Below, one piece after another: positions 1-64,000 of a stretch of DNA of 64,000 bases. The translations under genes were made by a program, and so were the position numbers. The notes beneath the pieces are model-generated. The model saw nothing but the letters and a program-made list of their open reading frames with translations. It did not search any database and had not been told where the DNA came from. This stretch comes from Candidatus Poribacteria bacterium (GTDB lineage Bacteria; Abyssobacteria; SURF-5), in NCBI GenBank assembly GCA_016215705.1, contig JACRIR010000130.1, positions 11,485-75,484 on the forward strand. Reading direction: 5' to 3'. Numbering within the stretch: position 1 is the first letter of the stretch; every line of letters begins with the position of its first letter.

Positions 1-2
1 CA

Positions 3-446
3 GTCGGAAAGCCACGCGTGATCATCAACGGCACGTGCCTCGACTTCCTGGCCGAATCGTTCATGGCCGGCGACGCGCTCAACGGAGGCGGTTTCGTGGT
101 TCTCAATGGAATGGAGATTGACGACGACGGCAACGTTCATGAAATGCCCCTGCCTTATCCCGGCTCGAATTTGTTCTCTCTCGCATCAGGCGGCGCCATT
201 TACGTGCGGGACCCGCGTCGTTGCGTGATCGACGAACAATTGAACGGCGGCGAGCTCGTTTCCATGACCGAGAAAGACTGGCGGCTGATCCTTCCCATGC
301 TGGAGGAAAACGAGCGCCTCTTCGGCGTCTCGGTGAAAGAACACTTGCTCAAGGTCAACGGCCGGCCGATGCGCCCGGAAGACGTCTACCGCAAAGTTCG
401 GCCTGTCAAGTTGGCGGTCCTGGCAAAGAAGGATGACACGGAATGA
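3..446 (+). CDS. Glutamate synthase domain-3-like (GXGXG) protein, C-terminal fragment
   Basis: The reading frame is open from the window edge, so the true start lies upstream. The first visible candidate start, a GTG at 18, is internal. The fragment has the repeated Gly-rich beta-helix pattern seen in the third domain of glutamate synthase large subunits (for example FVVLNG and GGAIYVRDP), followed by a tail like that of archaeal-type stand-alone GltB3 proteins (VDEQLNGGEL-like, then LLPMLEENERLFG). In that family the domain is structural and works with separate glutaminase and FMN-binding subunits. These would lie upstream, outside the window. Family assignment is from recalled patterns only. 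Confidence 0.55.
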   Translation, partial: VGKPRVIINGTCLDFLAESFMAGDALNGGGFVVLNGMEIDDDGNVHEMPLPYPGSNLFSLASGGAIYVRDPRRCVIDEQLNGGELVSMTEKDWRLILPMLEENERLFGVSVKEHLLKVNGRPMRPEDVYRKVRPVKLAVLAKKDDTE

Positions 447-753
447 ATTAGGGGCAAACGGGGAAAAGGGAAGCAAACCCGTTTGTTGTTTCGTGTAGAA
501 TAGTTCCCGGGTTACGCCGCACTGTCATCGGGCGATATTCCGACAATAGCCGTCATTCTGCGCGAAACGAAGAAGCTACTGAAATGCAAAGGCTTCAAGA
601 CCGAAGACGAGATTCTTCGCTTCGCTCAGAATGACAATTTAATCTCCCTTTTTCGCTTTGTTCCTTTCGTTTTTCGTCTTCTTTTGCTTTTTCTCTTTTT
701 GATCTTTCCTTCTCATGAAGCTTGCATGATTTCTCTCCGCCCGTTAGAATATC
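447..753. other. Intergenic region with a dispersed 28-bp repeat
   Basis: No gene is visible in these 307 bases. Positions 608-635 hold, on the minus strand, a 28-bp repeat whose core is TTCTGAGCGAAGCGAAGAAT. Identical copies lie at 21247-21274 and 63927-63954. A decayed copy lies at 560-575 (TTCTGCGCGAAACGAAG) a little upstream. Confidence 0.6.
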
Positions 754-1416
754 GTGACAATGAAGACGCGACTGTGCCGGATCATTGATTTGGGGCTCTG
801 CTCCTTCGAGGAAGCGTACTCGCTTCAGAAGAAGGTCGTTCAGTCGAAAATCGGCGGATCGACTGAAGACACGCTCATACTTGTCGAGCATCTTCCTATT
901 ATCACCATGGGACGCCGGGGCCGCTTCGAACATGTCTGCGCACCACCTGAGAGGTTGAAGGCAGAAGGAATAGAGGTGCAAAGCACGGACAGGGGCGGGG
1001 ATGTAACCTATCACGGTCCGGGCCAACTCGTCGGATATCCCATAATCGATCTGAGGGCTCACAAACAGGATGTCGACTGGATTCTCAGGCAGTTGGAGGC
1101 TGTCATCATCAGTTCGCTCAAACGCTTGAATATCGACGCCTGCGCGATACCCGGGCTGACGGGCGTGTGGGTGGGCGGCGCCAAGATAGCGGCTATTGGA
1201 ATCGGTGTCAGCCATTGGATAACGTTTCACGGGTTCGCCCTCAACGTTGACCCTCGCATGAAACATTTCGATCTCATTATTCCTTGCGGACTCAAGAACA
1301 AGCCTGTCACGTGCTTGCGCGACGTGCTCCGTGATATGCCTTCGATGGGCGGTGTGAAGCAGATCATCATCGAGAGCTTTTGCGAAACCTTCGGTTTGGA
1401 GCGGATTTGCGCTTGA
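754..1416 (+). CDS. lipB: Octanoyl-[ACP]:protein N-octanoyltransferase LipB
   Basis: LipB moves an octanoyl group from acyl carrier protein to the lipoyl-domain lysine of 2-oxoacid dehydrogenases, before sulfur insertion by LipA. The family signature GGDVTYHGPGQLVGYP is at about residues 81-96. The catalytic lysine is K144 in GGAKIAAIG and the catalytic cysteine is C178 in IPCGL. The length, 220 aa, is normal for the family. Start may be GTG 754 or ATG 760. The likely substrate, the E2 protein PdhC, is encoded at 19544-21121. No lipA is in the window. Confidence 0.93.
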   Translation: MTMKTRLCRIIDLGLCSFEEAYSLQKKVVQSKIGGSTEDTLILVEHLPIITMGRRGRFEHVCAPPERLKAEGIEVQSTDRGGDVTYHGPGQLVGYPIIDLRAHKQDVDWILRQLEAVIISSLKRLNIDACAIPGLTGVWVGGAKIAAIGIGVSHWITFHGFALNVDPRMKHFDLIIPCGLKNKPVTCLRDVLRDMPSMGGVKQIIIESFCETFGLERICA

Positions 1417-1457
1417 TTTTCCCCACTTTTCACGTTATTATATGAGTGAGTTTGCAT

Positions 1458-2576
1458 ATGAAAACTGAAAACGCGATGCTCCCTAAATTAGGCGATATTC
1501 TCGAGCAGATGGTACTGGTCCGGGCCTCCGACTGCTACCTGAAGGTGGGGGAAAAACCGTTCTTTCGCGTGAACGGCAGGATACAAAAGCACAAGTTCAG
1601 CACGGTTACAGACGAGGACATGGCGTCGTACATGCGAACAGTGATGACTGATTTCCAGAGTGAACGCTTCGCGAAGGACCCGGATCTCGACCTGGCTTAC
1701 GACACGAAAGAGGGGCAGAGATTCAGAGTTAACGTGTTCAGGCAGCGCGGCCACATCGGCATGGTCATTCGACTCATTCCCTCCGAGAACCTCAGCTTCG
1801 ATTTTCTCCTGCTGCCTTCCGTCGTGAGAGAATTTGCCGAATTGCCACGAGGGCTCATCATCGTTTCCGGCGCGACCGGCAGCGGGAAAACGACCACCCT
1901 GGCCGCCATGATCGACCACATAAACAGCAACTTCCACAGGCACATTGTCACGATTGAGGACCCTATCGAGTTCATCCACTACAACAAGAAAAGCATCATA
2001 AATCAGCGAGAGGTGGGCTTCGACACGAATTCATTCGCCGATGCTCTGAAACACGTGGTCAGACAAAGCCCTGACGTTGTCCTTATAGGCGAAATGAGAG
2101 ACCTGGAAACGATGCTCGTTGCGCTTTCCGCCGCGCAGACGGGTCACCTCGTCCTCACGACTCTCCATAACATCGACACCGCCCAGACACTCGACAGAAT
2201 CATCAACTATTTCCCGGAATACATGAGACATCAGGTGAGACTCGAGTTGTCTCTGTGCCTCATGGGGGTTGTCTGCATGCGCCTTATTCCTCGCAAGGAC
2301 GGCCGAGGCCGTGTCCCGGCAGTCGAAGTCATGCGCGCAACGCCGCTGATAAGAAAGCTGCTCCTCGAGGGCAACACCAAGGGGATACCGGACTACATAA
2401 AAGAGGGGCGCGAATTCGGAATGCAGACTTTCAACCAGGCGCTGCTCGATCTCTTCCAGAAGGGCCTGGTCAGTTATGAAGACGCCCTGCTTAACGCCTC
2501 AAATCCGGACGAGTTCAAACTCAACGCGCAAGGGATGTTCACGGGCACGGATTCCTTGAGGGCACGAGAGTTCTAA
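1458..2576 (+). CDS. Type IV pilus retraction ATPase, PilT/PilU type
   Basis: This is a hexameric GspE/PilT-superfamily ATPase of the pilus base, thought to power pilus retraction and twitching. It has an N-terminal PAS-like region (ASDCYLKVGEKPFFRVNG), Walker A in SGATGSGKTTT, an Asp box (TIEDPIEFIH), Walker B (VVLIGEMRD) and a His box (TGHLVLTTLH). The C-terminal stretch GMQTFNQALLDLFQKG followed by a NPDEFKL tail resembles PilU more than PilT. Start is set at ATG 1458; an in-frame GTG at 1446 is possible. It lies 18 bp before a second pilT-like gene, so the two probably form one operon as PilT and PilU paralogues often do. Confidence 0.87.
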   Translation: MKTENAMLPKLGDILEQMVLVRASDCYLKVGEKPFFRVNGRIQKHKFSTVTDEDMASYMRTVMTDFQSERFAKDPDLDLAYDTKEGQRFRVNVFRQRGHIGMVIRLIPSENLSFDFLLLPSVVREFAELPRGLIIVSGATGSGKTTTLAAMIDHINSNFHRHIVTIEDPIEFIHYNKKSIINQREVGFDTNSFADALKHVVRQSPDVVLIGEMRDLETMLVALSAAQTGHLVLTTLHNIDTAQTLDRIINYFPEYMRHQVRLELSLCLMGVVCMRLIPRKDGRGRVPAVEVMRATPLIRKLLLEGNTKGIPDYIKEGREFGMQTFNQALLDLFQKGLVSYEDALLNASNPDEFKLNAQGMFTGTDSLRAREF

Positions 2577-2594
2577 CCGCACGAGGAGGGAAAT

Positions 2595-3698
2595 ATGGAA
2601 GTTCAGCATTCTGAGCCAATGATCCCGGAGACGTTGAAAACGGATGCCCGCGCCGACATGAAGAATCTTTTCGACCTGGTCATGGTCCGAAAGGCCTCCG
2701 ATCTGCTGTTAACTGCGGGTGCGCCGCCATTGCTCAGAATCAACGGCGAACTCAAGGCGACCGAATATCCCGAGATGACACCCGACGAAAACAAGAGGCT
2801 CGTCTACAGCATTCTTACCGACAAACAGAGGGAGAAATTCGAGGAAACACGCGAACTCGATATGTCCATCGGAGTCACCGGCGGACACCGTTTCAGGGTC
2901 AACGTCTACATGCAAAAGGGCTGCGTCACCGCAGCGCTCAGGGCGATCGCCGAGCAGATACCGACACTCGAAGAACTCGGCTTACCCAAGATAATCGCGA
3001 AGTTGGCGTTCAGGCCGCAAGGATTGATCCTGGTTACCGGACCCACCGGCCACGGGAAGACCACGACCCAGGCCGCGATGCTCGACCTCATTAACTCGCA
3101 CAAACGCTGTCACATCATCACCGTGGAAGACCCCATCGAGTACGTGCACCACCATAAGAAGTCGGTTATCGACCAGCGCGAGATCGGGAGCGACACGCTT
3201 TCCTTCCCGGCGGCTCTCAAGTATGTCCTGCGGCAGGACCCGGACGTAATACTCATCGGAGAAATGCGCGACCTCGAGACCATCTCCTCGGCGCTCACCG
3301 CCGCCGAGACCGGCCACCTCGTCATAGCCACCCTTCATACTAACGACGCCATTCAGACGGTTGACCGCATCGTGGACGTCTTTCCCTCGAGCCAGCAGCA
3401 GCAAATCCGGATGCAGCTCGCCCTCAGTATGCTCGCCGTCGTTTCGCAACGCCTGCTTCCCCGCGCGAACGGGAAAGGCCGCGTGCTCGCCGCCGAAATA
3501 CTCAGAAACAACTCGGCCGTCGGGAATCTTGTTCGTGAGGCCAAGACCCATCAGATTTACAGCATCATGGAGACCCACTCGAAAGACGGGATGATTACGC
3601 TCGATTCGTCCATCAAACAGCTCTATCTCCGGGGCATCATTTCGTATGACGTCGCGGTCAATCACGTGCGCAATCCGCAAAGCATAGCAAACGCGTAA
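2595..3698 (+). CDS. pilT: Type IV pilus retraction ATPase PilT
   Basis: This is the second PilT-family ATPase. A good ribosome site (GGAGGG) precedes ATG 2595. Motifs are ASDLLLTAGAPPLLRING at the N terminus, Walker A GPTGHGKTTT, Asp box TVEDPIEYVHHHKKS, Walker B VILIGEMRD and His box TGHLVIATLHTND. The Walker A has His where the family usually has Ser (GPTGSGK); all other catalytic positions look intact. The C terminus is PilT-like and lacks the NPDEF tail of its neighbour. No other pilus gene is near, so the assembly genes must be elsewhere. Confidence 0.9.
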   Translation: MEVQHSEPMIPETLKTDARADMKNLFDLVMVRKASDLLLTAGAPPLLRINGELKATEYPEMTPDENKRLVYSILTDKQREKFEETRELDMSIGVTGGHRFRVNVYMQKGCVTAALRAIAEQIPTLEELGLPKIIAKLAFRPQGLILVTGPTGHGKTTTQAAMLDLINSHKRCHIITVEDPIEYVHHHKKSVIDQREIGSDTLSFPAALKYVLRQDPDVILIGEMRDLETISSALTAAETGHLVIATLHTNDAIQTVDRIVDVFPSSQQQQIRMQLALSMLAVVSQRLLPRANGKGRVLAAEILRNNSAVGNLVREAKTHQIYSIMETHSKDGMITLDSSIKQLYLRGIISYDVAVNHVRNPQSIANA

Positions 3699-3722
3699 TC
3701 ACAGGGAATCCAAAATACGCAC

Positions 3723-3751
3723 TTGACAGTCCCCTCTTTTTGTGGTATATG
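3723..3751 (+). promoter_or_regulatory. Sigma-70 promoter of the metal-responsive regulator
   Basis: TTGACA at 3723-3728 and TATATG at 3746-3751 are separated by 17 bp. The predicted start falls inside the inverted repeat at 3757-3772, so a bound repressor would block initiation. Confidence 0.6.
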
Positions 3752-3756
3752 TATAC

Positions 3757-3772
3757 TTGAGCATTTGTTCAA
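3757..3772. promoter_or_regulatory. Predicted ArsR/SmtB-family operator, copy 1
   Basis: Imperfect palindrome TTGAGCATTTGTTCAA, just downstream of the -10 box. Its reverse complement, TTGAACAAATGCTCAA, matches 14 of 16 bases of the sequence at 4184-4199 in front of the metal ATPase gene. Size and symmetry resemble the inverted repeats bound by CadC/CzrA-type regulators. Confidence 0.6.
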
Positions 3773-3788
3773 CTGAAGGAGCACGCGA

Positions 3789-4163
3789 ATGCCGCGCAGA
3801 ACGACGGTCACCAGAGAAGACGATATCTGCGAAGTCGAGTTCGTGAACAAGGAATCCGTGAACGCCGTTCGCGGCCGCATGCCCGACGCCTCGACCATTG
3901 AGGACCTGGCGGAGATTTTCAAGGTTCTCGGGGACCCCACCCGCCTTCGCATAGTCTCCGCGCTTGCCGTCAAGGAACTATGCGTGTGCGATGTTGCAAA
4001 TCTTCTGGGAACGAGCATATCCGCCGTTTCACATCAACTCAGGGTCCTCCGGAACCTGAAGCTTGTCAAGCACAGGAAAGACGGGAAGATGGTCTATTAT
4101 TCCCTTGACGATGAATGTGTTGAGACTTTGCTTAAAGAGGGGCTCAAGCACATAGAGGAGTGA
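3789..4163 (+). CDS. ArsR/SmtB-family metal-sensing repressor (CadC-like)
   Basis: A 124-aa winged-helix repressor. The central sequence ELCVCDVANLLGTSISAVSHQ contains the two-Cys metal-sensing motif at the start of helix alpha-3 and the recognition helix, followed by the wing (HRKDGKMVYYSL). Two further acidic and Cys-containing segments near the N terminus (DDICEVEF) could add ligands, as in CadC. In the family, metal binding releases the protein from DNA. It sits directly upstream of a P1B-type metal ATPase, and the same operator stands in front of both genes, so it probably represses both. Which metal (Cd, Zn, Pb) cannot be told. Confidence 0.88.
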   Translation: MPRRTTVTREDDICEVEFVNKESVNAVRGRMPDASTIEDLAEIFKVLGDPTRLRIVSALAVKELCVCDVANLLGTSISAVSHQLRVLRNLKLVKHRKDGKMVYYSLDDECVETLLKEGLKHIEE

Positions 4164-4183
4164 TTTTCTTTTTGCGCACAAGC

Positions 4184-4212
4184 TTGAACGATTGCTCAAG
4201 TGTGGTCATATT
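4184..4212 (+). promoter_or_regulatory. Predicted operator copy 2 with overlapping promoter
   Basis: The palindrome TTGAACGATTGCTCAA (4184-4199) nearly repeats the operator at 3757-3772 in inverted orientation. TTGAAC (4184-4189) and CATATT (4207-4212), 17 bp apart, could be a promoter for the ATPase gene with the operator over its -35 box and spacer. Confidence 0.5.
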
Positions 4213-4246
4213 TGGGGACACCATGTGGCATGGCGTCCCCGAATTA
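4210..4246. repeat. REP-like palindrome, copy 1
   Basis: GGGGACACCATG (4214-4225) and CATGGCGTCCCC (4229-4240) form a 12-bp stem with one mismatch around a TGG loop, flanked by A+T-rich arms. It is a member of the 11-copy family described under the findings. Confidence 0.85.
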
Positions 4247-4327
4247 AGGGCGCCAGGCATTTTCTGGAATGAAGAGATTTGAACACAATTGAGTAAGAGG
4301 AAGGTGGGTTCGCAAGGGGGATACGCT

Positions 4328-6679
4328 ATGATCGATCACGCGGTGGCAGAAATAGAGATAAGAGTGAACGGGATGGACTGCCCGTCGTGCGCCGAAAAAA
4401 TTGAGAAGGCAGTAGCGGGGATGGAAGGGGTGGAGGGAGCTGCCATAAACTTCGCAGGCGGCAAGCTGACTGTCAGGCTTGTGGAGGGGAAGGCAAGCGT
4501 GGCCAAGATTGAAGAGCAGATACAGAATCTCGGCTTCCAGGTAGGGAAGGCGGCGGGCGAAGTAACGGAGAAGTTTCACGTCGAGGGAATGGATTGTCCG
4601 GATGAATCCACGCTGATCGAAAAAAAGCTTGCTGAACTTAAAGGAGTGACGAGCTTCAAGTTCAACTTGCTGTCGGCGGAAGTCATCGTTTCCTACGACA
4701 GTCGCACCGTCAGCCGCGACAAAATTATGGGCGCAATCGCGGAAACGGGCATGAAGGCGATGCTGGTGGGAGAGTCGGCCTCGGTCAGTGCGAAAGCCAG
4801 TCAGCGCAGCCACATGATCGTCACCCTGGTGTCCGGCATACTCATCGCGACGGGTTTTGCTCTGTCCCGCTCCGGCTTGTCCGAGTGGTTCGCCACCGCT
4901 CTTTACTTTTTCGCAATGATTGTCGGCGGATTTCACATTGCGAGGAAGGCCGTTTATTCCGTACGGAATCTTACGTTCGACATGAATTTTCTTATGGCGA
5001 CGGCTGTGGTTGGGGCGGCTTCTATTGGCGAGTGGCTGGAAGGAGCTTCGGTCGTTTTCCTCTTCTCGTTGGCCCAGTATCTTGAAATGCACAGCATGGA
5101 CAGAGCGCGCAACGCCATACAGTCGCTGATGAAACTGGCTCCCGACAACGCGCTCGTCCGGCGCGGGGAGAAGGAAGTCGTCGTGCCGGTGAGCGAAGTC
5201 GAGTTGGGAGAAACGTTTGTCATTCGCCCCGGAGACAAGGTTCCGCTCGACGGGAAAGTTCTCAGCGGCCTGAGCGCCGTGAACCAGGCGCCCATCACGG
5301 GCGAATCCGCGCCGGCGGTAAAAAAGCGTGGCGACACTGTTTTTGCAGGCACCATCAATGGCGACGGTTCTCTTGTGGTGAAGGCCACGCATAGGGCGGA
5401 CGATACGACTCTTGCCCGCATAATCCACATGGTTGAAGAAGCTCAGGCGCAAAGGGCGCCCATGCAGAACTTTGTCGATACTTTCGCAAAGTACTACACT
5501 CCGGCGGTGATAAGCCTTGCGGCCCTGGTTGTCATTCTGCCTCCGCTCGCATTAGGCCAACCATTTGCAACGTGGCTCTATCGGGGACTTGTTCTGCTTG
5601 TCATTTCGTGTCCCTGCGCGCTTGTCATCTCGACGCCGGTGTCCATTGTATCGGGTCTGGCGAGCGCAGCGCGGCATGGTGTGCTCATAAAGGGTGGCAT
5701 CTATCTCGAGAAGGCGGGCTCCCTCAAGGCTATCGCCTTTGATAAGACCGGCACGCTCACCATCGGACATCCGTGCGTAAAGGAGATCATCTCACTCGAC
5801 AGCCGCCCGGCGGAAGACGTGCTCGGCATCGCCGCCGCCATCGAGGGGCACTCCGAGCATCACCTGGGTCGTTCGATCGTGGAGGAAGCATGTCGCCGAG
5901 GAATCCCAGCGCGCCGCATCGAGTCATTTCAGGCGATTCCCGGCAAAGGCGCCTGCGCCGCCATCGACGGCGAAACCTATTATGTGGGCAGCCATAGGCT
6001 GTTCGAGGAAATGCAATTCTGCACACCCGAGCTCGATAAGCGGATGGAGAATCTCGAGAAGGAGACGCGCACGCTCGTGCTCGTGGGGAACAAGTCTGCG
6101 CCGCTCGGCGTCATCGTAATGATTGACGCGGTTCGCAAGAGTTCCAGGGACGCGCTCAGGCTGCTTCGTGAAACGGGCATACACAAAATGATAATGCTCA
6201 CGGGCGACAACAAGGGCACTGCGGCCGCGATAGCGAAGGAATTGGATATCGAATATCGCGCAGAGCTTCTCCCGCAGGACAAGGTCACTACCATGCACGA
6301 GCTCGTGGAACGGCACGGACACGTGGCGATGGTCGGTGACGGCGTCAATGACGCGCCCGCGATGGCCGCATCCACGATCGGCGTCGCCATGGGAACCGCC
6401 GGCACTGACACCGCGCTCGAGACTGCCGACATTGCGCTCATGGCCGACGACCTGCTCAAGCTGCCGTTTGCGATTTGTCTGAGCCGCAAGACCCTCTCGG
6501 TCATCCGGCAGAATATCGCTCTCTCGATAGCCATAAAACTCGTATTCCTGGCCCTTGCGATCCCCGGCATGGCGACGCTTTGGATGGCCGTTTTCGCGGA
6601 CATGGGCGCATCTCTCCTCGTCACCTTCAACGGTATGCGACTTTTCGCCGTCAAAGAGACCCTTCGCTGCACGGAGTAA
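4328..6679 (+). CDS. cadA: Heavy-metal translocating P1B-type ATPase (CadA/ZntA-like)
   Basis: An inner-membrane efflux pump for soft divalent metals. Two N-terminal metal-binding domains come first: GMDCPSC at residues 15-21, and a second domain whose motif is GMDCPDES, which keeps only one Cys. Then follow membrane helices, the TGES phosphatase motif (ITGESAP), the intramembrane CPC motif (ISCPCALV, about residue 427), the phosphorylation site DKTGT (about residue 472) and the hinge VGDGVNDAPA. ATG 4328 is chosen because GGGGG lies 7 bp upstream; an in-frame TTG at 4289 has no comparable ribosome site. The CPC motif and the upstream CadC-like gene support Cd/Zn/Pb export. Confidence 0.93.
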   Translation: MIDHAVAEIEIRVNGMDCPSCAEKIEKAVAGMEGVEGAAINFAGGKLTVRLVEGKASVAKIEEQIQNLGFQVGKAAGEVTEKFHVEGMDCPDESTLIEKKLAELKGVTSFKFNLLSAEVIVSYDSRTVSRDKIMGAIAETGMKAMLVGESASVSAKASQRSHMIVTLVSGILIATGFALSRSGLSEWFATALYFFAMIVGGFHIARKAVYSVRNLTFDMNFLMATAVVGAASIGEWLEGASVVFLFSLAQYLEMHSMDRARNAIQSLMKLAPDNALVRRGEKEVVVPVSEVELGETFVIRPGDKVPLDGKVLSGLSAVNQAPITGESAPAVKKRGDTVFAGTINGDGSLVVKATHRADDTTLARIIHMVEEAQAQRAPMQNFVDTFAKYYTPAVISLAALVVILPPLALGQPFATWLYRGLVLLVISCPCALVISTPVSIVSGLASAARHGVLIKGGIYLEKAGSLKAIAFDKTGTLTIGHPCVKEIISLDSRPAEDVLGIAAAIEGHSEHHLGRSIVEEACRRGIPARRIESFQAIPGKGACAAIDGETYYVGSHRLFEEMQFCTPELDKRMENLEKETRTLVLVGNKSAPLGVIVMIDAVRKSSRDALRLLRETGIHKMIMLTGDNKGTAAAIAKELDIEYRAELLPQDKVTTMHELVERHGHVAMVGDGVNDAPAMAASTIGVAMGTAGTDTALETADIALMADDLLKLPFAICLSRKTLSVIRQNIALSIAIKLVFLALAIPGMATLWMAVFADMGASLLVTFNGMRLFAVKETLRCTE

Positions 6680-6761
6680 TCCTTGTGCTCCTTTCGGGTA
6701 TTCTTCCCGGCGCCTTCCCGCGTCTCCCGCATTGAACGATTGGTTTCGGGTTTGCGGAAGA

Positions 6762-6791
6762 TTGCAAAAGACCGGCCTGTTCAAATATAAT
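6762..6791 (+). promoter_or_regulatory. Sigma-70 promoter of pyk
   Basis: TTGCAA (6762-6767) and a perfect TATAAT (6786-6791) are 18 bp apart, leaving a leader of about 125 bases before pyk. The promoter at 49125-49154 has the same -35, -10 and spacing. Confidence 0.6.
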
Positions 6792-6922
6792 TGTTCGACG
6801 TATTGGACGGATTCGCGGTACAAGTAGGCATGGTCGAACGAATTCGACACTGCGGGATGCCACAAGCGTATTGTGGGCGCGAATTCATCCGCACGGAATG
6901 CTCTTGAGGATGTAAGGACCAA

Positions 6923-8380
6923 ATGCGTCGAACAAAAATAGTCGCCACAATCGGGCCGAGCTCGAACAAGGAAGAAACGCTGCGCCAGATGATCGAGGCC
7001 GGTATGGACGTTGCCAGGCTGAATTTCTCTCATGGAACGCATGCCGACCACGAGCGCAGTTTCCGGATGATTCGGAAGCTGAGCGAGAAGCTCGGGAAGC
7101 CCATCGGCATAATAGGCGATTTGCAGGGCCCAAAGATTCGAACCGGCGAACTGGCCGATGGGCCGCTGACTCTGCGCCGGGGCGGAGTCCTTATTATTAC
7201 AACCCGCAAGATGAACGGGGCGGGCGACACAATCTCAACTACGTATACGCGGCTTCCCCATGATGTCAGGCACGGCGACAGGATTCTCCTGGATGACGGC
7301 TCCATCGAGGTAAGAGTTCTCAGGGTCGAGAACCGTGACATTCACTGTCGCGTCGTCTACGGCGGCGCATTGAGCGCGCACAAGGGCATCAACCTTCCGG
7401 GAGTCAAGATATCCGCGCCGTCTCTCACGCCGAAAGACAAAGAAGACGTCCGGTTTGCGGTCAAACTCAGGATGGACTATCTCGCAATGAGCTTCATACG
7501 GCAGCCGGAGGACATCATCCGGTTAAAAAAGCTTCTCAAAACGCTCGGGGCGGAGATTCCCATTATTGCGAAAGTCGAGAAACCCGATGCTCTCGCTAAT
7601 ATCGACGGCATAATCTCGGTGGCCGACGGAGTTATGATCGCGCGAGGCGATCTCGGGGTCGAAATGGCGCGCGAAAAGGTCCCGCAGATTCAAAAGGACC
7701 TGATAATGCGCTGCATCGAGGCCGGCAAACCGGTGATTACGGCCACGCAGATGCTCGAATCCATGATTCGCCAGCCGACACCGACGCGCGCCGAGGCGTC
7801 CGACGTGGTCAACGCCATATACGACGGCACAGGAGCGGTCATGCTGTCGGGCGAGACCGCCGTCGGAGACTATCCGGTGCATGCAGTCAGGATGATGGCG
7901 CGCATAGCCGAGGAAGCGGACACCCACGTGGTCGAAAGAGAGAAGAAGGTCTTCCGACACTCGGGCGTCATCGACAGTTTTGAGGATGCGATAGGACAGG
8001 CGACTGACACGACTGCGCGGCACCTGCGCACCCGCTACATCGTATGCTTCACTTCGTCCGGATTTACCGCGCAGCAGGTATCCAGCTACCGACCCGAGAC
8101 GCCGATAATAGCCGCGACGCAAAACGTTGAGATAGTGCCGCGAATGAGCTTATGCTGGGGGGTGCAACCAATCTGTGTTCGGAAAGCAGAAACGGTTGAT
8201 TCGATGATTGCCAACATCGAGGACGAGCTTCTCATGCGGAAGATGGTTCGGAGGGGCGACAGCATAATCATCACCTCAGGCTATCCCTTGGGCGTGCGCG
8301 GCACAACGAACATGATGCAACTCGTCAAAGTGGGTGAACACAAGATGCATCCGACGCCGGCCGGCCGAAAGAGAGGCTAG
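6923..8380 (+). CDS. pyk: Pyruvate kinase
   Basis: Converts phosphoenolpyruvate and ADP to pyruvate and ATP, the last step of glycolysis. The N terminus RRTKIVATIGPSS, the RLNFSHG substrate motif, the GDLQGPKIR segment, the catalytic-lysine signature (IIAKVEKPDAL), the metal-binding ARGDLGVE and the TATQMLESM motif are all present. The C-terminal regulatory domain is complete; 485 aa is slightly long for the family. Its product feeds the pyruvate dehydrogenase encoded at 16678-21121. bshC follows after 2 bp, so the two are probably co-transcribed. Confidence 0.96.
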   Translation: MRRTKIVATIGPSSNKEETLRQMIEAGMDVARLNFSHGTHADHERSFRMIRKLSEKLGKPIGIIGDLQGPKIRTGELADGPLTLRRGGVLIITTRKMNGAGDTISTTYTRLPHDVRHGDRILLDDGSIEVRVLRVENRDIHCRVVYGGALSAHKGINLPGVKISAPSLTPKDKEDVRFAVKLRMDYLAMSFIRQPEDIIRLKKLLKTLGAEIPIIAKVEKPDALANIDGIISVADGVMIARGDLGVEMAREKVPQIQKDLIMRCIEAGKPVITATQMLESMIRQPTPTRAEASDVVNAIYDGTGAVMLSGETAVGDYPVHAVRMMARIAEEADTHVVEREKKVFRHSGVIDSFEDAIGQATDTTARHLRTRYIVCFTSSGFTAQQVSSYRPETPIIAATQNVEIVPRMSLCWGVQPICVRKAETVDSMIANIEDELLMRKMVRRGDSIIITSGYPLGVRGTTNMMQLVKVGEHKMHPTPAGRKRG

Positions 8381-8382
8381 CC

Positions 8383-9981
8383 GTGGCGCAGACGCGTGAA
8401 CTGTTCGCCGACTATTGCAGCGGATTTGAAAGGCTGCGCCATTTTTTTCGTTATGATCCTCGTGATCTGTCCGGGGCTATGAGCGAACTCCGAGGAACGC
8501 AGCAGCGGCGTTTCAGCGAGAACCAGCTCAATGAAATCAGGCTCTACAACAAGAGAATGGATTGCAGCAATGAGACGCTCGCAAACATCGACAAGCTCGG
8601 TGTGGATGGAACGCTGGCCGTTGTCACCGGCCAGCAGCCGGGCATCTTCACAGGACCTCTCTATACAATCTACAAGACGCTCACCGCAATAAAACTCGCG
8701 AAACACATCACGGATCGCTTTGGCGTCGCTGCCGTGCCCGTGTTCTGGAATGCATCCGAGGATCACGACTTTCAGGAAGTGCGGCATGCGGAGATCATAA
8801 ACCGCGACAGTCGCGTGATAAGCCTGCTCTATGAGCCGAAGACCGATATAGAAGGCAAATCCATATTCGACATTCCTCTCGAGCCTTCGATCAACTTCCT
8901 GATAGACCTTATGGCGGGAGACACAAACGAGAGCGAATTCAAGACGTATCTCGTCGATTTGCTTCGGAACTCTCTCGGGCGCTGTTATTCGCTCGCCGAC
9001 TGGTTCTCGCACCTCATGCAGGCGCTCTTCAATTCCTACGGGCTGATCATATTCGACGCCCACCTGCCGCCGTGCCGCGAGCTTGCGCGCCCGATCATAG
9101 GACGCGAGATAAAGATACCGGTGCGCTCATCGCGCCTGATCAACGAGGCAGGCGCACAGCTCAAGTCATTGGCCTATCACCAGCAAATAGCGCGGAACGC
9201 GGACGATGTGAATTTCTTCTTTTACGCGCAAGGAAGACGGAACAAGGTTCGGTTCAAAAAAAACAAATTCCTTGTGGATCGCGTCGGGCTGGAGTATGAT
9301 CAGAATGAGATGCTCGACATGCTGGCTGAAGAGCCACAGCGCTTCAGCCCCAGCGCGGTGTTGAGACCGCTCATACAGGACCATATTCTCCCGACGGTCG
9401 CTTACGTGGCCGGTCCGGGTGAGATAGCGTACTTCGCGCAGATGCGCAACACTTACGTGTTCTTTGAGCTCGTCATGCCCGTGATATATCCCCGGAGCCG
9501 GGCGGTGCTCATCGAACCCAGGATCGCGAAGATTCTGCGGAGATACGGACTCCGCGTGGACGACGCATTCAAAAACAGAAGAGACCTGCTCAAAGCAATC
9601 GTGTCGCAGGGGGCGCCGTCTGCCGTTGTGCAATCATGCGACCGGAATCTCGAGGGCATACAGATCATTCTCGACGAGTTCAGGCGCGAAGTGAGCGAAT
9701 TCGAGCCGACTCTTGTGGACCCCGTAGACAAGCTCAAGAGGAAGATCGGCTCCGAGATGGATAATCTGCGGGACAAACTGGCGCAAGCGGGAAAGCTCGA
9801 CACCGAGGTAGTCGAGCAGCAAGTGGAAAAACTCAAGGCCCACCTCTTCCCCGAGGGAAAAGAGCAGGAGAGGGTATTCAATATCTTTCCTTACCTCTTT
9901 TCGAACGGGATTCAATTCATATCGCGATTGGAAAAAACACTCGATATCGCGAACTTCGACAGGCAGGAGATATACGTGTGA
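8383..9981 (+). CDS. bshC: BshC family protein (putative bacillithiol biosynthesis cysteine ligase)
   Basis: BshC is thought to add cysteine to glucosaminyl-malate in bacillithiol synthesis. The family pattern is clear: VVTGQQPGIFTGPLYTIYK near residues 80-98 and the VPVFWNASEDHDF motif near 125-137, then a C-terminal coiled-coil region (about residues 440-480). Length, 532 aa, is typical. GTG 8383 starts 2 bp after the pyk stop. No bshA or bshB is in the window, so the exact thiol made is inferred. Confidence 0.87.
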   Translation: MAQTRELFADYCSGFERLRHFFRYDPRDLSGAMSELRGTQQRRFSENQLNEIRLYNKRMDCSNETLANIDKLGVDGTLAVVTGQQPGIFTGPLYTIYKTLTAIKLAKHITDRFGVAAVPVFWNASEDHDFQEVRHAEIINRDSRVISLLYEPKTDIEGKSIFDIPLEPSINFLIDLMAGDTNESEFKTYLVDLLRNSLGRCYSLADWFSHLMQALFNSYGLIIFDAHLPPCRELARPIIGREIKIPVRSSRLINEAGAQLKSLAYHQQIARNADDVNFFFYAQGRRNKVRFKKNKFLVDRVGLEYDQNEMLDMLAEEPQRFSPSAVLRPLIQDHILPTVAYVAGPGEIAYFAQMRNTYVFFELVMPVIYPRSRAVLIEPRIAKILRRYGLRVDDAFKNRRDLLKAIVSQGAPSAVVQSCDRNLEGIQIILDEFRREVSEFEPTLVDPVDKLKRKIGSEMDNLRDKLAQAGKLDTEVVEQQVEKLKAHLFPEGKEQERVFNIFPYLFSNGIQFISRLEKTLDIANFDRQEIYV

Positions 9982-10094
9982 GAAAATAGGGAGAAAAGGT
10001 TAAAAGGGGAAAAGGGCAAAAGGGGTTTTTCCCGTTCAAGAATATAAGACTGATTTCTGCAACTGGGTGATAGACACGTTCTTTCCATAAGTGG

Positions 10095-10124
10095 CCCCGC
10101 TGTGAGCGGGGCTGGCTTTTTTGA
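10095..10124 (+). terminator. Rho-independent terminator after bshC
   Basis: An 8-bp GC-rich stem (GCCCCGCT / AGCGGGGC) with a GTG loop is followed shortly by a run of six or more T. Exact bounds may be off by one or two bases. It closes the pyk-bshC unit just before the MFS gene. Confidence 0.8.
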
Positions 10125-10138
10125 GGGTCCTTAAATAC

Positions 10139-11299
10139 ATGAATCACCGCTTTGTTCATTACTCAATGGCTTTCTTGATGCAGTTGTTCATATCGGTCGG
10201 AGCGCTGGCGGCGCCGTTGCTCGCGACGAGACTGGGCGCCTCCAGTTTCGAGCTCGGAATGATGGGTGCGCTCGGAGCGGCCACGTACGCGTTCACCGTG
10301 ATCTTCGCGGGTACGCTTTCCGACAAGTTCGGCCGCAAACAAGTGATCCTTGCAGGAACGCTCTTCACGGGATTCGCATTCGGAATCATGCCATTGAGCC
10401 GCATTCCACTTCATTTGATCATCCTTACCGGCTTGAGCGGCATTGCAATGGCCTTCTATTGGCCGGTGCTCGAGGCATGGATGTCCGAGGAAGGCGATCC
10501 GGAACACGTCCGGCAGGAGATGAGCGCATTTAATGTGAGTTGGAGCACCGGCGGCTTCATTGGTCCGCTCGTGGGAGGTTTTCTCTTCACGTTCAGCAGC
10601 ACGCTCGCATTCCTGTTTGCGGCAGCGGGCGTCTTACCTGTCGCGTATTTGGCTTTGAGCCACACGAGACCGACCTCCTGTGTTTCCCCCTCGCCCGAAA
10701 CAGCCGCCACAGCCGCTGAAAATGGCGCCGCGATTGTCAAACGCTCTTTTCTGTACGTCATATGGATAGCAAACTTTGCGAGTTGGTTCGCAATATCCGA
10801 AATCAGGGTTCTATTCCCCAAGCTCGGCCTGGCGGAATTAGGAATGCAGCCGTGGCTCATTGGAATCCTCATATTCATCCTCAGCCTGGCTCTGGCCGCC
10901 ATGTTTTATGCGCTGAGCGTTTTGAAGCGTTGGCACAACACCGTTGCTCCATTGCTGTACTCGCAAATCGTCATCTTCGTCTTGCTGCTCGTCACCGCCG
11001 CCTCTGACTCGCCGGTTGTTTTAGGACTGGCGTTTGCCGGACTCGGCGCGGGCTTTGCAGTGCCTTATTCATACAGCCTCTATTTCAGCGTAGTGGGAAG
11101 CGCCAACAAAGGGGCTGCAAGCGGCAGGCATGAGATGGTGCTCGGAACCGGCGGGCTGCTCGGTCCTCTGCTTGGCGGAGTCGCCGCTGAAATTCTCCGA
11201 AACCAGCGTGCACCCTATGTCCTGGGAGCGGCGTTTATCCTCATCTCTCTTATTGTCCAGGGTTTCGTGTTGTCATCGCGCCGCGGGTCTCAGGCGTAA
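10139..11299 (+). CDS. MFS transporter, 12 membrane helices
   Basis: A major facilitator superfamily permease of the inner membrane. Motif A (GTLSDKFGRKQV) lies between helices 2 and 3, and a hydrophilic loop after about residue 180 (PTSCVSPSPETA region) separates two six-helix halves. ATG 10139 is preferred to an upstream TTG that lies inside the terminator T-run. The substrate cannot be read from sequence. It is separated from the biotin operon by the operator at 11315, so a biotin-related role is not supported. Confidence 0.85.
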   Translation: MNHRFVHYSMAFLMQLFISVGALAAPLLATRLGASSFELGMMGALGAATYAFTVIFAGTLSDKFGRKQVILAGTLFTGFAFGIMPLSRIPLHLIILTGLSGIAMAFYWPVLEAWMSEEGDPEHVRQEMSAFNVSWSTGGFIGPLVGGFLFTFSSTLAFLFAAAGVLPVAYLALSHTRPTSCVSPSPETAATAAENGAAIVKRSFLYVIWIANFASWFAISEIRVLFPKLGLAELGMQPWLIGILIFILSLALAAMFYALSVLKRWHNTVAPLLYSQIVIFVLLLVTAASDSPVVLGLAFAGLGAGFAVPYSYSLYFSVVGSANKGAASGRHEMVLGTGGLLGPLLGGVAAEILRNQRAPYVLGAAFILISLIVQGFVLSSRRGSQA

Positions 11300-11314
11300 T
11301 GGGGCACTCCCGGA

Positions 11315-11346
11315 TTGTCAACCGCTGGAGTTTGTGAGGTTGACAT
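11315..11346. promoter_or_regulatory. BirA-type biotin operator
   Basis: TTGTCAACC (11315-11323), 14 bp, then GGTTGACAT (11338-11346): inverted half-sites matching at 8 of 9 positions, close to the known BirA box TTGTAAACC-N14/15-GGTTTACAA. It overlaps the -35 box of the bio promoter, so biotin-loaded BirA should repress transcription. Confidence 0.75.
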
Positions 11347-11368
11347 TTCCCGCAACAACTGGTAGCAT
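11340..11368 (+). promoter_or_regulatory. Sigma-70 promoter of the biotin operon
   Basis: TTGACA (11340-11345) and TAGCAT (11363-11368), 17 bp apart, give a 5' leader of about 165 bases. Within that leader, 11411-11432 is a partial copy of the TTCTGAGCGAAGCG repeat. Confidence 0.6.
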
Positions 11369-11539
11369 TGGCGAAGACGGATTCCCCCGAGATGGTAATG
11401 GAATACGCCGTTCTGAGCGAAGCGAAGGGTCTCCGAGTGGCGCCTTGCTGCAAAGACGGTGAGGGGAAATCGTGGCAGGAATTCAAGATATCGAACCTGA
11501 GTAGTACAGAACGACACCGGAAACAGGGACTGCAAAGAA

Positions 11540-12547
11540 ATGAAACCACACAAGTTTTTTAATGAATACGCCGCCCGTGTGATTGACGGCGACAGACTCG
11601 GCCGCGATGAAGCCGCCAAAATGCTCGCCACTCCACACGAGGACGTGCTTCATTTGGTTGCTGCGGCGAACGACGTTCGCCTCCACTTTAAAAATGACCG
11701 CGTGGATTTCTGCGCCATCGTCAACACGAAATCGGGGTCGTGCAGCGAAGACTGCGCCTTTTGCGCGCAGTCAGCGCATCACGAAACCGGCGCGTCCGTG
11801 TACCCTCTGATGGAGGAGCGAGAAATTCTCAGGCGGGCGAAGGAAGCCGAGGCGATGGGCGCCAACAAGCTCTGCTTTGTTACAAGTGGGAGGGGCATCG
11901 AAAGCGACGACGACCTTGACAAGGTCTGTTCGGCAATCAGATCCATCGCCCGCGAGACCGCGCTCGACAGGTGCGCGTCTCTCGGCGCTCTCGGGCGTCG
12001 CCAGCTCGACAGGCTCAAGGCGGCGGGGTTGCAGAGCTTGCACCACAATATCGAGACTGCCGAAAGTTTCTTTGGTGGAATCTGCACCACGCACACGTAT
12101 GCCGACAGAATCGATACAATCAACCTGGCGAAGGAACTGGGTTTTTATGTTTGCTGCGGCGGCATATTCGGGATGGGCGAATCGGAGGAGCAGCGAATCG
12201 AGATGGCTCTTGCCATAAGAGAATTGGACATTGACTCGGTCCCGATGAATTTTCTGAATCCCATTCGCGGGACGCCGTTGGAACATGCCAGGCCTCTTCA
12301 ACCACTCGATATATTGAAAACGATAGCAGTGTTCAGATTCCTGCTGCCCGACAAAGACATAAGGGTTTGCGGGGGGCGCGAGAAAAACCTGCGTTCATTG
12401 CAGCCTTTCATATATCTGGCCGGCGCAAATTGCGCTGTGCTCGGGAACTATCTGACGACTCAGGGACGTGACTACCGGGAAGACCTCGAGATGATAGCCG
12501 ACCTTGGCCTGCGAGCGGCGCGCGGAGGAACCCTAGTGGGCGGTTGA
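11540..12547 (+). CDS. bioB: Biotin synthase
   Basis: A radical-SAM enzyme that inserts sulfur into dethiobiotin. The SAM-cluster cysteines are C68, C72 and C75 (SGSCSEDCAFCAQS). The HHNIETAESFF, CCGGIFGMGES and NFLNPIRGTPL segments and the C-terminal GNYLTTQGRDYREDL motif are all typical of BioB. Length, 335 aa, is normal. It is the first gene after the BirA-type operator and is followed by bioF, bioD and bioA in the same direction. Confidence 0.96.
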   Translation: MKPHKFFNEYAARVIDGDRLGRDEAAKMLATPHEDVLHLVAAANDVRLHFKNDRVDFCAIVNTKSGSCSEDCAFCAQSAHHETGASVYPLMEEREILRRAKEAEAMGANKLCFVTSGRGIESDDDLDKVCSAIRSIARETALDRCASLGALGRRQLDRLKAAGLQSLHHNIETAESFFGGICTTHTYADRIDTINLAKELGFYVCCGGIFGMGESEEQRIEMALAIRELDIDSVPMNFLNPIRGTPLEHARPLQPLDILKTIAVFRFLLPDKDIRVCGGREKNLRSLQPFIYLAGANCAVLGNYLTTQGRDYREDLEMIADLGLRAARGGTLVGG

Positions 12548-12587
12548 GCGCGTTCGCATCGAATGGCTCTTGCGGAGAAACTTCCTC

Positions 12588-12610
12588 CACCCCCTTTGCC
12601 AAAGGGGGGA
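12588..12610. repeat. CCCCCTTTG...CAAAGGGGG palindrome between bioB and bioF
   Basis: CCCCCTTTG and CAAAGGGGG arms make a short strong hairpin. Related copies lie at 13887-13925, 14757-14885 and 18742-18886. The family is confined to gaps in the bio and pdh genes here. Confidence 0.6.
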
Positions 12611-12666
12611 TTTCCCCAATGAACGACGCAATGCTGATTTGTCCAAATGAACACTAGAAGACAATT

Positions 12667-13869
12667 ATGACAATTCGACAACGAGATTCCACGTCGCAGG
12701 GACGATGCGCGTTCGAGGTTGAGCTCGCGGAGATCGAGGCCCAAGGGCTTCTCCGCAAGACAAAGCTCATCGACGGCGCCATCGGGCCGCGGGTTTCACT
12801 TGATGGCCGCGAGACCGTGCTGTTGTGCACGAACGACTACCTTGGACTTGCAAACCATCCATCCGTAAAACAAGCTGCCAGAGAAGCCCTTGAAAAATAT
12901 GGGGCTGGGGCGGGCGCGTCACGGCTGGTGTCGGGCACTCTGCCACCGCATGCCAAACTCGAGGCCGCGCTCGCACGGTTCAAGGGAACAGAGGCCGCGC
13001 TCGTATTCGGCTCGGGTTATCTGGCTAATTTGGGGATCGTCTCCGCCCTGGAGACTCAAGGAGACGTTATCTACAGCGATGAACTCAATCATGCGAGCAT
13101 CGTTGACGCCTGCCGGCTCAGCCGGGCGACGACTAAGGTTTTCCGGCATGCGGACACCGATGCGCTCGAGGCAATGCTTGCCAACGACCTCGCGTATGGC
13201 CGAAGGCTGATTGCGACCGACGGGATATTCAGCATGGACGGGGACATTGCGCCACTCCCCAAGCTTGCGGCGCTTGCCGCCGAGTACGACTGCTGCTTGA
13301 TGGTGGATGACGCGCACGCCACCGGCGTCATCGGTCCGGGAGGAAAGGGAACCGCAGCCCATTTCGGACTCGGAGGCAGCATCGACATTCAGATGGGAAC
13401 TCTCAGCAAGGCCCTTGGCAGTTACGGCGCTTTCGTTGCAGGCTCGCGCGACCTCGTGGATTTCCTGGTGAATCGCGCGCGCAGCTTCATCTTCACTACC
13501 GCGCTCCCCCCCGCCTCAGCGGCGGCCGCCTTCGAAGCGCTCAACATCATCGAGCGCGAACCGGAGAGAAGCGAGAGACTATGGCAAAACGCCTCTCTCC
13601 TCAAGGATGGGCTCGTATCCGGTGGGTTCGATGCCGGCGCTTCCGAGACTTTCATTATTCCAGTGATAATCGGCGACGCGAGGCAATGCGTCCGAATGGC
13701 GGAAGCTCTCCTCGAAGAGGGCGTCTTCGCTCAGGCCATAAGACCGCCCTCAGTGCCGGAAGGAACTTCCAGGCTGAGAGTTGTTCCCACGTCGGAACAT
13801 CTGCCGAGTGATATCGGATTTGCGATTGAAGCGTTCAAACGCGCAGGGAAACGATGCGGCATCGTCTAG
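12667..13869 (+). CDS. bioF: 8-amino-7-oxononanoate synthase
   Basis: A PLP enzyme that condenses pimeloyl-ACP or -CoA with L-alanine, the first ring-forming step of biotin synthesis. Features: TNDYLGLANHP, GAGASRLVSGT, the DELNHASIVD and ATDGIFSMDGD segments, DDAHATGVIG with the PLP-binding Asp, and the Schiff-base lysine K248 in TLSKALGSYG. Length 400 aa. It follows bioB after a 119-bp gap that contains a palindromic repeat. Confidence 0.95.
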   Translation: MTIRQRDSTSQGRCAFEVELAEIEAQGLLRKTKLIDGAIGPRVSLDGRETVLLCTNDYLGLANHPSVKQAAREALEKYGAGAGASRLVSGTLPPHAKLEAALARFKGTEAALVFGSGYLANLGIVSALETQGDVIYSDELNHASIVDACRLSRATTKVFRHADTDALEAMLANDLAYGRRLIATDGIFSMDGDIAPLPKLAALAAEYDCCLMVDDAHATGVIGPGGKGTAAHFGLGGSIDIQMGTLSKALGSYGAFVAGSRDLVDFLVNRARSFIFTTALPPASAAAAFEALNIIEREPERSERLWQNASLLKDGLVSGGFDAGASETFIIPVIIGDARQCVRMAEALLEEGVFAQAIRPPSVPEGTSRLRVVPTSEHLPSDIGFAIEAFKRAGKRCGIV

Positions 13870-13886
13870 ACGAAAACTAGATCCCC

Positions 13887-13925
13887 ACTTCCCCCCTTTT
13901 CAAGAAAAGAGGGGAGCAAGGGGGA
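13887..13925. repeat. Palindrome of the CCCCCTTT family between bioF and bioD
   Basis: Inverted arms CCCCCCTTTTC and a matching GAAAAGAGGGG arm. It is a diverged member of the family seen at 12588 and 18742. Confidence 0.45.
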
Positions 13926-13933
13926 ATTTGTAA

Positions 13934-14728
<795 letters not shown>

Positions 14729-14756
14729 GTTGAAATGGGAACAGAGAGTTTACAGG

Positions 14757-14885
14757 GCAAACCTCCCCCGCCCCCTTTGCGAAAAGAGGAGAAAACAACT
14801 TCGTTTTCGAGCAACTATTCGCCCCTCTCTCATGAGGGGTATCCTGATGACCCCCCTCTTGCAAAGGGGGCAGGGGGGGATTCAG
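14757..14885. repeat. Repeat-rich leader of bioA
   Basis: Contains two or more CCCCCTTTG/CAAAGGGGG-type arms (left copy near 14763-14785, right copy near 14850-14885, with CTTGCAAAGGGGG). The region is open in the bioA frame from ATG 14735, but the translation is low-complexity Pro/Lys-rich and has no family match, so it is taken as non-coding. Confidence 0.5.
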
Positions 14886-14935
14886 CAAAATCAGTATTGT
14901 GCCCCCGGAATCCTCCGCGATTCGAGGAGAATATC

Positions 14936-16345
14936 ATGCAAAGGAACAAGCGCGCGCGAAACGACGCCGACCAACTCGAGATAGACGACCGGAAGTTCAT
15001 CTGGCACCCTTTCACACAGATGCAGGATTATGTGGCGGAGACGCCACTGATCATTGAGCGCGCGAAGGGCTCTTATCTATACGACATTCGCGGCAGAAGA
15101 TATCTCGACGGAGTATCTTCGCTATGGGTTACGGTTCACGGCCACAGGAAGCGCGCGCTCGACTCCGCCGTCAGGAAGCAGATCAGCATGGTCGCCCATT
15201 CGACGTTGCTCGGGATATCGAATGTGCCGGCGGTCAAACTCGCGAAAATGCTTGCTGAGCGAGCGCCAAAGGGGCTCACAAAAGTTTTCTATTCCGACAA
15301 CGGCTCGACCGCTGTCGAGGTCGGCCTCAAGATGGCCTTTCAGTATTGGCGACAACACAGGAGCGGTTCGCACAAGAAGCGGACGAAATTCATCTGCTTC
15401 GAGAATGCTTATCACGGCGACACTATCGGGAGTGTTGGCGTAGGCGGTATCGATCTTTTCCATGAAATGTACCGTCCGTTGCTTATGGAATCGATACGTG
15501 TGCCCGCGCCGTATTGTTATCGGTGTGAGAAAAACAGGAACAGACCCCATTCTTCTGAAGAGAAAAATGGAGTCTGTTCCTGTTTTTCGTGTATCCAGGC
15601 TGTCGAACAGGCGCTCAGGGAGCATGCCGGCGAGGTTGCCGCACTTGTGATCGAGCCGCTCGTGCACGCGGCGGGCGGAATAATTGTTCAGCCTCCGGGC
15701 TACCTCAAGCGGATTCGCGAGCTTTGCACGCGCTACGGAGTTCTCATGATCACGGACGAGGTCGCGGTCGGCATCGGGCGCACCGGAACGATGTTCGCAT
15801 GCGAGCGCGAGGATATCTCGCCTGACATTTTGGCGATTGCGAAGGGTTTGACCGGCGGATACTTGCCGGTCGCAGCCACGCTGACAACCGAGGAAATTTA
15901 CTCCGGTTTCCTCGGCGCGTACGACGAGTTTCGGACACTTTTTCATGGCCACACATACACTGGCAACCCGCTGGGCTGCGCTGCCGCAATTGCAAACCTG
16001 GAGATTTTCGACCGGGAGCAGACCCTCAAGAAAGTGCGGAAGAAGGCGGAATTGCTTGAGAGATTATTGCGACCGCTCGCAGAGCTTCATCATGTCGGCG
16101 ACATAAGGCAGTGCGGCCTCATGGTCGGTATCGAACTTGTCAAAGACAAGAATTCCCGCGAGCCTTATGACTACAGCGAGAAAATGGGCATAAGGGTCAT
16201 CATGGAGGCCAGGCGCCGCGGCATGATAATTCGCCCGCTCGGCAACGTTATCGTACTGATGCCGCATCTCACATTCAGTCCCGCCCAACTGGAGCGCATG
16301 GTCGCTATCACACGCGTCTCAATTGAAACAGTAACACAAACGTAG
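14936..16345 (+). CDS. bioA: Adenosylmethionine-8-amino-7-oxononanoate aminotransferase with an in-frame palindrome insertion
   Basis: BioA transaminates 8-amino-7-oxononanoate to diaminopelargonate. The N-terminal IWHPFTQMQDY motif, FYSDNGSTAVEVGLKMA, the LMITDEVAVGIGRTG segment with its Asp and the PLP lysine K303 in AIAKGLTGG are present. ATG 14936 has GAGGAGA just upstream; an ATG 67 codons earlier would add only repeat-derived sequence. About residues 198-218 come from a 60-bp palindrome placed between PYCYRC and the next conserved helix, where other BioA proteins have a short variable Cys-containing loop. The frame is kept and catalytic motifs are intact. Confidence 0.94.
   Translation: MQRNKRARNDADQLEIDDRKFIWHPFTQMQDYVAETPLIIERAKGSYLYDIRGRRYLDGVSSLWVTVHGHRKRALDSAVRKQISMVAHSTLLGISNVPAVKLAKMLAERAPKGLTKVFYSDNGSTAVEVGLKMAFQYWRQHRSGSHKKRTKFICFENAYHGDTIGSVGVGGIDLFHEMYRPLLMESIRVPAPYCYRCEKNRNRPHSSEEKNGVCSCFSCIQAVEQALREHAGEVAALVIEPLVHAAGGIIVQPPGYLKRIRELCTRYGVLMITDEVAVGIGRTGTMFACEREDISPDILAIAKGLTGGYLPVAATLTTEEIYSGFLGAYDEFRTLFHGHTYTGNPLGCAAAIANLEIFDREQTLKKVRKKAELLERLLRPLAELHHVGDIRQCGLMVGIELVKDKNSREPYDYSEKMGIRVIMEARRRGMIIRPLGNVIVLMPHLTFSPAQLERMVAITRVSIETVTQT
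15529..15588. repeat. 60-bp palindrome inside the bioA coding sequence
   Basis: Arms 15529-15545 and 15572-15588 are perfect 17-bp inverted repeats (GAAAAACAGGAACAGAC on the left), continued by CCATT/AATGG inside. The length is 20 codons and preserves the frame. Confidence 0.85.
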
Positions 16346-16521
16346 GCCTATCGTGGCGTCTCTTGAATAATCATCGCACGGCATTCCGACAATAGCCTCC
16401 AATTTGAGTCCTTCGGCTGCGCTCAGAATAAAGGCAAAGGGCCGGAAAGATCGCACGTCCGTGTTTGAAATCTGCCCCCTCTCTTCTTCAGCGTCACGCC
16501 TCGGCAACTCTGCGCTCCCGT

Positions 16522-16550
16522 TTGACAATGACTGCACCCTTTGTTATGTT
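16522..16550 (+). promoter_or_regulatory. Sigma-70 promoter of the pdh operon
   Basis: TTGACA (16522-16527) and TATGTT (16545-16550), 17 bp apart, lie in the 332-bp gap between bioA and pdhA. The rest of the gap holds no gene; it contains a degenerate dispersed-repeat remnant near 16380-16435. Confidence 0.55.
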
Positions 16551-16677
16551 TATGGGTAAAATGGACTTAACAACAATGAAGGGCAAACAGAGAAAAACCG
16601 GAAAAGGCGTTTTGTTTGTTTCTTCTTTTTTCCTATTTCCTATTTCCCCCGCTTTTGCACGAGAAGGAGGGTAAGTC

Positions 16678-17640
16678 TTGGATTCTGATCTCCGGTTGGA
16701 ACTGTATCGAAAGATGATTTTGATTCGCCGGTTCGAAGAGAAAACAAACCAGATGTATCAAAAAGGCAAGATTACCGGCTTCTGCCACCTGTATATCGGC
16801 GAAGAAGCCGTTGGAGTAGGCGCAATCTCGGCCATCCGCGAAACCGACTACGTAGTCACCGGCTACCGCGACCACGGCCAGGCGATTGCGAAGGGCGTTG
16901 ACCCGAAGCGAGTCATGGCCGAACTGTTCGGAAAGGAAGCCGGCGTTTCCAAGGGCAAAGGCGGCTCGATGCATATGTTTGACAAGGAAAAACGCTTCAT
17001 GGGCGGCGACGCCATCGTCGGAGGCGACCTCCCGCTGGCAGTCGGCATCGGCTTCGCCATAAAATATCAGAAGATCGACGACATCGTGCTCTGTTTTTTT
17101 GGCGACGGGGCGGCCAATGAAGGCGCCTTCCACGAATCGTTCAACCTTGCCTCGTTGTGGAACTTGCCCGTTCTTTTTTTCTGTGAGAACAATAAATATG
17201 GTATGGGCACTTCCATCGAACGAGCATCTTCCATCGAGGACCTCGCGAAACGAGCGGCTTGTTACAACATCGAGTGGCAGATAATCGACGGCATGGATGT
17301 CGTCGAAGTCTACGAGGCGACCCGGAAGACCGCCGGGCGCGTGCGCTCTCAGAAAAGACCGGAGATGATTGAGGCCAAGACGTATCGGTTCAAAGGCCAT
17401 TCGGTCGCCGACCCCGAAGTGTACCGCACCAAAGAGGAGGTCGAACAGTGGAAGGTGCGCGACCCGATTGACAGGCTTCGCAACAAACTCAAGGGCGAAG
17501 GCATCCTTACCGACGAGAAAATCAAACAGATCGACGACGAGGTCGAAAGCGTCTGCGGCGAGGCAATCGAGTTCGCCGATAAGTCGCCATTTCCGCCGGC
17601 ATCGGCGGTGTGCGAGCACGTGTACGCAGGGAAATTCTGA
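16678..17640 (+). CDS. pdhA: Pyruvate dehydrogenase E1 component, alpha subunit
   Basis: The thiamine-diphosphate subunit that decarboxylates pyruvate. The ThDP motif begins GDGAANEGAFHESFN (about residues 142-156) and ends near CENNKYGMGT. The regulatory-loop region (YRFKGHSVADP) is conserved. The start is TTG 16678, supported by GAAGGAGGG 7 bp upstream. 320 aa is normal for the two-subunit E1 type. It is followed by pdhB, an osmC gene and pdhC. No E3 gene (lpd) is in the window. Confidence 0.93.
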   Translation: MDSDLRLELYRKMILIRRFEEKTNQMYQKGKITGFCHLYIGEEAVGVGAISAIRETDYVVTGYRDHGQAIAKGVDPKRVMAELFGKEAGVSKGKGGSMHMFDKEKRFMGGDAIVGGDLPLAVGIGFAIKYQKIDDIVLCFFGDGAANEGAFHESFNLASLWNLPVLFFCENNKYGMGTSIERASSIEDLAKRAACYNIEWQIIDGMDVVEVYEATRKTAGRVRSQKRPEMIEAKTYRFKGHSVADPEVYRTKEEVEQWKVRDPIDRLRNKLKGEGILTDEKIKQIDDEVESVCGEAIEFADKSPFPPASAVCEHVYAGKF

Positions 17641-17646
17641 TGACGC

Positions 17647-17693
17647 GCGCATATTCGAGAACACCATGCGGCATGGTGTCCCCGAATATGCGC
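17647..17693. repeat. REP-like palindrome, copy 2
   Basis: Outer arms GCGCATATTCG (17647-17657) and its exact complement (17683-17693) flank the family core; two mismatches lie in the inner stem. Located between pdhA and pdhB. Confidence 0.85.
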
Positions 17694-17735
17694 AAATTCC
17701 GGTAGTGACGACTATCAAAGGAGCAGCAGACTAAC

Positions 17736-18728
17736 ATGGCGCAAATGCGATACCGTGAGGCTCTGCGAGACGCTCATGCCGAGGAAATGCGGCGCGACAA
17801 TCGGGTCTTTGTAATGGGCGAGGACATCGCGGTCTGGGGTGGTTCATTCAGAGTGACCGAGGGTCTGCTCGCAGAGTTCGGCGCGGAACGCGTCATCGAT
17901 ACTCCCATCTCGGAAGAAGTTATCGTTGGCGCCGGAATCGGAGCGGCTATGGCCGGTCTGAGGCCCATCGTCGAGCTCATGACTATCAACTTCTCGTTGC
18001 TCGCGATGGACCAAATCATCAACCATGCCGCCAAGCTCTACTACATGTCGGGCGGGCAGTTGCCGATTCCAATGGTCATTCGTGCTCCCCAAGGAGCAGG
18101 CCAACAACTGGGGGCTCAGCACTCGCAGAATCTTGAAGCCCATTTTGTGCACACGCCCGGTCTGAAAGTCGTGATACCCTCGACCGCCGCCGACGCCAAG
18201 GGTCTCCTGAAAACAAGCGTCCGCGATGACGACCCAATTATCTTTATCGAGCACGAAATTCTCTACGGCATGAAGGGCGACGTGCCCGACGACAATGACT
18301 TTACAATTCCGCTCGGTGTCGCCGATGTCAAGCGCGAAGGCAGCGATGTAACAATCGTTGCCTACTCGCGAATGGTTCACACGGTCCTCGAGGCAGCTTC
18401 ACAGTTAGAGAAAGAGGACGGCATTAGTGTCGAGCTGGTTGATCCGCGCACGCTTAAGCCGTTCGACATCGATACGGTCACGAAATCGGTTGAGAAAACC
18501 GGCCGTCTCGTTATCGTCGAGGAAGACTGCCGTACTTGCGGAGTCGGCGCCGAGATTGCCGCCTCGGTGGGCGAACGGGCGTTCTACAGCCTCGACGCTC
18601 CGATTCTGCGTGTCGCCGGCGCGGATGTCCCGATACCGTATTCAAGACATCTCGAGCAGAGCGCAATCCCTCAGACGCAGGACGTCGTTCACGCAGTCAA
18701 GAGAATCTTGGCGGGAAAGGCGCCCTGA
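17736..18728 (+). CDS. pdhB: Pyruvate dehydrogenase E1 component, beta subunit
   Basis: The transketolase-like beta subunit of E1; it forms a heterotetramer with PdhA. Conserved features: MGEDIAVWGGSFRVTEGL, DTPISEEVIVGAGIGAAM, RAPQGAGQQLGAQHSQ and the C-terminal VEEDCRTCGVGAEIAA segment. 330 aa, normal length. It is separated from pdhA by a REP-like palindrome that could affect mRNA stability. Probably co-transcribed with pdhA. Confidence 0.94.
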   Translation: MAQMRYREALRDAHAEEMRRDNRVFVMGEDIAVWGGSFRVTEGLLAEFGAERVIDTPISEEVIVGAGIGAAMAGLRPIVELMTINFSLLAMDQIINHAAKLYYMSGGQLPIPMVIRAPQGAGQQLGAQHSQNLEAHFVHTPGLKVVIPSTAADAKGLLKTSVRDDDPIIFIEHEILYGMKGDVPDDNDFTIPLGVADVKREGSDVTIVAYSRMVHTVLEAASQLEKEDGISVELVDPRTLKPFDIDTVTKSVEKTGRLVIVEEDCRTCGVGAEIAASVGERAFYSLDAPILRVAGADVPIPYSRHLEQSAIPQTQDVVHAVKRILAGKAP

Positions 18729-18741
18729 ATATGCCGGGAGA

Positions 18742-18886
18742 ATCCCCCCTGCCCCCCTTTGCAAAGGGGGAGCAGCCGACTCCCTTTGGTAAAGAAGGGA
18801 CAGGCGAGATTTGGCTCAATACCGCCTTTCGTAAAGGATCAACTAATCCCCCCTTTGCAAAGGGGGACAGGGGGGATTTGAAAGGA
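18742..18886. repeat. Two CCCCCCTTTGCAAAGGGGG palindromes between pdhB and osmC
   Basis: Near-identical hairpins at about 18745-18770 and 18848-18886, with a weaker related segment between them, fill the 166-bp gap. They belong to the family at 12588 and 14757. Confidence 0.65.
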
Positions 18887-18894
18887 AACCGTAC

Positions 18895-19326
18895 ATGTCC
18901 AATATAATCACCGTCCGCTACATCGAGAACCTCCAACACCAGGTAATCTCCTATCCTCACTCCTTTATCGTTGACGAACCGAGGGAAGAAGAAGGCGACG
19001 GCCTCGGGCCTAACCCCTACGATCTGCTGCTGAGCGCGCTCGGCGCATGTACCGCCATGACCATTATCATGTACGCCAACCGAAAGAAAATCCCTGTCGA
19101 AACCGTCAGCGTCGAGCTCGACCATCAGCGAATCTACCGCGAAGACTGCGCAGGCTGCACCGAAGAAGAAAAGCGCATGGAGAAGATCTCGCGCCGAATC
19201 ACAATCAGAGGCAATATCGGCGAGGAGCAAAAGAACAAGCTCTTGCAAATAGCGAAAAAGTGTCCGGTTCATAAAACAATCACATCAAAGCCAATGGTCG
19301 AGGATAGTATCGAGGTAATCACCTAA
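18895..19326 (+). CDS. OsmC/Ohr-family protein
   Basis: A small thiol-peroxidase-fold protein, 143 aa. The two redox cysteines expected in the family are C52 in LLLSALGACTAM and C123 in KKCPVHKT. An extra CAGC pair (residues 85-88), as seen in the YhfA-like branch, is present. OsmC proteins reduce organic hydroperoxides with lipoyl or dithiol reductants. Its place between pdhB and pdhC, which encodes the lipoyl protein, makes the lipoylated E2 a plausible electron donor, but that is inference. Confidence 0.85.
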   Translation: MSNIITVRYIENLQHQVISYPHSFIVDEPREEEGDGLGPNPYDLLLSALGACTAMTIIMYANRKKIPVETVSVELDHQRIYREDCAGCTEEEKRMEKISRRITIRGNIGEEQKNKLLQIAKKCPVHKTITSKPMVEDSIEVIT

Positions 19327-19359
19327 GTAGCCGGTTTCCCGAATCCTATGACGTATTTT

Positions 19360-19388
19360 GTAGGGGCGACCCGCCGGGTCGCCCTTAC
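19360..19388. repeat. GTAGGGGC-family palindrome
   Basis: A near-perfect inverted repeat starting GTAGGGGCGACCC and ending with its complement (one mismatch). Related copies are at 43266, 46047, 51698-51850 and 52564, and inside pdhC at 19829. The rest of the 217-bp gap holds an inverted pair of the CGCAAAG family (19447-19468 and 19490-19510). Confidence 0.7.
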
Positions 19389-19543
19389 GCAAGGTTACAT
19401 GGATACGCTATCGTATTTGTGAAGATGAGTGTTAAGGCTCCCTTTTACCGCAAAGGCGCAAAGGGCGCATGGGAAAACAATTGTGCTTGCTTTGCGAACT
19501 TTGCGTCTTTCCAGTGAGAATCTATCGTTAAAGGAGATTCGAC

Positions 19544-21121
19544 ATGGCTGCTGAAGTCGTCATGCCAAAACTTAGCGATACAATGGAAGAGGGTCGCATC
19601 ATCAAATGGCTGAAAAAGGTGGGCGACTCCGTCAGGGAAGGCGAACCCTTGCTCGACGTCGAGACCGATAAGGCCGACATCGAGGTCGAGGCATTTGATA
19701 CGGGTATCCTGCTCGAGATAACCGTCGAAGAGGGCGAAACAATAAAGGTCGGCGAGAAGATCGGACTGATAGGCGCTCCGGAAGAAGCGGAAAAAGTTGA
19801 GAAACCCGCAGCAGAAGAAAAGAAACTTGTAGGGGCGCGATTCATCGCGCCCGATTCGAAAGAAAGAATCGAGAAGCCCCCCTTGGAGGAAAAACGACCG
19901 GAAGCAACGGGGGAACCTGAAAAGCGGGAGAAACTGGAGACTAAAGCAGAGCCGAGAGAAGAAAGAGGAGAAATAGGGAGAAAGCCGAAAGAAGTCGAAG
20001 AGGCAAGAAAGGCCGACAGGGAAAAGGAAGCGCAGCCGCGCAGAGAGCCTGAAGTAAGCATCCACATGGAAAAACAGGAAGCCATCGAGAAGTTTGTTGC
20101 GCGCCGCTCCCCCGGCAAAGTGGCGGCCTCGCCACTCGCGAAGGAACTCGCGCAGGGACACGGAATCGACCTGACCGCCGTCACGGGCACCGGCCCTCAC
20201 GGTGAGATTGTGCGGCGTGATGTCGAAAAGATCGTTTCGGAGAGAGAAGCCGCGAGAAAACCGGAGGCGAAAGCGGCAAGACCTGAAAGAACGCCTGAAC
20301 TCAAGGCGACTCCGTTGGCAGTTGTTCTCGCTGAAAAAGAGGGCGTCGACCTCGACGAGATAAAAGGAACCGGGATCGGCGGCAGAATTCGCGAGATCGA
20401 TGTGAAAGCATATGTCGCGCGACGCTGCGAACTAAGGGGAGAGGAGTTCCATGAGCTAAGCCTCATGCGAAAAACAATCGCGCGGCGCATGACCGAGAGC
20501 AAACAGAACATTCCGCATTTCTATCTCGTGATGCCGATCTATATGGGCGCGGCGCTGCGATTCCGCAAGCAATTGAATGAGGGCAAAGATGAGAATCAAA
20601 AGATAAGCGTGAACGACATAATCGTCAAAGCGGCCGCTATCGCTCTCGAACGGACTCCGGAGGTCAACTCGACGTTCAGCGATGACAAAATAAAGATCAA
20701 CAAAAGCATCAACGTCGGCGTCGCGACTGCGACACCCGACGGGCTCGTCGTGCCGGTTATTCTCGACGCCAACAAGAAATCTGTCGGCGAAATCGCAATC
20801 GAGGCAAGGGACAAGATCGAGCGCGCCAAGAAACGAAAGCTCAAGCCCGACGAATACTCGAACGCCACCTTCACCGTCTCCAACCTCGGCATGTTCGGCA
20901 TCGAGCAGTTCTCCGCAATCATCGACCCGGGTCAGAGCGCGATTCTGGCTGTCGGCGCTGTTGCGAACGAGCCGGTCGTCTTGGATGGCAGAATCGAGAC
21001 GAGGCAAATGATGCGCGTAACTCTCTCATGCGACCACCGCGCAATCGACGGCTACATCGGCGCTCAATATCTCGTCAAACTCAAATTGATCCTCGAAAAA
21101 CCGGAGAGAATCATCCTGTGA
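19544..21121 (+). CDS. pdhC: Pyruvate dehydrogenase E2 (dihydrolipoamide acetyltransferase)
   Basis: The core of the complex, carrying acetyl groups on lipoyl-lysine. An N-terminal lipoyl domain (1-78) has the lipoylation site K43 in ETDKADIEVEA. A long charged Glu/Lys/Arg linker (80-180) follows. Two peripheral-subunit-binding domains come next: about 188-230 (VAASPLAKELA...GTGPHGEI) and about 263-300 (ATPLAVVLAEKEGVDL...GTGIGGRI). The catalytic domain (300-525) ends with CDHRAIDG. Two such binding domains after a single lipoyl domain is uncommon. The linker residues 96-104 come from a GTAGGGGC palindrome. E3 must be encoded elsewhere. Confidence 0.93.
   Translation: MAAEVVMPKLSDTMEEGRIIKWLKKVGDSVREGEPLLDVETDKADIEVEAFDTGILLEITVEEGETIKVGEKIGLIGAPEEAEKVEKPAAEEKKLVGARFIAPDSKERIEKPPLEEKRPEATGEPEKREKLETKAEPREERGEIGRKPKEVEEARKADREKEAQPRREPEVSIHMEKQEAIEKFVARRSPGKVAASPLAKELAQGHGIDLTAVTGTGPHGEIVRRDVEKIVSEREAARKPEAKAARPERTPELKATPLAVVLAEKEGVDLDEIKGTGIGGRIREIDVKAYVARRCELRGEEFHELSLMRKTIARRMTESKQNIPHFYLVMPIYMGAALRFRKQLNEGKDENQKISVNDIIVKAAAIALERTPEVNSTFSDDKIKINKSINVGVATATPDGLVVPVILDANKKSVGEIAIEARDKIERAKKRKLKPDEYSNATFTVSNLGMFGIEQFSAIIDPGQSAILAVGAVANEPVVLDGRIETRQMMRVTLSCDHRAIDGYIGAQYLVKLKLILEKPERIIL
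19829..19853. repeat. GTAGGGGC-family palindrome inside the pdhC linker
   Basis: GTAGGGGCGCGA (19829-19840), TTCA loop, TCGCGCCC (19845-19852). The 8-bp stem is the same as in the intergenic copy at 51782-51801. It is read in frame as VGARFIAPD within the flexible linker. Confidence 0.75.
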
Positions 21122-21531
21122 GGAAACTATACGCCGGCACATGTAAACCGCAAATGCGCAAAGTGCGCAAAGAGAAGGAGAAATTTTGGATCACAAATGG
21201 GGAGATGGAATCTCACGAATGAGAAGGCGAAATCCAGAAAGTGGATGTCATTCTGAGCGAAGCGAAGAATCTCGATTTAGAGTCCATGGATTTCATTGCG
21301 CTGCATAGCCTCGACCAAAATCTCTTTGGAACACAAATGCCGCGAATCGCGCCTTTGCTAATCCGGCCTAAAGCCGTCAATAGCGCCGTCGAAGCTCCTC
21401 CGCCCGACACCGAGCCTTGCATGCTTCCACGGTTATGCGGCTTGATTTTTTCTGTTCAATGCAGTTAAATTATACGTAAATGTTCAGAAGCGTGAAGCTT
21501 TCTCTTTTGGACGGCAAAAGGACTTGACAAA
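21122..21531. other. Intergenic region upstream of the DGR target gene
   Basis: No gene is seen in these 410 bases. They hold a CGCAAAG-family repeat (about 21149-21178), a full 28-bp TTCTGAGCGAAGCGAAGAAT repeat (21247-21274) and a candidate promoter at 21442-21470. Composition shifts to A+T-richer towards the target gene. Confidence 0.6.
21442..21470 (+). promoter_or_regulatory. Candidate promoter of the DGR target gene
   Basis: TTGATT (21442-21447) and TTAAAT (21465-21470), 17 bp apart, followed by TATACG. This is the best sigma-70-like match in the region, but it is weak. Confidence 0.35.
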
Positions 21532-24500
21532 ATGAGCAAAATCACATGGCTGCATCTGTCTGATTTCCATTTCCGGACAGAAGTGAACCCCAACACAAGC
21601 AAGGTTGAGGATTTCAACAGCGAAATTGTCCTTTCGAGTCTGCTTGATGACATCAAGACCTATCCAGCCGAGAATGGGTTCAAGATCGACTTCATAATTA
21701 TCACGGGCGATATCGCTTTTTCCGGACAGCAACACGAATATCGCAAAGCAGAGGAATTTTTGGATGAACTGCTCGGTGCTCTCAAACTCGGAAAGGACCG
21801 TCTTTTTGTCGTGCCGGGCAATCATGATATCGATAGAAGCAAGATCAAGAATTTCCTGAAACCCACTTTGGACAGCGTTGATAATATCAACGGTTTCTTA
21901 ATGGATAGTGAGGCGAAGGCCTTTGTATTTGGAAAGCTTCATTGCTACAAGGACTTTGTAAATAGATATTTAAAAAAGAACCTGAAATTTGACCATGAAA
22001 ACAACTATTTCTGGACGAAGATTCTATCGGTTCGGGGAACAAAGGTCGGGATACTTGGCTTGAACTCGGCATGGAATTCTTGTGGAGACAAAGACGAACG
22101 ACAACTTCTGATTGGCGAAAAGCAAGTGGCCGATGCGCTGAAGCAGGCAGAAGACGCAGATTTGAGAATCGCGGCGTTTCATCATCCTTTTGATTGGCTG
22201 AGAACCGATGACAGGAAGGTGGTTAAGCGGGACCTGGCCGAGAAATGCCATTTTGTCTTGCACGGACACCTGCATGAACCCGACTATAGTCAGGAAATTA
22301 TGGCGGATTCTCGTCTAGTGGTGACCATTCCCGCCGGCGCGTGCTATGACAAACGCCCGTATAGGAATTCATACAACTATGTGAACTTCGACACAGATGC
22401 AAGAAAGGGACAGCTTCGTCTGAGAGCTTATTGTGATAAGTTGAAAGGCTGGGTGGCAGACAACGAAGTATCGAAGAACGCCGAGGATGGTATATGCAAC
22501 ATTGACTTCAACATACGGACAATCAAAGAGCGACATACGCCCCGAAAGCGAGGGAAGCTCGCCGTCTCCTTGGAAATCCCTACCCAATACAGAAACTGGG
22601 TCGACACTCAGTGCGAGATACTGGATATCAAGAAACTGGTGGAAAGCAGAGACACGAAGTTAATCAACCTGGAACTTCCGCAGATATTCATACCGCTTTA
22701 CACAAGCTCCCCTATTGGCAAAAGAAGGGGTAGAAGGCCTCGCCTTGACACCGACGAACAACGAGAACCAGTCGATATTGAGAAACTGGTGACTTCAAGT
22801 GATTACCTGATCATAAGGGGCCAGGCGGGTTCGGGCAAAACGACACTTATGAAGCATATGGCTTACTCCATTATTCACGGGGGCGGCAAGTATGGACTCA
22901 CCGGCTATTTGCCGATTCTGATATTCTTGAGAGACCTGCCCAAATCCGTTACGCAGAACACAGGATCGGTTCCGGGTATGGACGCAGCGGAGAAGATTCT
23001 GACTGAGTACTTTCGAAGTAAGTGTAAGTGCGAAGCACTGAGCATCGAGTTGATCGAGGCGTTTTGTCGCGAAGGCAAAGCCATATTCCTTGTTGACGGT
23101 CTCGATGAAGTCCAGCCGAAGCTTCGGGAATTCATCACTGATTCTCTGGCGGATTTCCGAAGCCCATTCAACGCCACAACGAGTAAGATGGTCTTCTCAG
23201 GCAGACCGCACGGTATTGATGAGGCGGTTAACAGCAAGTTCCCAGGCAAGTGTGTGGATATTAACTCGCTGAATGCGGAGCAGGTGAGAGATTTCATCGA
23301 AAAATGGCTCAGGTGGGACAAGGAGTTGAAAGACAGGGCAAAGACTCCGGAAGACATGTTCGGCGAAATATACGGCCATCAAAGCGCTGAAGAGTTGATA
23401 AGCACGCCCCTTATGTTGACTGCCGCCTGTATTCTCTACCATTACGATAGGAAGCTGCCGGAACAGAGGGCCGAATTGTACGAGAGAATTATCAACAACC
23501 TGATATACAAGCGTTTTGAAAATCCCGTTGAAGCGCTGGACCTGTTGATGAACATAGCCTATAGGACTCATAGCGATAAGAAAAAAGGGTTCAGCAGGAG
23601 ATTTGCGCTCGACCTCATGACGCCCGAACGTCAGAAGAGAAACGACGAAACTGAACGGCAATATGATATAAGAGTAGGTGCGGAGTTTGCTCACATTGAG
23701 CAAGACTGCGGATTGCTCAGGCTCGATAAGGGAGAATACAGCTTCTGGCACTTGAGCTTTCAAGAGTTCCTGGCCGCGAGAGAGATAGCCACCCACAAGC
23801 GGGACTTCACAGGGGCCATTCAAGAATACTGGGACGATGATTGGTTCAACGAAACGCTTCGTTTGTTTATCGGTCATTTGAGCAACACGCATCCGGCCGA
23901 GGCCAACGGCATAGTGGAAGACCAACTGAGAAAAGAAGATCGATCACCTTTCAGGCATTGGCGGCAGGCGGCCAAATCGTTGCTCGATATCTACCCCGCC
24001 ATGAGATACAAGCAAGTCGTCGCTAAGGCCCAAGAGTGCTTGTCGAACATAATCAAGAAAGCAGAAGACCCGAAGGTCCTGGCCGACGCCGGTGAAACGC
24101 TCGGCTGGCTGGGAGATACACGGAATCTGAAGGAGTTTGTGGAAATTCAAGGGGGCCAATACGAGTTGGAGGGACTAGGTAAAACAACTATTAAACCGTT
24201 TGAGATGGCCAAATATCCAGTAACCAATCAGTGGTATGAAGAGTTTATCAAGGCAAATGGATATAAGGAAAAGGAGTTCTGGACACCGAAAGGATGGGAA
24301 TGGCTGAACGAGGGGGAATGCCAGGAGCCTTTCTACTGGCATGATCGAGCCTGGAAATGCCCGAACTCGCCGGTTGTCGGTGTCAGTTGGTATGAAGCGG
24401 AAGCTTTCTGTCGCTGGCTCACTGCAAGAAAGGATGGTTGCTCATACAGGCTGCCGACGGAACAGGAATGGCAGGCGGCCGCAGCCGGTAAAGAAGGGCG

Positions 24501-24801
24501 GGAGTATCCGTGGAAGGGCCGTTGGCGTAAGAATTGCTGCAATACAGATGAGTCCGGTATCGGCAAGACGTCAGCGGTCGGGATTTTTGCCAAAGGCACA
24601 ACGCCGGAAGGTGTGGCCGATTTAGCCGGAAATGTTTGGGAGTGGACCGATAGTTGGTATGATAAGGACAAGGACGCAAAGGTGCTGCGGGGCGGCTCGT
24701 GGGGCGACGGCCGTATCTTTGCCCGGTGTGCGTTCCGTAACTGGTTCAACAGGGCCAACCGGAACTACGTCGTGGGTTTCCGCTGTGCTAGGATCAAATA
24801 A
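21532..24801 (+). CDS. DGR-diversified calcineurin-like phosphoesterase - NACHT NTPase - FGE-sulfatase protein
   Basis: A 1089-aa three-part protein. (1) Residues 4-300 are a calcineurin-like metallophosphoesterase: D11-x-H13 (SDFHF), GD at 59-60, GNHD at 96-99, HH at 217-218 and GHLH at 245-248. (2) Residues about 420-600 are a NACHT-type P-loop NTPase: Walker A GQAGSGKTT (430-438) and Walker B FLVDGLDEVQ (519-528), followed by helical STAND-like sequence to about 860. (3) Residues about 872-1089 are an FGE-sulfatase (formylglycine-generating-enzyme-like, C-type-lectin fold) domain, with PVTNQWYEEF, GVSWYEAEAFCRWL, YRLPTEQEWQ and GNVWEWT. Its last 40 residues are the DGR variable region. By family knowledge the last domain is a ligand-binding display surface here, not an enzyme. 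The role is probably a sensor-switch-effector in signalling or defence. No signal peptide, so cytoplasmic. Less GC-rich than its neighbours. Confidence 0.93.
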   Translation: MSKITWLHLSDFHFRTEVNPNTSKVEDFNSEIVLSSLLDDIKTYPAENGFKIDFIIITGDIAFSGQQHEYRKAEEFLDELLGALKLGKDRLFVVPGNHDIDRSKIKNFLKPTLDSVDNINGFLMDSEAKAFVFGKLHCYKDFVNRYLKKNLKFDHENNYFWTKILSVRGTKVGILGLNSAWNSCGDKDERQLLIGEKQVADALKQAEDADLRIAAFHHPFDWLRTDDRKVVKRDLAEKCHFVLHGHLHEPDYSQEIMADSRLVVTIPAGACYDKRPYRNSYNYVNFDTDARKGQLRLRAYCDKLKGWVADNEVSKNAEDGICNIDFNIRTIKERHTPRKRGKLAVSLEIPTQYRNWVDTQCEILDIKKLVESRDTKLINLELPQIFIPLYTSSPIGKRRGRRPRLDTDEQREPVDIEKLVTSSDYLIIRGQAGSGKTTLMKHMAYSIIHGGGKYGLTGYLPILIFLRDLPKSVTQNTGSVPGMDAAEKILTEYFRSKCKCEALSIELIEAFCREGKAIFLVDGLDEVQPKLREFITDSLADFRSPFNATTSKMVFSGRPHGIDEAVNSKFPGKCVDINSLNAEQVRDFIEKWLRWDKELKDRAKTPEDMFGEIYGHQSAEELISTPLMLTAACILYHYDRKLPEQRAELYERIINNLIYKRFENPVEALDLLMNIAYRTHSDKKKGFSRRFALDLMTPERQKRNDETERQYDIRVGAEFAHIEQDCGLLRLDKGEYSFWHLSFQEFLAAREIATHKRDFTGAIQEYWDDDWFNETLRLFIGHLSNTHPAEANGIVEDQLRKEDRSPFRHWRQAAKSLLDIYPAMRYKQVVAKAQECLSNIIKKAEDPKVLADAGETLGWLGDTRNLKEFVEIQGGQYELEGLGKTTIKPFEMAKYPVTNQWYEEFIKANGYKEKEFWTPKGWEWLNEGECQEPFYWHDRAWKCPNSPVVGVSWYEAEAFCRWLTARKDGCSYRLPTEQEWQAAAAGKEGREYPWKGRWRKNCCNTDESGIGKTSAVGIFAKGTTPEGVADLAGNVWEWTDSWYDKDKDAKVLRGGSWGDGRIFARCAFRNWFNRANRNYVVGFRCARIK
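24680..24793 (+). repeat. DGR variable repeat (VR)
   Basis: 114 bp at the 3' end of the target gene, aligned without gaps to the template repeat at 26258-26371. There are 18 mismatches, all between 24703 and 24770, and every one is opposite a template A. The first 23 and last 23 bases are identical to the template. The mismatches change 11 codons between residues 1058 and 1080 (G1058, D1059, G1060, I1062, F1063, F1068, W1071, F1072, A1075, Y1079, V1080). The identical 3' segment is where the initiation-of-mutagenic-homology element should lie. Confidence 0.97.
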
Positions 24802-24834
24802 TTACGCTTTGCCCTTTTACGCTTTTACCCTTTG

Positions 24835-24851
24835 GGCCGCCGAAGGCGGCC
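24835..24851. other. GC-rich hairpin downstream of the VR
   Basis: GGCCGCC, GAA loop, GGCGGCC: a perfect 7-bp stem 42 bases after the VR and 14 bases before the avd start. DGRs often have a DNA hairpin or cruciform just after the VR that promotes target recognition. The distance here is longer than in the phage BPP-1 example, so the role is uncertain. Confidence 0.5.
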
Positions 24852-24864
24852 GAATTCTCAGAAT

Positions 24865-25203
24865 ATGCCACAAGAAGTAGACGCCATCACCAGGTTGTAT
24901 GATTATGTGCTCTGGCTTATACCCAAGCTCGAGAAGTTTCCTCGGAGCCAGAAGTTCTTGCTGGCCGACCGAATGGAGAATCTGCTGCTGGATATTCTTG
25001 ATCTCCTGATTGAAGCTGCCTATTCCCGCGAGAAATCGGCTTCTTTGAAGGCGGCGAATTTGAAGCTGGAGCAAATGCGATACCTGATAAGGCTTTCGAA
25101 GGACTTGAAGCTAATCGACCTGAAGAGTTATGAATTCTCTGCTCGCGCCATTAATGCCGTCGGGGTTTCCATCGGTGGCTGGCTCAAATACAGCGAACAG
25201 TGA
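24865..25203 (+). CDS. avd: DGR accessory variability determinant (Avd), four-helix-bundle protein
   Basis: A 112-aa, almost wholly helical protein (YDYVLWLIPKLEKFPRSQKF start, KLEQMRYLIRLSKDLKLI third helix, then INAVGVSIGGWLKY). This is the bAvd / 23S-rRNA-intervening-sequence four-helix pattern. Avd forms a basic pentamer that binds the reverse transcriptase and the template RNA and is needed for mutagenic retrohoming. ATG 24865 is chosen; a TTG at 24832 would place the hairpin inside the gene. The stop overlaps the RT start by 4 bp, so the two are translationally coupled. Confidence 0.92.
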   Translation: MPQEVDAITRLYDYVLWLIPKLEKFPRSQKFLLADRMENLLLDILDLLIEAAYSREKSASLKAANLKLEQMRYLIRLSKDLKLIDLKSYEFSARAINAVGVSIGGWLKYSEQ

Positions 25204-26294
25204 AAACGCACAAAAATCTATACAGCGGAATCACCTCCTTTGATAACCTGCTTTTGGCGGCAAGGAAAGCGCAAAGGGGCAAGAGATTCAAAGAGTCTAC
25301 TGCGGTTTTCAATCTGAATCTCGAAAGAGAGCTTTTGTGTATCCAGAAGGAACTGCAGGAGATGACCTACCGGCATGGCGGGTATCAAGATTTCTACGTC
25401 TACGATCCGAAACGGAGGCTGATCAGCGCGGCTCCATACCGGGATCGGATTGTGCATCATGCCCTTTGCAACGTCATAGAACCGATATTTGATCGCATCT
25501 TTATTTACGACACTTACGCCTGTCGAAAACGAAAAGGTGTCCATGCAGCCGTCGATAGATATAACGAATATGCCCGCAAGTACACATATGTGCTGAAATG
25601 CGATATTCGGAAATATTTTCAGAGTGTTGATCACGAGATACTTCTGGAAATGATCTCCCGAAAGATTGCATGCCCACAAACAATGTGGTTGATCACGAAA
25701 ATCATCGCTTCCCGGGACGATAAGAGCCATGTCTCATACTTCGAGAATGATACCCTTTTCACTCCATTCGAGCGGAAAAGAGGAATCCCGATCGGGAATC
25801 TCACCAGCCAATTTTTTGCCAACGTGTATTTGAATGGTTTTGATCATTTCGTAAAGGAGATTCTTGGACAGCCGTACATTCGCTATGTTGACGATTTCGT
25901 TGTGTTCGGGAATTCAAAAGGACGACTGCATGAAGTCAACGAAAAAATACAGGCTTATCTTTCCTCGTTGCGCTTGAACATCCACGAGCGAAAATGCCGG
26001 ATATACAGAGTAAAGGACGGTATTACGTTTCTCGGCTATCGTATTTTCCCAACCCATCGGTTACTCAAGAAAGACAACGTGCTGAGGATGCGGCGAAGGT
26101 TGAAGAAACTCAGCCGTAAATACAGCTCGGGCATGGTTTCGCTTCCGGCAATCAAGCTGAGGATACAAAGTTGGATTGGCCATGCCGGTCATGCCGACAC
26201 ATTTCGGTTGAGAGCAAGAATGCTTGCGGATGCAGTCTTTCAAAGGGGTGAGACCAGAGGTGCTGCGGGGCGGCTCGTGGAACAACAACCGTAA
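25200..26294 (+). CDS. DGR reverse transcriptase
   Basis: A 364-aa RT of the DGR clade. D135 in KCDIRKYF is the first catalytic Asp, and Y229-V-D-D232 (IRYVDDF) is the active-site motif. [18 protein letters not shown] (195-212) has the IGxxxSQ motif that distinguishes DGR enzymes from group II intron and retroviral RTs and is linked to their adenine-specific infidelity. There is no maturase or endonuclease domain. It starts at GTG 25200, overlapping avd. The last 37 bases of the gene lie inside the template repeat, so its C terminus (RLVEQQP) is encoded by the template in another frame. Confidence 0.97.
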
Positions 26295-26371
26295 CAATGC
26301 CCGGTGTGCGAACCGTAACAGGAACAACAGGAACAACCGGAACAACAACGTGGGTTTCCGCTGTGCTAGGA
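26258..26371 (+). repeat. DGR template repeat (TR)
   Basis: 114 bp matching the VR at 24680-24793, offset by exactly 1578 bp. The core 26281-26348 is built of AAC/AAT and AGG codons when read in the VR frame: 14 AAY codons and 2 AGG codons, with 30 adenines. AAY codons are usual in DGR templates because adenine mutagenesis of them can give most amino acids and never a stop. The TR overlaps the 3' end of the RT gene. Confidence 0.97.
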
Positions 26372-26533
26372 CTTGGATTCCTTGGTTGGCGCCGGAGCCT
26401 TGTCTTTCACGGAAGACAAGGGTGTGCGCCATCCAAGTCCAGGTCTCGCTCCTGTGTTGGCTCTCTCGAGCCAACCGAAACAAAAAGCTCCCTGCTCGGG
26501 CTGGTAGCGTATGTGCGAACGCTCGGGCAGGGA
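26369..26533 (+). ncRNA. Structured RNA 3' of the DGR template (probable cDNA-priming region)
   Basis: Five helices can be drawn. H1 26369-26378 with 26431-26440 (10 bp, taking in the last bases of the TR); H2 26388-26392 with 26426-26430; H3 26398-26406 with 26413-26421 (9 bp, 6-nt loop); H4 26456-26463 with 26468-26475 (8 bp, TCTC loop); H5 26489-26495 with 26527-26533, enclosing 26506-26510 with 26519-26523. In the studied phage DGR the RNA just downstream of the TR binds RT-Avd and primes cDNA synthesis. The position here fits. From 26534 to 26803 there is no gene; a 7-bp hairpin (GTCAGAG/CTCTGAC) lies near 26644-26670. Confidence 0.7.
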
Positions 26534-26724
26534 AATATTTCATTGATTTATTCGGGTAACATGCCGTTGAGATGCAGCTCGCAATAAGGATCTATCGATG
26601 CATTCGGCTGAGATTCGTACTATCCAACTAATATGACGGGCAGTCAGAGGACCCGTGTGGTTCTCTGACACCCGGCCTGCCGCTGCGTTCCCCCCTTAAG
26701 ACCGGAAGCCTTCTTCGAGGCCCG

Positions 26725-26767
26725 GCTTATTCGGGGACACCATGCGGCATGGCGTCCCCGAATAAGC
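26725..26767. repeat. REP-like palindrome, copy 3
   Basis: A 43-bp member with arms GCTTATTCGGGGACACCATG and complement (one mismatch) around CGG. Outer GGCCC/GGGCC bases extend the stem. Upstream of yedF. Confidence 0.85.
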
Positions 26768-26803
26768 GGGCCGTTTCGCAGTAGAAGCGGAAGGAGGCTT
26801 TCC

Positions 26804-27166
26804 ATGCCACAAGACTATCAAACGAATTCAGAGGCAGCCGTAATTTTTATTCGCGCAGAGACTATCGGGCGCGGCGATGACGAGATGGGTCTGAACTTGA
26901 TGATGAATTTCATCCACCACCTGAGCAAGGCCGAACCCGGGCCGGGCGCACTCATCGTAATGAACGCGGGCGTCAAACTCGTCATCGAAGGCTCTGAGGT
27001 ACTGGATGATTTGCGCGAACTCGAAAGCAAGGGAACTCGAATTCTCGCCTGCGGGACTTGCCTGAATTTCTATGACGTCAAAGAAAAGCAAAAAGTGGGA
27101 ATCGCATCCAACATGGTTGAAATAACGAAGACACTGCTGGAAGCCAGGAAGGTTGTCACCATCTGA
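26804..27166 (+). CDS. YedF-like DsrE-fold protein (sulfurtransferase-like, selenium-metabolism associated)
   Basis: A 120-aa protein matching the C-terminal DsrE/DsrF-fold domain of YedF. Family features are AETIGRGDDEMG near the N terminus, the NAGVKLVIEGSEVLDDL segment, ILACGTCLNFYDVK with a conserved Cys pair, and SNMVEITKTLL. YedF proteins usually have an N-terminal TusA domain; it is missing here. The start ATG has AAGGAGG upstream. In other genomes YedF occurs with selenium-handling genes; none is seen in this window, so the function is inferred only from family. Confidence 0.82.
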   Translation: MPQDYQTNSEAAVIFIRAETIGRGDDEMGLNLMMNFIHHLSKAEPGPGALIVMNAGVKLVIEGSEVLDDLRELESKGTRILACGTCLNFYDVKEKQKVGIASNMVEITKTLLEARKVVTI

Positions 27167-27295
27167 ATAGGCGAAAACGTTCCCTGTTCTTGGAATATGA
27201 CAGCCGATGCTGTATACTTCGGGGACGGCGGCGGCCCAAAGGTGCGGCTAAGAAACCTGTGCGGTCTCATGCACGGAAGAAACAGAAGAAATATT

Positions 27296-28540
27296 ATGAA
27301 CGACCAATACAAAATGCCTGAAAACTGGGGTTATCTGAGCCAGATCAGTCTTAATTATCTCGGCTGGTTCTTTTGCTGGACTGTCGCCACGTCATACATG
27401 ATGCCCAACGCGCTGTTGAGGATGGTTGATGATTCCATTAAGAACACCCGCCTCGGGCTGATGGCCGGCGCCGCAAACGTGTTGTTGCTCATTTTGCTCC
27501 CGCTCGTCGGAACTTTGAGTGATAGATCGCGATGGCGAATCGGACGTCGCCGTCCGTTTTATCTGCTGGCCGCCCTGAGTATGGTATTGCTTGCCTCGCT
27601 GGTTGTCCGATGTCGATATTATCCGATGCTGCTCACGCTGTTAGTCGCGATGCACGCGGCGGAAGCCTGCTGGTTCACCAATTATGCTTTGCTGAGGGAT
27701 GTTGTCCCCCTAAGTCGCCGCGGGCGCATATCCGGATTGACCAATGTCACGGGCACGCTCGGCGTGATGTTCGGCCATATTCTGTCGCCGTGGTTCATCG
27801 GTAACGGACGAATGCTGGCTCTGGCGCTCATTGCCGGCGGCGCCAATCTCCTCTCGAATCTTTGGGTTGCAGTGAAAATCCGGGAGAAACCGCCGGTCGC
27901 CGCGCCGGTTCAGGCGATCAAGTCATGGAGAGAAATATATTTTCCGACACTCCGGAACTCGCGCAGTCTCATTTGGCTGGCGGCGTCCAATCTCCTGACT
28001 CAGATGGGGGCGGTCGCAATGTTGTGTTTCCTCATGTATTTCATAAAAGACCAGATCGACTCCGCCCATTTCAATGAGACCTATCGCAATACCAACCTGC
28101 TCGGCACAGGCGCCGGCGTCTTCTCCGCGCTTACAGCGGGTTGGATCGCCGACCGCTTCGGCCGCAAACGAGTATTGGTCGTGGCCTGCCTTCTCCAGAT
28201 TTGGTGCATGGCCAACTTTGTGCTCCTGCCGTGGGTTCATTCGACGCTTTACCTGAGCGGCTTCCTTTTCGGACTTGGCAATGCGGCATACTGGAGCATT
28301 TACTGGACGCTTCTTTCGGACCTGGTTCCTGAGGGGGAAACGAGCAAGTACATCGGATTGATTCAATACACAAGTATGCTTCCGTGGGCCGTCGTGCCTG
28401 CCACACTCGGACCGATCGTAGACAACTTCGGGGCCGCTTCAGGACGCGGATACAGCATTCTGTTTTCCATTATTATTGTTATATTGATCGGCGGGATGAT
28501 TCTTGTTCGCGGGATTCCGGAAACACTGAAAAAAGCATAG
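27296..28540 (+). CDS. MFS transporter (sugar/cation-symporter-like)
   Basis: A 12-helix permease, 414 aa. GTLSDRSRWRIGRRRPF after helix 2 is the extended motif A typical of the GPH and sucrose-transporter-like branches. A second copy, AGWIADRFGRKRV, lies after helix 8. ATG 27296 is chosen over a TTG 33 codons upstream because the extra N-terminal sequence is not transporter-like. Its 3' end overlaps the convergent GNAT gene by 62 bp. The substrate is unknown. Confidence 0.83.
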   Translation: MNDQYKMPENWGYLSQISLNYLGWFFCWTVATSYMMPNALLRMVDDSIKNTRLGLMAGAANVLLLILLPLVGTLSDRSRWRIGRRRPFYLLAALSMVLLASLVVRCRYYPMLLTLLVAMHAAEACWFTNYALLRDVVPLSRRGRISGLTNVTGTLGVMFGHILSPWFIGNGRMLALALIAGGANLLSNLWVAVKIREKPPVAAPVQAIKSWREIYFPTLRNSRSLIWLAASNLLTQMGAVAMLCFLMYFIKDQIDSAHFNETYRNTNLLGTGAGVFSALTAGWIADRFGRKRVLVVACLLQIWCMANFVLLPWVHSTLYLSGFLFGLGNAAYWSIYWTLLSDLVPEGETSKYIGLIQYTSMLPWAVVPATLGPIVDNFGAASGRGYSILFSIIIVILIGGMILVRGIPETLKKA

Positions 28541-28973
28541 TCAGATCGGTCTGGAGCGGCACGTCCCTATAGTAAATGATTTCCCTTCTGGGTTGGGGTA
28601 AATTGTCGATATAGCCGCTTCTTCTGAATCCGAGCGCCTCGTGCATCTTTATTGAAATCTCGTTATCTTCCTCGGTCGAGCTGAACAGTTTCCCGTTCTT
28701 TGAATGAGCGGCCACTTTCTCGATCATCCTTCGAGCGATTCCTTTGCGCCTCAATTCCGCATGCACGGAGAGAAGAGATATGAACAAACATCCGATGAAA
28801 TTAGTCTCGAAGGCTATGAATCCCACGACCCGGCCCTCATGCTCGGTTACATACATCCTCGTGTCTTCGATTCTTTGTCGCAGAAATTCCGGCCACTTGC
28901 CCTTTCCGTAAAGAGCCTTGTTCAGGTTTATGCAAGGCTCCAAATCATTTGGTCTGGCGATTCTTATTTCCAT
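28479..28973 (-). CDS. GNAT-family N-acetyltransferase
   Basis: A 164-aa acetyl-CoA-dependent transferase. The N-terminal IRIARPNDLEPC strand-helix, the acetyl-CoA pyrophosphate-binding loop in HAELRRKGIARRMIEKV and the C-terminal HEALGFRRSGY motif are all present. The substrate cannot be predicted. ATG 28973 is preferred to a TTG four codons upstream. The 3' end overlaps the MFS gene on the other strand, so the last 20 residues (after LFSVFPES) may be non-essential. Confidence 0.85.
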   Translation of the reverse strand: MEIRIARPNDLEPCINLNKALYGKGKWPEFLRQRIEDTRMYVTEHEGRVVGFIAFETNFIGCLFISLLSVHAELRRKGIARRMIEKVAAHSKNGKLFSSTEEDNEISIKMHEALGFRRSGYIDNLPQPRREIIYYRDVPLQTDLTMLFSVFPESREQESSRRSI

Positions 28974-29108
28974 GACACGTATCAATCAGGATCCAAGAGG
29001 CTGTTCCCTGGTTTTGGTTCGCACATTACAGGACGTCTCTCTAATTCCAAATAAGGTCGTCTTGCCAATCAACGAGAGACAGCGGATTCTGCGGACAAAA
29101 AAATTCGT

Positions 29109-30500
29109 TCAGAATTTCTTGAACCTCTTCGGAATGATGCGTTGGGCCGCGTGAAGCATCTCGTCGCTCGAAATCTCGGCGGTGCGTCCGTTCTCGTATT
29201 GCTCCATGACCCACTTGTATAGCTGTTTCACACCCTCATCCCGTTTGTCGAGTCGCTTGTCACCTCTCAGATCCAGCATCGAGTTGACCCAGAACGCAAT
29301 GCCTGCGAGGCCGCTCTTGTCATTGATGGCGACGACCAGCGGTCTGTGCAGAAACTTCTCCGTGTTGAAGATGTTATAGATTTCCTCGTTCTTGAGCACG
29401 CCGTCGGCATGTATGCCCGCCTTTGTGGTATTAAACTCCGAGCCGATGAACGGAAAGTTCGGCGGAATATGGTGGCCGATCTCCGAGCGGAAATAGTGCG
29501 CTATTTCGGTTATGACGGGCGTGTGCATCCCGTCGAGCGTTCCCCTCAATCCCGCATATTCCAGCGCCAGTGCCTCGATCGGCGGGTTACCTGTGCGCTC
29601 ACCGAGCCCGAGCAATGTGCCATTGGCAGCCGCGCAGCCATAGAGCCACGCAGTCGAAGCGTTAATGAGCACCTTGTGGAAATCGTTGTGCCCGTGCCAC
29701 TCGAGCCATTCGCTCGGCACGCCGCTGTAGTAAAGCATATTGTACATGATCTGCTGGATGCCGCGCGGAGTGGACGCGCCATCGTAGGGCACTCCGTATC
29801 CCATCGTGTCGCATATGCGGATTTTCACGGGCATGCCATACTGTTTGGAAAGTTTCATCAGTTCCTGCGCGAACGGTATGACGAAACCGAAGAAATCCGC
29901 CCGCGTCGCATCCTCGAAATGGCACCGGGGGATTATTCCCATATCGAGTGCCGCCTTTACGACGTCGAGATACTCCTGCAACGCCTGCTTTCGCGTTTTT
30001 TTCAGTTTCAGGAATATGTGATAGTCCGAGCATGAAGTGAGCATGCCGGTCTCTTTCAGCTCCATCTCCTTGACGAGTTCGAGGTCTTTGCGGTTGGCGC
30101 GAATCCAGCCCGTTATCTCCGGAAACTTGTACTCGAGTTCCTGACACGCCCTGACGGCTTCGCGATCCTTTTCCGAGTACAGGAAGAACTCTGTCTGCCG
30201 GATTTTTCCTTTAGGTCCGCCCAGGCGATGCAAGAACTTGTATAAATGCACTATCTGGTCCACCGTGTAAGGCGGGCGAGCCTGTTGGCCGTCGCGAAAT
30301 GTCGTGTCCGTTATCCAGATTTCCTTGGGCATAGCGATGGGCACATGCCGGTGATTGAAAGGTATTTTCGGAATCTCTTCATAAGAGAATATTGTCCTGT
30401 GGAGATTCGGGGCGTCTACGTCCCTCAATTCGTACCGGTAATAGTCCTGTTCGAGTACGTAAGTTCTTTTCCCAAGTTTTAGTTTTCGTTTCTTCGGCAT
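29109..30500 (-). CDS. DRE-TIM metallolyase: 2-isopropylmalate / homocitrate / Re-citrate synthase family
   Basis: A 463-aa acyl-CoA aldolase-type enzyme with a (beta/alpha)8 barrel. The metal and substrate motif is WITDTTFRDGQQARPPYT; further landmarks are CHFEDATRADFFGF, HGHNDFHKV with the metal-binding His pair and GERTGNPPIEAL. The C-terminal LeuA regulatory domain is absent. The extended N terminus and overall pattern recall proteins annotated LeuA in anaerobes, including the Re-type citrate synthases of clostridia and syntrophs. Citrate, isopropylmalate or homocitrate formation cannot be told apart by eye. A good ribosome site (AAGGAG) overlaps the stop of an upstream ORF. Confidence 0.8.
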   Translation of the reverse strand: MPKKRKLKLGKRTYVLEQDYYRYELRDVDAPNLHRTIFSYEEIPKIPFNHRHVPIAMPKEIWITDTTFRDGQQARPPYTVDQIVHLYKFLHRLGGPKGKIRQTEFFLYSEKDREAVRACQELEYKFPEITGWIRANRKDLELVKEMELKETGMLTSCSDYHIFLKLKKTRKQALQEYLDVVKAALDMGIIPRCHFEDATRADFFGFVIPFAQELMKLSKQYGMPVKIRICDTMGYGVPYDGASTPRGIQQIMYNMLYYSGVPSEWLEWHGHNDFHKVLINASTAWLYGCAAANGTLLGLGERTGNPPIEALALEYAGLRGTLDGMHTPVITEIAHYFRSEIGHHIPPNFPFIGSEFNTTKAGIHADGVLKNEEIYNIFNTEKFLHRPLVVAINDKSGLAGIAFWVNSMLDLRGDKRLDKRDEGVKQLYKWVMEQYENGRTAEISSDEMLHAAQRIIPKRFKKF

Positions 30501-30512
30501 CAGAGTTTCTCC

Positions 30513-30635
30513 TTAACACTTCCCCCCCATGCGGGAGTGGAATACTCCATCTAGAGGCCCTCCCATGATTGGGCCTCGTCGAATAAACTCAAACCCTCCG
30601 GAGAATCGGCGCCAAAGACGGTACGTTCCATCCAT
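30513..30635 (-). CDS. Possible 40-aa leader ORF before the DRE-TIM synthase
   Basis: An ORF from ATG 30635 to TAA 30513 in the leader of the synthase gene. Its stop codon overlaps the AAGGAG ribosome site of the main gene, 12 bases before the main ATG, a layout that would couple translation. The C-terminal half is rich in Gly and basic residues and ends FHSRMGGKC. An internal ATG (residue 24) with GAGG upstream is an alternative start. A 7-bp hairpin (GAGGCCC/GGGCCTC) lies inside. Coding status is not proven. Confidence 0.35.
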   Translation of the reverse strand: MDGTYRLWRRFSGGFEFIRRGPIMGGPLDGVFHSRMGGKC

Positions 30636-30697
30636 CCGAACTTTGGATACGCCTAAACACTCTATTTAAGGGAGTAAATAGACCCTATTGCGCTCCA

Positions 30698-30726
30698 ACT
30701 ATAACACATTTTCTGGAAACATTCAA
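30698..30726 (-). promoter_or_regulatory. Minus-strand promoter of the DRE-TIM synthase
   Basis: On the minus strand TTGAAT (30726-30721) and TATAGT (30703-30698) are exactly 17 bp apart. The predicted leader is about 190 bases and contains three hairpins: TCTATTTA/TAAATAGA, CCAAAG/CTTTGG and GAGGCCC/GGGCCTC. Confidence 0.5.
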
Positions 30727-30897
30727 AAGGGACGAGGGAAAAGCTTAGAGCTAAGTTGTAGAAGCATGCTAATGAATTCGCATGCTTTCGAGGCCGCCTC
30801 GGAAATGGGAATATGGAAGCTCAACACAAGATTTAGAATAATCCATCTTTTTGTCGAGAAAACCCACAATATTTTGTGTTGTCGTACTCAGGATTCC

Positions 30898-30927
30898 TTG
30901 ACAAGCTCTCAAACCGGATGGTATACT
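30898..30927 (+). promoter_or_regulatory. Sigma-70 promoter of the flagellar export operon
   Basis: TTGACA (30898-30903) and TATACT (30922-30927), 18 bp apart, 126 bp before fliQ. The 552-bp gap 30501-31052 holds the two divergent promoters and the leader ORF; a plus-strand ORF at 30688-31056 shows no protein-like features. Confidence 0.6.
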
Positions 30928-31052
30928 TTAACAACAATTGCGATAATGGGTTTTGTGTCTCTTGAGGTCAGGGTGACATTGCAAAACGGATTCTCGCGCT
31001 CTCACACGAATGACAGGCAAACACAACACGTGAAAATGGCGGTGATTGAGGT

Positions 31053-31322
31053 ATGACTCCACAAGATGTAGTAGACATGGGACGTGACGCACTATTGATG
31101 ACATTGCTGATTTCCGCGCCGCCACTCCTTGCAGGTCTTGCCGTCGGTTTAATCATTAGCATATTTCAGGCAGTTACCCAGATACAGGAGTTCACGCTCA
31201 CATTTATCCCGAAAATTCTGGCTGTTTTCGTGGCAACTATGATATTCCTCCCGTGGATGCTACAGGTTTTTCTTGGATATACGACGAACCTTTTCTTACA
31301 GATACCGATGCTGGCGAAATGA
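31053..31322 (+). CDS. fliQ: Flagellar export gate protein FliQ
   Basis: An 89-aa, two-helix membrane protein of the type III export gate (FliP5-FliQ4-FliR1). It has the family's ISAPPLLAGLAVGLIISIFQ first helix and the QIQEFTLTFIPKI loop. It is the first gene of the operon. fliO and fliP, which usually stand just before fliQ, are absent here. fliR follows after 43 bp. Confidence 0.93.
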   Translation: MTPQDVVDMGRDALLMTLLISAPPLLAGLAVGLIISIFQAVTQIQEFTLTFIPKILAVFVATMIFLPWMLQVFLGYTTNLFLQIPMLAK

Positions 31323-31365
31323 ACAAGTTTTTCGGGATGAGGTGGCGGATCGCCGAGGGCATTGC

Positions 31366-32145
31366 GTGGAAAACCCGCTCTTATTCACCGCGCTGAAGTT
31401 TCAGGCGTTTCTTCTTATCTTTATGCGCGTGGGCGCGATGTTGTTTGTTGCGCCGGTGTTTGGCGGCGCGACGGTTCCGACGCAGACGAGGATTCTTTTC
31501 TCGATGATTATTTCTCTGGTCTTGCTGCCGATAGTGAGATTCGAGAACGCGACATTGCCTCTCGACGTGCTGCCACTGGCTTTTCTGGCCATCAACGAAT
31601 TGCTGGTGGGGCTGATACTTGGAGCATCGCTCGTTTTCGCGTTTGCCGCTATCCAGTATGCGGGTCAGATCGTTGATTTCCAGATGGGATTCAGCATCGT
31701 GAACCTGATAGACCCAACACAGGACGTGCAGATTCCGATCATGGGATTCTTCCACTTTCTCGTCGCGGTCCTGATCTTCCTGGCGATGGACGCGCATCAC
31801 TGGATAATCCGCGCCCTCGTGGACAGTTTTGAAATCGTACCGCTCATGCAAGCGGGTTTCTCGGGACTGGTCGTAAAGGAGATTGCCAGAGGTTTCGGCG
31901 ACTTGTTCGTGGTTGCCATGAGGATTGCGGCGCCCGCCATCGCAGTGCTGATGCTGTACAACGCTGCGCTCGGAATCATTGCCAAAACGGTGCCGCAGAT
32001 TAACCTGCTGATTGTCGGCTTCCCGGCCCGTATAGCTCTTGGCATGATTGTGGTGGGTCTCTCGATGACATTCTTTTATCCGTATCTGACACATGTCTTC
32101 GACATGATGATCGCGAATGCGTATTCGATAATGAAGCGGTTTTGA
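31366..32145 (+). CDS. fliR: Flagellar export gate protein FliR
   Basis: A 259-aa polytopic membrane subunit of the export gate. Hydrophobic segments, the FMRVGAMLFVAPVFGG helix and the FQMGFSIVNLIDP motif are typical. GTG 31366 is chosen as start (CGAGGG upstream, normal family length). A longer frame starting inside fliQ at 31273 would add an Arg-rich stretch with no counterpart in FliR proteins. Confidence 0.93.
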   Translation: MENPLLFTALKFQAFLLIFMRVGAMLFVAPVFGGATVPTQTRILFSMIISLVLLPIVRFENATLPLDVLPLAFLAINELLVGLILGASLVFAFAAIQYAGQIVDFQMGFSIVNLIDPTQDVQIPIMGFFHFLVAVLIFLAMDAHHWIIRALVDSFEIVPLMQAGFSGLVVKEIARGFGDLFVVAMRIAAPAIAVLMLYNAALGIIAKTVPQINLLIVGFPARIALGMIVVGLSMTFFYPYLTHVFDMMIANAYSIMKRF

Positions 32146-32151
32146 GTGACC

Positions 32152-32213
32152 GACCCCGCCGCGCGGGGTCGCTTATTCGGGGACACGATGCCGCATCGTG
32201 TCCCCGAATAAGC
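32152..32213. repeat. GACCCCGC hairpin and REP-like palindrome, copy 4
   Basis: A perfect GACCCCGC/GCGGGGTC hairpin (32152-32170) abuts a 43-bp REP member at 32171-32213. In this copy the stem reads ACACGATG/CATCGTGT in place of ACACCATG/CATGGTGT, a compensatory change. Confidence 0.85.
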
Positions 32214-32251
32214 GCGTCTTTGTCAAGCGCGCTTTTGTCAGGAGGTGATCG

Positions 32252-33367
32252 ATGCCCGAACCATACGGTGGCGAGAAGACGGAGCCTGCAACCCCGCGCC
32301 GGCGCGAGGAAGTGCGGAAGAAGGGACAAGTTGCGCGGAGCGTCGACCTGACTTCCTCCATCATGCTTCTGGCGTCGATGCTTGCGCTCTACTTTCTCAC
32401 GCCCACCTTGATGCGCGAACTGATGGATGTGACTCGCTCATACCTGGCAAATGCCGCCACTACACGGGTCGACGTCGATTCCGCGCCCGTACTCCTGATA
32501 GGAATGGCGCTGCAGGTGAGCGGTTTTTTCGTTCCCTTCATGCTCATAATTCTTTCCGCCGCTCTAGTGGCAAACATGGCGCAAGTCGGTTTCAGTCTTA
32601 GCGGTTATCCTCTGGTTCCCCGCATCGAGAAGATCAGTCCGGGCGCCGGCTTCAGGCGACTCTTTTCGGCCCGTTCGTTCGCCGAGCTCGTGAAGTCGAT
32701 TTTCAAGATTGCCATAGTCGGCCTGATAGCATATTTCACTATCCGGCGCGAGTTCGACCGGCTGATGGGATTGATGAACGTGGACGTGTGGGGCGCATGG
32801 GTCTTTTTCGGCAGGTTGTCTTTTACGCTCGGTATGAGGGTCGCGATCGCGTTTCTCGTGCTCGGGCTTGCCGATTACGGATTCCAGCGCTATCAGTTCG
32901 AGCAAGACATAAGGATGACGAAAGAGGAAGTTCGTCAAGAGATAAAGGACTTCGAGGGCGACCCGCAAATCCGTGCGCGCATCCGGCGCGTGCGCAGGCA
33001 GATGGCGATAAGCCGCATGATGGCGGAAGTGCCGCGTGCGCACGTCGTGGTGACCAACCCGACATCTCTCGCGGTTGCTCTTAAGTATGAGATGCGCGAA
33101 ATGCCGGCGCCTGTGGTTGTTGCAAAAGGGGCGCGTTTGATGGCGGAACGCATTCGGGAGGTGGCAGCCTCCAATGGCGTGCCCATTGTCGAGAACGTGC
33201 CGCTTGCACAAATGCTTTTCAAATCGGTCGAGATAGGGTCGCCGATTCCGGAAAGACTCTACCGCGCGGTCGCAGAGGTGCTCGCATACGTTTATCAGAT
33301 TGACACGCGGAGCCGACAACGGTGGGTGTCGCTCGGAGCATCGGCCGCGAGTGGCGCAGCAAAATGA
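32252..33367 (+). CDS. flhB: Flagellar export protein FlhB with an NPTS cleavage site
   Basis: The export-switch protein: an N-terminal PEPYGGEKTEPATPRRREEVRKKG tail-like segment, four membrane helices and a cytoplasmic C domain. In most FlhB proteins the C domain self-cleaves at N-PTH. Here residues 269-272 are NPTS (VVTNPTSLAVALKY), so His is replaced by Ser. Asn and Pro are present, so slow cleavage is possible. It may act with the FlhB C-domain paralogue at 42908-43222. AGGAGG precedes the ATG. Confidence 0.94.
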   Translation: MPEPYGGEKTEPATPRRREEVRKKGQVARSVDLTSSIMLLASMLALYFLTPTLMRELMDVTRSYLANAATTRVDVDSAPVLLIGMALQVSGFFVPFMLIILSAALVANMAQVGFSLSGYPLVPRIEKISPGAGFRRLFSARSFAELVKSIFKIAIVGLIAYFTIRREFDRLMGLMNVDVWGAWVFFGRLSFTLGMRVAIAFLVLGLADYGFQRYQFEQDIRMTKEEVRQEIKDFEGDPQIRARIRRVRRQMAISRMMAEVPRAHVVVTNPTSLAVALKYEMREMPAPVVVAKGARLMAERIREVAASNGVPIVENVPLAQMLFKSVEIGSPIPERLYRAVAEVLAYVYQIDTRSRQRWVSLGASAASGAAK

Positions 33368-33411
33368 CGAGAGCAAGGGGCGAGAGCCCGTGTCACAGTG
33401 CGCAAATGGGA

Positions 33412-33454
33412 GCTTATTCGGGGACACCATGCGGCATGGTGTCCCCGAATAAGC
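33412..33454. repeat. REP-like palindrome, copy 5
   Basis: A perfect 43-bp consensus copy: 20-bp arms starting GCTTATTCGGGG around a CGG loop. Between flhB and flhA. Confidence 0.9.
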
Positions 33455-33547
33455 GTGGCTTTCTTAGGCGCGGGACGCGTTCTCTGAAGGGTTGAATTCA
33501 TTCGATCACGTTGAATTGCCGGACGGATTCGTTGAGGGTATTCTTAG

Positions 33548-35647
33548 ATGGCTCAAGCAACGGTAACGCCGAGATTACAGCGGATGGCTCGCAATCAGGA
33601 CCTGATTGTCGCGGTCATCATCATCGGCATACTGTTCGTGATGCTCGTGCGAGTGCCTCCATGGATGCTCGACTTGCTGCTCACCTTGAACATCTCCATC
33701 TCAGTTCTGATTATTCTCGTGACCATGTACGTTCGTGAGCCGCTCCAGTTCTCCGTCTTCCCATCCCTTCTGCTCATAACCACGCTGTTCCGCCTGTCGC
33801 TCAATGTTGCCTCGACAAGGCTTATCCTTCTTGAGGCGTACGCGGGCCAGGTCATACAGGCGTTTGGCACATTCGTAGTGGGCGGCAATTACGTCGTCGG
33901 AATGATCATCTTCCTCATACTGGTCGTCATCCAATTCGTCGTAATAACGCGCGGCGCCGGCCGCATCTCGGAGGTCGCGGCCAGGTTCACGCTTGACGCA
34001 ATGCCCGGCAAGCAGATGAGCATCGACGCGGACTTGAACGCCGGACTGGTTACCGAAGATCAGGCGCGTGCGCGCCGCCGCGGCATCGAAGACGAAGCCG
34101 ATTTCTACGGCGCCATGGACGGCGCCACCAAGTTTATACGAGGTGACGCGATAGCCGGCTTAATCATCACGGTCATCAACATAGTCGGCGGCCTGATAAT
34201 AGGCGTGCTCCAGCAGGGTTTCTCGCTGACTGAAGCGGCGCAAAGATACACCATCCTGACCGTTGGCGATGGTCTCGTTGCGCAAGTTCCCGCGCTTTTC
34301 ATCTCGACTGCAGCCGGTATAATAATCACGCGTACGGTGTCGGAAACTAATCTCGGCGCCGACGTGACGCGGCAGATGCTCAGTTTCCCGAGGGCCGTCG
34401 CGATCTCGGCGCTGCTCCTCGTAGTGTTCGCGCTCGTTCCCGGGCTTCCGACGATTCCGTTCTTGATGATAGCCGCGGGCGCTGGTTTCGTGTGGTTTCA
34501 ACTGAACCGGTCGCAGGCGCAAGCGAAAGTCACGGAGGAGCGCGAGCGGAAAACGCGAGAGGCCGCAACGCCGAAAGCGCCGGAAAGCGTCGAGGGCCTT
34601 CTCAAGATTGACGCGATGGAAATTGAGATAGGTTACGGGCTTATTCCGCTGGCCGACCCGAAGCAGGGCGGCGACCTGCTAAACAGAATTTCAGACATCC
34701 GTCGTCGCATGGCGCTCAAGATGGGCATCGTCGTTCCTCCGATACGCATTCGGGACAACATGGCGCTCAAGCCCAATGAGTACACCATCCGGATCAGGGG
34801 AAACGAGGTTGCGCGCGGCGAGCTTTTGACCGACCACCTGCTCATCATGAACCCCGGGAAGGTGATGGAGAAGATTCCGGGAATCGAAACGAGGGAGCCG
34901 ACGTTCGGGCTCGAGGCCACGTGGATAACCGAGTCCCAGCGCGCGCGGGCTGAACAACTGGGCTACACCATTGTTGATCCGCCGTCAGTGCTTGCCACGC
35001 ATCTGACCGAGATAATCCAGGCGCGAGCGCATGAGCTTCTGGGGCGGCAAGAAGTGAACAATCTCATAGAAAACGTCAAGAAGACTGCTCCCGTGGTCGT
35101 GGAAGAATTGATACCCAACCTGATCACGATGGGCGATATTCAAAAGGTGTTGCGCAATCTTCTGAAGGAGAGGATTCCTGTTCGAAACCTCGAAGTGATA
35201 CTGGAAACACTTGCCGACTACGCGCGCCGCACAAAGGACACAGCCGTTCTGACGGAATACGTCAGACAGGCGCTCGGGCGCACCATCTGCCAGGAGCACA
35301 TGGACGAGAAGGGCCAGATATTTGCCGCCACTCTCGACCCGAGGCTCGAGCAGAAAATCACGGAGTCGCTGAGAGAATCGGACGCCGGCACGTATGTTGC
35401 CCTTGATCCGGTGACGGTTCAGAAAATAATAGCCGCCGCAACGGCGGAATCCAAACGCATGGTGAGCGAAGGTCGTCAGCCCATTGTTGTTTGTTCTCCC
35501 AGGGTGCGGCCCTATTTCAAACAGTTGGTGCAGGGCTCTCTTCCCGGGCTCGTTGTGCTGAGTTTTGCCGAGGTTGTGCAGGAGGCTAGGCTCCATGCCG
35601 AAAGGATGGTGAGCATCGAAAGTGGAACTGAAACGGTTTCGCGCTAA
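33548..35647 (+). CDS. flhA: Flagellar export apparatus protein FlhA
   Basis: A 699-aa export-gate protein with eight membrane helices in the first 330 residues and a large cytoplasmic domain that forms a nonameric ring for chaperone-substrate docking. The FHIPEP-family signature TTLFRLSLNVASTRLIL is near residue 80, and the conserved cytoplasmic loop with LDAMPGKQMSIDADLNAG is near residue 150. Its 3' end overlaps flhF by 26 bp. Confidence 0.95.
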   Translation: MAQATVTPRLQRMARNQDLIVAVIIIGILFVMLVRVPPWMLDLLLTLNISISVLIILVTMYVREPLQFSVFPSLLLITTLFRLSLNVASTRLILLEAYAGQVIQAFGTFVVGGNYVVGMIIFLILVVIQFVVITRGAGRISEVAARFTLDAMPGKQMSIDADLNAGLVTEDQARARRRGIEDEADFYGAMDGATKFIRGDAIAGLIITVINIVGGLIIGVLQQGFSLTEAAQRYTILTVGDGLVAQVPALFISTAAGIIITRTVSETNLGADVTRQMLSFPRAVAISALLLVVFALVPGLPTIPFLMIAAGAGFVWFQLNRSQAQAKVTEERERKTREAATPKAPESVEGLLKIDAMEIEIGYGLIPLADPKQGGDLLNRISDIRRRMALKMGIVVPPIRIRDNMALKPNEYTIRIRGNEVARGELLTDHLLIMNPGKVMEKIPGIETREPTFGLEATWITESQRARAEQLGYTIVDPPSVLATHLTEIIQARAHELLGRQEVNNLIENVKKTAPVVVEELIPNLITMGDIQKVLRNLLKERIPVRNLEVILETLADYARRTKDTAVLTEYVRQALGRTICQEHMDEKGQIFAATLDPRLEQKITESLRESDAGTYVALDPVTVQKIIAAATAESKRMVSEGRQPIVVCSPRVRPYFKQLVQGSLPGLVVLSFAEVVQEARLHAERMVSIESGTETVSR

Positions 35648-36842
35648 CTCGATGCAAGCGGCTCTGGCTCAGGTGAAGCAGGAACTTGGCGCCGAGGCCG
35701 TCATTCTGAACACAAAGACTTTCTACCAGGGCGGCTTCTTCGGAATCGGGAAACGGGAAGTGGTGGAAATCCTGGCCTCGAAGGACGTCAATATCTGCGA
35801 TAGCGCTCCCCTGTTAGCGCGACGCGAGGAAGCGTATGCGCGCCAGCAGCCGTCGAGAAGGAGCCGGAACTCGGCTCAGCCCAAGCAGGGTTCTGTCGGC
35901 GCGGATGCCGACAAAGCACGCGGCGCCGAAGCTCATCCCGGCGCTGCGAGGACTGACTCCGCGCGTCCCGAGGAGATTCTGCGAGAGCTTGCCTCCTTAA
36001 AGTCGCAGGTGGAGTTGCTCACACGAGAATACGTGCAGGACCCGAGTTGTCCGCAGGTGCTTGAGAAGTACTACCGGAACTTGTTGAAGGCCGGGGTCTC
36101 GAAGCTCCTTGCAAAAACAATTGCAGGCAGCGTGCACACCGAGTTGAGCAAGGCCGACCTTGAAAATGATCAGGTTGTGCAGAAAAAGATAGGCGAAGAG
36201 CTCGGCAGGTTGATAAAACTCAGAGGACCCATTATGTGCGACGGCCGGAAAGCCCGTAAGATAGTCATGACCGGCCCGACCGGCGTGGGCAAGACGACGA
36301 CTATCGCCAAACTGGCGGCGCAGTATTCCATCAAAGAGAGACGCAAAGTCGGCCTTATTACAGCCGACACGTATCGCATCGCCGCCGTCGAGCAACTGAA
36401 GGTGTACGCGGACATCATCGGTGTCACTCTCGACGTTGTCCTGACGCCGAAGGAACTTCGTGAGGCCATCAAACGGCGCAGTGACAAGGAGATTGTTTTC
36501 ATAGACACCGCCGGCCGGAGCCAACAGAACCAGACGAGAATTGCGGAGTTGAAGAGCTTTGTCGAGGCCGCCGAGCCGGACGAGAATCATCTGCTGATAA
36601 GCGCTACCACGGACGCGGACGAAGTGTTCAATATAATAGATAAATTCAGCGCAGCCGAGGTCACGAGCTTCATTTTCTCGAAGGTGGACGAGTGTGTGAA
36701 GCCGGGGATGCTCTTCAACGTGCTTTCGAGCTGCGGGAAACCCGTTTCTTACGTTACAACAGGTCAGGATGTCCCTGACGACATCGAGGTTGCCACCGAA
36801 TCCGGACTTCTTGCTCTTTTGTTCGGGAACGGCGAAAAATGA
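35622..36842 (+). CDS. flhF: Flagellar SRP-like GTPase FlhF
   Basis: An SRP-family GTPase that sets flagellar position and number. An N-terminal basic region (MELKRFRANSMQAALAQVK) is followed by a low-complexity Ser/Ala-rich linker and the NG domain: P-loop GPTGVGKTTTIAKLA, TADTYRIAAVEQL, VFIDTAGRS and FSKVDE. GTG 35622 lies inside the flhA end. It is followed with a 4-bp overlap by its partner flhG. Confidence 0.94.
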   Translation: MELKRFRANSMQAALAQVKQELGAEAVILNTKTFYQGGFFGIGKREVVEILASKDVNICDSAPLLARREEAYARQQPSRRSRNSAQPKQGSVGADADKARGAEAHPGAARTDSARPEEILRELASLKSQVELLTREYVQDPSCPQVLEKYYRNLLKAGVSKLLAKTIAGSVHTELSKADLENDQVVQKKIGEELGRLIKLRGPIMCDGRKARKIVMTGPTGVGKTTTIAKLAAQYSIKERRKVGLITADTYRIAAVEQLKVYADIIGVTLDVVLTPKELREAIKRRSDKEIVFIDTAGRSQQNQTRIAELKSFVEAAEPDENHLLISATTDADEVFNIIDKFSAAEVTSFIFSKVDECVKPGMLFNVLSSCGKPVSYVTTGQDVPDDIEVATESGLLALLFGNGEK

Positions 36843-37702
36843 CTGACCAGGCACAGAAACTGCGCGAACTGGCCGCGGCATTCAAGGCGCAGCCCCGCAT
36901 CATAACCGTCACGAGCGGAAAAGGCGGCGTCGGCAAGTCGAATCTCGTCATTAACCTCGCCATCACCATTTCCCAGATGGGCAAGCGAGCGCTCGTGATC
37001 GACGCCGACCTCGGGCTCGCGAACGTGGACATTCTGCTGGGCTTGAGAAACAAGTTCAATCTTCAGCACGTCATTGAAGGCCAAATGAAGCTGAAGGACA
37101 TCGTGGTGTATGGGCCGGCGGGGATAAAGGTAATCCCGGGAAGCTCAGGCATTCCCCGGATTGCAAACATGAGCAGCCGCAAACGGCAGGAATTCATAGC
37201 TTCGTTCAAGGAACTGGAGGGCGAGGCCGACATCATCCTCATCGACACTTCGGCCGGCATGACGAAGAATGTTGTGACGTTCGCACTGCTTGCCGACGAA
37301 ATAATACTTATCACAACTCCCGAGCCCTCCGCCATCACCGACGCTTATGCAATGGTAAAGGTGATCCATACAGAAAAACCCGATGCCAAGGTCGGCCTTG
37401 TTGTGAACATGGCGCGAACGGATGCGCAGGCCCTGGATGTTGCCAACAAGATATCGCAGGTCGCCCGCCAGTTTCTTAATTTCCATATTCTTGTGCTTGG
37501 CACACTGCCTGTCGACCCGCACGTGCCAAGAGCGGTGATGCAGCGTCGTCCGTGGGCCGAGCTTTACCCCCGCTCACCAGCCACGCGCGCGGTCAAGGAG
37601 ATAACCGCCCGAATACTCAACGGTGAGGCTCGGGCCCCCGTCCACGGAAACGGCTTCATACAGAGGATATCAGCCTACTTCAAGTCAGGCGGGGAAGAAT
37701 AG
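36839..37702 (+). CDS. flhG: Flagellar number regulator FlhG (MinD-like ATPase, FleN/YlxH)
   Basis: A ParA/MinD-type ATPase. The N-terminal DQAQKLREL is the activating helix that stimulates the FlhF GTPase. The deviant Walker A is SGKGGVGKSN, followed by IDADLGLANVDILLG and LIDTSAGM. The 287-aa length fits FlhG; the family's membrane-binding C-terminal helix is plausible in IQRISAYFKSGG. The gene overlaps flhF by 4 bp, and the next gene is fliM, another FlhG partner. Confidence 0.94.
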   Translation: MTDQAQKLRELAAAFKAQPRIITVTSGKGGVGKSNLVINLAITISQMGKRALVIDADLGLANVDILLGLRNKFNLQHVIEGQMKLKDIVVYGPAGIKVIPGSSGIPRIANMSSRKRQEFIASFKELEGEADIILIDTSAGMTKNVVTFALLADEIILITTPEPSAITDAYAMVKVIHTEKPDAKVGLVVNMARTDAQALDVANKISQVARQFLNFHILVLGTLPVDPHVPRAVMQRRPWAELYPRSPATRAVKEITARILNGEARAPVHGNGFIQRISAYFKSGGEE

Positions 37703-37710
37703 AAAGGCGC

Positions 37711-37753
37711 GCTTATTCGTGGACACCATGCGGCATGGTGTCCACGAATAAGC
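37711..37753. repeat. REP-like palindrome, copy 6
   Basis: A perfect 43-bp member with GTGGACACC/GGTGTCCAC in place of GGGGACACC/GGTGTCCCC, so both arms changed together. Between flhG and fliM. Confidence 0.9.
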
Positions 37754-37776
37754 GCCGTGTCAATATCAGCGCCGTG

Positions 37777-37785
37777 TGGTATAAT
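37777..37785 (+). promoter_or_regulatory. Extended -10 promoter before fliM
   Basis: TGGTATAAT is a consensus extended -10 element, 72 bp before fliM. A weak TGTCAA lies 16 bp upstream. It could give fliM-fliN-fliA their own transcript. Confidence 0.5.
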
Positions 37786-37857
37786 TATGTGTCTATACTT
37801 GCAACTTCAAGCGTGAGGGGAAACTGGCGCTCGTTTCCTTATGGGAAGACAAAGTAA

Positions 37858-38841
37858 ATGGCCGACATTCTAAGTCAGGAAGAAGTCGACGCCCTTCTTG
37901 CCGCTGTTTCTGAAGGCGAGGTCCAGGTTGAGAAGCCTGAAGCGCCCACGAAGCGGGCGCACGTCGCCAAATATGACTTCAAGAGGCCGGAGCGGGTGTC
38001 CAAGGAACAGTTTCGCGGATTCCAAACGCTTTCGGAAGTTTTCGCGCGCGACTTGAGCACCGCGCTCGGCGGCTCGTTGAGGGCGGTAGCGCGCGTTTCC
38101 GTCGTCTCGGTCGACCAGATCACATACGACGAATACGTCCTTTCGATATCGAATCCGACCTCGTACAATGTGATCCAGCTTCCTCCGATCGAGGGCAACC
38201 TGATACTAGAGTTCAATCCCGCGCTCATTTTTCCGATAATAGACCGCCTGCTCGGAGGCCGGGGCGTAGCTATCGCAAAGCCGAGAGAGCTTACCGAGAT
38301 CGAGCAGAAGCTCGTGGCGAAAATCGTAGAGCTTGTGCTGACCACTCTAGTCAGGGCATGGCGGCATCTCGCCGAGTTCGCGTGGAAGCTTGTTGCCCAG
38401 GAGAACGATCCGCAGATCGTACAAATTGTCACGGGAAGCGAGATCGTTCTTGCGCTGAAGTTCGAGCTCACGGTCGGTGATATTTCCGGCAGCATGAGCC
38501 TGTGTCTGCCCGTTGTCGCGATCGAACCGATGCTCGACAAGATCGGCGCCGAATACACGTTTTACGGCGCTCGGCCGCAGCATCGAGGCCCGCAGACGGC
38601 AAGGATGCTCGAGGAAATCGTAATGCGCACAAGAACACAGGTCGAGGCGTATATGGCCGGGTCGGTCATAGCCGTAAGTGACCTCCTGAAGCTGCAAGTG
38701 GGCGACATAGTCAGGCTCGACAACAATGTCATCGACGAGAGCTGCATCACGCTTGCCATTAACGGGATGCCGAAATTCAGCGCGAAACAGGGGCGCGTCG
38801 GAAACAGGCAAGCGATTCAAGTGGTGAACCGACTCGAGTGA
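37858..38841 (+). CDS. fliM: Flagellar motor switch protein FliM
   Basis: A C-ring protein that binds phospho-CheY and sets rotation direction. LSQEEVDALL (residues 5-14) is the CheY-binding N-terminal motif. The middle domain contains LLGGRG, and a C-terminal SpoA domain (LLKLQVGDIVRLDN) contacts FliN. 327 aa, normal length. It is followed by a FliN-like gene. Confidence 0.95.
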   Translation: MADILSQEEVDALLAAVSEGEVQVEKPEAPTKRAHVAKYDFKRPERVSKEQFRGFQTLSEVFARDLSTALGGSLRAVARVSVVSVDQITYDEYVLSISNPTSYNVIQLPPIEGNLILEFNPALIFPIIDRLLGGRGVAIAKPRELTEIEQKLVAKIVELVLTTLVRAWRHLAEFAWKLVAQENDPQIVQIVTGSEIVLALKFELTVGDISGSMSLCLPVVAIEPMLDKIGAEYTFYGARPQHRGPQTARMLEEIVMRTRTQVEAYMAGSVIAVSDLLKLQVGDIVRLDNNVIDESCITLAINGMPKFSAKQGRVGNRQAIQVVNRLE

Positions 38842-38869
38842 GGCCGGCAGGTTCGAGAGGTAATTTGTA

Positions 38870-39838
38870 ATGGATGCGAGCAATCATGGGCAGGAAACGC
38901 CCGAGAACGCAAATGCGATGTCGAGCCTTAACAGCGCGTTCGCCGGGGCCCTGGCGGCCATTCTTGAGTCTGCCGCAGCGGCGTTTCCGATTACTGAGGA
39001 GTCCGACATACGGTTTTCAGTCGCGCTTGTCGGCGAGATGGGGAAAGAAGAGTTCTTCAATCTGGCCCGCGAATTGCCTGTCGTTGCCGAAATCGCCCTT
39101 GACAAGGATATCGGCGATAGGGCCGCCATGTTGACGGATATTCCCACCGCCGCGGCGCTTGCAGGTTTTGTCTCGGGGGGAGAACCGACAGGGAAAGACA
39201 GACTGAGCGACGCCGATATCATCTCGCTCCACGAGGCATTGAATCCGATCCTCGATGCGCTTTCATCCGCGTGCGAGGAAGCGACGGGAAGGCCGTTCGG
39301 TTCGATAGAGAGCGTCGAGGTTCCGGATGCCGCCGCCCTCCGGCGCAAAATCGAGGAGTTGCCCGATTCGCTCTATCGTGCGACTGCATCGGTCAGTGTC
39401 GGCAGCGTTGCAAATGGGCGGATCGCCATCATTCTGCCTCTCAACTTGGCGGATGCCTTGGCCGAGGCGGCCTCGAGGAGCCGGAAGCCGGAAGAGCATC
39501 CATACGAACATATCGAACCCAAGGGAAAAGAAGATGTGAGCGTCCGCGCTCAAGGTCAGGCGACAAGGGAGCCCTCAATGGAGAACATCGATCTCATCCT
39601 GGACATTCAGCTTAGACTTTCCGCCCGGTTAGGACAAGTGGAAATGCCCATCGCCGAGATTCTCGACCTTGCTCCCGGCTCGGTCATCGATATCGACCGG
39701 TTTGTGGATGAGCCTGTCGAGCTGGTTGTGAACGATCACCTTATAGCGAGGGGCGAAATAGTCGTCGTCCAGGAGAACTTCGGCGTCAAGATAACTGAAA
39801 TAGTCAGCCCGAAGGAACGAATTAAGAGTCTGAGATAG
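38870..39838 (+). CDS. fliN: Flagellar motor switch protein, long FliN/FliY type
   Basis: A 322-aa protein ending in a FliN-type SpoA domain (residues about 238-318: LDIQLRLSARLGQVEMPIAEILDLAPGS by position, then VNDHLIARGEIVVVQENFGVKI). The first 200 residues resemble the CheC/FliY-type extra domain in layout (FSVALVGEMG near 46-55, DIISLHEALNPILDAL near 115-130), but I cannot confirm phosphatase residues. FliY-type proteins link the C-ring to CheY dephosphorylation. Adjacent to fliM, as usual. Confidence 0.85.
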   Translation: MDASNHGQETPENANAMSSLNSAFAGALAAILESAAAAFPITEESDIRFSVALVGEMGKEEFFNLARELPVVAEIALDKDIGDRAAMLTDIPTAAALAGFVSGGEPTGKDRLSDADIISLHEALNPILDALSSACEEATGRPFGSIESVEVPDAAALRRKIEELPDSLYRATASVSVGSVANGRIAIILPLNLADALAEAASRSRKPEEHPYEHIEPKGKEDVSVRAQGQATREPSMENIDLILDIQLRLSARLGQVEMPIAEILDLAPGSVIDIDRFVDEPVELVVNDHLIARGEIVVVQENFGVKITEIVSPKERIKSLR

Positions 39839-39927
39839 TCAAGAAGCGGGAAAGTATGCCGTTGACCTCCGCGCCTGCCGGATTTGGTTCCGCACGCATT
39901 GCCCTTATCCCCCGGATTTCCCTTTTT

Positions 39928-39954
39928 GGGGACACTATGAGACATAGTGTCACC
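39928..39954. repeat. REP-like palindrome, copy 7 (degenerate)
   Basis: GACACTATG/CATAGTGTC is a perfect 9-bp stem, but the outer arms are broken. In the 202-bp gap before fliA, which holds nothing else recognisable. Confidence 0.75.
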
Positions 39955-40040
39955 AATGAAGGAATCCTGAATGCCTGGCGTTTCAGAAGCAGAGCGAAGC
40001 AATCGTGGGAATACGGGCGATACTTCGGGTGTGACCTGGC

Positions 40041-40829
40041 ATGAAACAAGACGCTGCAACGGCAAAAGACCTCGCCGGACTTTGGAGAGATTATAAGCGA
40101 AACGGCAGCGCCCAGGCCAAAGACGCAATCATTGTCCAGTACCTTGGCCTGGTCAAGTTTATCGCCGGCAGAGTGGCGATGAATTCACCTCCTCATGTGG
40201 AGGAAGACGATCTCATCGGCTGGGGCGTTCTGGGATTGCTGGACGCCGTCGAAAAGTTCGACCTCGAGCAGAATGTAAGTTTCGAGACATATGCGTCCGT
40301 GAGGATTCGCGGCGCTATCATCGATCAGATACGTTCTCTTGATTGGGCTCCTCGCTCGCTCAGGCAGAAGGCGCGTCACATGGAACAGGCTACGGCAAAA
40401 CTGAGGGAAAGCCTGGGGCGTGAGCCGACCGGAGGAGAGTTGGCTTCCGAAATGACAATTACTGAGGACGAGCTGTTTGGCCTCATAACAGAGATTCATG
40501 GCGCTTATGTGCTCTCACTCGACAGCGTCGTTTCCGGTGAGAGCGACGACGAGGTGACCCTCGAGGAGGTTACAAGCGACTTGAAGAGCCCTTCTCCGGA
40601 AAGCTCGGCCCGCCGGAAAGAAGCGGAACAATGTCTCGCAACTGCAATAGCAAGACTGCCTGAGAACGAGCGCTATGTCATAACGCTTTATTACTACGAC
40701 GAACTCACGCTCAAAGAGATCGGGAAAGTCATGGGATTGACGGAATCGCGCATTTGCCAGATTCATCGTGAAGTCATACGAAAACTGAAACAGACCCTGA
40801 AAGCGAGCTCCCATGATGCAATCTATTGA
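40041..40829 (+). CDS. fliA: Flagellar sigma factor sigma-28 (FliA/WhiG family)
   Basis: A group-3 sigma factor, 262 aa. Region 2 contains DDLIGWGVLGLLDAVEKFD and RIRGAIIDQIRSLDWAPRS, and region 4 the helix-turn-helix LTLKEIGKVMGLTESRICQI. It should direct late flagellar and motility genes. The next gene overlaps it by 17 bp. Confidence 0.93.
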   Translation: MKQDAATAKDLAGLWRDYKRNGSAQAKDAIIVQYLGLVKFIAGRVAMNSPPHVEEDDLIGWGVLGLLDAVEKFDLEQNVSFETYASVRIRGAIIDQIRSLDWAPRSLRQKARHMEQATAKLRESLGREPTGGELASEMTITEDELFGLITEIHGAYVLSLDSVVSGESDDEVTLEEVTSDLKSPSPESSARRKEAEQCLATAIARLPENERYVITLYYYDELTLKEIGKVMGLTESRICQIHREVIRKLKQTLKASSHDAIY

Positions 40830-41349
40830 AATCCTTCTGATACTCGCAGGCGCTCTCTTGCTCGTTCTATCAGTTTATCTGGAAAGAAAACATCGAGCTG
40901 AGACGACGCCCCCGCCGCCAAAACAGGCGGCCTTCGGCCTAACTGCCGATAACGCGCTCAAACTCCAGGCGTCGTTGACCGAGTTGCTTCGTGAACTCCA
41001 GACGTTGGGACAGGATGTTGCGGTAGACCTGGAAGGGAAGCTGGGCGAACTAAAGGAATTGCTCCATCTCGCCGATAAGAAATTGGAGGAGTTGTCGGAG
41101 GCTGAGGATAAATGCGCGCCGCGGCAGTCCGAACAACCGCAAAAGGACAAACAGACTCCTCTGGCGATGAAGCCCGGCCCGGAACTGCAGATCACTGTGG
41201 AGGATGACTACCCTCCTCAGCCCACGAACCGCTACCGGGAGATATATCGAATGGCGGATGAGGGACTCTCCATAGACGAAATCGCTCGACGCGCGCAATT
41301 GGGCAAGGGCGAAATCCAGCTCATTCTAAGCCTCCGCAAGAAAGACTGA
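40813..41349 (+). CDS. Small membrane-anchored coiled-coil protein of the flagellar operon (DUF2802-like)
   Basis: A 178-aa protein with one N-terminal membrane helix (IEILLILAGALLLVLSVYL), a coiled coil (about residues 50-100), a Pro/Lys linker and a C-terminal helix-turn-helix-like region (MADEGLSIDEIARRAQLG). Proteins with this layout sit after fliA or che genes in other motile bacteria (DUF2802, or SwrB in Bacillus) and affect the basal body or swarming. Assignment rests on layout and context. Confidence 0.6.
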   Translation: MMQSIEILLILAGALLLVLSVYLERKHRAETTPPPPKQAAFGLTADNALKLQASLTELLRELQTLGQDVAVDLEGKLGELKELLHLADKKLEELSEAEDKCAPRQSEQPQKDKQTPLAMKPGPELQITVEDDYPPQPTNRYREIYRMADEGLSIDEIARRAQLGKGEIQLILSLRKKD

Positions 41350-41354
41350 GCAGT

Positions 41355-42911
41355 ATGTCTGTCCGCTTCACATCCTCGCTTCCGCTTCACACCACCGAAA
41401 TGTCCGCCTCTAAGGGTCTCGCTCAACTCTCACACGGCGAGCTGGCGCTCGGAAAAGTCTCGAGCGTGTCACCCGACGGCGTCGCAGTCATCAGCTTCCC
41501 TGAGTTTGAGGCACAGACCCAAACTGACTCCTCTCTGAAGCCGGGAGAACAGGTCTTCGCCGCTGTGCAAAAGACTCGTGACCAGACGCTCTTGAACCTG
41601 TTGCCCAATATCGAGGAGGGCGAGATTCTAAACGGCGCCGCCGGTGCGGCGCATCGAGAGTCGCTTTTTCGGTTCGGTGAGCGCGAATTCAAGATGCGTC
41701 TCCCCGCCGGTGAGGCCGCCATGCCGGCGGCAGGCGCACCCATTCGAGCACAGCTTCAGGTGATTGCAGGCAAGCCGTATCTGCAAATGCTCCCGGAGAG
41801 TTTGTCGGGGGATGTCATCGAAGGAATTGTCGCAACGGTGAAAAACGACGGCAGCGCGCTGCTGGACGTGGGCGGCACACCTGTTCTGGCAAAGGCGGCG
41901 GGAATCCTCAAAGCGGGAGAGATTATCGGCGTAACGTTGCGGCAGATTGGTGACAAGTTGACCCTGGAAATCCTCCCCGGTTTCTCGGCGCCTTCATCGG
42001 TAGTCGGTACGGAAGCCTTGTCTGACGCCGGCGGAAGCGATCCCCTTTTGAAACTGTTGGCAGCGCCTCAGTATACGCGACTACTCCAGGCGCTTGCTTC
42101 AGGCGAGCTCAAGATCGGCGACACCGGCCGGGAACTCGCATTCCTTCTGCAACAAGCGCTCAACTCATCCATGATCGACAGGGCCGGATGGTTACCCACG
42201 CTCGCGCGAGTTCTCGATGTGATTCTCCTTAGTCCGATGCACGACGGCTTCATCGAGCAGCTTAGCGCTGCGCTCAGAGACTCGGGCATTTTCTTCGAGT
42301 CTCGCGCACTTCAAGCGGCTGCGACGCAGAACATCGACCCGACTCTCTCCGGAGACCTGAAACCGGCTCTTCTCCTCGCGAATCAGAAGCTTTCCGAGAT
42401 GATTCACGCCGCGCCGGGAGGAGCAGCGGAACCGCCTCCTCTCCTGGACGAGATCGCCGCGAGAGTCGGCCGGCTCCTTGACCTCGTCACGGCGGAGCAA
42501 TTCCAGAATGTAAGGCTTTCGCCGACTGGCCAAATATACGTTCAACTTCCGTTTGCCGAGGGGGCCGACCTCGACCGCGTCGAAATTCGTATCTCGCCCC
42601 ACGGGAAAAAAGAACAGAAAATCGATCCAAGGAATGTGTCTATCACGCTTGCGATAACGACATCAAGGCTGGGTCGCATAAAAGTTTCGGTTTCGATAGT
42701 GGAGGGGCAAGTAAGTTGCCAGTTCAGGGCGAGCCGAAAATCAGTGGCCGAACTGTTGGAAACCCACGCCGACATGCTCCGACTGGGCCTCGAGAAACTG
42801 GACTATCGTGTCGCTCATATCGGCTGCCTTATAAGCAATAACGAAAAGGATTTCACGGTTTTCGATAACTCCGCAACGATTCCACACAGCGGACTCGATG
42901 TGCGCATATGA
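41355..42911 (+). CDS. fliK: Flagellar hook-length control protein FliK-like
   Basis: 518 aa. The N-terminal two thirds is variable Ala/Leu/Gly-rich sequence. The C-terminal region (about 400-490: LSPTGQIYVQLPF, then ITTSRLGRIKVSVSIVEG and the ELLETHADMLRLGLEKLDY helix) has the pattern of the Flg_hook domain, which contacts FlhB to switch export specificity. It lies next to an FlhB C-domain paralogue, as in several other bacteria. The symbol is by domain and context. Confidence 0.7.
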   Translation: MSVRFTSSLPLHTTEMSASKGLAQLSHGELALGKVSSVSPDGVAVISFPEFEAQTQTDSSLKPGEQVFAAVQKTRDQTLLNLLPNIEEGEILNGAAGAAHRESLFRFGEREFKMRLPAGEAAMPAAGAPIRAQLQVIAGKPYLQMLPESLSGDVIEGIVATVKNDGSALLDVGGTPVLAKAAGILKAGEIIGVTLRQIGDKLTLEILPGFSAPSSVVGTEALSDAGGSDPLLKLLAAPQYTRLLQALASGELKIGDTGRELAFLLQQALNSSMIDRAGWLPTLARVLDVILLSPMHDGFIEQLSAALRDSGIFFESRALQAAATQNIDPTLSGDLKPALLLANQKLSEMIHAAPGGAAEPPPLLDEIAARVGRLLDLVTAEQFQNVRLSPTGQIYVQLPFAEGADLDRVEIRISPHGKKEQKIDPRNVSITLAITTSRLGRIKVSVSIVEGQVSCQFRASRKSVAELLETHADMLRLGLEKLDYRVAHIGCLISNNEKDFTVFDNSATIPHSGLDVRI

Positions 42912-43222
42912 ATGACGAAGAAAAAGATACCCGCACTCCGTCCCACGGTGGCGGGGATTTCCGTCAGCGAGCGGTTGCCTTGCGTTACAACCGGGATAAA
43001 GAGCATGCTCCGCGAATTGTCGCGAAGGGGAGCGGCCAAATTGCCGAACGCATAATCGAAGTCGCACGCGCGCATGGTATTACGATTTATGAAGACAAGG
43101 ATTTGATCGAACTCCTCTCAAAACTGGAATTGTACGAAGTGATACCCCCTCAGTTGTATCAGGTTATCGCAGAAATACTTGCCTTCGTTTACCGCCTGAA
43201 CAAGAAAGCCTTCGAGGTCTAG
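42908..43222 (+). CDS. FlhB C-terminal-domain paralogue (FhlB/YlqH type)
   Basis: A 104-aa soluble protein matching the part of the FlhB cytoplasmic domain after the cleavage site: AVALRYNRDKEHAPRIVAKG, the AERIIEVARAHGI helix and the YQVIAEILAFVYRLNKK end. It compares directly with residues about 273-350 of the FlhB at 32252. It lacks the membrane part and the NPTH segment itself. Such proteins can replace the FlhB C-terminal fragment. It overlaps fliK by 4 bp and ends the operon. Confidence 0.85.
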   Translation: MNDEEKDTRTPSHGGGDFRQRAVALRYNRDKEHAPRIVAKGSGQIAERIIEVARAHGITIYEDKDLIELLSKLELYEVIPPQLYQVIAEILAFVYRLNKKAFEV

Positions 43223-43230
43223 TGTCATGT

Positions 43231-43252
43231 CACACTTGAGCCTGCAAGTGTG
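43231..43252. terminator. Hairpin after the flagellar operon
   Basis: CACACTTG, AGCCTG loop, CAAGTGTG: an 8-bp stem 8 bp after the last flagellar gene. The following T-run is short and delayed, so termination is only possible. Confidence 0.45.
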
Positions 43253-43265
43253 AGCGTATGGTTTT

Positions 43266-43293
43266 GTAGGGGCACGGCGCGCCGTGCCCCTAC
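43266..43293. repeat. GTAGGGGC-family palindrome (perfect)
   Basis: A 28-bp perfect palindrome beginning GTAGGGGCACGGCG. From here to 43678 no gene is evident; an 8-bp stem TTCTTATC/GATAAGAA lies near 43540-43572. Confidence 0.75.
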
Positions 43294-43678
43294 GGGAACC
43301 GACAAAACAGAGTTGACAGAACACTAGCCTCTCATCGCTTTGCCACGTATTAGTCACTGCCTGAAATACCTCAAAAAGGGTGTCTCATAGTCTGTTTTGC
43401 GCCTCAAATTGTTATTCGATTGCAGGCATATCCTAATCCTGTCCACCACAAGATTTGCAAGTCTATTCGAGACAATATGTTATAGCTTGAGCAAGGAGAA
43501 TATCTGACTCTGGCAGATTTCTTGCATATATATTTCTCGTTCTTATCAGAACATAAGCTTGGCGATAAGAAGCGCCGAATCCTAAGCTGGATAAAGACAC
43601 GCGTGGCTCTTAGAGACTCGTTCTAGCGAACGGCACTGTGTTCATAAGATTCGTTAAGTGAGCTTGGAGGACGAGGCT

Positions 43679-43969
43679 ATGCGAGCCATGACATGGTTGG
43701 TAATTGGTCTGTGTGTGGCGGTGGGCACATACATGTACGTAATGACACTCTGTTACCTCTGCGATGTGCATGAGGAAAAGAAACGGGCGAAGCAAGACGC
43801 AGAGGACAAGAGGCGAAAGCAGGAATTGCATCGTGCTCTGGAACAGGTGGAAATGCAGCGCAAGCAAGAAGTTGAGCAGCGGAGACGCGCTGCCCAAGAG
43901 CAGAGACTGCGCATGCCTGGCGGTTCGGCTTTCAAGCGTTCGGCAACGACAAGCGCCGTCCCTTCCTGA
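43679..43969 (+). CDS. Hypothetical small membrane protein with a charged coiled coil
   Basis: Unrecognised, 96 aa. One membrane helix (residues about 4-28, WLVIGLCVAVGTYMYVMTLC) is followed by a strongly charged Glu/Lys/Arg/Gln coiled coil (30-80) and a Ser/Thr tail. A clear ribosome site, GGAGG at 43666-43670, lies 8 bp before ATG 43679, which supports translation. No neighbour points to a function. Confidence 0.6.
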   Translation: MRAMTWLVIGLCVAVGTYMYVMTLCYLCDVHEEKKRAKQDAEDKRRKQELHRALEQVEMQRKQEVEQRRRAAQEQRLRMPGGSAFKRSATTSAVPS

Positions 43970-44018
43970 GGCCGGGTGGATTCGCGGACGCTTTATTGCG
44001 TCCGACAGCGATAGATGA

Positions 44019-44024
44019 TAAAAT
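44019..44024 (+). promoter_or_regulatory. Possible promoter of the 44100-44264 RNA
   Basis: TAAAAT at 44019-44024 is one base from the -10 consensus. TTGCGT lies 17 bp upstream (43996-44001) within a CGGACGC/GCGTCCG hairpin that may end the preceding gene. Confidence 0.35.
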
Positions 44025-44099
44025 TAAAAGGGATTGGAGAGATCAGGGAAAAAAAGAGGAGAGGCAAATCCCCAGATACTAACAACTCACAAATAGTTT

Positions 44100-44264
44100 G
44101 CGGGCAACCTTAATAGGTGTGGGTGGACGGTGGGCGTCGGTTAACGGGGACGACCGACGCCTATGCCCGCAAAATAAATAGATTTCGGGAAAGATATTCC
44201 GCACCTCCTAAAATAAAAAACGGGAGTCCCGCGTGCCAGTCGGAATACTTTCCCGAATTTTTTT
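44100..44264 (+). ncRNA. Candidate structured small RNA with intrinsic terminator
   Basis: Helix A: GCGGGCA (44100-44106) with 44164-44170. Inside it, helix B: GGCGTCGGT (44133-44141) with 44153-44161, 9 bp. Then helix C: 44184-44201 with 44241-44257, 17 bp with one bulged A, followed by seven T (44258-44264). No ORF runs through it. The next gene is convergent, so this is not an obvious leader. Class unknown; alternatively it is a mobile-element end. Confidence 0.45.
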
Positions 44265-44315
44265 GTCTCGGGAGCACCGAAAGACGAACGGGCGAGAATC
44301 CCGCGCACACGGGCG

Positions 44316-44358
44316 CTAATTTGGGGACACCATGCGGCATGGTGTCCCCAAATTAGCT
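44316..44358. repeat. REP-like palindrome, copy 8
   Basis: A perfect 43-bp member with outer arms GCTAATTT/AAATTAGC in place of GCTTATTC/GAATAAGC. Both arms changed together. Confidence 0.9.
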
Positions 44359-44387
44359 TGTCTTTACGCTAAGTATTCTTGCGCGGA

Positions 44388-44909
44388 TTATGTCAGGCGG
44401 GCTGTTTCGGAATAGCGTTTCGGCAGCGTCTGGTAGAGTTCGGTGGCGAATCTCCACAACTGCTCCTGCTCGGGGGTGACGTCGCCAACGATCTTACCCG
44501 GCACACCCATCAGAATCTTCATCGGTGGAACCTGCATCCGGACAGGAACCACGCAGCCGCTGCCGATGATGCAGTTATCGCCGATGTCGGCAAAGTCTTG
44601 AACGACTGCATTCATGCCTACGAGCACGTGCTCGTGGAGTATCACGCCATGCAGGATTGAACCGTGGCCGACATGACTGTTCGGGCCGAGCACGACGGTG
44701 AAGTCGGGCCGCGCGTGGATGATGCAATTATCCTGCACATTCGAGCCGTCGCCGATCTCGATGGCGCACCAATCTCCCCGAAGGCGCGCGCCCGGTCCGA
44801 TAAAGCAATTCTTTCCGATCTTTACGCCTCCGATAACCGTCGCATCAGGATGAACGTACGAGCCCTCGCCTATCTCAGGCGTTTTTCCCTCGAATTCGTA
44901 AATCGGCAT
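44388..44909 (-). CDS. Gamma-carbonic-anhydrase-like hexapeptide-repeat protein
   Basis: A 173-aa left-handed beta-helix protein built of hexapeptide repeats (IGGVKIGKNCFIGPGARLRGD, VGHGSILHG, IGDNCIIGSGCVV by position). Three His/metal-ligand positions of the gamma-CA/PaaY family seem present (IIHARP, HVGHGSILHG). The family holds carbonic anhydrases and acyl-CoA-related proteins of unknown activity. Substrate not assigned. Confidence 0.85.
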   Translation of the reverse strand: MPIYEFEGKTPEIGEGSYVHPDATVIGGVKIGKNCFIGPGARLRGDWCAIEIGDGSNVQDNCIIHARPDFTVVLGPNSHVGHGSILHGVILHEHVLVGMNAVVQDFADIGDNCIIGSGCVVPVRMQVPPMKILMGVPGKIVGDVTPEQEQLWRFATELYQTLPKRYSETARLT

Positions 44910-44932
44910 AAGCCTTCTCCTTTAGACCTCAT

Positions 44933-45064
44933 AATCAAACCGCAAAGGCGCAAAGTTCGCAAAGGGTAAGAAAGTCTAGACTGCGAATAACATCGAATCA
45001 AATGAAGGTTGTTTTCATTCTCACTTGTTCTTCTTTGCGAACTTTGCGCCTTTGCGGTTTGATT
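44933..45064. repeat. 32-bp perfect inverted repeat of the CGCAAAG family
   Basis: 44933-44964 and 45033-45064 are exact inverted complements of 32 bp (core CCGCAAAGGCGCAAAG), separated by 68 bp. Single or paired relatives are at 19447-19510, 21149-21178 and 51619-51645. Confidence 0.85.
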
Positions 45065-45084
45065 TGCTCCTTTTCGCGTGTCGC

Positions 45085-45792
45085 CTACTTAAGGATGTAT
45101 TCCTCACCCGGATTCAACGCCACGACTTTCACGCCTGGCGCTTTTTCCTTCGCGAGCTTCAAGAATTCGGATGCGTCCGGCTCGAGGATGGGGAACGTCT
45201 GATAGTGCATGGGGATCACGGCTTTCGGTTTCAGCAACGTCAGCGCATGCGCCGCCTGGAATGGGTCCATGGTGAAAACGCTGCCGATGGGCAATAGCGC
45301 GAGGTCGAGCTTGTACATGTCGCCGAGTGTGGCCATTGTGGCAAATATGCCGGTGTCGCCTGAGTGATAAATGGTCTTGCCGTTCTCAAGTTTGACAATG
45401 AAGCCGCATGGGCTGCCGCTCGCGGAGGAATGGAACGCCTGTGTCAGCGTAAACTTAATTCCGTCGAGATTCGCCGTGCCACCGATGTTCATCCCGTAGC
45501 CGCCGTTGACAACCTGCTCTTGAGGCACGCCGAAATCGCTCTGCAGTTTGGCGGCTGTTTCGACGAGCCCTATGATCATCGCCTTGGTGGTCAATGCGAT
45601 ATCGACAGCGTTCCCCATGTGATCGAAATGGTCATGTGTGACGAGGATATAGTCGATGTTCTTCAGGTCCGCAAGCTGTGTGCTGCATGATGGATTGCCC
45701 TCGAACCAGGGGTCGATGAGAATGTTCTTGCCGTTTGCGCTCGTTATTTGAAAATTTGCGTGTCCGTGCCACTTGACAATTACATCACCCAT
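45085..45792 (-). CDS. Metal-dependent hydrolase, UlaG/UPF0173 beta-lactamase fold
   Basis: 235 aa. Metallo-beta-lactamase motifs are present: WHGHANFQI at the start, THDHFDHMGN (residues about 52-61), YHSGDTG and PMHYQTFP. These match the UPF0173 group related to UlaG (L-ascorbate-6-phosphate lactonase). Members are soluble single-domain hydrolases; the substrate here is unknown. Confidence 0.87.
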   Translation of the reverse strand: MGDVIVKWHGHANFQITSANGKNILIDPWFEGNPSCSTQLADLKNIDYILVTHDHFDHMGNAVDIALTTKAMIIGLVETAAKLQSDFGVPQEQVVNGGYGMNIGGTANLDGIKFTLTQAFHSSASGSPCGFIVKLENGKTIYHSGDTGIFATMATLGDMYKLDLALLPIGSVFTMDPFQAAHALTLLKPKAVIPMHYQTFPILEPDASEFLKLAKEKAPGVKVVALNPGEEYILK

Positions 45793-45989
45793 AACTCACC
45801 TCCGTGTTTTCAAGCCGACAGCTATCCGTGGGACTTTGTGGGGAGACAACCAAGCGTCGGGCGGAATTATATCAGAGGGCGGAGACTATTTCAAAGGCGA
45901 GATTTGGTGTCTGCAGATTGCGCAGATTCGCACAGCGCGGCATGGCCGCAGCCAAACAGAGAGTCTCGGGCACGATGAATCGCCCCTCA

Positions 45990-46030
45990 GAAAATCGGGG
46001 ACACGATGCGACATCGTGTCCCCGATTTTC
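45990..46030. repeat. REP-like palindrome, copy 9
   Basis: GAAAATCGGGGACACGATG and its exact complement around CGA. It shares the CGATG/CATCG compensatory change with copies 4 and 10. Confidence 0.9.
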
Positions 46031-46046
46031 TTCATTCTTGCCTGCA

Positions 46047-46068
46047 AGGGCGCAATTCATTGCGCCCT
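46047..46068. repeat. GTAGGGGC-family palindrome (core only)
   Basis: AGGGCGCAA, TTCA loop, TTGCGCCCT: 9-bp stem identical in core to the copies at 51827-51850 and 52564-52587. Confidence 0.65.
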
Positions 46069-46076
46069 GCGCCTTC

Positions 46077-47339
46077 TCACCTGAAAAACACAAACGTAAT
46101 AACGACAAAGATCGGAATGAGGATACCGCCGGACCAGAGCATGTAGCCGAAGAAAGAAGGGACTTTCACTTTCTGGTGTTCGCAGATGACTTTGACCATG
46201 AAGTTCGGGCCGTTGCCGATATAAGTGTTGGCGCCCATGAAGACGGCGCCGACGGAAATGGCCTCGAGATATCGCGCGGGCATCCCAACAATCTCCGCTG
46301 GCAAGCCGACGTCCACAGTTAGCCCCTTTGCCAGGCTGAAAAACGTGAGGTACGTCGGAGTATTGTCGAGGAATGAGGAAAGACCGCCCGTTACCCAAAA
46401 GAAGTGCCACGGCTTGGTTATCCCGAACTCCGCGCCCCTGGCCTCTAGGATAAGCAGGACGGGCACCATGGTTATAAAAATGCCGGCGAACAGGACCGCC
46501 ACTTCGATGATCGGAGCATAATTGAATTCATTGTCCTCACGGATGCCTTTTGGAGTGAACACGAGGGAAAGGATCGACATTGCGATCATCGTGCCTTCTC
46601 TCATCGGGGTCCGGAGCAGAATGACGCTTAACATTATTCCTATAATAAAAACGACGTTTATCTTTCCGCGCATGCCTATGGGCGTGACCATCGTGACGTC
46701 CCACGTCTTCACTTCTTCGGATTCCTTGTTCCAAAAGTGGCGGTCCGTAAGATAGAAGACAAGCAACACAATTCCTGTTCCGATCAACCATTGCGGAATG
46801 AGCCGCAAAGTCCAAAAAAACGGGACCCCTCTCAGGTAGCCCATGAACAGAGGCGGATCCCCGATTGGTGTAAGAAGTCCGCCGATATTGCACACGATAA
46901 AGATAAAGAAAATCGGGATATGATATACATAGTTCCTTTCACTATTTGTGCGCAGAACGGGCCTGATAAGAAGCATCGCAGCGCCGGTCGTGCCGAACAG
47001 ATTTGCGATGACGGCCCCGATGGCGAGAAAAATCGTGTTATTCCTCGGCGTCGCCTGAATGTCGCCACTCAGGAATATCCCGCCAGAAATCACAAAGAGC
47101 GAGCCAAGCAGCACAATAAACGAGATGAACTCTTCGAGCGAATGAATAATGGGATGGAAATCGTTGTGATAGCCAAACAGAATAAGCACGGGTACTGACA
47201 AGATTCCCGCAATGATAGCCTTATTGCGATTGCTTTCCCAGAAATGCTCCAAAGCCAATGGGAACACCGCGATGGCAAGCAACAAAGCAACGAAAAAACC
47301 CATCGACCAGAATGGCAGAGTCTTTCCTAATTCTTCCAT
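46077..47339 (-). CDS. NhaD/CitMHS-type sodium:proton antiporter family protein
   Basis: A 420-aa inner-membrane protein with about 12 hydrophobic segments, of the ion-transporter superfamily. Conserved re-entrant-type segments are GAVIANLFGTTGAAMLLIRP, IGGLLTPIGDPPLFMGYLRG and GGLSSFLDNTPTYLTFF in the two repeats. Family members exchange Na+ for H+ or carry organic acids. The TPIGDPP and DNTPTYL motifs favour the CitMHS_2 sodium:proton antiporter group. Confidence 0.83.
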   Translation of the reverse strand: MEELGKTLPFWSMGFFVALLLAIAVFPLALEHFWESNRNKAIIAGILSVPVLILFGYHNDFHPIIHSLEEFISFIVLLGSLFVISGGIFLSGDIQATPRNNTIFLAIGAVIANLFGTTGAAMLLIRPVLRTNSERNYVYHIPIFFIFIVCNIGGLLTPIGDPPLFMGYLRGVPFFWTLRLIPQWLIGTGIVLLVFYLTDRHFWNKESEEVKTWDVTMVTPIGMRGKINVVFIIGIMLSVILLRTPMREGTMIAMSILSLVFTPKGIREDNEFNYAPIIEVAVLFAGIFITMVPVLLILEARGAEFGITKPWHFFWVTGGLSSFLDNTPTYLTFFSLAKGLTVDVGLPAEIVGMPARYLEAISVGAVFMGANTYIGNGPNFMVKVICEHQKVKVPSFFGYMLWSGGILIPIFVVITFVFFR

Positions 47340-47477
47340 GATTTTTCTCTTTCCAATCTTGTTTTACTTTGTCGGGTGCGCGTACCATTTGTTCGACAAC
47401 AGAGGCATGAAATGCGAGGGCATGGGGTGACTCATAGCCCACATTCTAACAGAGGCCCCAAGCGAATGTCAAACACA

Positions 47478-47514
47478 ACATATTGGGGTTAATAATAATT
47501 TCGCCCCTTTATGT
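47478..47514. other. Hairpin upstream of the antiporter gene
   Basis: CAACAT...GGGG and CCCC...ATGTTG can pair around an AT-rich loop. It lies between the 54-aa gene and the antiporter gene on the minus strand, so it could be a terminator or attenuator. The rest of the gap 47340-47606 shows nothing. Confidence 0.3.
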
Positions 47515-47606
47515 TGGTGTGACAGGGCATCGGGCATTTCTATGAGATTGTCTTACGGAAGGGTAAATGCAGGCGGGTCAATAAGAAGATTGTGGAAGCT
47601 TTGCGC

Positions 47607-47771
47607 TCATGCGTTGTCCTTCTTCCATTTCTCTATGAATAGGCGAGCCTCGGAATAACAGGAGGGGCAATAAGTGTGCGTGACTTGTTTGGTTATCAGT
47701 TCAGCCTTGATCGGCTTTCTCCAGCCCTGCGGGCTCCGCACTTTCTGGCAGCTACAACATTGCACTGTCAT
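47607..47771 (-). CDS. 54-aa zinc-ribbon protein
   Basis: A small gene read on the minus strand from ATG 47771 to TGA 47607, with AAAGGAG 9 bases before the ATG. Two knuckles are present: C5-C6-S-C8 followed by QKVR, and C35-P-S-C38 (THTYCPSCY). The layout C-x-x-C-x-K-[IV]-R ... H-x-Y-C-P-x-C matches a short cysteine module often found at the C terminus of PAS/sensor-kinase proteins in delta-proteobacteria; here it stands alone. Function unknown; zinc binding is inferred. Confidence 0.65.
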   Translation of the reverse strand: MTVQCCSCQKVRSPQGWRKPIKAELITKQVTHTYCPSCYSEARLFIEKWKKDNA

Positions 47772-47911
47772 TTCTCTCAACTCCTTTGCGCGAACTCGAT
47801 CCGACGTTGCTTCGGTGTCAGTGTTCCCGGATGCGCTTCATTCCGGGTTGCGTGTGGTCTTTCTGGAGGAATTATCGGCAGGCTGGGTACGGAACTTTAG
47901 CCAGCGCGCAG

Positions 47912-48973
47912 TCAGGAGTTTAGGGCAGGAGGCGTCTCGGACTCAATTCGCGCGAACGCTTCGCTGAACTCATCAAACAGATTCTTCTTGTACAGATCGG
48001 GAAGAAAACCGGCTCTGACACCATTGAGGCACAGAGTCTTGATTTCCTGCCAGTCGAGGCCGAGCATCTCACTGGAGACTTTGTATTCATCGGTCAATGA
48101 AGAGCCGAACATGTCGGGGTCATCGCTGTTCAGGGTGATCAGCAATCCGCGGCGCAGATAATCGGGAAGCGGGTGGTCCGCGTATGAGCGCGTCGCGCCC
48201 GTCGCCACATTGCTGGTCGGACACATGTCGACCGCGATGTTGTGGATGCGCATATATTCGAGCAGTTGCTCATCCGCGCGCGCGCCGAGGCCATGTCCTA
48301 TGCGCTCGGCCCCGAGGGACGTGACTGCGCCCCACACGCTCGCCGATCCGACAACCTCACCCGCATGCGCGACGACGTGCAAACCCTCCTTGCGCGCAAA
48401 CTCGAATTGTTTAACGAATATCTCCGGCGAATAGTGCAGTTCGTCGCCTCCCAGCCCCACGGCGATAACCCCGCGCGCCTGATTCTCGAGCGCCTCGCGC
48501 ACCGTCTGCCAGGCGTGTTCATGGCCAAACTGTCGCCCCACGTCGAATATGAAGCGAGCTTCTATTCCTTTCTCGCGGGCTACTCTTGTCGCGCCGGCAT
48601 CGATCCCGCGCATCACCGTCTCCATGGAAATCCCGTATAGTCTGGACATCGTCGGAGCTATCGTTATTTCCGCGTACCGCACGTTTTGGGAGTGCAGATT
48701 CTCGAGCACGTCAACACAAGCTTCCTCGAAGTCCTCGACCTCTCGCAGACATTTGCATCGCAGCCGATATGAATCGAGGAAGTTGATGAGATGTCCGAAA
48801 CGGTGGCGCCCTGTTTCCGGGTTGATCACCAGCCCGGCGACATCGATCGAGTTTCTTTGAGCGAGTCGCTCGATCGTCCGCGAAGGGATCGATCCCTCAA
48901 GATGCACGTGGAGCTCGACTTTCGGCATTTGCTCTATGGCGCGAAAAAGGTTGTCTTGCCGGCCTGCTTCCAT
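47912..48973 (-). CDS. add: Adenosine deaminase family protein
   Basis: 353 aa. Amidohydrolase motifs: KVELHVHLEGS (metal His pair), AHAGE, IGHGL with the catalytic His and the ITLNSDDPDMFG metal Asp. The enzyme deaminates adenosine (or a related aminopurine) in purine salvage. ATG 48973 is used because AGGAGG lies just upstream; an in-frame ATG at 49033 lies inside a REP-like palindrome. Confidence 0.9.
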   Translation of the reverse strand: MEAGRQDNLFRAIEQMPKVELHVHLEGSIPSRTIERLAQRNSIDVAGLVINPETGRHRFGHLINFLDSYRLRCKCLREVEDFEEACVDVLENLHSQNVRYAEITIAPTMSRLYGISMETVMRGIDAGATRVAREKGIEARFIFDVGRQFGHEHAWQTVREALENQARGVIAVGLGGDELHYSPEIFVKQFEFARKEGLHVVAHAGEVVGSASVWGAVTSLGAERIGHGLGARADEQLLEYMRIHNIAVDMCPTSNVATGATRSYADHPLPDYLRRGLLITLNSDDPDMFGSSLTDEYKVSSEMLGLDWQEIKTLCLNGVRAGFLPDLYKKNLFDEFSEAFARIESETPPALNS

Positions 48974-49005
48974 TTGTCTTCCTCCTGAGAAACTGGCGAC
49001 TGTCG

Positions 49006-49052
49006 CCCCTAATTCGGGGACACGATGCGGCATCGTGTCCCCGAATTAGGGG
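49006..49052. repeat. REP-like palindrome, copy 10
   Basis: A perfect 47-bp member: outer arms CCCCTAATTCG and complement, inner ACACGATG/CATCGTGT, loop CGG. Between the divergent add and UDP-GlcNAc epimerase genes. Confidence 0.9.
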
Positions 49053-49124
49053 GGCATCGTTTCCCTGAATAAGTGTCCATCCGCCGTTGCGTAATTCATG
49101 CCAAACATGCAGAACACAGATTCA

Positions 49125-49154
49125 TTGCAATCACAATCCTGATAATAATATAAT
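49125..49154 (+). promoter_or_regulatory. Sigma-70 promoter of the UDP-GlcNAc epimerase gene
   Basis: TTGCAA (49125-49130) and TATAAT (49149-49154), 18 bp apart. Same -35, -10 and spacer as the pyk promoter. Confidence 0.65.
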
Positions 49155-49193
49155 GAATCAACTCTTGTGAATGCAACATGGAAGGAGATGAGG

Positions 49194-50339
49194 ATGCCAC
49201 AGGTCGACAAGAAACTCAGAATGCTCATCGTCTTCGGAACCAGGCCGGAAGCCATAAAACTGGCCCCTGTTGTTCGCGAGGCCGCGAAAAGACAGTGGGC
49301 GCAGCCCATTGTTTGTGTCACAGCTCAGCACAGGGAGATGCTTGACCAGATGCTCGCGGTCTTCGGCATCCGGCCGGATGTCGACCTTGGCATCATGACT
49401 CACAAACAGAGCCTGCACGCGATAACCGCCAAGATATTGACGGGCCTGCACAAGGTTATTGAGCAAACGCGCCCGCATCTTATTATTGCCCAGGGCGACA
49501 CCACCACGACATTTGCCGCGAGCCTCGCAGCGTTCTATGCGAGGGTCCCGGTTGCCCACGTTGAAGCCGGTTTGAGAACGTATAGGAAGGATGAACCGTT
49601 TCCGGAAGAAGTAAACCGCAAACTCGCCGATGCGCTTGCCGACTTTTACTTTGCCGCCACCGAGGGGAATCGCAAGAATCTTCTGAGCGAAGGAACTGAT
49701 CCCGGCCGAATATTCGTGGTCGGAAACACTGTTGTCGATGCCCTCCGGCGCATCTTGAGGGCCAATCGGGAAAAGAGCTCGTTTGACGATCTGCCTGTTT
49801 TCGAGCGACACAGAAAAATTGTTGTCGTTACCGCCCACAGGAGAGAGAGTTTCGGCGAACCGCTCATAAACATCTGTCAGGCGATAAGAAAAATCGCGGA
49901 GTCGAACGACGACGTGGAGGTCGTGTATCCGGTCCACCTGAATCCGAACGTGCTCATTCCCGTCCGCAGAATGCTCGGAGGAAACAAGAGAATTCATTTG
50001 CTTCCGCCGCTCGACTACTTTTCATTTGTCGAACTGCTCCGGCGCTCTTCACTGATACTCACGGACTCGGGCGGCGTCCAGGAGGAAGCGCCCACGCTCG
50101 GGAAACCGGTCATCGTAATGCGTGAAGTCACCGAAAGACCCGAGGGCGTGGACGCCGGATTCGTGAGGATAGTCGGGACCGGTGGCAGCCCAATCGTGAA
50201 AGCCGCGCAAGAGCTTCTGGAAGACTCGTCCGCTCGTTCACGCCTGAAGAAGATTCCGAATCCATACGGCGACGGACGCGCCGCACACAGGATTCTGAAC
50301 GTAATCGGTAGGTATCGCGCATCGCTGCTCTCTGAATAA
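49194..50339 (+). CDS. wecB: UDP-N-acetylglucosamine 2-epimerase (non-hydrolysing)
   Basis: Interconverts UDP-GlcNAc and UDP-ManNAc for surface polysaccharide synthesis. Motifs: FGTRPEAIKLAPV, the AQHREMLDQ segment, AQGDTTTTFA, VEAGLRTYRKDEPFPEE, TAHRRESFGEP, LTDSGGVQEEAP and the REVTERPEG motif. About 380 aa, normal length. ATG 49194 has AAGGAG 6 bp upstream; earlier in-frame starts are less well placed. No other polysaccharide genes are adjacent. Confidence 0.94.
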   Translation: MPQVDKKLRMLIVFGTRPEAIKLAPVVREAAKRQWAQPIVCVTAQHREMLDQMLAVFGIRPDVDLGIMTHKQSLHAITAKILTGLHKVIEQTRPHLIIAQGDTTTTFAASLAAFYARVPVAHVEAGLRTYRKDEPFPEEVNRKLADALADFYFAATEGNRKNLLSEGTDPGRIFVVGNTVVDALRRILRANREKSSFDDLPVFERHRKIVVVTAHRRESFGEPLINICQAIRKIAESNDDVEVVYPVHLNPNVLIPVRRMLGGNKRIHLLPPLDYFSFVELLRRSSLILTDSGGVQEEAPTLGKPVIVMREVTERPEGVDAGFVRIVGTGGSPIVKAAQELLEDSSARSRLKKIPNPYGDGRAAHRILNVIGRYRASLLSE

Positions 50340-50559
50340 TAGGCACAGAGCCGATGCGCGGGTCCGTCCGTGACTCGCGCTGCAACACCCCGTAGGCGCA
50401 CGCGAGGCGCTCCTGTCAGAATTCCTGCCGGCATGTAAGAAAATGATACATTCTGCGCATTCTTTGTGCATCAAAATGGAAGAATCCCTGTGAGGCCGAA
50501 GAATGAGCGATGGCCATATCAGCTTGATGCAGTTGGTGTTATGAACTTATTGCAGTTGA

Positions 50560-50575
50560 TGGCACAGAAAGTGCT
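50560..50575 (+). promoter_or_regulatory. Candidate sigma-54 promoter
   Basis: TGGCACAGAAAGTGCT matches the -24/-12 consensus TGGCACGNNNNTTGCW at all but two defined positions, with correct GG-to-GC spacing. It lies 92 bp before the response-regulator gene. The rest of the 328-bp gap 50340-50667 shows nothing. Confidence 0.45.
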
Positions 50576-50667
50576 TGCCAAAGCAACCGTATAGGTGTTT
50601 TTATTTATTACTATCATCATTATCATTCATTCAATGACTGTCTGAGACAGCGGAAAGGGGTATCGTA

Positions 50668-51606
50668 ATGAGCAAAATCATCGCAATCGTGGAAGATGAC
50701 CGCGACCTCGGCGAGATAATACGCACTCGCCTGCAGGGCGCCGGTTATCAATGCTTCCTCATCCCGGACAGCGAGAAGGCTTTCCCCATCCTCAAGAATA
50801 AGAAACCCGATCTCGCGATACTCGACGTCATGATGCCGAAGGTGAGCGGATACGAGTTGTGCCGTCATATCAGGCGCGACCCTTTGATCTTCATGATTCC
50901 CGTACTCATGTTATCGGCGCTCGGCGGGGAACCGGAGATTTCGCACGCTTTGGAGCAGGGGGCCGACGACTATCTTGTGAAGCCTTTCGACCTCGGGGTC
51001 CTCTTCGCAAAGGTCAAGGCGCTCCTCGAAAAACAGGCGCGCACTTTGCAGAAAAATCCGCTCACTGATCTCTACGGAGGAGAATACCTCAAGAGATTGA
51101 TCACGAACAAACTCTTTCGCGATGAACTCATAGCCGCGTGCTACTTCACGCTCACGCACTTCGGTCCTTATGTCAAACTCTATGGCAGCCAGAAACGCGA
51201 CGAAGCAGTGAAAGCCTTGTCCGACGCGCTGAAAGAAGTCACCCGCGATTCGGGCGTGTATGAATGCGCGATCACGCATCTGGGTGGACCCGACTTCATA
51301 GTACTACTTTCCGTCAAGGATTTCGAGAGGTACTGCAAGGAAGTCATCTCGCGGTTTCAGCATCGGAGGAATGCGCTGTACAATGCCGTGGACCTGAACC
51401 GGGGATCAATAGAGGTGGAGGCAAACGGCGGAACAAGGACCGATTATCCGATCATGTCGGTCTCAGTGGGAGTCGTCACGAACGAGCGCATCAAATTCCG
51501 CGAGAGCGCGCAGATGGTAAAGGTCGCGGGCGAAGTCAATAAGCGCGCACAGCAACAGCAGAACAATGGACACCTCGAGATATTGAGGGAAGCAATACTG
51601 CTGTAG
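50668..51606 (+). CDS. Response regulator with a degenerate GGDEF-like output domain
   Basis: 312 aa. The receiver domain (1-122) has the acidic pocket E9-D10-D11, the phospho-accepting D53 (LDVMMP) and K105 (VKPFD). The C-terminal domain (about 130-300) has the outline of a diguanylate cyclase, but the active-site loop reads GGPDF (206-210) in place of GG[DE]EF, so cyclase activity is unlikely. It may bind c-di-GMP or a partner protein. No cognate kinase is adjacent. A possible sigma-54 promoter lies upstream. Confidence 0.82.
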   Translation: MSKIIAIVEDDRDLGEIIRTRLQGAGYQCFLIPDSEKAFPILKNKKPDLAILDVMMPKVSGYELCRHIRRDPLIFMIPVLMLSALGGEPEISHALEQGADDYLVKPFDLGVLFAKVKALLEKQARTLQKNPLTDLYGGEYLKRLITNKLFRDELIAACYFTLTHFGPYVKLYGSQKRDEAVKALSDALKEVTRDSGVYECAITHLGGPDFIVLLSVKDFERYCKEVISRFQHRRNALYNAVDLNRGSIEVEANGGTRTDYPIMSVSVGVVTNERIKFRESAQMVKVAGEVNKRAQQQQNNGHLEILREAILL

Positions 51607-51618
51607 CCCGAGGATGCT

Positions 51619-51645
51619 TTCACCGCAAAGGCGCAAAGAGCGCGA
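51619..51645. repeat. CGCAAAG-family repeat
   Basis: CACCGCAAAGGCGCAAAGAG and following bases. Single copy of the family that forms the 32-bp inverted repeat at 44933-45064. Confidence 0.6.
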
Positions 51646-51697
51646 AGGAACCAACAAAAATTATTCAAGAGACCAAGACACCGACGAGTATTTGAGA

Positions 51698-51850
51698 TAG
51701 GGGCGGTTCGTGAACCGCCCCTACAACGAGTAAGGCGATTCACATCGCGGCATAGCCGCAACCAGCCAAAGAACGCGCATCGGGCGCGATGAATCGCGCC
51801 CCTACAGGGTTTCTCGATTCGTGCGTGTAGGGGCGCAATTCATTGCGCCC
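51698..51850. repeat. Cluster of three GTAGGGGC-family palindromes
   Basis: Copies at 51698-51724, 51782-51805 and 51827-51850 with three different stem cores (GGCGGTTC, GGCGCGAT, GGCGCAAT) but the same TAGGGG/CCCCTA ends. Another, unrelated hairpin ATTCCCG/CGGGAAT follows at 51911-51930. The 397-bp gap 51607-52003 is made up mainly of repeats. Confidence 0.7.
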
Positions 51851-52003
51851 ATGTGATTATACAGAACGTCACAAAAGATCGCGCATGTTCCGCGCTGCAA
51901 TTCTTACGGATTCCCGTTTTTGCGGGAATGACGGGTGGTGATGTTCTTCGGCGCGCGCAAAGTACTTATGACACGATGTATAATATGCGTGCCACGGCTC
52001 GCT

Positions 52004-52378
52004 TCAGACTCTGCCGCCTTCTTGCGAAAGCTCGATCATCACGCCGTCCGGGCCCGCGACAAATGCGATCTTGATGCCCTCTCCCAGGCTCATTGGCTCC
52101 AGCAGGAAATCCGCCCCTTTCTTCTTCAGCTCTTCGGCGGCAGCGTCTACGTCCGCAACCCTGAAACCGATGTGGTCAATCGATGATCCGGCGGGCACGC
52201 TGCTTGGCGCTTTGTCATTTATAAGAACCCGGGTTCCCCCGAAGTCCACGATTACTATGTTCGTTCCCGCCACCTCGAATTCGCCGGATTTCTTTCCCCC
52301 GAATTTCTCGACATAGAATCTCGCCGCAGCGTTAACATCCGCTGAACTAAGATGTACGTGATCAAACTCGAATCTCAT
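52004..52378 (-). CDS. VOC (glyoxalase/dioxygenase superfamily) protein
   Basis: A 124-aa single vicinal-oxygen-chelate module pair: FEFDHVHLSSADVNAAARFY (first metal His), IDHIGFRVADVDAAAEELK and a C-terminal DGVMIELSQ with the metal Glu. Members include glyoxalase I and methylmalonyl-CoA epimerase; which applies is unclear. ATG 52378 has AAGGAGG upstream; an upstream in-frame start would add unrelated sequence. Confidence 0.83.
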   Translation of the reverse strand: MRFEFDHVHLSSADVNAAARFYVEKFGGKKSGEFEVAGTNIVIVDFGGTRVLINDKAPSSVPAGSSIDHIGFRVADVDAAAEELKKKGADFLLEPMSLGEGIKIAFVAGPDGVMIELSQEGGRV

Positions 52379-52849
52379 ATGTGCTCCTCCTTGTGCCTCT
52401 CCCCCACTCGTAGTTATCCGGAAACAATCCGGCGACGCGAATTCTAACAGAAGGACGGAGACCAAGTCAATTCTGAGCAAGACGAAGAATCTCTGCACCA
52501 CTCACGTTCGAAATCTTTCATTCCCATCGTGACTTCGCATGAAACCCCACATGGAAATCATGAGGGCGCAATGAATTGCGCCCCTACAGACAAGAATGAA
52601 GACTCCGAATGCCGGCGGATGATTATGGCCGCAGAATCCAGAAAGTGTTTTGGCCGTTTGTGGGAAATAAGGGGAAACCTGAAGGGGTGGAAATTCGCCT
52701 TCGGGGACGTGGCTGTAAAGTTCATAAATCCCTTATTTGTCTATGAGATATTGTTTGTTGGAAAAGAGTTCTTGTGTCTGAGAAAGTGCTTGACAATAGG
52801 AGGGCTATGTGGTAAAATTTGGGGTAAACAGATAATAAAGTGGGAATAA
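52379..52849. other. Intergenic region before the division and cell-wall cluster
   Basis: No gene is evident. It contains a degenerate TTCTGAGC-family repeat (52471-52493), a GTAGGGGC-family palindrome (52564-52587) and, at its end, the mraZ promoter and operator. Confidence 0.6.
52790..52818 (+). promoter_or_regulatory. Strong sigma-70 promoter of the dcw cluster
   Basis: Perfect TTGACA (52790-52795), 17-bp spacer, TAAAAT (52813-52818) with an extended TGG before the -10. Confidence 0.75.
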
Positions 52850-52855
52850 GTGGGG
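52820..52855 (+). promoter_or_regulatory. Predicted MraZ operator (TGGG repeats)
   Basis: TGGGG at 52820, TGGGA at 52841 and TGGGG at 52851. The last two are exactly 10 bp apart, and the first is about two helical turns upstream. MraZ is known to bind TGGGN direct repeats with 10-bp periodicity in front of its own gene. Confidence 0.55.
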
Positions 52856-53296
52856 ACACCCGACGTGCTCCTGTTTTCCGGAAGCTACAAATACTCTCTG
52901 GACGACAAGAATCGGCTCATCATACCGGTGAAATTCCGAGAGATTCTGAGCGCTGAAGGTGTTGACAAGCTTTATGTGGTCAAAGGCGACTCTCACCTCT
53001 TCGCTTTTCCTCTTCCCATTTTTCTTGAGCTCTCCGAACGCCTGAAATCATGGGATTTTACGAAGGAGAGCAATCAGAACTACGTTCGGCTGTTTTTCTC
53101 CGATGCCTTCGATGTCGCCCCCGACAAGCAGGGCAGAATCATCTTGCCCAAAGAATTGTGCGAAAAAGTCGGTATTGACAGTGAAGTTGTCGTCATCGGC
53201 GTCTTGAACCGCATGGAAATCTGGTCACCGGAGAAGTGGACGGATTTTCGTGAAAAGGCCACACTCCGGGGATTCTCGGCAAACCTCGAAATCTAA
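52850..53296 (+). CDS. mraZ: Transcriptional regulator MraZ
   Basis: A 148-aa double AbrB-like-fold protein that forms a ring and represses the division and cell-wall operon. The first repeat starts FSGSYKYSLDDKNRLIIP, and the second has APDKQGRIILPKELCEKVG. GTG 52850 is the first start, but it overlaps a TGGGG operator box; GTG 52865 (giving MLLFSGSY) fits the family N terminus better. The gene order mraZ-rsmH-ftsL-ftsI-murE-murF-mraY-murD-ftsW follows. Confidence 0.92.
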   Translation: MGTPDVLLFSGSYKYSLDDKNRLIIPVKFREILSAEGVDKLYVVKGDSHLFAFPLPIFLELSERLKSWDFTKESNQNYVRLFFSDAFDVAPDKQGRIILPKELCEKVGIDSEVVVIGVLNRMEIWSPEKWTDFREKATLRGFSANLEI

Positions 53297-53345
53297 GAAA
53301 TAATACCATATTTGGGGGTGTAATGTCAAAGGAGGGCAAGTAAAA

Positions 53346-53720
53346 GTGGGAGCCGAATTTGAAAAGGTCGAACATCAGAATGTCGCTGTTCTCAAGGTCT
53401 CGGGCAATCTCGATACCTCGACGTGTAAGCACCTCAAGAGAGCTCTAGTGACGCTTATCAAAGAGGAGCATTACAACATCGTGGTCGATATGCGCAAGGT
53501 GGCTCAGATCAATTACACCGGCGTGGGGACGCTCCTCGAGCGTCTCCGGCAAGTCCGGAAATTAAGCGGCGACCTGAAGTTGTCCGGCTTGAACAACATC
53601 ACCCGCAAAGCCCTCAGCATGGTTGGCGCTTCAAAAGTGTTTGAAACGTACGAAAACGAAGATGCCGCAATAGCCAGCTTTGCGGCCAAAGAAGAAACGA
53701 ACGCTGTTGGCGTTCAATAG
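53346..53720 (+). CDS. STAS-domain protein (anti-sigma-factor antagonist-like)
   Basis: 124 aa, a single STAS domain: VAVLKVSGNLDTSTCKHLK, IVVDMRKVAQINYTGVGTL and the SGLNNITRKALSMVG helix. In SpoIIAA/RsbV proteins the phospho-site reads DSSG; here it reads NYTG (residues 56-59), so T58 is the only likely phospho-acceptor. It is placed between mraZ and rsmH, which is unusual for the cluster, and it overlaps rsmH by up to 41 bp. Confidence 0.85.
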   Translation: MGAEFEKVEHQNVAVLKVSGNLDTSTCKHLKRALVTLIKEEHYNIVVDMRKVAQINYTGVGTLLERLRQVRKLSGDLKLSGLNNITRKALSMVGASKVFETYENEDAAIASFAAKEETNAVGVQ

Positions 53721-54681
53721 CGATGGTTCCGGCGCTCCGGCCCACGTGCCGGTCCTGGCGGAAGTCGCCGTCGGATTCCTCGAGTGTTCGCCGGGAAAAG
53801 TGGTCTTGGACGCCACAATCGGAGCCGGCGGACACGCTGAACTGATTCTTTCGCGCCTGGGGGAGAACGGCCGTCTCATTGGAGTTGATTGGGACGAACG
53901 GGCTCTCGAGATTGCGCGCAAGCGCCTCGGATCGAGGCCAAACCTTTCGCTCGTCAGAGATAACTTCCGTAATCTTGCAGTTGTGTTGGCGCGCATGGGA
54001 GTGGCCGGAATAGATGCGTTACTACTCGACTTGGGCCTCTCCTCTATTCAAATTGAAGAAGCAGATCGGGGGTTCAGTTTCAAATCGGAAGGTCCGCTTG
54101 ACATGCGGATGGATAACCGGTTGAAAAACACCGCCGCCGATATCGTCAATACTTATTCCGAGCAGCAGATTACACGAATCTTGCGGGAATTCGGCGAAGA
54201 GCCGAACGCGCGACGGATTGCGAAAGAATTGGTGGCGGAACGGACTCGCGCGCCGATACGCACGACGACACAATTAGCGGAAATAGTTCGGAGGCGCATT
54301 CCCCGGAAAACGTGGCGTCCGGGGATTGACCCCGCCACACGAACATTTCAGGCTCTTCGGATCGAAGTGAATTCCGAGCTTGATAACCTCAAGCTTGCGC
54401 TGAATGATGGAATCAATCTCCTTAAGCCGAGAGGCCGAGTTTGCGTCATCTCGTTTCACTCGTTGGAGGATCGGATCGTCAAACAGATGTTTGCGCAAGC
54501 TGCCCGTGGGTGCGTCTGCCCGCAAGATGTGCCGCAATGCGTGTGCGGCAAGAAGCCTTCATTGCGCATATTGACAAGGAAACCCATAGGTCCATCCGAC
54601 GAAGAGGTTGCTGGAAACCCACGCGCTCGAAGTGCGCGTCTGAGAGCGGCCGAGAAGCTCGGGGTGGAGACATCAGAGTGA
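53680..54681 (+). CDS. rsmH: 16S rRNA (cytosine-1402-N4)-methyltransferase RsmH (MraW)
   Basis: A SAM-dependent methyltransferase that modifies C1402 in the ribosomal P site. HVPVLAEVAVGFL, the SAM motif DATIGAGGHAELIL, LDLGLSSIQIEEADRGFSF, RIEVNSELDNL and ISFHSLEDRIVK are all present. A Cys cluster near the C terminus (CVCPQDVPQCVCG) matches the family's zinc-like insert. The start is uncertain: TTG 53680 or TTG 53707. It is co-transcribed with the STAS gene. Confidence 0.93.
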   Translation: MRPKKKRTLLAFNSDGSGAPAHVPVLAEVAVGFLECSPGKVVLDATIGAGGHAELILSRLGENGRLIGVDWDERALEIARKRLGSRPNLSLVRDNFRNLAVVLARMGVAGIDALLLDLGLSSIQIEEADRGFSFKSEGPLDMRMDNRLKNTAADIVNTYSEQQITRILREFGEEPNARRIAKELVAERTRAPIRTTTQLAEIVRRRIPRKTWRPGIDPATRTFQALRIEVNSELDNLKLALNDGINLLKPRGRVCVISFHSLEDRIVKQMFAQAARGCVCPQDVPQCVCGKKPSLRILTRKPIGPSDEEVAGNPRARSARLRAAEKLGVETSE

Positions 54682-54724
54682 AATTGAGATTCTTCGCTTC
54701 TAAGAAATCGGCGACAAGTTCGCT

Positions 54725-54763
54725 TAATTCGGGGACACGATGAGGCATCATGTCCCCGAATTA
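54725..54763. repeat. REP-like palindrome, copy 11
   Basis: TAATTCGGGGACACGATG and complement around AGG, with one mismatch in the inner stem. Between rsmH and ftsL. Confidence 0.85.
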
Positions 54764-54795
54764 GGCTCGGCGAAGGGTCAGAAGGCTGAAAAGAT

Positions 54796-55323
54796 TTGCG
54801 GGGAGACATTGGGTTGAAACCGGCTCAAGGGAACAAATCATCCGTCATAAAGAAGAAGAAACGACGGACGAAGAGTCTCACGAGGCGGCACATCAAGAAT
54901 TCGCTTCGGCTTCTTCCGATATTGGGGCCTTTTATACTTACCGCCTTCATATATATGTGGCAGCACACTCGCCTCAACATAGTCGGACTACCCATTGAGA
55001 GCTTGAGAGCCAGAAAAATGGACCTCATCAAGCAGAACGATTCTATCCGCCTCCGCATCGAGCAACTGCAGGCCCCCCAGCGGATCGAAACGATCGCGCA
55101 CGAGAAGCTGGGTATGAGTTCGCCGGAAACGTGGCAAGTCGTTGCGCTGGACCAGCCTATGCGAGCGCCACGATCCGCCGGCGAAACAATCCGTCGGGCT
55201 GAAGGACAGCTTCCGCCGGTCGAAAAACCGGCGAAACTACTTGGATTCCTGAAGAAACGCGTCGCCGGCGAAGGCGCCTCTCCAAAGCCGGCGCCACCAC
55301 AGGCGAATCCCCGGTCCGGTTGA
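54796..55323 (+). CDS. ftsL: FtsL-like cell division protein
   Basis: 175 aa: a basic cytoplasmic N terminus (KKKKRRTK), one membrane helix (about residues 38-54, LLPILGPFILTAFIYMW), then a short coiled coil (ESLRARKMDLIKQNDSIRLRIEQL) and the EKLGMSSP motif typical of FtsL/DivIC. A Pro-rich tail follows. FtsL joins FtsB and FtsQ to activate FtsI-FtsW at the septum. TTG 54796 or TTG 54814 is the start. The position before ftsI supports the assignment. Confidence 0.82.
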   Translation: MRGDIGLKPAQGNKSSVIKKKKRRTKSLTRRHIKNSLRLLPILGPFILTAFIYMWQHTRLNIVGLPIESLRARKMDLIKQNDSIRLRIEQLQAPQRIETIAHEKLGMSSPETWQVVALDQPMRAPRSAGETIRRAEGQLPPVEKPAKLLGFLKKRVAGEGASPKPAPPQANPRSG

Positions 55324-55351
55324 CAAAGCGTCCGCGTTTTTTGCGCAATCC

Positions 55352-57415
55352 GTGGGTTTCGACCCGGAAAATCTGGCAATGCGGGAAGAGATAGCGTTCA
55401 AGAATCCCGGCTCAGTTCTGGCCAACGAGAAACTCGACAATCCTGGCAGGTTGCGGGCCAAGCTCTGTCTCGCGCTGCTGCTTGTTGGATTCGTCGCGGT
55501 CGGAGTCAAACTCGTGAAAATCCAGGCGCTCGATCACGAGTTCTGGGTCCGTTACGTGGATGATCAGAGGCGGACGGCAATCACGATATATCCGCGTCGG
55601 GGAACCGTCTATGACCGGAACAGGACTCCTCTGGCGACATCGGTCGTGGAGGAAGCTTTGTGCGTCGCTCGGCCTCGTGTCACCGACCTGACCAGGCTCG
55701 CCGAGACGCTTTCTCCGTATGCCGGGATGACGCCTGAACAGATAACAGAAAAGATCGAGACCACAAAACTTTATCTCGTGTATTTGCGGCGCGGGCTCGA
55801 TGTTGACACCGCCAAAAAGATAAGCGCAATGAAAATCAAAGGGGTTGAATTCCGCAGTGAGAGTTCGCGTCATTATCCCAAAGGATTCCTCGCCAGCAAT
55901 CTCATAGGATTTGCGAACAGGGAAAACAGGGGGCTCGAGGGAGTTGAACACAGATATGACGCCGATCTGGCCGGTGAATCGGGCAAGCAGATCATCATAA
56001 AAGACAGCTCGAGGAGAGAGATAGTGGCGCTGGCCCAAACCGTAAAAGAGGCGCAGGACGGCAGTCATATCGTCTTGACAATAGATGAAGTTATCCAGTA
56101 TATTACTGAGAAGGCGCTCGACGGCGTGGTTGAAGAGTTCTCGCCCGAAAGCGCCGCCGCTGTCGTAGTAAACCCGAAGACGGGCGAAGTGCTGGCTATG
56201 GCGTGCAGGCCGACCTTCGACCCAAACAAACCGTCTACGTCCGGAACTGAGAGGCTTAGAAACCGTACCATAACAGATGTATTCGAGCCGGGCTCGACGT
56301 TCAAGCCGATTGCCGCCGCCGCCGCGCTTGAGCGCAACGTGATCACCCCCGAAGACCGCGTTTACTGCGAGCTTGGCAGAATGAGATTTCACGGCCACAC
56401 CTTCGACGACGTCCATCCCCACGCCGAGATATCGTTTGCCGACGTAATAGCGCAGTCCAGCAACATCGGCATGATCAAGGTCGTCAGCTTGTTGCAGCCC
56501 GAAACCCTCTACAGCTACATCAAGGGTTTCGGGTTCGGGAACCTCACCGGAGTCGACCTGCCTGGAGAAACCGCTGGAATCGTGCGCCCTCCGTCGAAGT
56601 GGTCGGGCCTTTCAATGGGATCGCTGCCTATTGGGCAAGAGATAGGCGTGACAACTCTGCAGCTTGCCAATTCCTTTTCGGTTATAGCGAACAAAGGCGT
56701 GCTGATGAGGCCGTACGTCGTTTCGGCAATCCTGAGTCCGGAAGGTGAGATCGTCAAGGAGAACAGACCTCAGGCGGTTCGACAGGTGATAAAGCCGAAG
56801 ACCGCCGAGACTCTCACCATGATGCTCGAGCGGGTGGTTACTTCAGGCACGGGCACGGCGGCGAAACTCAACGGCTACAGGTGCGCCGGAAAGACCGGCA
56901 CGGCGCAGAAATCAAACCTCTCGACCGGCGGCTACGTGCGCGGAAAGTACATAGCGGTGTTTGCAGGCTTTGTGCCGTCCGATGACCCGGTGGCGTGCAT
57001 CGTCGTGGTAGTGGATTCGCCGCAGGGAAAGTACTACGGCGGGGTCGTGGCTGCTCCCGCGTTTAGGGAAATTGTGCAGGGGATAGTCAATTACATCGAG
57101 ATTCCGCCATCCATGCCCGAGGAGCAGACGGCGCCTGAGTCGGACAGTTCGATTCTCCTGGCGCGCAGGCATCAGCCGAAGAGAGGCGCGCCGGACCCGG
57201 CGGCTTCGCGCTCGAGAGAGGACGACGGACGGCCGCGCATGCCGGATGTCAAAGGGATGACGATGAAGGCAATATTGAGTTCTCTGTCGATCTACTCGCT
57301 GCAGTTCGAGTTCGAGGGATCGGGCGTCGCGTTCAGCCAGAGTCCCGCCGCCGGCGAGACGATTGCAAACGGGCAAAGATGTCAGGTCGCCTTCAAGAGA
57401 AAAGATATCCCATGA
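55352..57415 (+). CDS. ftsI: Septal peptidoglycan transpeptidase FtsI (class B PBP) with C-terminal PASTA domain
   Basis: 687 aa. A membrane anchor (about residues 37-55), the PBP dimerisation domain (RRGTVYDRNRTPLA) and a transpeptidase domain with active-site S315 in EPGSTFKP, SSN in AQSSNIGM and K514-TGT in GKTGTAQK. After about residue 625 comes a PASTA domain (MPDVKGMTMKAIL), more typical of SpoVD/PBP2x than of E. coli FtsI. It cross-links septal peptidoglycan with FtsW. The stop overlaps murE (ATGA). Confidence 0.94.
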   Translation: MGFDPENLAMREEIAFKNPGSVLANEKLDNPGRLRAKLCLALLLVGFVAVGVKLVKIQALDHEFWVRYVDDQRRTAITIYPRRGTVYDRNRTPLATSVVEEALCVARPRVTDLTRLAETLSPYAGMTPEQITEKIETTKLYLVYLRRGLDVDTAKKISAMKIKGVEFRSESSRHYPKGFLASNLIGFANRENRGLEGVEHRYDADLAGESGKQIIIKDSSRREIVALAQTVKEAQDGSHIVLTIDEVIQYITEKALDGVVEEFSPESAAAVVVNPKTGEVLAMACRPTFDPNKPSTSGTERLRNRTITDVFEPGSTFKPIAAAAALERNVITPEDRVYCELGRMRFHGHTFDDVHPHAEISFADVIAQSSNIGMIKVVSLLQPETLYSYIKGFGFGNLTGVDLPGETAGIVRPPSKWSGLSMGSLPIGQEIGVTTLQLANSFSVIANKGVLMRPYVVSAILSPEGEIVKENRPQAVRQVIKPKTAETLTMMLERVVTSGTGTAAKLNGYRCAGKTGTAQKSNLSTGGYVRGKYIAVFAGFVPSDDPVACIVVVVDSPQGKYYGGVVAAPAFREIVQGIVNYIEIPPSMPEEQTAPESDSSILLARRHQPKRGAPDPAASRSREDDGRPRMPDVKGMTMKAILSSLSIYSLQFEFEGSGVAFSQSPAAGETIANGQRCQVAFKRKDIP

Positions 57416-58902
57416 GACTTTCAAGATTGATTGAGGCCCTGCCACAGAGCACCGTGGAGGGCGACGTCGAGGTCGAAGTTACGGGCGTGCAGACTGACTC
57501 TCGCAAGATTGAGCCCGGCAACCTCTTCGTCGCGGTTTCCGGGACCCTTGAAGACGGGCATCGCTACATCGCGCAGGCGCTGGAACGCGGCGCAAATGCT
57601 TTTGTCGGAGAAACACCCGCTGCCGTAACTGTGAAAGTTCCGTTTATCCGCGTCCCCAATGGCCGTATCGCAGCGGCTTTTCTGGCTGAAGCTTTTCACG
57701 GGTTCCCATCGCGCCGACTCAATGTCGTGGGAATCACCGGAACCAACGGAAAGAGCTCCACGCTCTATCTGACGCGATCGATTCTTGACGCCGCCGGCCT
57801 CCCATCTTCCGGAATCGGCACGATCTCATACACAATAGCCGGCGACACCGAGCCGTCGCATAACACTACACCCGGCCCCGTCGAGCTGAGTTCCGCCCTC
57901 AGGCGGGCGGTCGACGCGGGACACAAGTATTTCGTCATGGAAGTGTCGTCACACGCGCTTCACCAGCGCCGCGTCGAGGCGGTTCAGTTCAAGGTGGCGG
58001 TTTACACGAATCTCTCACACGATCACCTCGACTACCATCAATCCCTCGACGAATACTTCGCCGCGAAGAGGCGGTTGTTCGAACTGATTTCTGACGGAGC
58101 CGGCGACAGATATGCCGTCATAAGCGCGGACGACGCCCGGAGCGCGGAGATCGCAGCGGCTACGACCGCCAACAAGATTACCTTCGGCATAGCGAAACAG
58201 GCGGATATCTGTGCGCGCAACATTGACATCTCTTCCTCGCACTCCTCATTTGACGTTGTCACTCCGGGGGGAAACTTTACGGCATCGCTCAAACTGCTTG
58301 GCCGTTACAGCGTGTACAATGCGCTTGCCGCCACAGGCGTCGGCATTGCCCTCGGAATCGATGTCGAAACAATAAAGAAGGGACTCGAATCGCTCGATCT
58401 GGTGCCGGGCCGTTTCGAGAGAGTGTGCGAAGGACAACCGTTTGAAGTGATAGTCGACTACGCGCACACGCCCGAAGCCGTCAAGCTGCTCCTTGAATCC
58501 GCCCGCTCGATTTGCAGGGGTAAATTGATACTTGTGTTCGGGGCCGGCGGCAACCGCGACAGGGCAAAGAGGCCGGAGATGGGCAAGCTGGCCGCGTCGC
58601 TCTCCGATTTCACTATCGTGACGTCCGACAACCCTCGCACGGAAGACCCGTACACAATTGCGCTCGATATTGAAATAGGGTTCCAGAAGATGGGCAAAGA
58701 GCGGGGCCAGCATTATCTCGTCATCATTGACCGGCGTGAGGCAATCGAGGAAGCTCTCACGACGGCCGAACCAGGTGACATCGTAGTTATTGCCGGCAAA
58801 GGTCACGAGACCTATCAGATTTTCAAGGACAAGACGATCGATTTTGACGACAGGGCCGTCGCGCGCGCATGGCTTCAATCCATGCCGAAGCCCGAGAAGT
58901 GA
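57412..58902 (+). CDS. murE: UDP-MurNAc-L-Ala-D-Glu:meso-diaminopimelate ligase MurE
   Basis: The Mur ligase that adds the third stem residue. ATP loop GITGTNGKSS, the TTPGPVEL substrate loop, VMEVSSHAL, and DNPR in TSDNPRTEDP, which in the family marks meso-diaminopimelate over lysine. 496 aa. ATG 57412 overlaps the ftsI stop; the frame extends 11 codons upstream but with no better start. Confidence 0.95.
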   Translation: MRLSRLIEALPQSTVEGDVEVEVTGVQTDSRKIEPGNLFVAVSGTLEDGHRYIAQALERGANAFVGETPAAVTVKVPFIRVPNGRIAAAFLAEAFHGFPSRRLNVVGITGTNGKSSTLYLTRSILDAAGLPSSGIGTISYTIAGDTEPSHNTTPGPVELSSALRRAVDAGHKYFVMEVSSHALHQRRVEAVQFKVAVYTNLSHDHLDYHQSLDEYFAAKRRLFELISDGAGDRYAVISADDARSAEIAAATTANKITFGIAKQADICARNIDISSSHSSFDVVTPGGNFTASLKLLGRYSVYNALAATGVGIALGIDVETIKKGLESLDLVPGRFERVCEGQPFEVIVDYAHTPEAVKLLLESARSICRGKLILVFGAGGNRDRAKRPEMGKLAASLSDFTIVTSDNPRTEDPYTIALDIEIGFQKMGKERGQHYLVIIDRREAIEEALTTAEPGDIVVIAGKGHETYQIFKDKTIDFDDRAVARAWLQSMPKPEK

Positions 58903-58905
58903 CCG

Positions 58906-60291
58906 ATGGAAAAGATGACAATCAGCGAATCCGCCTGCCTGTTCGGGGGCAATCTGCTGAGCGGTGATCCATCCCGCAAAGTTAGCGGCGTGTCCACTGA
59001 CAGCCGCGCTGTCGGGAAGGGAGAACTGTTCCTTGCCCTGAAGGGGGATCGCTTCGACGGTCACGATTTCGCGGAGGCCGCGCTCAACAGAGGCGCCGAG
59101 GGAGTTGTCGGCGAGAGCGGAAGACTGATGGAACTGACCGGGCGCGTCAACGGACGCGCGTGCTTGATCGCGGTGAGCGACACTCTGTCTGCGCTCCATT
59201 CTTTCGCGCGCGGCTATCGCTCAAGATTCGACATCCCCCTCGTTGCGGTCACCGGGAGCTGCGGCAAGACAACTACCAAGGACATGCTGGGCGCCATCCT
59301 CAGCCGAACCCGGGAAACGGTAGCGACAGAGGGCAATCTCAACAACCTGATAGGAGCTCCCCTGACGCTCTTGCGTATCGGAGCGGGGACACAGGCAGCC
59401 GTGATAGAAATTGCCACTAATGCGCCGGGCGAGATCGGGCGGCTCGCCCGGACCGTAAGTCCGACGGCAGGCATCATCACGAATATTGGGCCGGTCCATC
59501 TCGAGGGACTCGGCAGCATCGAAGGCGTGTTCAACGAGAAATGCTCGCTCGTTCCCAATATTTCTCCTTCGGGATTCCTCGTGATACATGAAGAGGATAT
59601 TCCCGCGGACCGCGTGCGTTCGATGTTCGGCGGCGCAATAGTCACATTCGGACTTCGCGAGTCGGCGGATTTCCATGCTGCTCAAATCCGGCAGGAGGCC
59701 GGCATGGGTTCCTCATTTCTCTTGAATGGCAAGGACACTATCAGGATTCCCGTGGTGGGAGAGCACAACGTAGTGAACGCGCTCGCCGCAATAGCGGCGG
59801 CCGTTCAGCTCGGTGTCTCAATTGACGACATCCGGAGCGGCCTCGCCGGATTCTCCTCCGGCGGCATGAGGATGGAATTCCTGCGGTTTCGAGGCGCAAC
59901 CATTATCAACGACGCTTACAACGCCAATCCTCGCGCAATGCGTGAGTCGATCTCAACCGTCATGGCGATGCCGGCGAGGCGGAGAATCCTCGTGATAGGA
60001 GACATGCTCGAGCTTGGCGAATACGCGCATGATGCGCATCACTCCCTGGGGCAGTACATCGGTCAGGAAAAGCCCGACTTGCTCTATGTGCGGGGAGAAC
60101 ACAGCCCCGAAGTTCGGGACGGCGCGCTTGAGAGCGGCATGCAGCCGGAGCGCGTATACTGCTGCGCGGGCGCAGGCGAGATTGCGGCCTCGCTCAGATA
60201 TATTCTGGGTCCGGACGATCTCTTGCTGGTGAAAGGCTCTCGGGGAATGCGAATGGAAGAGGTTATTGAAATCCTCTTGAAAGACAAATAG
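58906..60291 (+). CDS. murF: UDP-MurNAc-tripeptide:D-Ala-D-Ala ligase MurF
   Basis: Adds D-Ala-D-Ala to the stem peptide. The N-terminal substrate domain has GVSTDSRAVGKGELFLAL. The ATP loop is AVTGSCGKTTTKDM, followed by EGNLNNLIGAPLTLL, NAPGEIGRLA and the NDAYNANPRAM signature. 461 aa. It begins 3 bp after murE and abuts mraY directly. Confidence 0.95.
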   Translation: MEKMTISESACLFGGNLLSGDPSRKVSGVSTDSRAVGKGELFLALKGDRFDGHDFAEAALNRGAEGVVGESGRLMELTGRVNGRACLIAVSDTLSALHSFARGYRSRFDIPLVAVTGSCGKTTTKDMLGAILSRTRETVATEGNLNNLIGAPLTLLRIGAGTQAAVIEIATNAPGEIGRLARTVSPTAGIITNIGPVHLEGLGSIEGVFNEKCSLVPNISPSGFLVIHEEDIPADRVRSMFGGAIVTFGLRESADFHAAQIRQEAGMGSSFLLNGKDTIRIPVVGEHNVVNALAAIAAAVQLGVSIDDIRSGLAGFSSGGMRMEFLRFRGATIINDAYNANPRAMRESISTVMAMPARRRILVIGDMLELGEYAHDAHHSLGQYIGQEKPDLLYVRGEHSPEVRDGALESGMQPERVYCCAGAGEIAASLRYILGPDDLLLVKGSRGMRMEEVIEILLKDK

Positions 60292-61392
60292 ATGCTCTAT
60301 TTATTATTCACGGAATTGACACCGCTGGTCTCTCCGTTCAACGTGTTCAGCTATATTACGTTTCGCGCGGCGCTCGCTGCGATGACCGCGCTCATCGTGA
60401 GCATCGTGTTCGGCCCATGGATGATTCAGAAATTGAGGGCCCTCAAGATCGGCGAGCAGATACGCAAGGACTACGTGGAGGACCTTCATAAAATCCACCA
60501 ATACAAGGCGGGCACGCCCACCATGGGTGGCGCGCTCGTCATAGGCTCCGTCTTCATGGCTACGCTGCTGTGGGCGAATATCCTGAACAGGCTCGTCATC
60601 GTGTCCCTGATCTGCATGCTGTGGCTGGGCGCGGTCGGCTTCGTCGACGACTTCATCAAGATGCGCAAGAAGCGCTCACTGGGGTTGACGGGCAAATTGA
60701 AAATGGTTGCGCAAATAGCATTGGGACTATCTCTGGGCCTCTATCTCCATTTCTATCCCGTCAACGCGGAATACGGCTCAGCGATCGAACTGGTCTTCTT
60801 CAAGAGCCTGTATATCCCGCTCGGCTGGCTCTATGTGCCGTTTGTGGCGCTCGTTCTCGTGAGCGCCTCGAATGCCGTCAACTTGACCGACGGGCTCGAC
60901 GGCCTCGCCATCGGCTCCGTCATAATGGCGGCTCTGGCTTATACCGGAATGGCCTATCTTGTCGGTCGCTCGGATTTTGCCAGATACCTTTTCGTGACCC
61001 ACGTTGTGGGAGCAGGCGAACTCGCGATATTCTCTTCGGCGATTGTGGGGGCCGGATTGGGTTTCCTCTGGTACAACGCATATCCGGCCGAAGTCTTCAT
61101 GGGAGACACGGGCGCTCTCTCGCTCGGAGGCGTCCTCGGAGCCATCGCCGTCCTCATCAAACAGGAGCTCTTGCTGGTGATAGTCGGAGGTCTCTTCGTG
61201 CTTGAGGCGATGTCGGTTATCATACAGGTGCTTTCGTTCAAGTTGCGCGGCGGCAAGAGGGTCTTCAAGATGGCGCCGCTGCATCACCATTTCGAGCTTC
61301 TCGGCTGGTCCGAAACCAAAGTGACGGTTCGTTTCTGGATAATTGCGGCTATCTTCGCCCTGCTCAGTCTCAGCACCCTGAAGGTCAGGTAG
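60292..61392 (+). CDS. mraY: Phospho-MurNAc-pentapeptide translocase MraY
   Basis: The membrane enzyme that makes lipid I. About ten membrane helices, GTPTMGGALVIG, the FVDDFIK Asp motif, NAVNLTDGLDGLA, EVFMGDTGALSLGG and the MAPLHHHFELLGWSETKV loop are present. 366 aa, standard length. It starts immediately after the murF stop. Confidence 0.96.
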   Translation: MLYLLFTELTPLVSPFNVFSYITFRAALAAMTALIVSIVFGPWMIQKLRALKIGEQIRKDYVEDLHKIHQYKAGTPTMGGALVIGSVFMATLLWANILNRLVIVSLICMLWLGAVGFVDDFIKMRKKRSLGLTGKLKMVAQIALGLSLGLYLHFYPVNAEYGSAIELVFFKSLYIPLGWLYVPFVALVLVSASNAVNLTDGLDGLAIGSVIMAALAYTGMAYLVGRSDFARYLFVTHVVGAGELAIFSSAIVGAGLGFLWYNAYPAEVFMGDTGALSLGGVLGAIAVLIKQELLLVIVGGLFVLEAMSVIIQVLSFKLRGGKRVFKMAPLHHHFELLGWSETKVTVRFWIIAAIFALLSLSTLKVR

Positions 61393-61394
61393 CT

Positions 61395-62741
61395 ATGCTT
61401 GCCCTCTCAGGAAAAAAGGTGACGGTGGTGGGAATGGGACTGAGCGGGGTGGCTGCCGCAACGCTGCTCCACGAGCGCGGCGCTTTGGTCTCGCTCACGG
61501 ATGACAAACCGGCGGAAGAGTTGGTGGAATCGCTGAAAGCGCTTGAAGGAGTGGACGCCACGCATCGTTTTGGCGGTATCGACGGAGGACTGCTGCTCGA
61601 ATCGGACCTCATCGTTATCAGTCCGGGTGTGCCGTCCGATCTACAGCCGCTCGAGCGCGCGCGAAGTGCGGGCATCGAGATCGTGAGCGAGGTCGAATTG
61701 GCCTACTGGTTCTGCGAATCCCCCATAATCGCAATTACGGGGACGAACGGAAAAACGACTACGACGATGCTGACCCATCACATTGCCGCTTGGGCGGGAC
61801 TTGATGCCGGCTTGGGCGGAAACGTCGAGATTCCGTTCGCAAAGGTTGTCCGCCGGGGACCGTTCGACGTGATGATCCTCGAGGTCAGCAGCTTTCAGCT
61901 CGAGAACATAAGGGACTTCAAGCCTTTGGTCGGAGTGCTTCTGAATCTTTCGCCCGACCACCTCGACCGCTATCGACGCATGGAGGACTACGTTGCAGCC
62001 AAGCTTGATTTGTTCAGAAACCAATCGGCCGGAGACTTCGCGGTGATCAATCAGGACGATGAGGCCGTCACTCGGATCGCAGCGAGAATGCATTCGACTC
62101 CTTTGACATTCAGCGCAAGATCCGAGGTTAGACAAGGCGCATTCCTTCGCGGGACGAAGCTGGTCTCGAGGTTTGAGGACAACGAGACCGAACTCATGGA
62201 CGTGAGCGCGATCCCTCTTTTCGGAAGGCATAACGTGGAGAACGTGCTCGCAGCCATAGCCGCCACTCTGCCGCTGAGGCTTAACGACGACTGCTACAAG
62301 CGCGCGGTGACAAGTTTCCCGGGCGTCGAGCACAGGCTCGAAAAAGTGCGAGAGTCAAACGGCGTGTTGTTTGTCAATGACTCGAAGGCGACTAACATCG
62401 GAGCGCTCGAAAAAGCGCTCGAAAGCTTCAGCCGTCCGATCATATTGATCGCGGGCGGGCGCGGAAAAAAGAGCAGCTACCGCGTGCTTCGCGCGTTGGT
62501 CAAGGAGAAGCTGAAAGCCATGATCGTAATAGGCGAAGACGCTCCGCTTCTCGAGGAAGCCCTTGGTGACGTTGTCCCGACTCACAGGGCCGACACGCTT
62601 CCCGAAGCGGTGGCGAGCGCTGCTGCGCTTGCGCAGCCGGGCGATTGCGTGCTGCTCGCTCCCGCGTGCGCAAGTTACGATATGTTCGATAACTACAAAC
62701 ATCGTGGCCGGGTCTTCAAGGAAGCCGTCGCAAGCCTATGA
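61395..62741 (+). CDS. murD: UDP-MurNAc-L-alanine:D-glutamate ligase MurD
   Basis: Adds D-Glu to UDP-MurNAc-L-Ala. N-terminal VVGMGLSGVAAATLL, the ATP loop AITGTNGKTTTTM, LEVSSFQLENI, NLSPDHLDRY, HRLEKV and NDSKATN are in order. 448 aa. Two bp after mraY; overlaps ftsW by 4 bp. Confidence 0.96.
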   Translation: MLALSGKKVTVVGMGLSGVAAATLLHERGALVSLTDDKPAEELVESLKALEGVDATHRFGGIDGGLLLESDLIVISPGVPSDLQPLERARSAGIEIVSEVELAYWFCESPIIAITGTNGKTTTTMLTHHIAAWAGLDAGLGGNVEIPFAKVVRRGPFDVMILEVSSFQLENIRDFKPLVGVLLNLSPDHLDRYRRMEDYVAAKLDLFRNQSAGDFAVINQDDEAVTRIAARMHSTPLTFSARSEVRQGAFLRGTKLVSRFEDNETELMDVSAIPLFGRHNVENVLAAIAATLPLRLNDDCYKRAVTSFPGVEHRLEKVRESNGVLFVNDSKATNIGALEKALESFSRPIILIAGGRGKKSSYRVLRALVKEKLKAMIVIGEDAPLLEEALGDVVPTHRADTLPEAVASAAALAQPGDCVLLAPACASYDMFDNYKHRGRVFKEAVASL

Positions 62742-63868
62742 TGCGGAACCGCGAATTCGGAGCGCTTGTCGTGATAACGTGTCTTCTCCTGTTCTTCGGC
62801 CTGAGCATGGCTTACAGCGCGAGCGCTCCGGTCGGTCAGAAAATCATGCACGACGACTATTATTACTTGAAGCGGATGCTTCTGTTTGCGGCGGTGGGTC
62901 TGGCCGGAATGATTTTCGCGGCAACCCGATCCTACGAGATATGGACGCGATATTGGCTGGTCTTCTACGTGCTATCGGCATTGGGACTTCTGGTGGTCTT
63001 CACGCCTTTGGGAGTGTCGGCGGGTGAATCCAAGAGGAGCTTCAGCATCGGATTCGCCACGGTGCAGCCTTCGGAATTCGCGCGGCTGACAGTGGTATTC
63101 TTCCTCGCAAGTTTCTGCGCGCGCAGGGCTGAGCACCTGAAGAACTGGAAACGAGGTTTTGTGCCGGCCATGGCAATCATGGCGGTTATGACGGTGCTCA
63201 TCCTCGCGGGACACGATCTCGGCATACCGGTCACCATCGGGCTCACGGCCTTGCTCATGCTCTTCATCGGAGGCGCAAGTATCCTCCACATCGCAATGAC
63301 AGGGGGCGTCGCGCTTGTTTCACTGGTTGCGCTCATACTGCTCGAGCCGTATAGATTCAAGAGGATAATAACCTTCATAGACCCATGGAAAGACCCTATG
63401 CGCGGAGGCTGGCAAATAATTCAATCGATGGCTGCGCTCGGCAGCGGCGGCGTTTGGGGTGTCGGCCCCGGGCGCGGCCTGCAAAAATACCTCTACTTGC
63501 CGGCGGCGCACACCGATTTTGTCTTCTCCATTATCGGCGAAGAAATGGGGCTCGTCGGAACGATGATAATCAATCTCATTTTCGTCTCGTTCGCAGTGGT
63601 GGGTACGCGCATCGCGTTGAAGGCCAGGAGCCGCGAGGCCTCTTTCCTCGCGATCGGCATCAGCCTCATGATTTCAATCACCGCCTTGATCAACATGGCC
63701 GTCACCGTCGATATGCTGCCCACCAAGGGCATCACGTTGCCGTTTGTAAGCTATGGGGGCAGTTCGCTCCTTTCCAATATGGTCGCTGTGGGGATATTGA
63801 TGAGCATCGCGCGTTCATCCAGAGACCTTGAAGCGCTTCAGTCGATTCCGGTGACGCGCGGAATCTAG
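62738..63868 (+). CDS. ftsW: Septal peptidoglycan glycosyltransferase FtsW (SEDS family)
   Basis: A polytopic SEDS polymerase that works with FtsI. About ten membrane helices, the SIGFATVQPSEFARLTVV segment, GHDLGIPV with the catalytic Asp region, AHTDFVFSIIGEEMGLVG and LPFVSYGGSSLLSNM. 376 aa. It is the last gene here; murG and murC would be expected next. Its stop lies in the left end of a small inverted-repeat element. Confidence 0.95.
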   Translation: MMRNREFGALVVITCLLLFFGLSMAYSASAPVGQKIMHDDYYYLKRMLLFAAVGLAGMIFAATRSYEIWTRYWLVFYVLSALGLLVVFTPLGVSAGESKRSFSIGFATVQPSEFARLTVVFFLASFCARRAEHLKNWKRGFVPAMAIMAVMTVLILAGHDLGIPVTIGLTALLMLFIGGASILHIAMTGGVALVSLVALILLEPYRFKRIITFIDPWKDPMRGGWQIIQSMAALGSGGVWGVGPGRGLQKYLYLPAAHTDFVFSIIGEEMGLVGTMIINLIFVSFAVVGTRIALKARSREASFLAIGISLMISITALINMAVTVDMLPTKGITLPFVSYGGSSLLSNMVAVGILMSIARSSRDLEALQSIPVTRGI

Positions 63869-63998
63869 TACCGCGTTTCCTAAATAACATAGCATAAGCA
63901 TTTTGAGGATGAGCCTAACAATAACCGTCATTCTGAGCGAAGCGAAGAATCTCGTTCTTTATGGCTATTGCAACGTTACTTAGGAAGCGCTCTACTAG
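63865..63998. mobile_element. 134-bp MITE-like element with 24-bp terminal inverted repeats
   Basis: Left end 63865-63888 (starting CTAGTACCGCGTTTCC) and right end 63975-63998 match as inverted repeats at 20 of 24 positions, and both ends are CTAG. Inside is a full copy of the 28-bp TTCTGAGCGAAGCGAAGAAT repeat (63927-63954). It is too short to encode a transposase. Confidence 0.55.
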
Positions 63999-64000
63999 TG

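Follow-up and report, generated by a model that had tools for sequence, protein, structure and literature searches.

A chromosomal diversity-generating retroelement with a phosphoesterase–NACHT–lectin target related to the anti-phage protein DS-8

The window analysed here, a 64,000-nucleotide stretch of DNA, contains a complete diversity-generating retroelement (DGR) at positions 21532-26537, comprising a target gene with its variable repeat (VR), avd, a reverse transcriptase (RT) gene, the template repeat (TR) and a structured RNA (Table 1). Every part is intact when both strands of this region are read: as claimed in an earlier note on this DNA, each of the named components can be located and the ORFs are open. 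Judged from their ORFs, the neighbours to one side of the locus are biotin and pyruvate dehydrogenase-type genes, and those to the other side are of YedF-like, MFS and flagellar kinds. These metabolic and flagellar surroundings are in keeping with the ordinary flanking genes (pdhC, yedF) that the same note described; no phage genes were seen among the ORFs of the flanking region, nor do the flanking genes form an obvious defence island, and the DGR is a cellular one. In an empty-site synteny test, the sole family member having both pdhC and yedF carried them on separate contigs. A near-perfect 24 nt palindrome at 26722-26770 is a dispersed repeat; with its surroundings (a 164 bp query) it has 83 matches in the genome, many of them both-strand pairs, at ~40 places.

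Table 1. Features of the DGR locus (window coordinates)
Feature	Position	Strand	Description
DGR target ORF	21532-24801	+	1089 aa; Metallophos, NACHT, FGE-sulfatase (Pfam)
Variable repeat (VR)	24682-24793	+	112 bp, ends target gene; repeat D1
CCCTTT-rich tract, VR to hairpin	24794-24834	+	by-eye comparison of VR 3' flanks
GC-rich inverted repeat	24835-24851	+	7 bp stem and GAA triloop; 42 nt after VR
avd accessory protein	24865-25203	+	112 aa from ATG; NF033474, PF22296 bAvd
DGR reverse transcriptase	25200-26294	+	364 aa, GTG start; RVT_1 match (Pfam)
Template repeat (TR)	26260-26371	+	112 bp, overlaps RT 3' end
Structured RNA, spacer-like	26365-26537	+	fold z = -5.2; covariance model R1 match 26434-26533

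The VR is in frame with the large target gene and closes its ORF, as had been proposed. TR and VR align without gaps over their whole length with 18 mismatches, all of which fall at TR adenines (18 of the 32 adenines and 0 of the 80 other TR bases; hypergeometric p = 1.7e-12), and the TR-to-VR changes are 10 A to T, 7 A to G and 1 A to C. Homology on the VR side reaches 5 nt further upstream, to 24677. Read in the frame of the target, the TR has 17 codons that can vary, most of them AAC; adenine mutation can turn none of these into a stop codon, and together they allow ~8e17 different protein tips. A genome search with the pattern given by the initial 66 bp of the TR, allowing 3 mismatches, gave no further VR copies.

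The avd assignment is borne out by a match to NF033474 (DivGenRetAVD) of 106 bits against a cut-off of 80, and an ATG start at 24865 is more likely than the TTG at 24832 because initiation at the latter would read through the inverted repeat that follows the VR. The RT carries the DGR-type motif to which attention had been drawn (PIGNLTSQ) together with YVDD. Its best match of solved structure is 8ub7 (E 2.6e-60), which we take to be the BPP-1 DGR RT, with group II intron RTs far behind (about 1e-19), and a direct search shows BPP-1 Brt to be 38% identical to it. In a tree of 29 RTs, the non-DGR side of which consists of four group II/RT-Cas1 RTs and the other RT of this genome, the DGR RTs are split from these with support of 100/100. 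The window RT lies inside the DGR clade – a phylogenetic check suggested in the earlier note – as sister to the RT of related locus L022 (66% identity; 99/96) and then to that of L023 from Brocadiaceae (96/95), and it clusters with RTs of cellular contigs, separate from the branch holding phage RTs. All of the DGR RTs in the tree have the motif [IL]G(N/S)xxSQ and the remaining RTs have PQG. Because outgroups are few and branches long, we take from the tree only the separation of DGR from non-DGR RTs and the closest neighbours. A genome-wide search finds two RT genes and one avd.

The final 35 bp of the RT ORF lie within the TR, so that, as previously recognized, the TR both follows and overlaps the RT gene. 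This order does differ from that of BPP-1, but it is neither unusual nor novel, since the TR also lies behind the RT in relatives L022, L023, L026, L028, L041 and L042, and overlaps its end in L022 and L028. The structured RNA predicted downstream of the TR folds far better than shuffled sequences (Table 1), opening with a stem formed between the TR 3' end (GGACTTGGAT) and ATCCAAGTCC, after which come two hairpins. The covariance model R1, built on six sequences, also recovers L068 (E 5e-13) and L027 (2e-5), both from outside the model-building set, matches weaker than E 0.001 being left out. Of the 24 base pairs, 22 have both-sided changes when eight DGR sequences are compared, with 95% of cells pairing, in an alignment that was fitted to the model and leans towards the structure; a six-sequence alignment not fitted to the model already has such changes in 20 of the 24. 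None of 500 shuffles attains any of the five measures used, and sliding the pairing abolishes the signal. An Rfam scan returned no family for this stretch, the only matches being sub-threshold, snoRNA-like and outside the RNA. In BPP-1, recruitment of the RT–Avd complex falls to the spacer that lies between TR and RT, which is folded (PMC12875486), and by analogy the RNA behind the RT would do the same here.

The GC-rich inverted repeat downstream of the VR is likely to be a target-site DNA hairpin or cruciform. Its DNA fold has a z of only -1.2, and counterparts are kept in an orphan target elsewhere in the genome (see below) and in most of the relatives, where the usual form is a similar GNA triloop about 35-41 nt past the VR with a CCCTTT-rich tract in front. 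In published phage DGRs the hairpin has a GRNA loop of 4 nt and lies 4-34 nt from the VR (PMC3240598), whereas here there is a triloop at a distance of about 42 nt. The CCCTTT-rich tract between VR and hairpin, ~35-40 nt long, is found again in DGR targets from several phyla and after a target in Thiodictyon.

Although the earlier reading of the locus as a complete cellular DGR stands, it missed the identity of the target, a phosphoesterase–NACHT–lectin protein with anti-phage relatives. A calcineurin-like phosphoesterase (MPP) domain occupies residues 7-250 and a NACHT NTPase domain residues 425-594, and the VR is carried within a FGE-sulfatase/C-type-lectin domain (residues 873-1087). The metal motifs SDFH, TGD, GNHD, HH and GHLH can be read in the ORF, as can Walker A (GQAGSGKT) and Walker B (FLVDGLDE) sequences. 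The target matches NF053861 (DS8_antiphage) with an E of 5.7e-53 and 179.9 bits, below the 790-bit equivalog cut-off and with its best stretch spanning the phosphoesterase only, and it matches PADLOC PDC-S60 with an E of 2.7e-52. DS-8, a DefensePredictor system, is a metallophosphatase–NACHT protein in which mutation of either domain abolishes phage defence (PMC13092281); the target has the same order of domains with catalytic motifs present, and it differs in scoring below the equivalog cut-off and in having a DGR-diversified FGE domain as its C-terminal part. It also has the central STAND NTPase and VR-containing C-terminal CLec domain of the DGR-diversified NACHT-CLec proteins that have been proposed to act as antigen sensors, and a calcineurin-type domain is among the target domains listed in the same work (PMC10907252).

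MPP-NACHT-FGE proteins are encoded beside a DGR in two other genomes. The L023 target, which has its own DGR, matches DS-8 continuously through MPP and NACHT (residues 8-697); the other example is the second target of L022 (genome G360), the first target there being a methyltransferase-NACHT-FGE protein. A protein of the MPP-NACHT-FGE type (27% identity) is present on a Thiodictyon plasmid, with no RT among the listed genes surrounding it. In the searched set the host phylum is represented by three genomes, and the target was found in this one alone. We know of no phage-defence assay for any lectin-tipped member.

Two peculiarities of the repeats in related DGRs may be mentioned. Five of 19 VRs examined, the one described here being counted among the 19, have frameshifting indels of 1-2 nt relative to their own TRs (L022 8483-8600, L023 6455-6573, L043 6710-6821, L027 2106-2232 and L046 6042-6173). 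Both MPP-NACHT-FGE relatives are included, the count being small and made after the fact, and the indels could have arisen by slippage of the RT, through the loss of receptors that are self-reactive, or as errors in assembling genomes from metagenomes. In L023, L041, L042 and L026 there is also a recurring one-base difference at the 3' ends of the repeats (VR GGACTC, TR G(T/C)ACTC) that is reminiscent of the BPP-1 IMH/IMH*; it is absent from the window TR and VR.

Contig 219 of the same genome (L002/L044) carries an orphan second target, C219, whose NACHT-FGE half is 71% identical at the DNA level to that of the window target. Its N-terminus is a different ATPase domain, such that the sensor half is retained and the N-terminal half swapped, and there is no RT or avd on the stretch of contig 219 around it. 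Compared with the window TR, its VR is changed at 20 of the 32 adenines and at 14 of ~80 other bases, and its 3' flank, including the CCCTTT tract and hairpin, is better kept than the coding part (6 of 60 positions changed, versus about 26%). The 14 non-adenine mismatches leave recent diversification in trans by the window TR unsupported, and because these are combined with an adenine bias and a better-conserved 3' flank, C219 has the look of a target that is old or was templated separately. Other FGE genes exist in this genome.

We consider it probable that the target is an NLR-like (STAND) anti-phage receptor made of a single protein, and that this chromosomal DGR serves to diversify its sensor tip. 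In favour of this reading are the adenine-only differences, the Avd and RT families, the RT tree, the covarying RNA, the kept hairpin, the MPP-NACHT-FGE architecture, the homology to DS-8, the phenotypes of DS-8 mutants, the L023 match and the antigen-sensor proposal for NACHT-CLec proteins. Set against it are the restriction of the data to one genome, a DS-8 match of 180 rather than 790 bits, and the lack of an obvious defence island. Following the order of retrohoming steps in BPP-1, RT and Avd would bind the structured RNA downstream of the TR, the TR would be copied into cDNA with errors at adenines, and the cDNA would replace the VR, guided by the identical ends and the DNA hairpin 3' of the VR that are seen here. 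Up to 17 codons of the lectin-fold sensor could thus be rewritten. Binding of a ligand by the sensor would then switch on the NACHT NTPase, and the infection would be halted by the DS-8-related phosphoesterase, with a nucleotide or nucleic acid as its substrate. We suggest more tentatively, and with more doubt than confidence, an active anticipatory receptor in which a DS-8-type phosphoesterase-NACHT effector is joined to a phage sensor that is continually re-made, with further targets elsewhere in the genome sharing the sensor half and having other effectors.

The DGR could instead be a working one with a NACHT-lectin target that functions in recognizing kin or self, or in signalling, and not in phage defence. 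The ligands bound by FGE/C-type-lectin targets are diverse, a signalling function has been proposed for other targets of cellular DGRs (PMC10907252), and the absence of a visible defence island would fit, but the N-terminal half of the target is homologous to the anti-phage proteins DS-8 and PDC-S60, and both DS-8 domains are required for defence (PMC13092281), making this explanation unlikely. We think it more improbable still that a once-active DGR has fallen silent with its VR fixed: although the data come from one genome and the paralogous target C219 lacks a nearby RT and differs from the TR at 14 non-adenine positions, all of the ORFs at the locus are open, the RNA and hairpin are conserved, and the VR has no non-adenine mismatch where drift would have scattered mismatches across the other bases. 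That a phage or prophage DGR happens to sit in the chromosome is barely credible, for while the RT family is common to phage DGRs, phage genes are missing nearby, the RT groups with those of cellular contigs apart from the phage branch, and the target is not a tail protein.

The anti-phage receptor reading places the locus among systems that have been recognized before, as DGR-diversified NACHT-CLec targets and a calcineurin-type domain are already published (PMC10907252); it is a well-formed further example of a class first described a few years ago and not a new type of system. It resembles DGR 3 and DGR 6 of Thiohalocapsa PB-PSB1 (RT clade 5D; PMC10907252) in coupling an NTPase to a FGE/C-type-lectin domain with a C-terminal VR, and in having a cellular host and extra target loci without an RT. 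It departs from DGR 3 and 6 in that a DS-8-like phosphoesterase, NACHT and VR are united in one polypeptide, and in its host, a member of a phylum for which the searched set contains three genomes. An RT, Avd, adenine-specific TR/VR, a structured RNA after the TR and a hairpin after the VR are shared with BPP-1, in contrast to the position of the overlapping TR behind the RT and the nature of the target. The ternary conflict systems (Kaur 2020, PMC7159879) similarly include a DGR-diversified FGE/FGS domain in a putative conflict system, and related systems use calcineurin-type phosphoesterases as effectors, as may the window target, although no vWA/MoxR partners were seen at this locus.

The RNA covariation model, which has no Rfam counterpart, offers a means of finding TRs located behind the RT. 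An immune role for DGR-diversified NACHT-lectin proteins has been proposed in the literature, where we found no test of it. Because the N-terminal half of this target is homologous to DS-8, which has a mutant-sensitive phage-defence phenotype, the proposal becomes directly testable, and an approach is opened in which the effector and NACHT half would be held constant and the hypermutated sensor tracked.

Follow-up and report, generated by a model that had tools for sequence, protein, structure and literature searches.

A conserved RNA fold beginning at the template repeat end of a cellular DGR is a probable counterpart of the BPP-1 spacer RNA

Directly 3′ of the template repeat (TR) of a complete DGR, the window, i.e., the whole 64,000-nucleotide stretch of DNA analysed here, encodes a strongly folded RNA. 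Its helices are conserved and covary in related DGRs, it is linked to the TR, and its outer helix P1 coincides with the limit of transfer from the TR to the variable repeat (VR). We consider it very probable that this element (26369-26533) forms the 3′ portion of the DGR's template RNA, equivalent to the BPP-1 spacer (Sp), and that it has a role in priming. The transcript would comprise avd-RT-TR-Sp, or TR-Sp alone. Its Sp strand would fold onto the TR 3′ end to form P1, an RNA homoduplex, and P1 would position the next nucleotide, A26441, at the template start, where the reverse transcriptase (RT) would begin cDNA synthesis at about T26367. P2-P4 would serve as the scaffold recognised by RT and Avd. 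The conserved RNA would supply an exact predicted cDNA start and a primer throughout a large group of cellular DGRs.

The DGR in the window consists of a target gene with VR, avd, an RT gene and a TR (Table 1). Its assignment follows from a TR/VR pair that differs solely at template adenines and from the presence of a DGR-type RT together with Avd. The RT is a relative of the BPP-1 enzyme, whose structure is available as PDB 8ub7-8ube. The TR/VR identity block covers 117 nt (24677-24793 versus 26255-26371) and stops at 26371, P1 therefore includes the last three TR bases.

Table 1. Features of the DGR and of the RNA fold downstream of its TR (window coordinates)
Feature	Position	Strand	Remarks
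Target gene	21532-24801	+	Metallophosphoesterase - NACHT - FGE-sulfatase/C-lectin-type, 1089 aa, C-terminal VR; Pfam PF00149, PF05729, PF03781
VR	24680-24793	+	Template A altered at 18/33; zero non-A changes in 114 nt
Target IMH start (GGAT)	24791-24794	+	Register equals P1 position 0; pairing with Sp strand: GGA plus one G-T
Hairpin 3′ of VR	24835-24851	+	Perfect 7 bp, GGCCGCC-GAA-GGCGGCC; 41 nt past VR end; resembles BPP-1 IMH stem-loop
avd accessory gene	24832-25203	+	NF033474 DivGenRetAVD, 1e-30; frame as listed, real start possibly further in
DGR RT	25200-26294	+	RVT_1; 48-52% identity to annotated cyanobacterial DGR RTs
TR	26258-26371	+	Overlaps RT gene 3′ end; TR start inside RT gene
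Predicted cDNA start	26367-26368	+	First templated base T26367 or A26368, as suggested by the end of TR/VR identity and the rarity of A changes at −1
P1 5′ arm (TR end, IMH*-like)	26369-26378	+	GGACTTGGAT; covariation
P2	26391-26427	+	26391-26392 with 26426-26427, purine-rich internal loop, 26398-26406 with 26413-26421; both-side changes in 11/11 pairs
P1 3′ arm (Sp strand)	26431-26440	+	ATCCAAGTCC; AGTCC end also matches VR IMH in relatives
Candidate primer nucleotide	26441	+	A; also A in 45/47 relatives; suggested by register with BPP-1 Sp A56
P3 hairpin	26456-26475	+	GTTGGCTC/GAGCCAAC; TCCTGT before, CGAA after; compensatory changes in 5/5 counted pairs
P4	26489-26533	+	13-bp stem 26489-26501 with 26521-26533, internal loop GTAG...CGAA, 26507-26508 with 26515-26516; compensatory changes in 15/15 pairs

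An earlier note on this DNA had described a strong fold outside any gene, with a 10-bp helix at the TR boundary that encloses two further helices and is followed by two hairpins. The two arms of the outer helix are indeed perfect complements over 10 bp. The segment 26363-26534 (172 nt) folds with −91 kcal/mol, compared with −61.1 ± 4.3 kcal/mol for dinucleotide shuffles (z −7.0, 0/200), and the minimum-free-energy structure holds the outer helix with a stem nested in it, followed by two more hairpins. Both hairpins are conserved in relatives as P3 and P4. One of the enclosed helices is likewise conserved (P2, in two parts), whereas the second was not supported by comparison; additional minimum-free-energy pairs near 26381-26392 are absent from the conserved core. 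The RNA of P1-P4 is not part of the RT gene (end at 26294), whose 3′ end is overlapped by the TR itself.

The RT was aligned with those of five DGRs from cyanobacterial plasmids, and this alignment led to 80 bacterial-genome loci and 80 viral loci; eight phage loci came from a first scan and BPP-1 from a phage collection. TR/VR pairs were located by a script allowing mismatches mainly at template adenines, and 47 TR-downstream regions were aligned by MAFFT without structure information. The evidence is comparative throughout. Over the 40 pairs in P1-P4, 91.6% of the cells in the 47-DGR alignment were paired, versus 64% after shuffling and 32-47% when the pairs were slid by 1-3 columns. Changes on both sides occurred in 37 of the 40 pairs, and compensatory (double-change) cells amounted to 503 against 149 expected, counts that do not represent independent events because the sequences are related. 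The outer helix singled out in the earlier note covaries also by itself, with 49 double-change cells versus 11.7 after shuffling, although P1 pairing is inflated in this alignment, which was partly selected for detectable P1. RNAalifold gave a structure nearly identical to the proposed fold, and the column pairs with the highest mutual information were located in the P1-P4 helices.

Since some of the aligned sequences had been picked for P1, 51 loci were taken by the Sp motif alone. The best TR-side partner of the motif lay between about 10 nt upstream and 2 nt downstream of the TR/VR identity end in 39 of them, compared with an expected 11%. With the site set in this way, TR ends also paired better with their own Sp than with those of other loci (15.0 versus 11.2; 0/10000). 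As in a spacer RNA, a conserved structured RNA is hence found directly 3′ of the TR, and P1 covariation together with the boundary described below points to pairing of an Sp segment with the 3′ end of the TR beside the predicted cDNA start.

This boundary was analysed in 95 TR/VR pairs from 66 loci, with the first base of P1 as position 0. Mismatches between TR and VR at bases other than A were at most about 4% at −40 to −2 and reached 16/76 (21%) at 0 and 46/85 (54%) at +1, i.e., the first TR/VR mismatch had its median at +1 and its quartiles at 0 and 1. Template adenines upstream were changed about half the time. At −1, where 77 of 86 RNAs carry an A, it was changed in 7/86. From −16 to −2 the TRs of the relatives contain 2.9% adenine versus 32% further upstream; this A-poor segment is a counterpart of the (GC)14 element of BPP-1, though not strictly G+C. 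Because TR/VR identity runs to the base before P1 and breaks at the first pairs, P1 likely marks the cDNA start, as judged from sequence.

In BPP-1 the published primer adenine is Sp A56 (A56/G117). The spacer segment that it closes forms pairs with the 3′ end of the TR, in a register matching that of P1 in the window, and TR/VR identity in BPP-1 stops at locus base 2335 (TR position 119), again in the register of the relatives. By analogy, A26441 probably primes the cDNA at T26367 or A26368. The earlier note had suggested that a helix placed at the TR boundary could set the cDNA start and that the BPP-1 spacer RNA be compared; the abundant compensatory changes, the limit of TR/VR homogenisation at the first P1 base pairs in 66 DGRs and the shared register of the BPP-1 segment support this suggestion, with priming as the step that we infer.

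A 21-bp element within the IMH differs from the TR at five positions, and these mismatches determine in which direction transfer runs (PMC3240598). In sequence, the Sp strand is complementary to the IMH across DGRs, often better than to the TR. The VR never entered the alignment or the covariance model R1 of the RNA, and the register was fixed by the RNA model. At positions 0 to 4, Sp paired with the VR in 85, 86, 85, 81 and 73 of 89 pairs, and with the TR in 67, 43, 74, 84 and 84; at +5 to +8 the TR paired with Sp better than the VR. VR-Sp covariation had a z of 9.7, above all 20,000 permutations. BPP-1 behaves alike, its Sp AGGUGGUCA complements the target IMH TGACCACCT at 9/9 bases, and its TR reads TGCCCATCA, with a mismatch to Sp at +1. 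Two phage groups have similar Sp-IMH pairing with other sequences, in registers chosen after looking and among related members. The window departs from this pattern: Sp pairs with its TR throughout, without the +1 mismatch, and its VR (GGATCA) pairs at only three bases plus a wobble. When VR-Sp complementarity was searched unanchored over the whole spacer, two tests lacked power, giving no signal even for the cellular loci, whose fixed register is clear.

The match between Sp and IMH might be an echo, in that Sp pairs with the TR for priming, the VR is homologous to the TR, and the VR bases are kept for an arginine of the protein. Many bases at 0 to 4 are common to TR and VR, and in 61 of 67 cases with a unique frame the VR codon at −1 to +1 is one for Arg. 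However, where TR and VR differ it is usually the VR that pairs, with VR-only versus TR-only pairing of 22 to 4 at position 0, 43 to 0 at +1 and 15 to 4 at +2. Also, the choice between synonymous arginine codons tracks the Sp base: with C in Sp, 36 loci have AGG and one has AGA, with U in Sp, four have AGA and none AGG (p 5e-5). Together with the like pairing of other sequences in BPP-1 and the two phage groups, this makes the echo a rather unlikely explanation, though one to be kept in mind.

We tentatively propose that the priming strand may also be a short guide, an idea from sequence comparison that could well be wrong. The 3′ 5-9 nt of the Sp strand, directly 5′ of the cDNA, would complement the IMH, and the RNA-cDNA chimera could then anneal to exposed target DNA as one continuous antisense strand. 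The mismatches of the TR (IMH*) near the cDNA start, often at +1, would spare the template from becoming a target. The target strand complementary to the cDNA supports stronger homing when it serves as lagging-strand template, and a proposed intermediate is Okazaki-like (PMC12875486); Sp-IMH pairing would make RNA and cDNA a single antisense strand on that template. If true, this would tell what the IMH does in molecular terms and why transfer goes one way, i.e., IMH/IMH* directionality. The pairing rule between spacer RNA and IMH is simple, can be tested by compensatory mutations and would be needed for DGR retargeting. We also considered the VR IMH as a DNA-synthesis copy of the Sp primer strand and rejected this, as it would need T at −1 opposite the primer A, where A was observed (77/86).

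The RNA accompanies the TR. R1 matched 78 of the 80 related genomic RT loci, many of them outside the training set, and the matches adjoined the TR; in the genome of the window an R1 search found one copy. Two loci (L012 and L085) have the TR inverted relative to the RT, and in both the RNA is likewise on the minus strand, i.e., that of the TR. The RNA thus travels with the TR and not with the RT. In phage loci with the TR before the RT, the R1 match lies between the two. These arrangements speak against the idea that the helices serve to terminate transcription or to stabilise RNA where the avd-RT operon ends, with no role in priming. P4 is a long G+C-rich hairpin that ends the element, and T-runs follow it directly in a few relatives (L023, L025, L041), but no intrinsic terminator, i.e., a G+C-rich hairpin followed by a U-run, was called on the + strand in 24700-26820. 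P1, moreover, contains the TR end and covaries with it, and we regard a terminator or stability element as very unlikely.

Some loci (L042, L028, L034, L059, L075 and others) have clear R1 matches beside the RT and no TR/VR pair in the available stretch; their VR may be remote or lost. In one phage contig (L006:3157-3159) an early stop codon breaks the RT reading frame.

The alignment contained 235 G-U cells and 31 A-C cells, the selected structure is therefore the RNA of the TR strand. That the repeats act as DNA, by forming a cruciform or serving as a recognition site at IMH* in the manner of the hairpin downstream of the VR, is even less probable: the VR in the window has such a hairpin and a DNA hairpin after the IMH matters in BPP-1 (PMC3240598), but the G-U excess indicates pairing maintained in the + strand RNA, and the unpaired motifs GTAG, CGAA and CCAGAG are conserved in the 47-sequence alignment. 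Perfect stems of at least 6 bp were present within 75 nt of the VR in 30 of 94 VRs in the set, many of them G+C-rich.

A search of Rfam with the window element gave no match even at E 10, and the window RNA scored below the gathering thresholds of RF03022 Phage_DGR, the family of the BPP-1 RNA, and of RF02921 RT-14. In six loci (L009, L010, L055, L096, L103, L129), RT-14 and R1 nevertheless matched the same bases. By the sequences of these bridging loci, the window RNA is hence a divergent relative of the RT-14 RNA, and RT-14 a DGR template RNA, which ties this Rfam family to DGRs. RT-14 RNAs share with the window, in order, P1 at the TR end, a GCCAGA inner stem, a small hairpin and a long stem UAGUA...GCGAA. 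In contrast, the window clade is below detection (E 10), has the P1 motif AGTCCAG and different P3/P4 flanks, and carries the RNA usually downstream of the RT.

An R1 search of BPP-1 without filters found no match, and Rfam none in the window; equivalence to the BPP-1 spacer therefore rests on position and order, motifs and register. Like the window RNA, the BPP-1 spacer lies directly 3′ of the TR and has an inner hairpin, an Sp segment with a final A, paired to the TR end, a TCCTG-hairpin-CGAA unit, a last stem with a TA...GAA motif and the same register of the TR/VR identity end. Unlike it, the BPP-1 spacer is located between TR and RT, and its pairing with the TR is shorter and imperfect.

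The cellular DGRs that Dore et al. 2024 (PMC10907252) describe from multicellular bacteria, with NACHT/FGE-sulfatase targets, resemble the DGR in the window in having Avd, NACHT-linked variable targets and a location in cellular genomes, and probably belong to the same RT group. The main text of that study mentions no hairpins or structure 3′ of the TR, its sole stem-loops being MITE-like repeats. The target gene in the window is akin to anti-phage proteins, i.e., its N-terminal part matches NF053861 DS8, below the cut-off. As NACHT and a variable FGE domain are joined to this part, the gene product is, by sequence, a candidate diversified sensor. Between the DGR and the next gene, a near-perfect 24-nt inverted repeat with 1-nt spacing (26722-26770) looks like a strong terminator or the remnant of a small mobile element.
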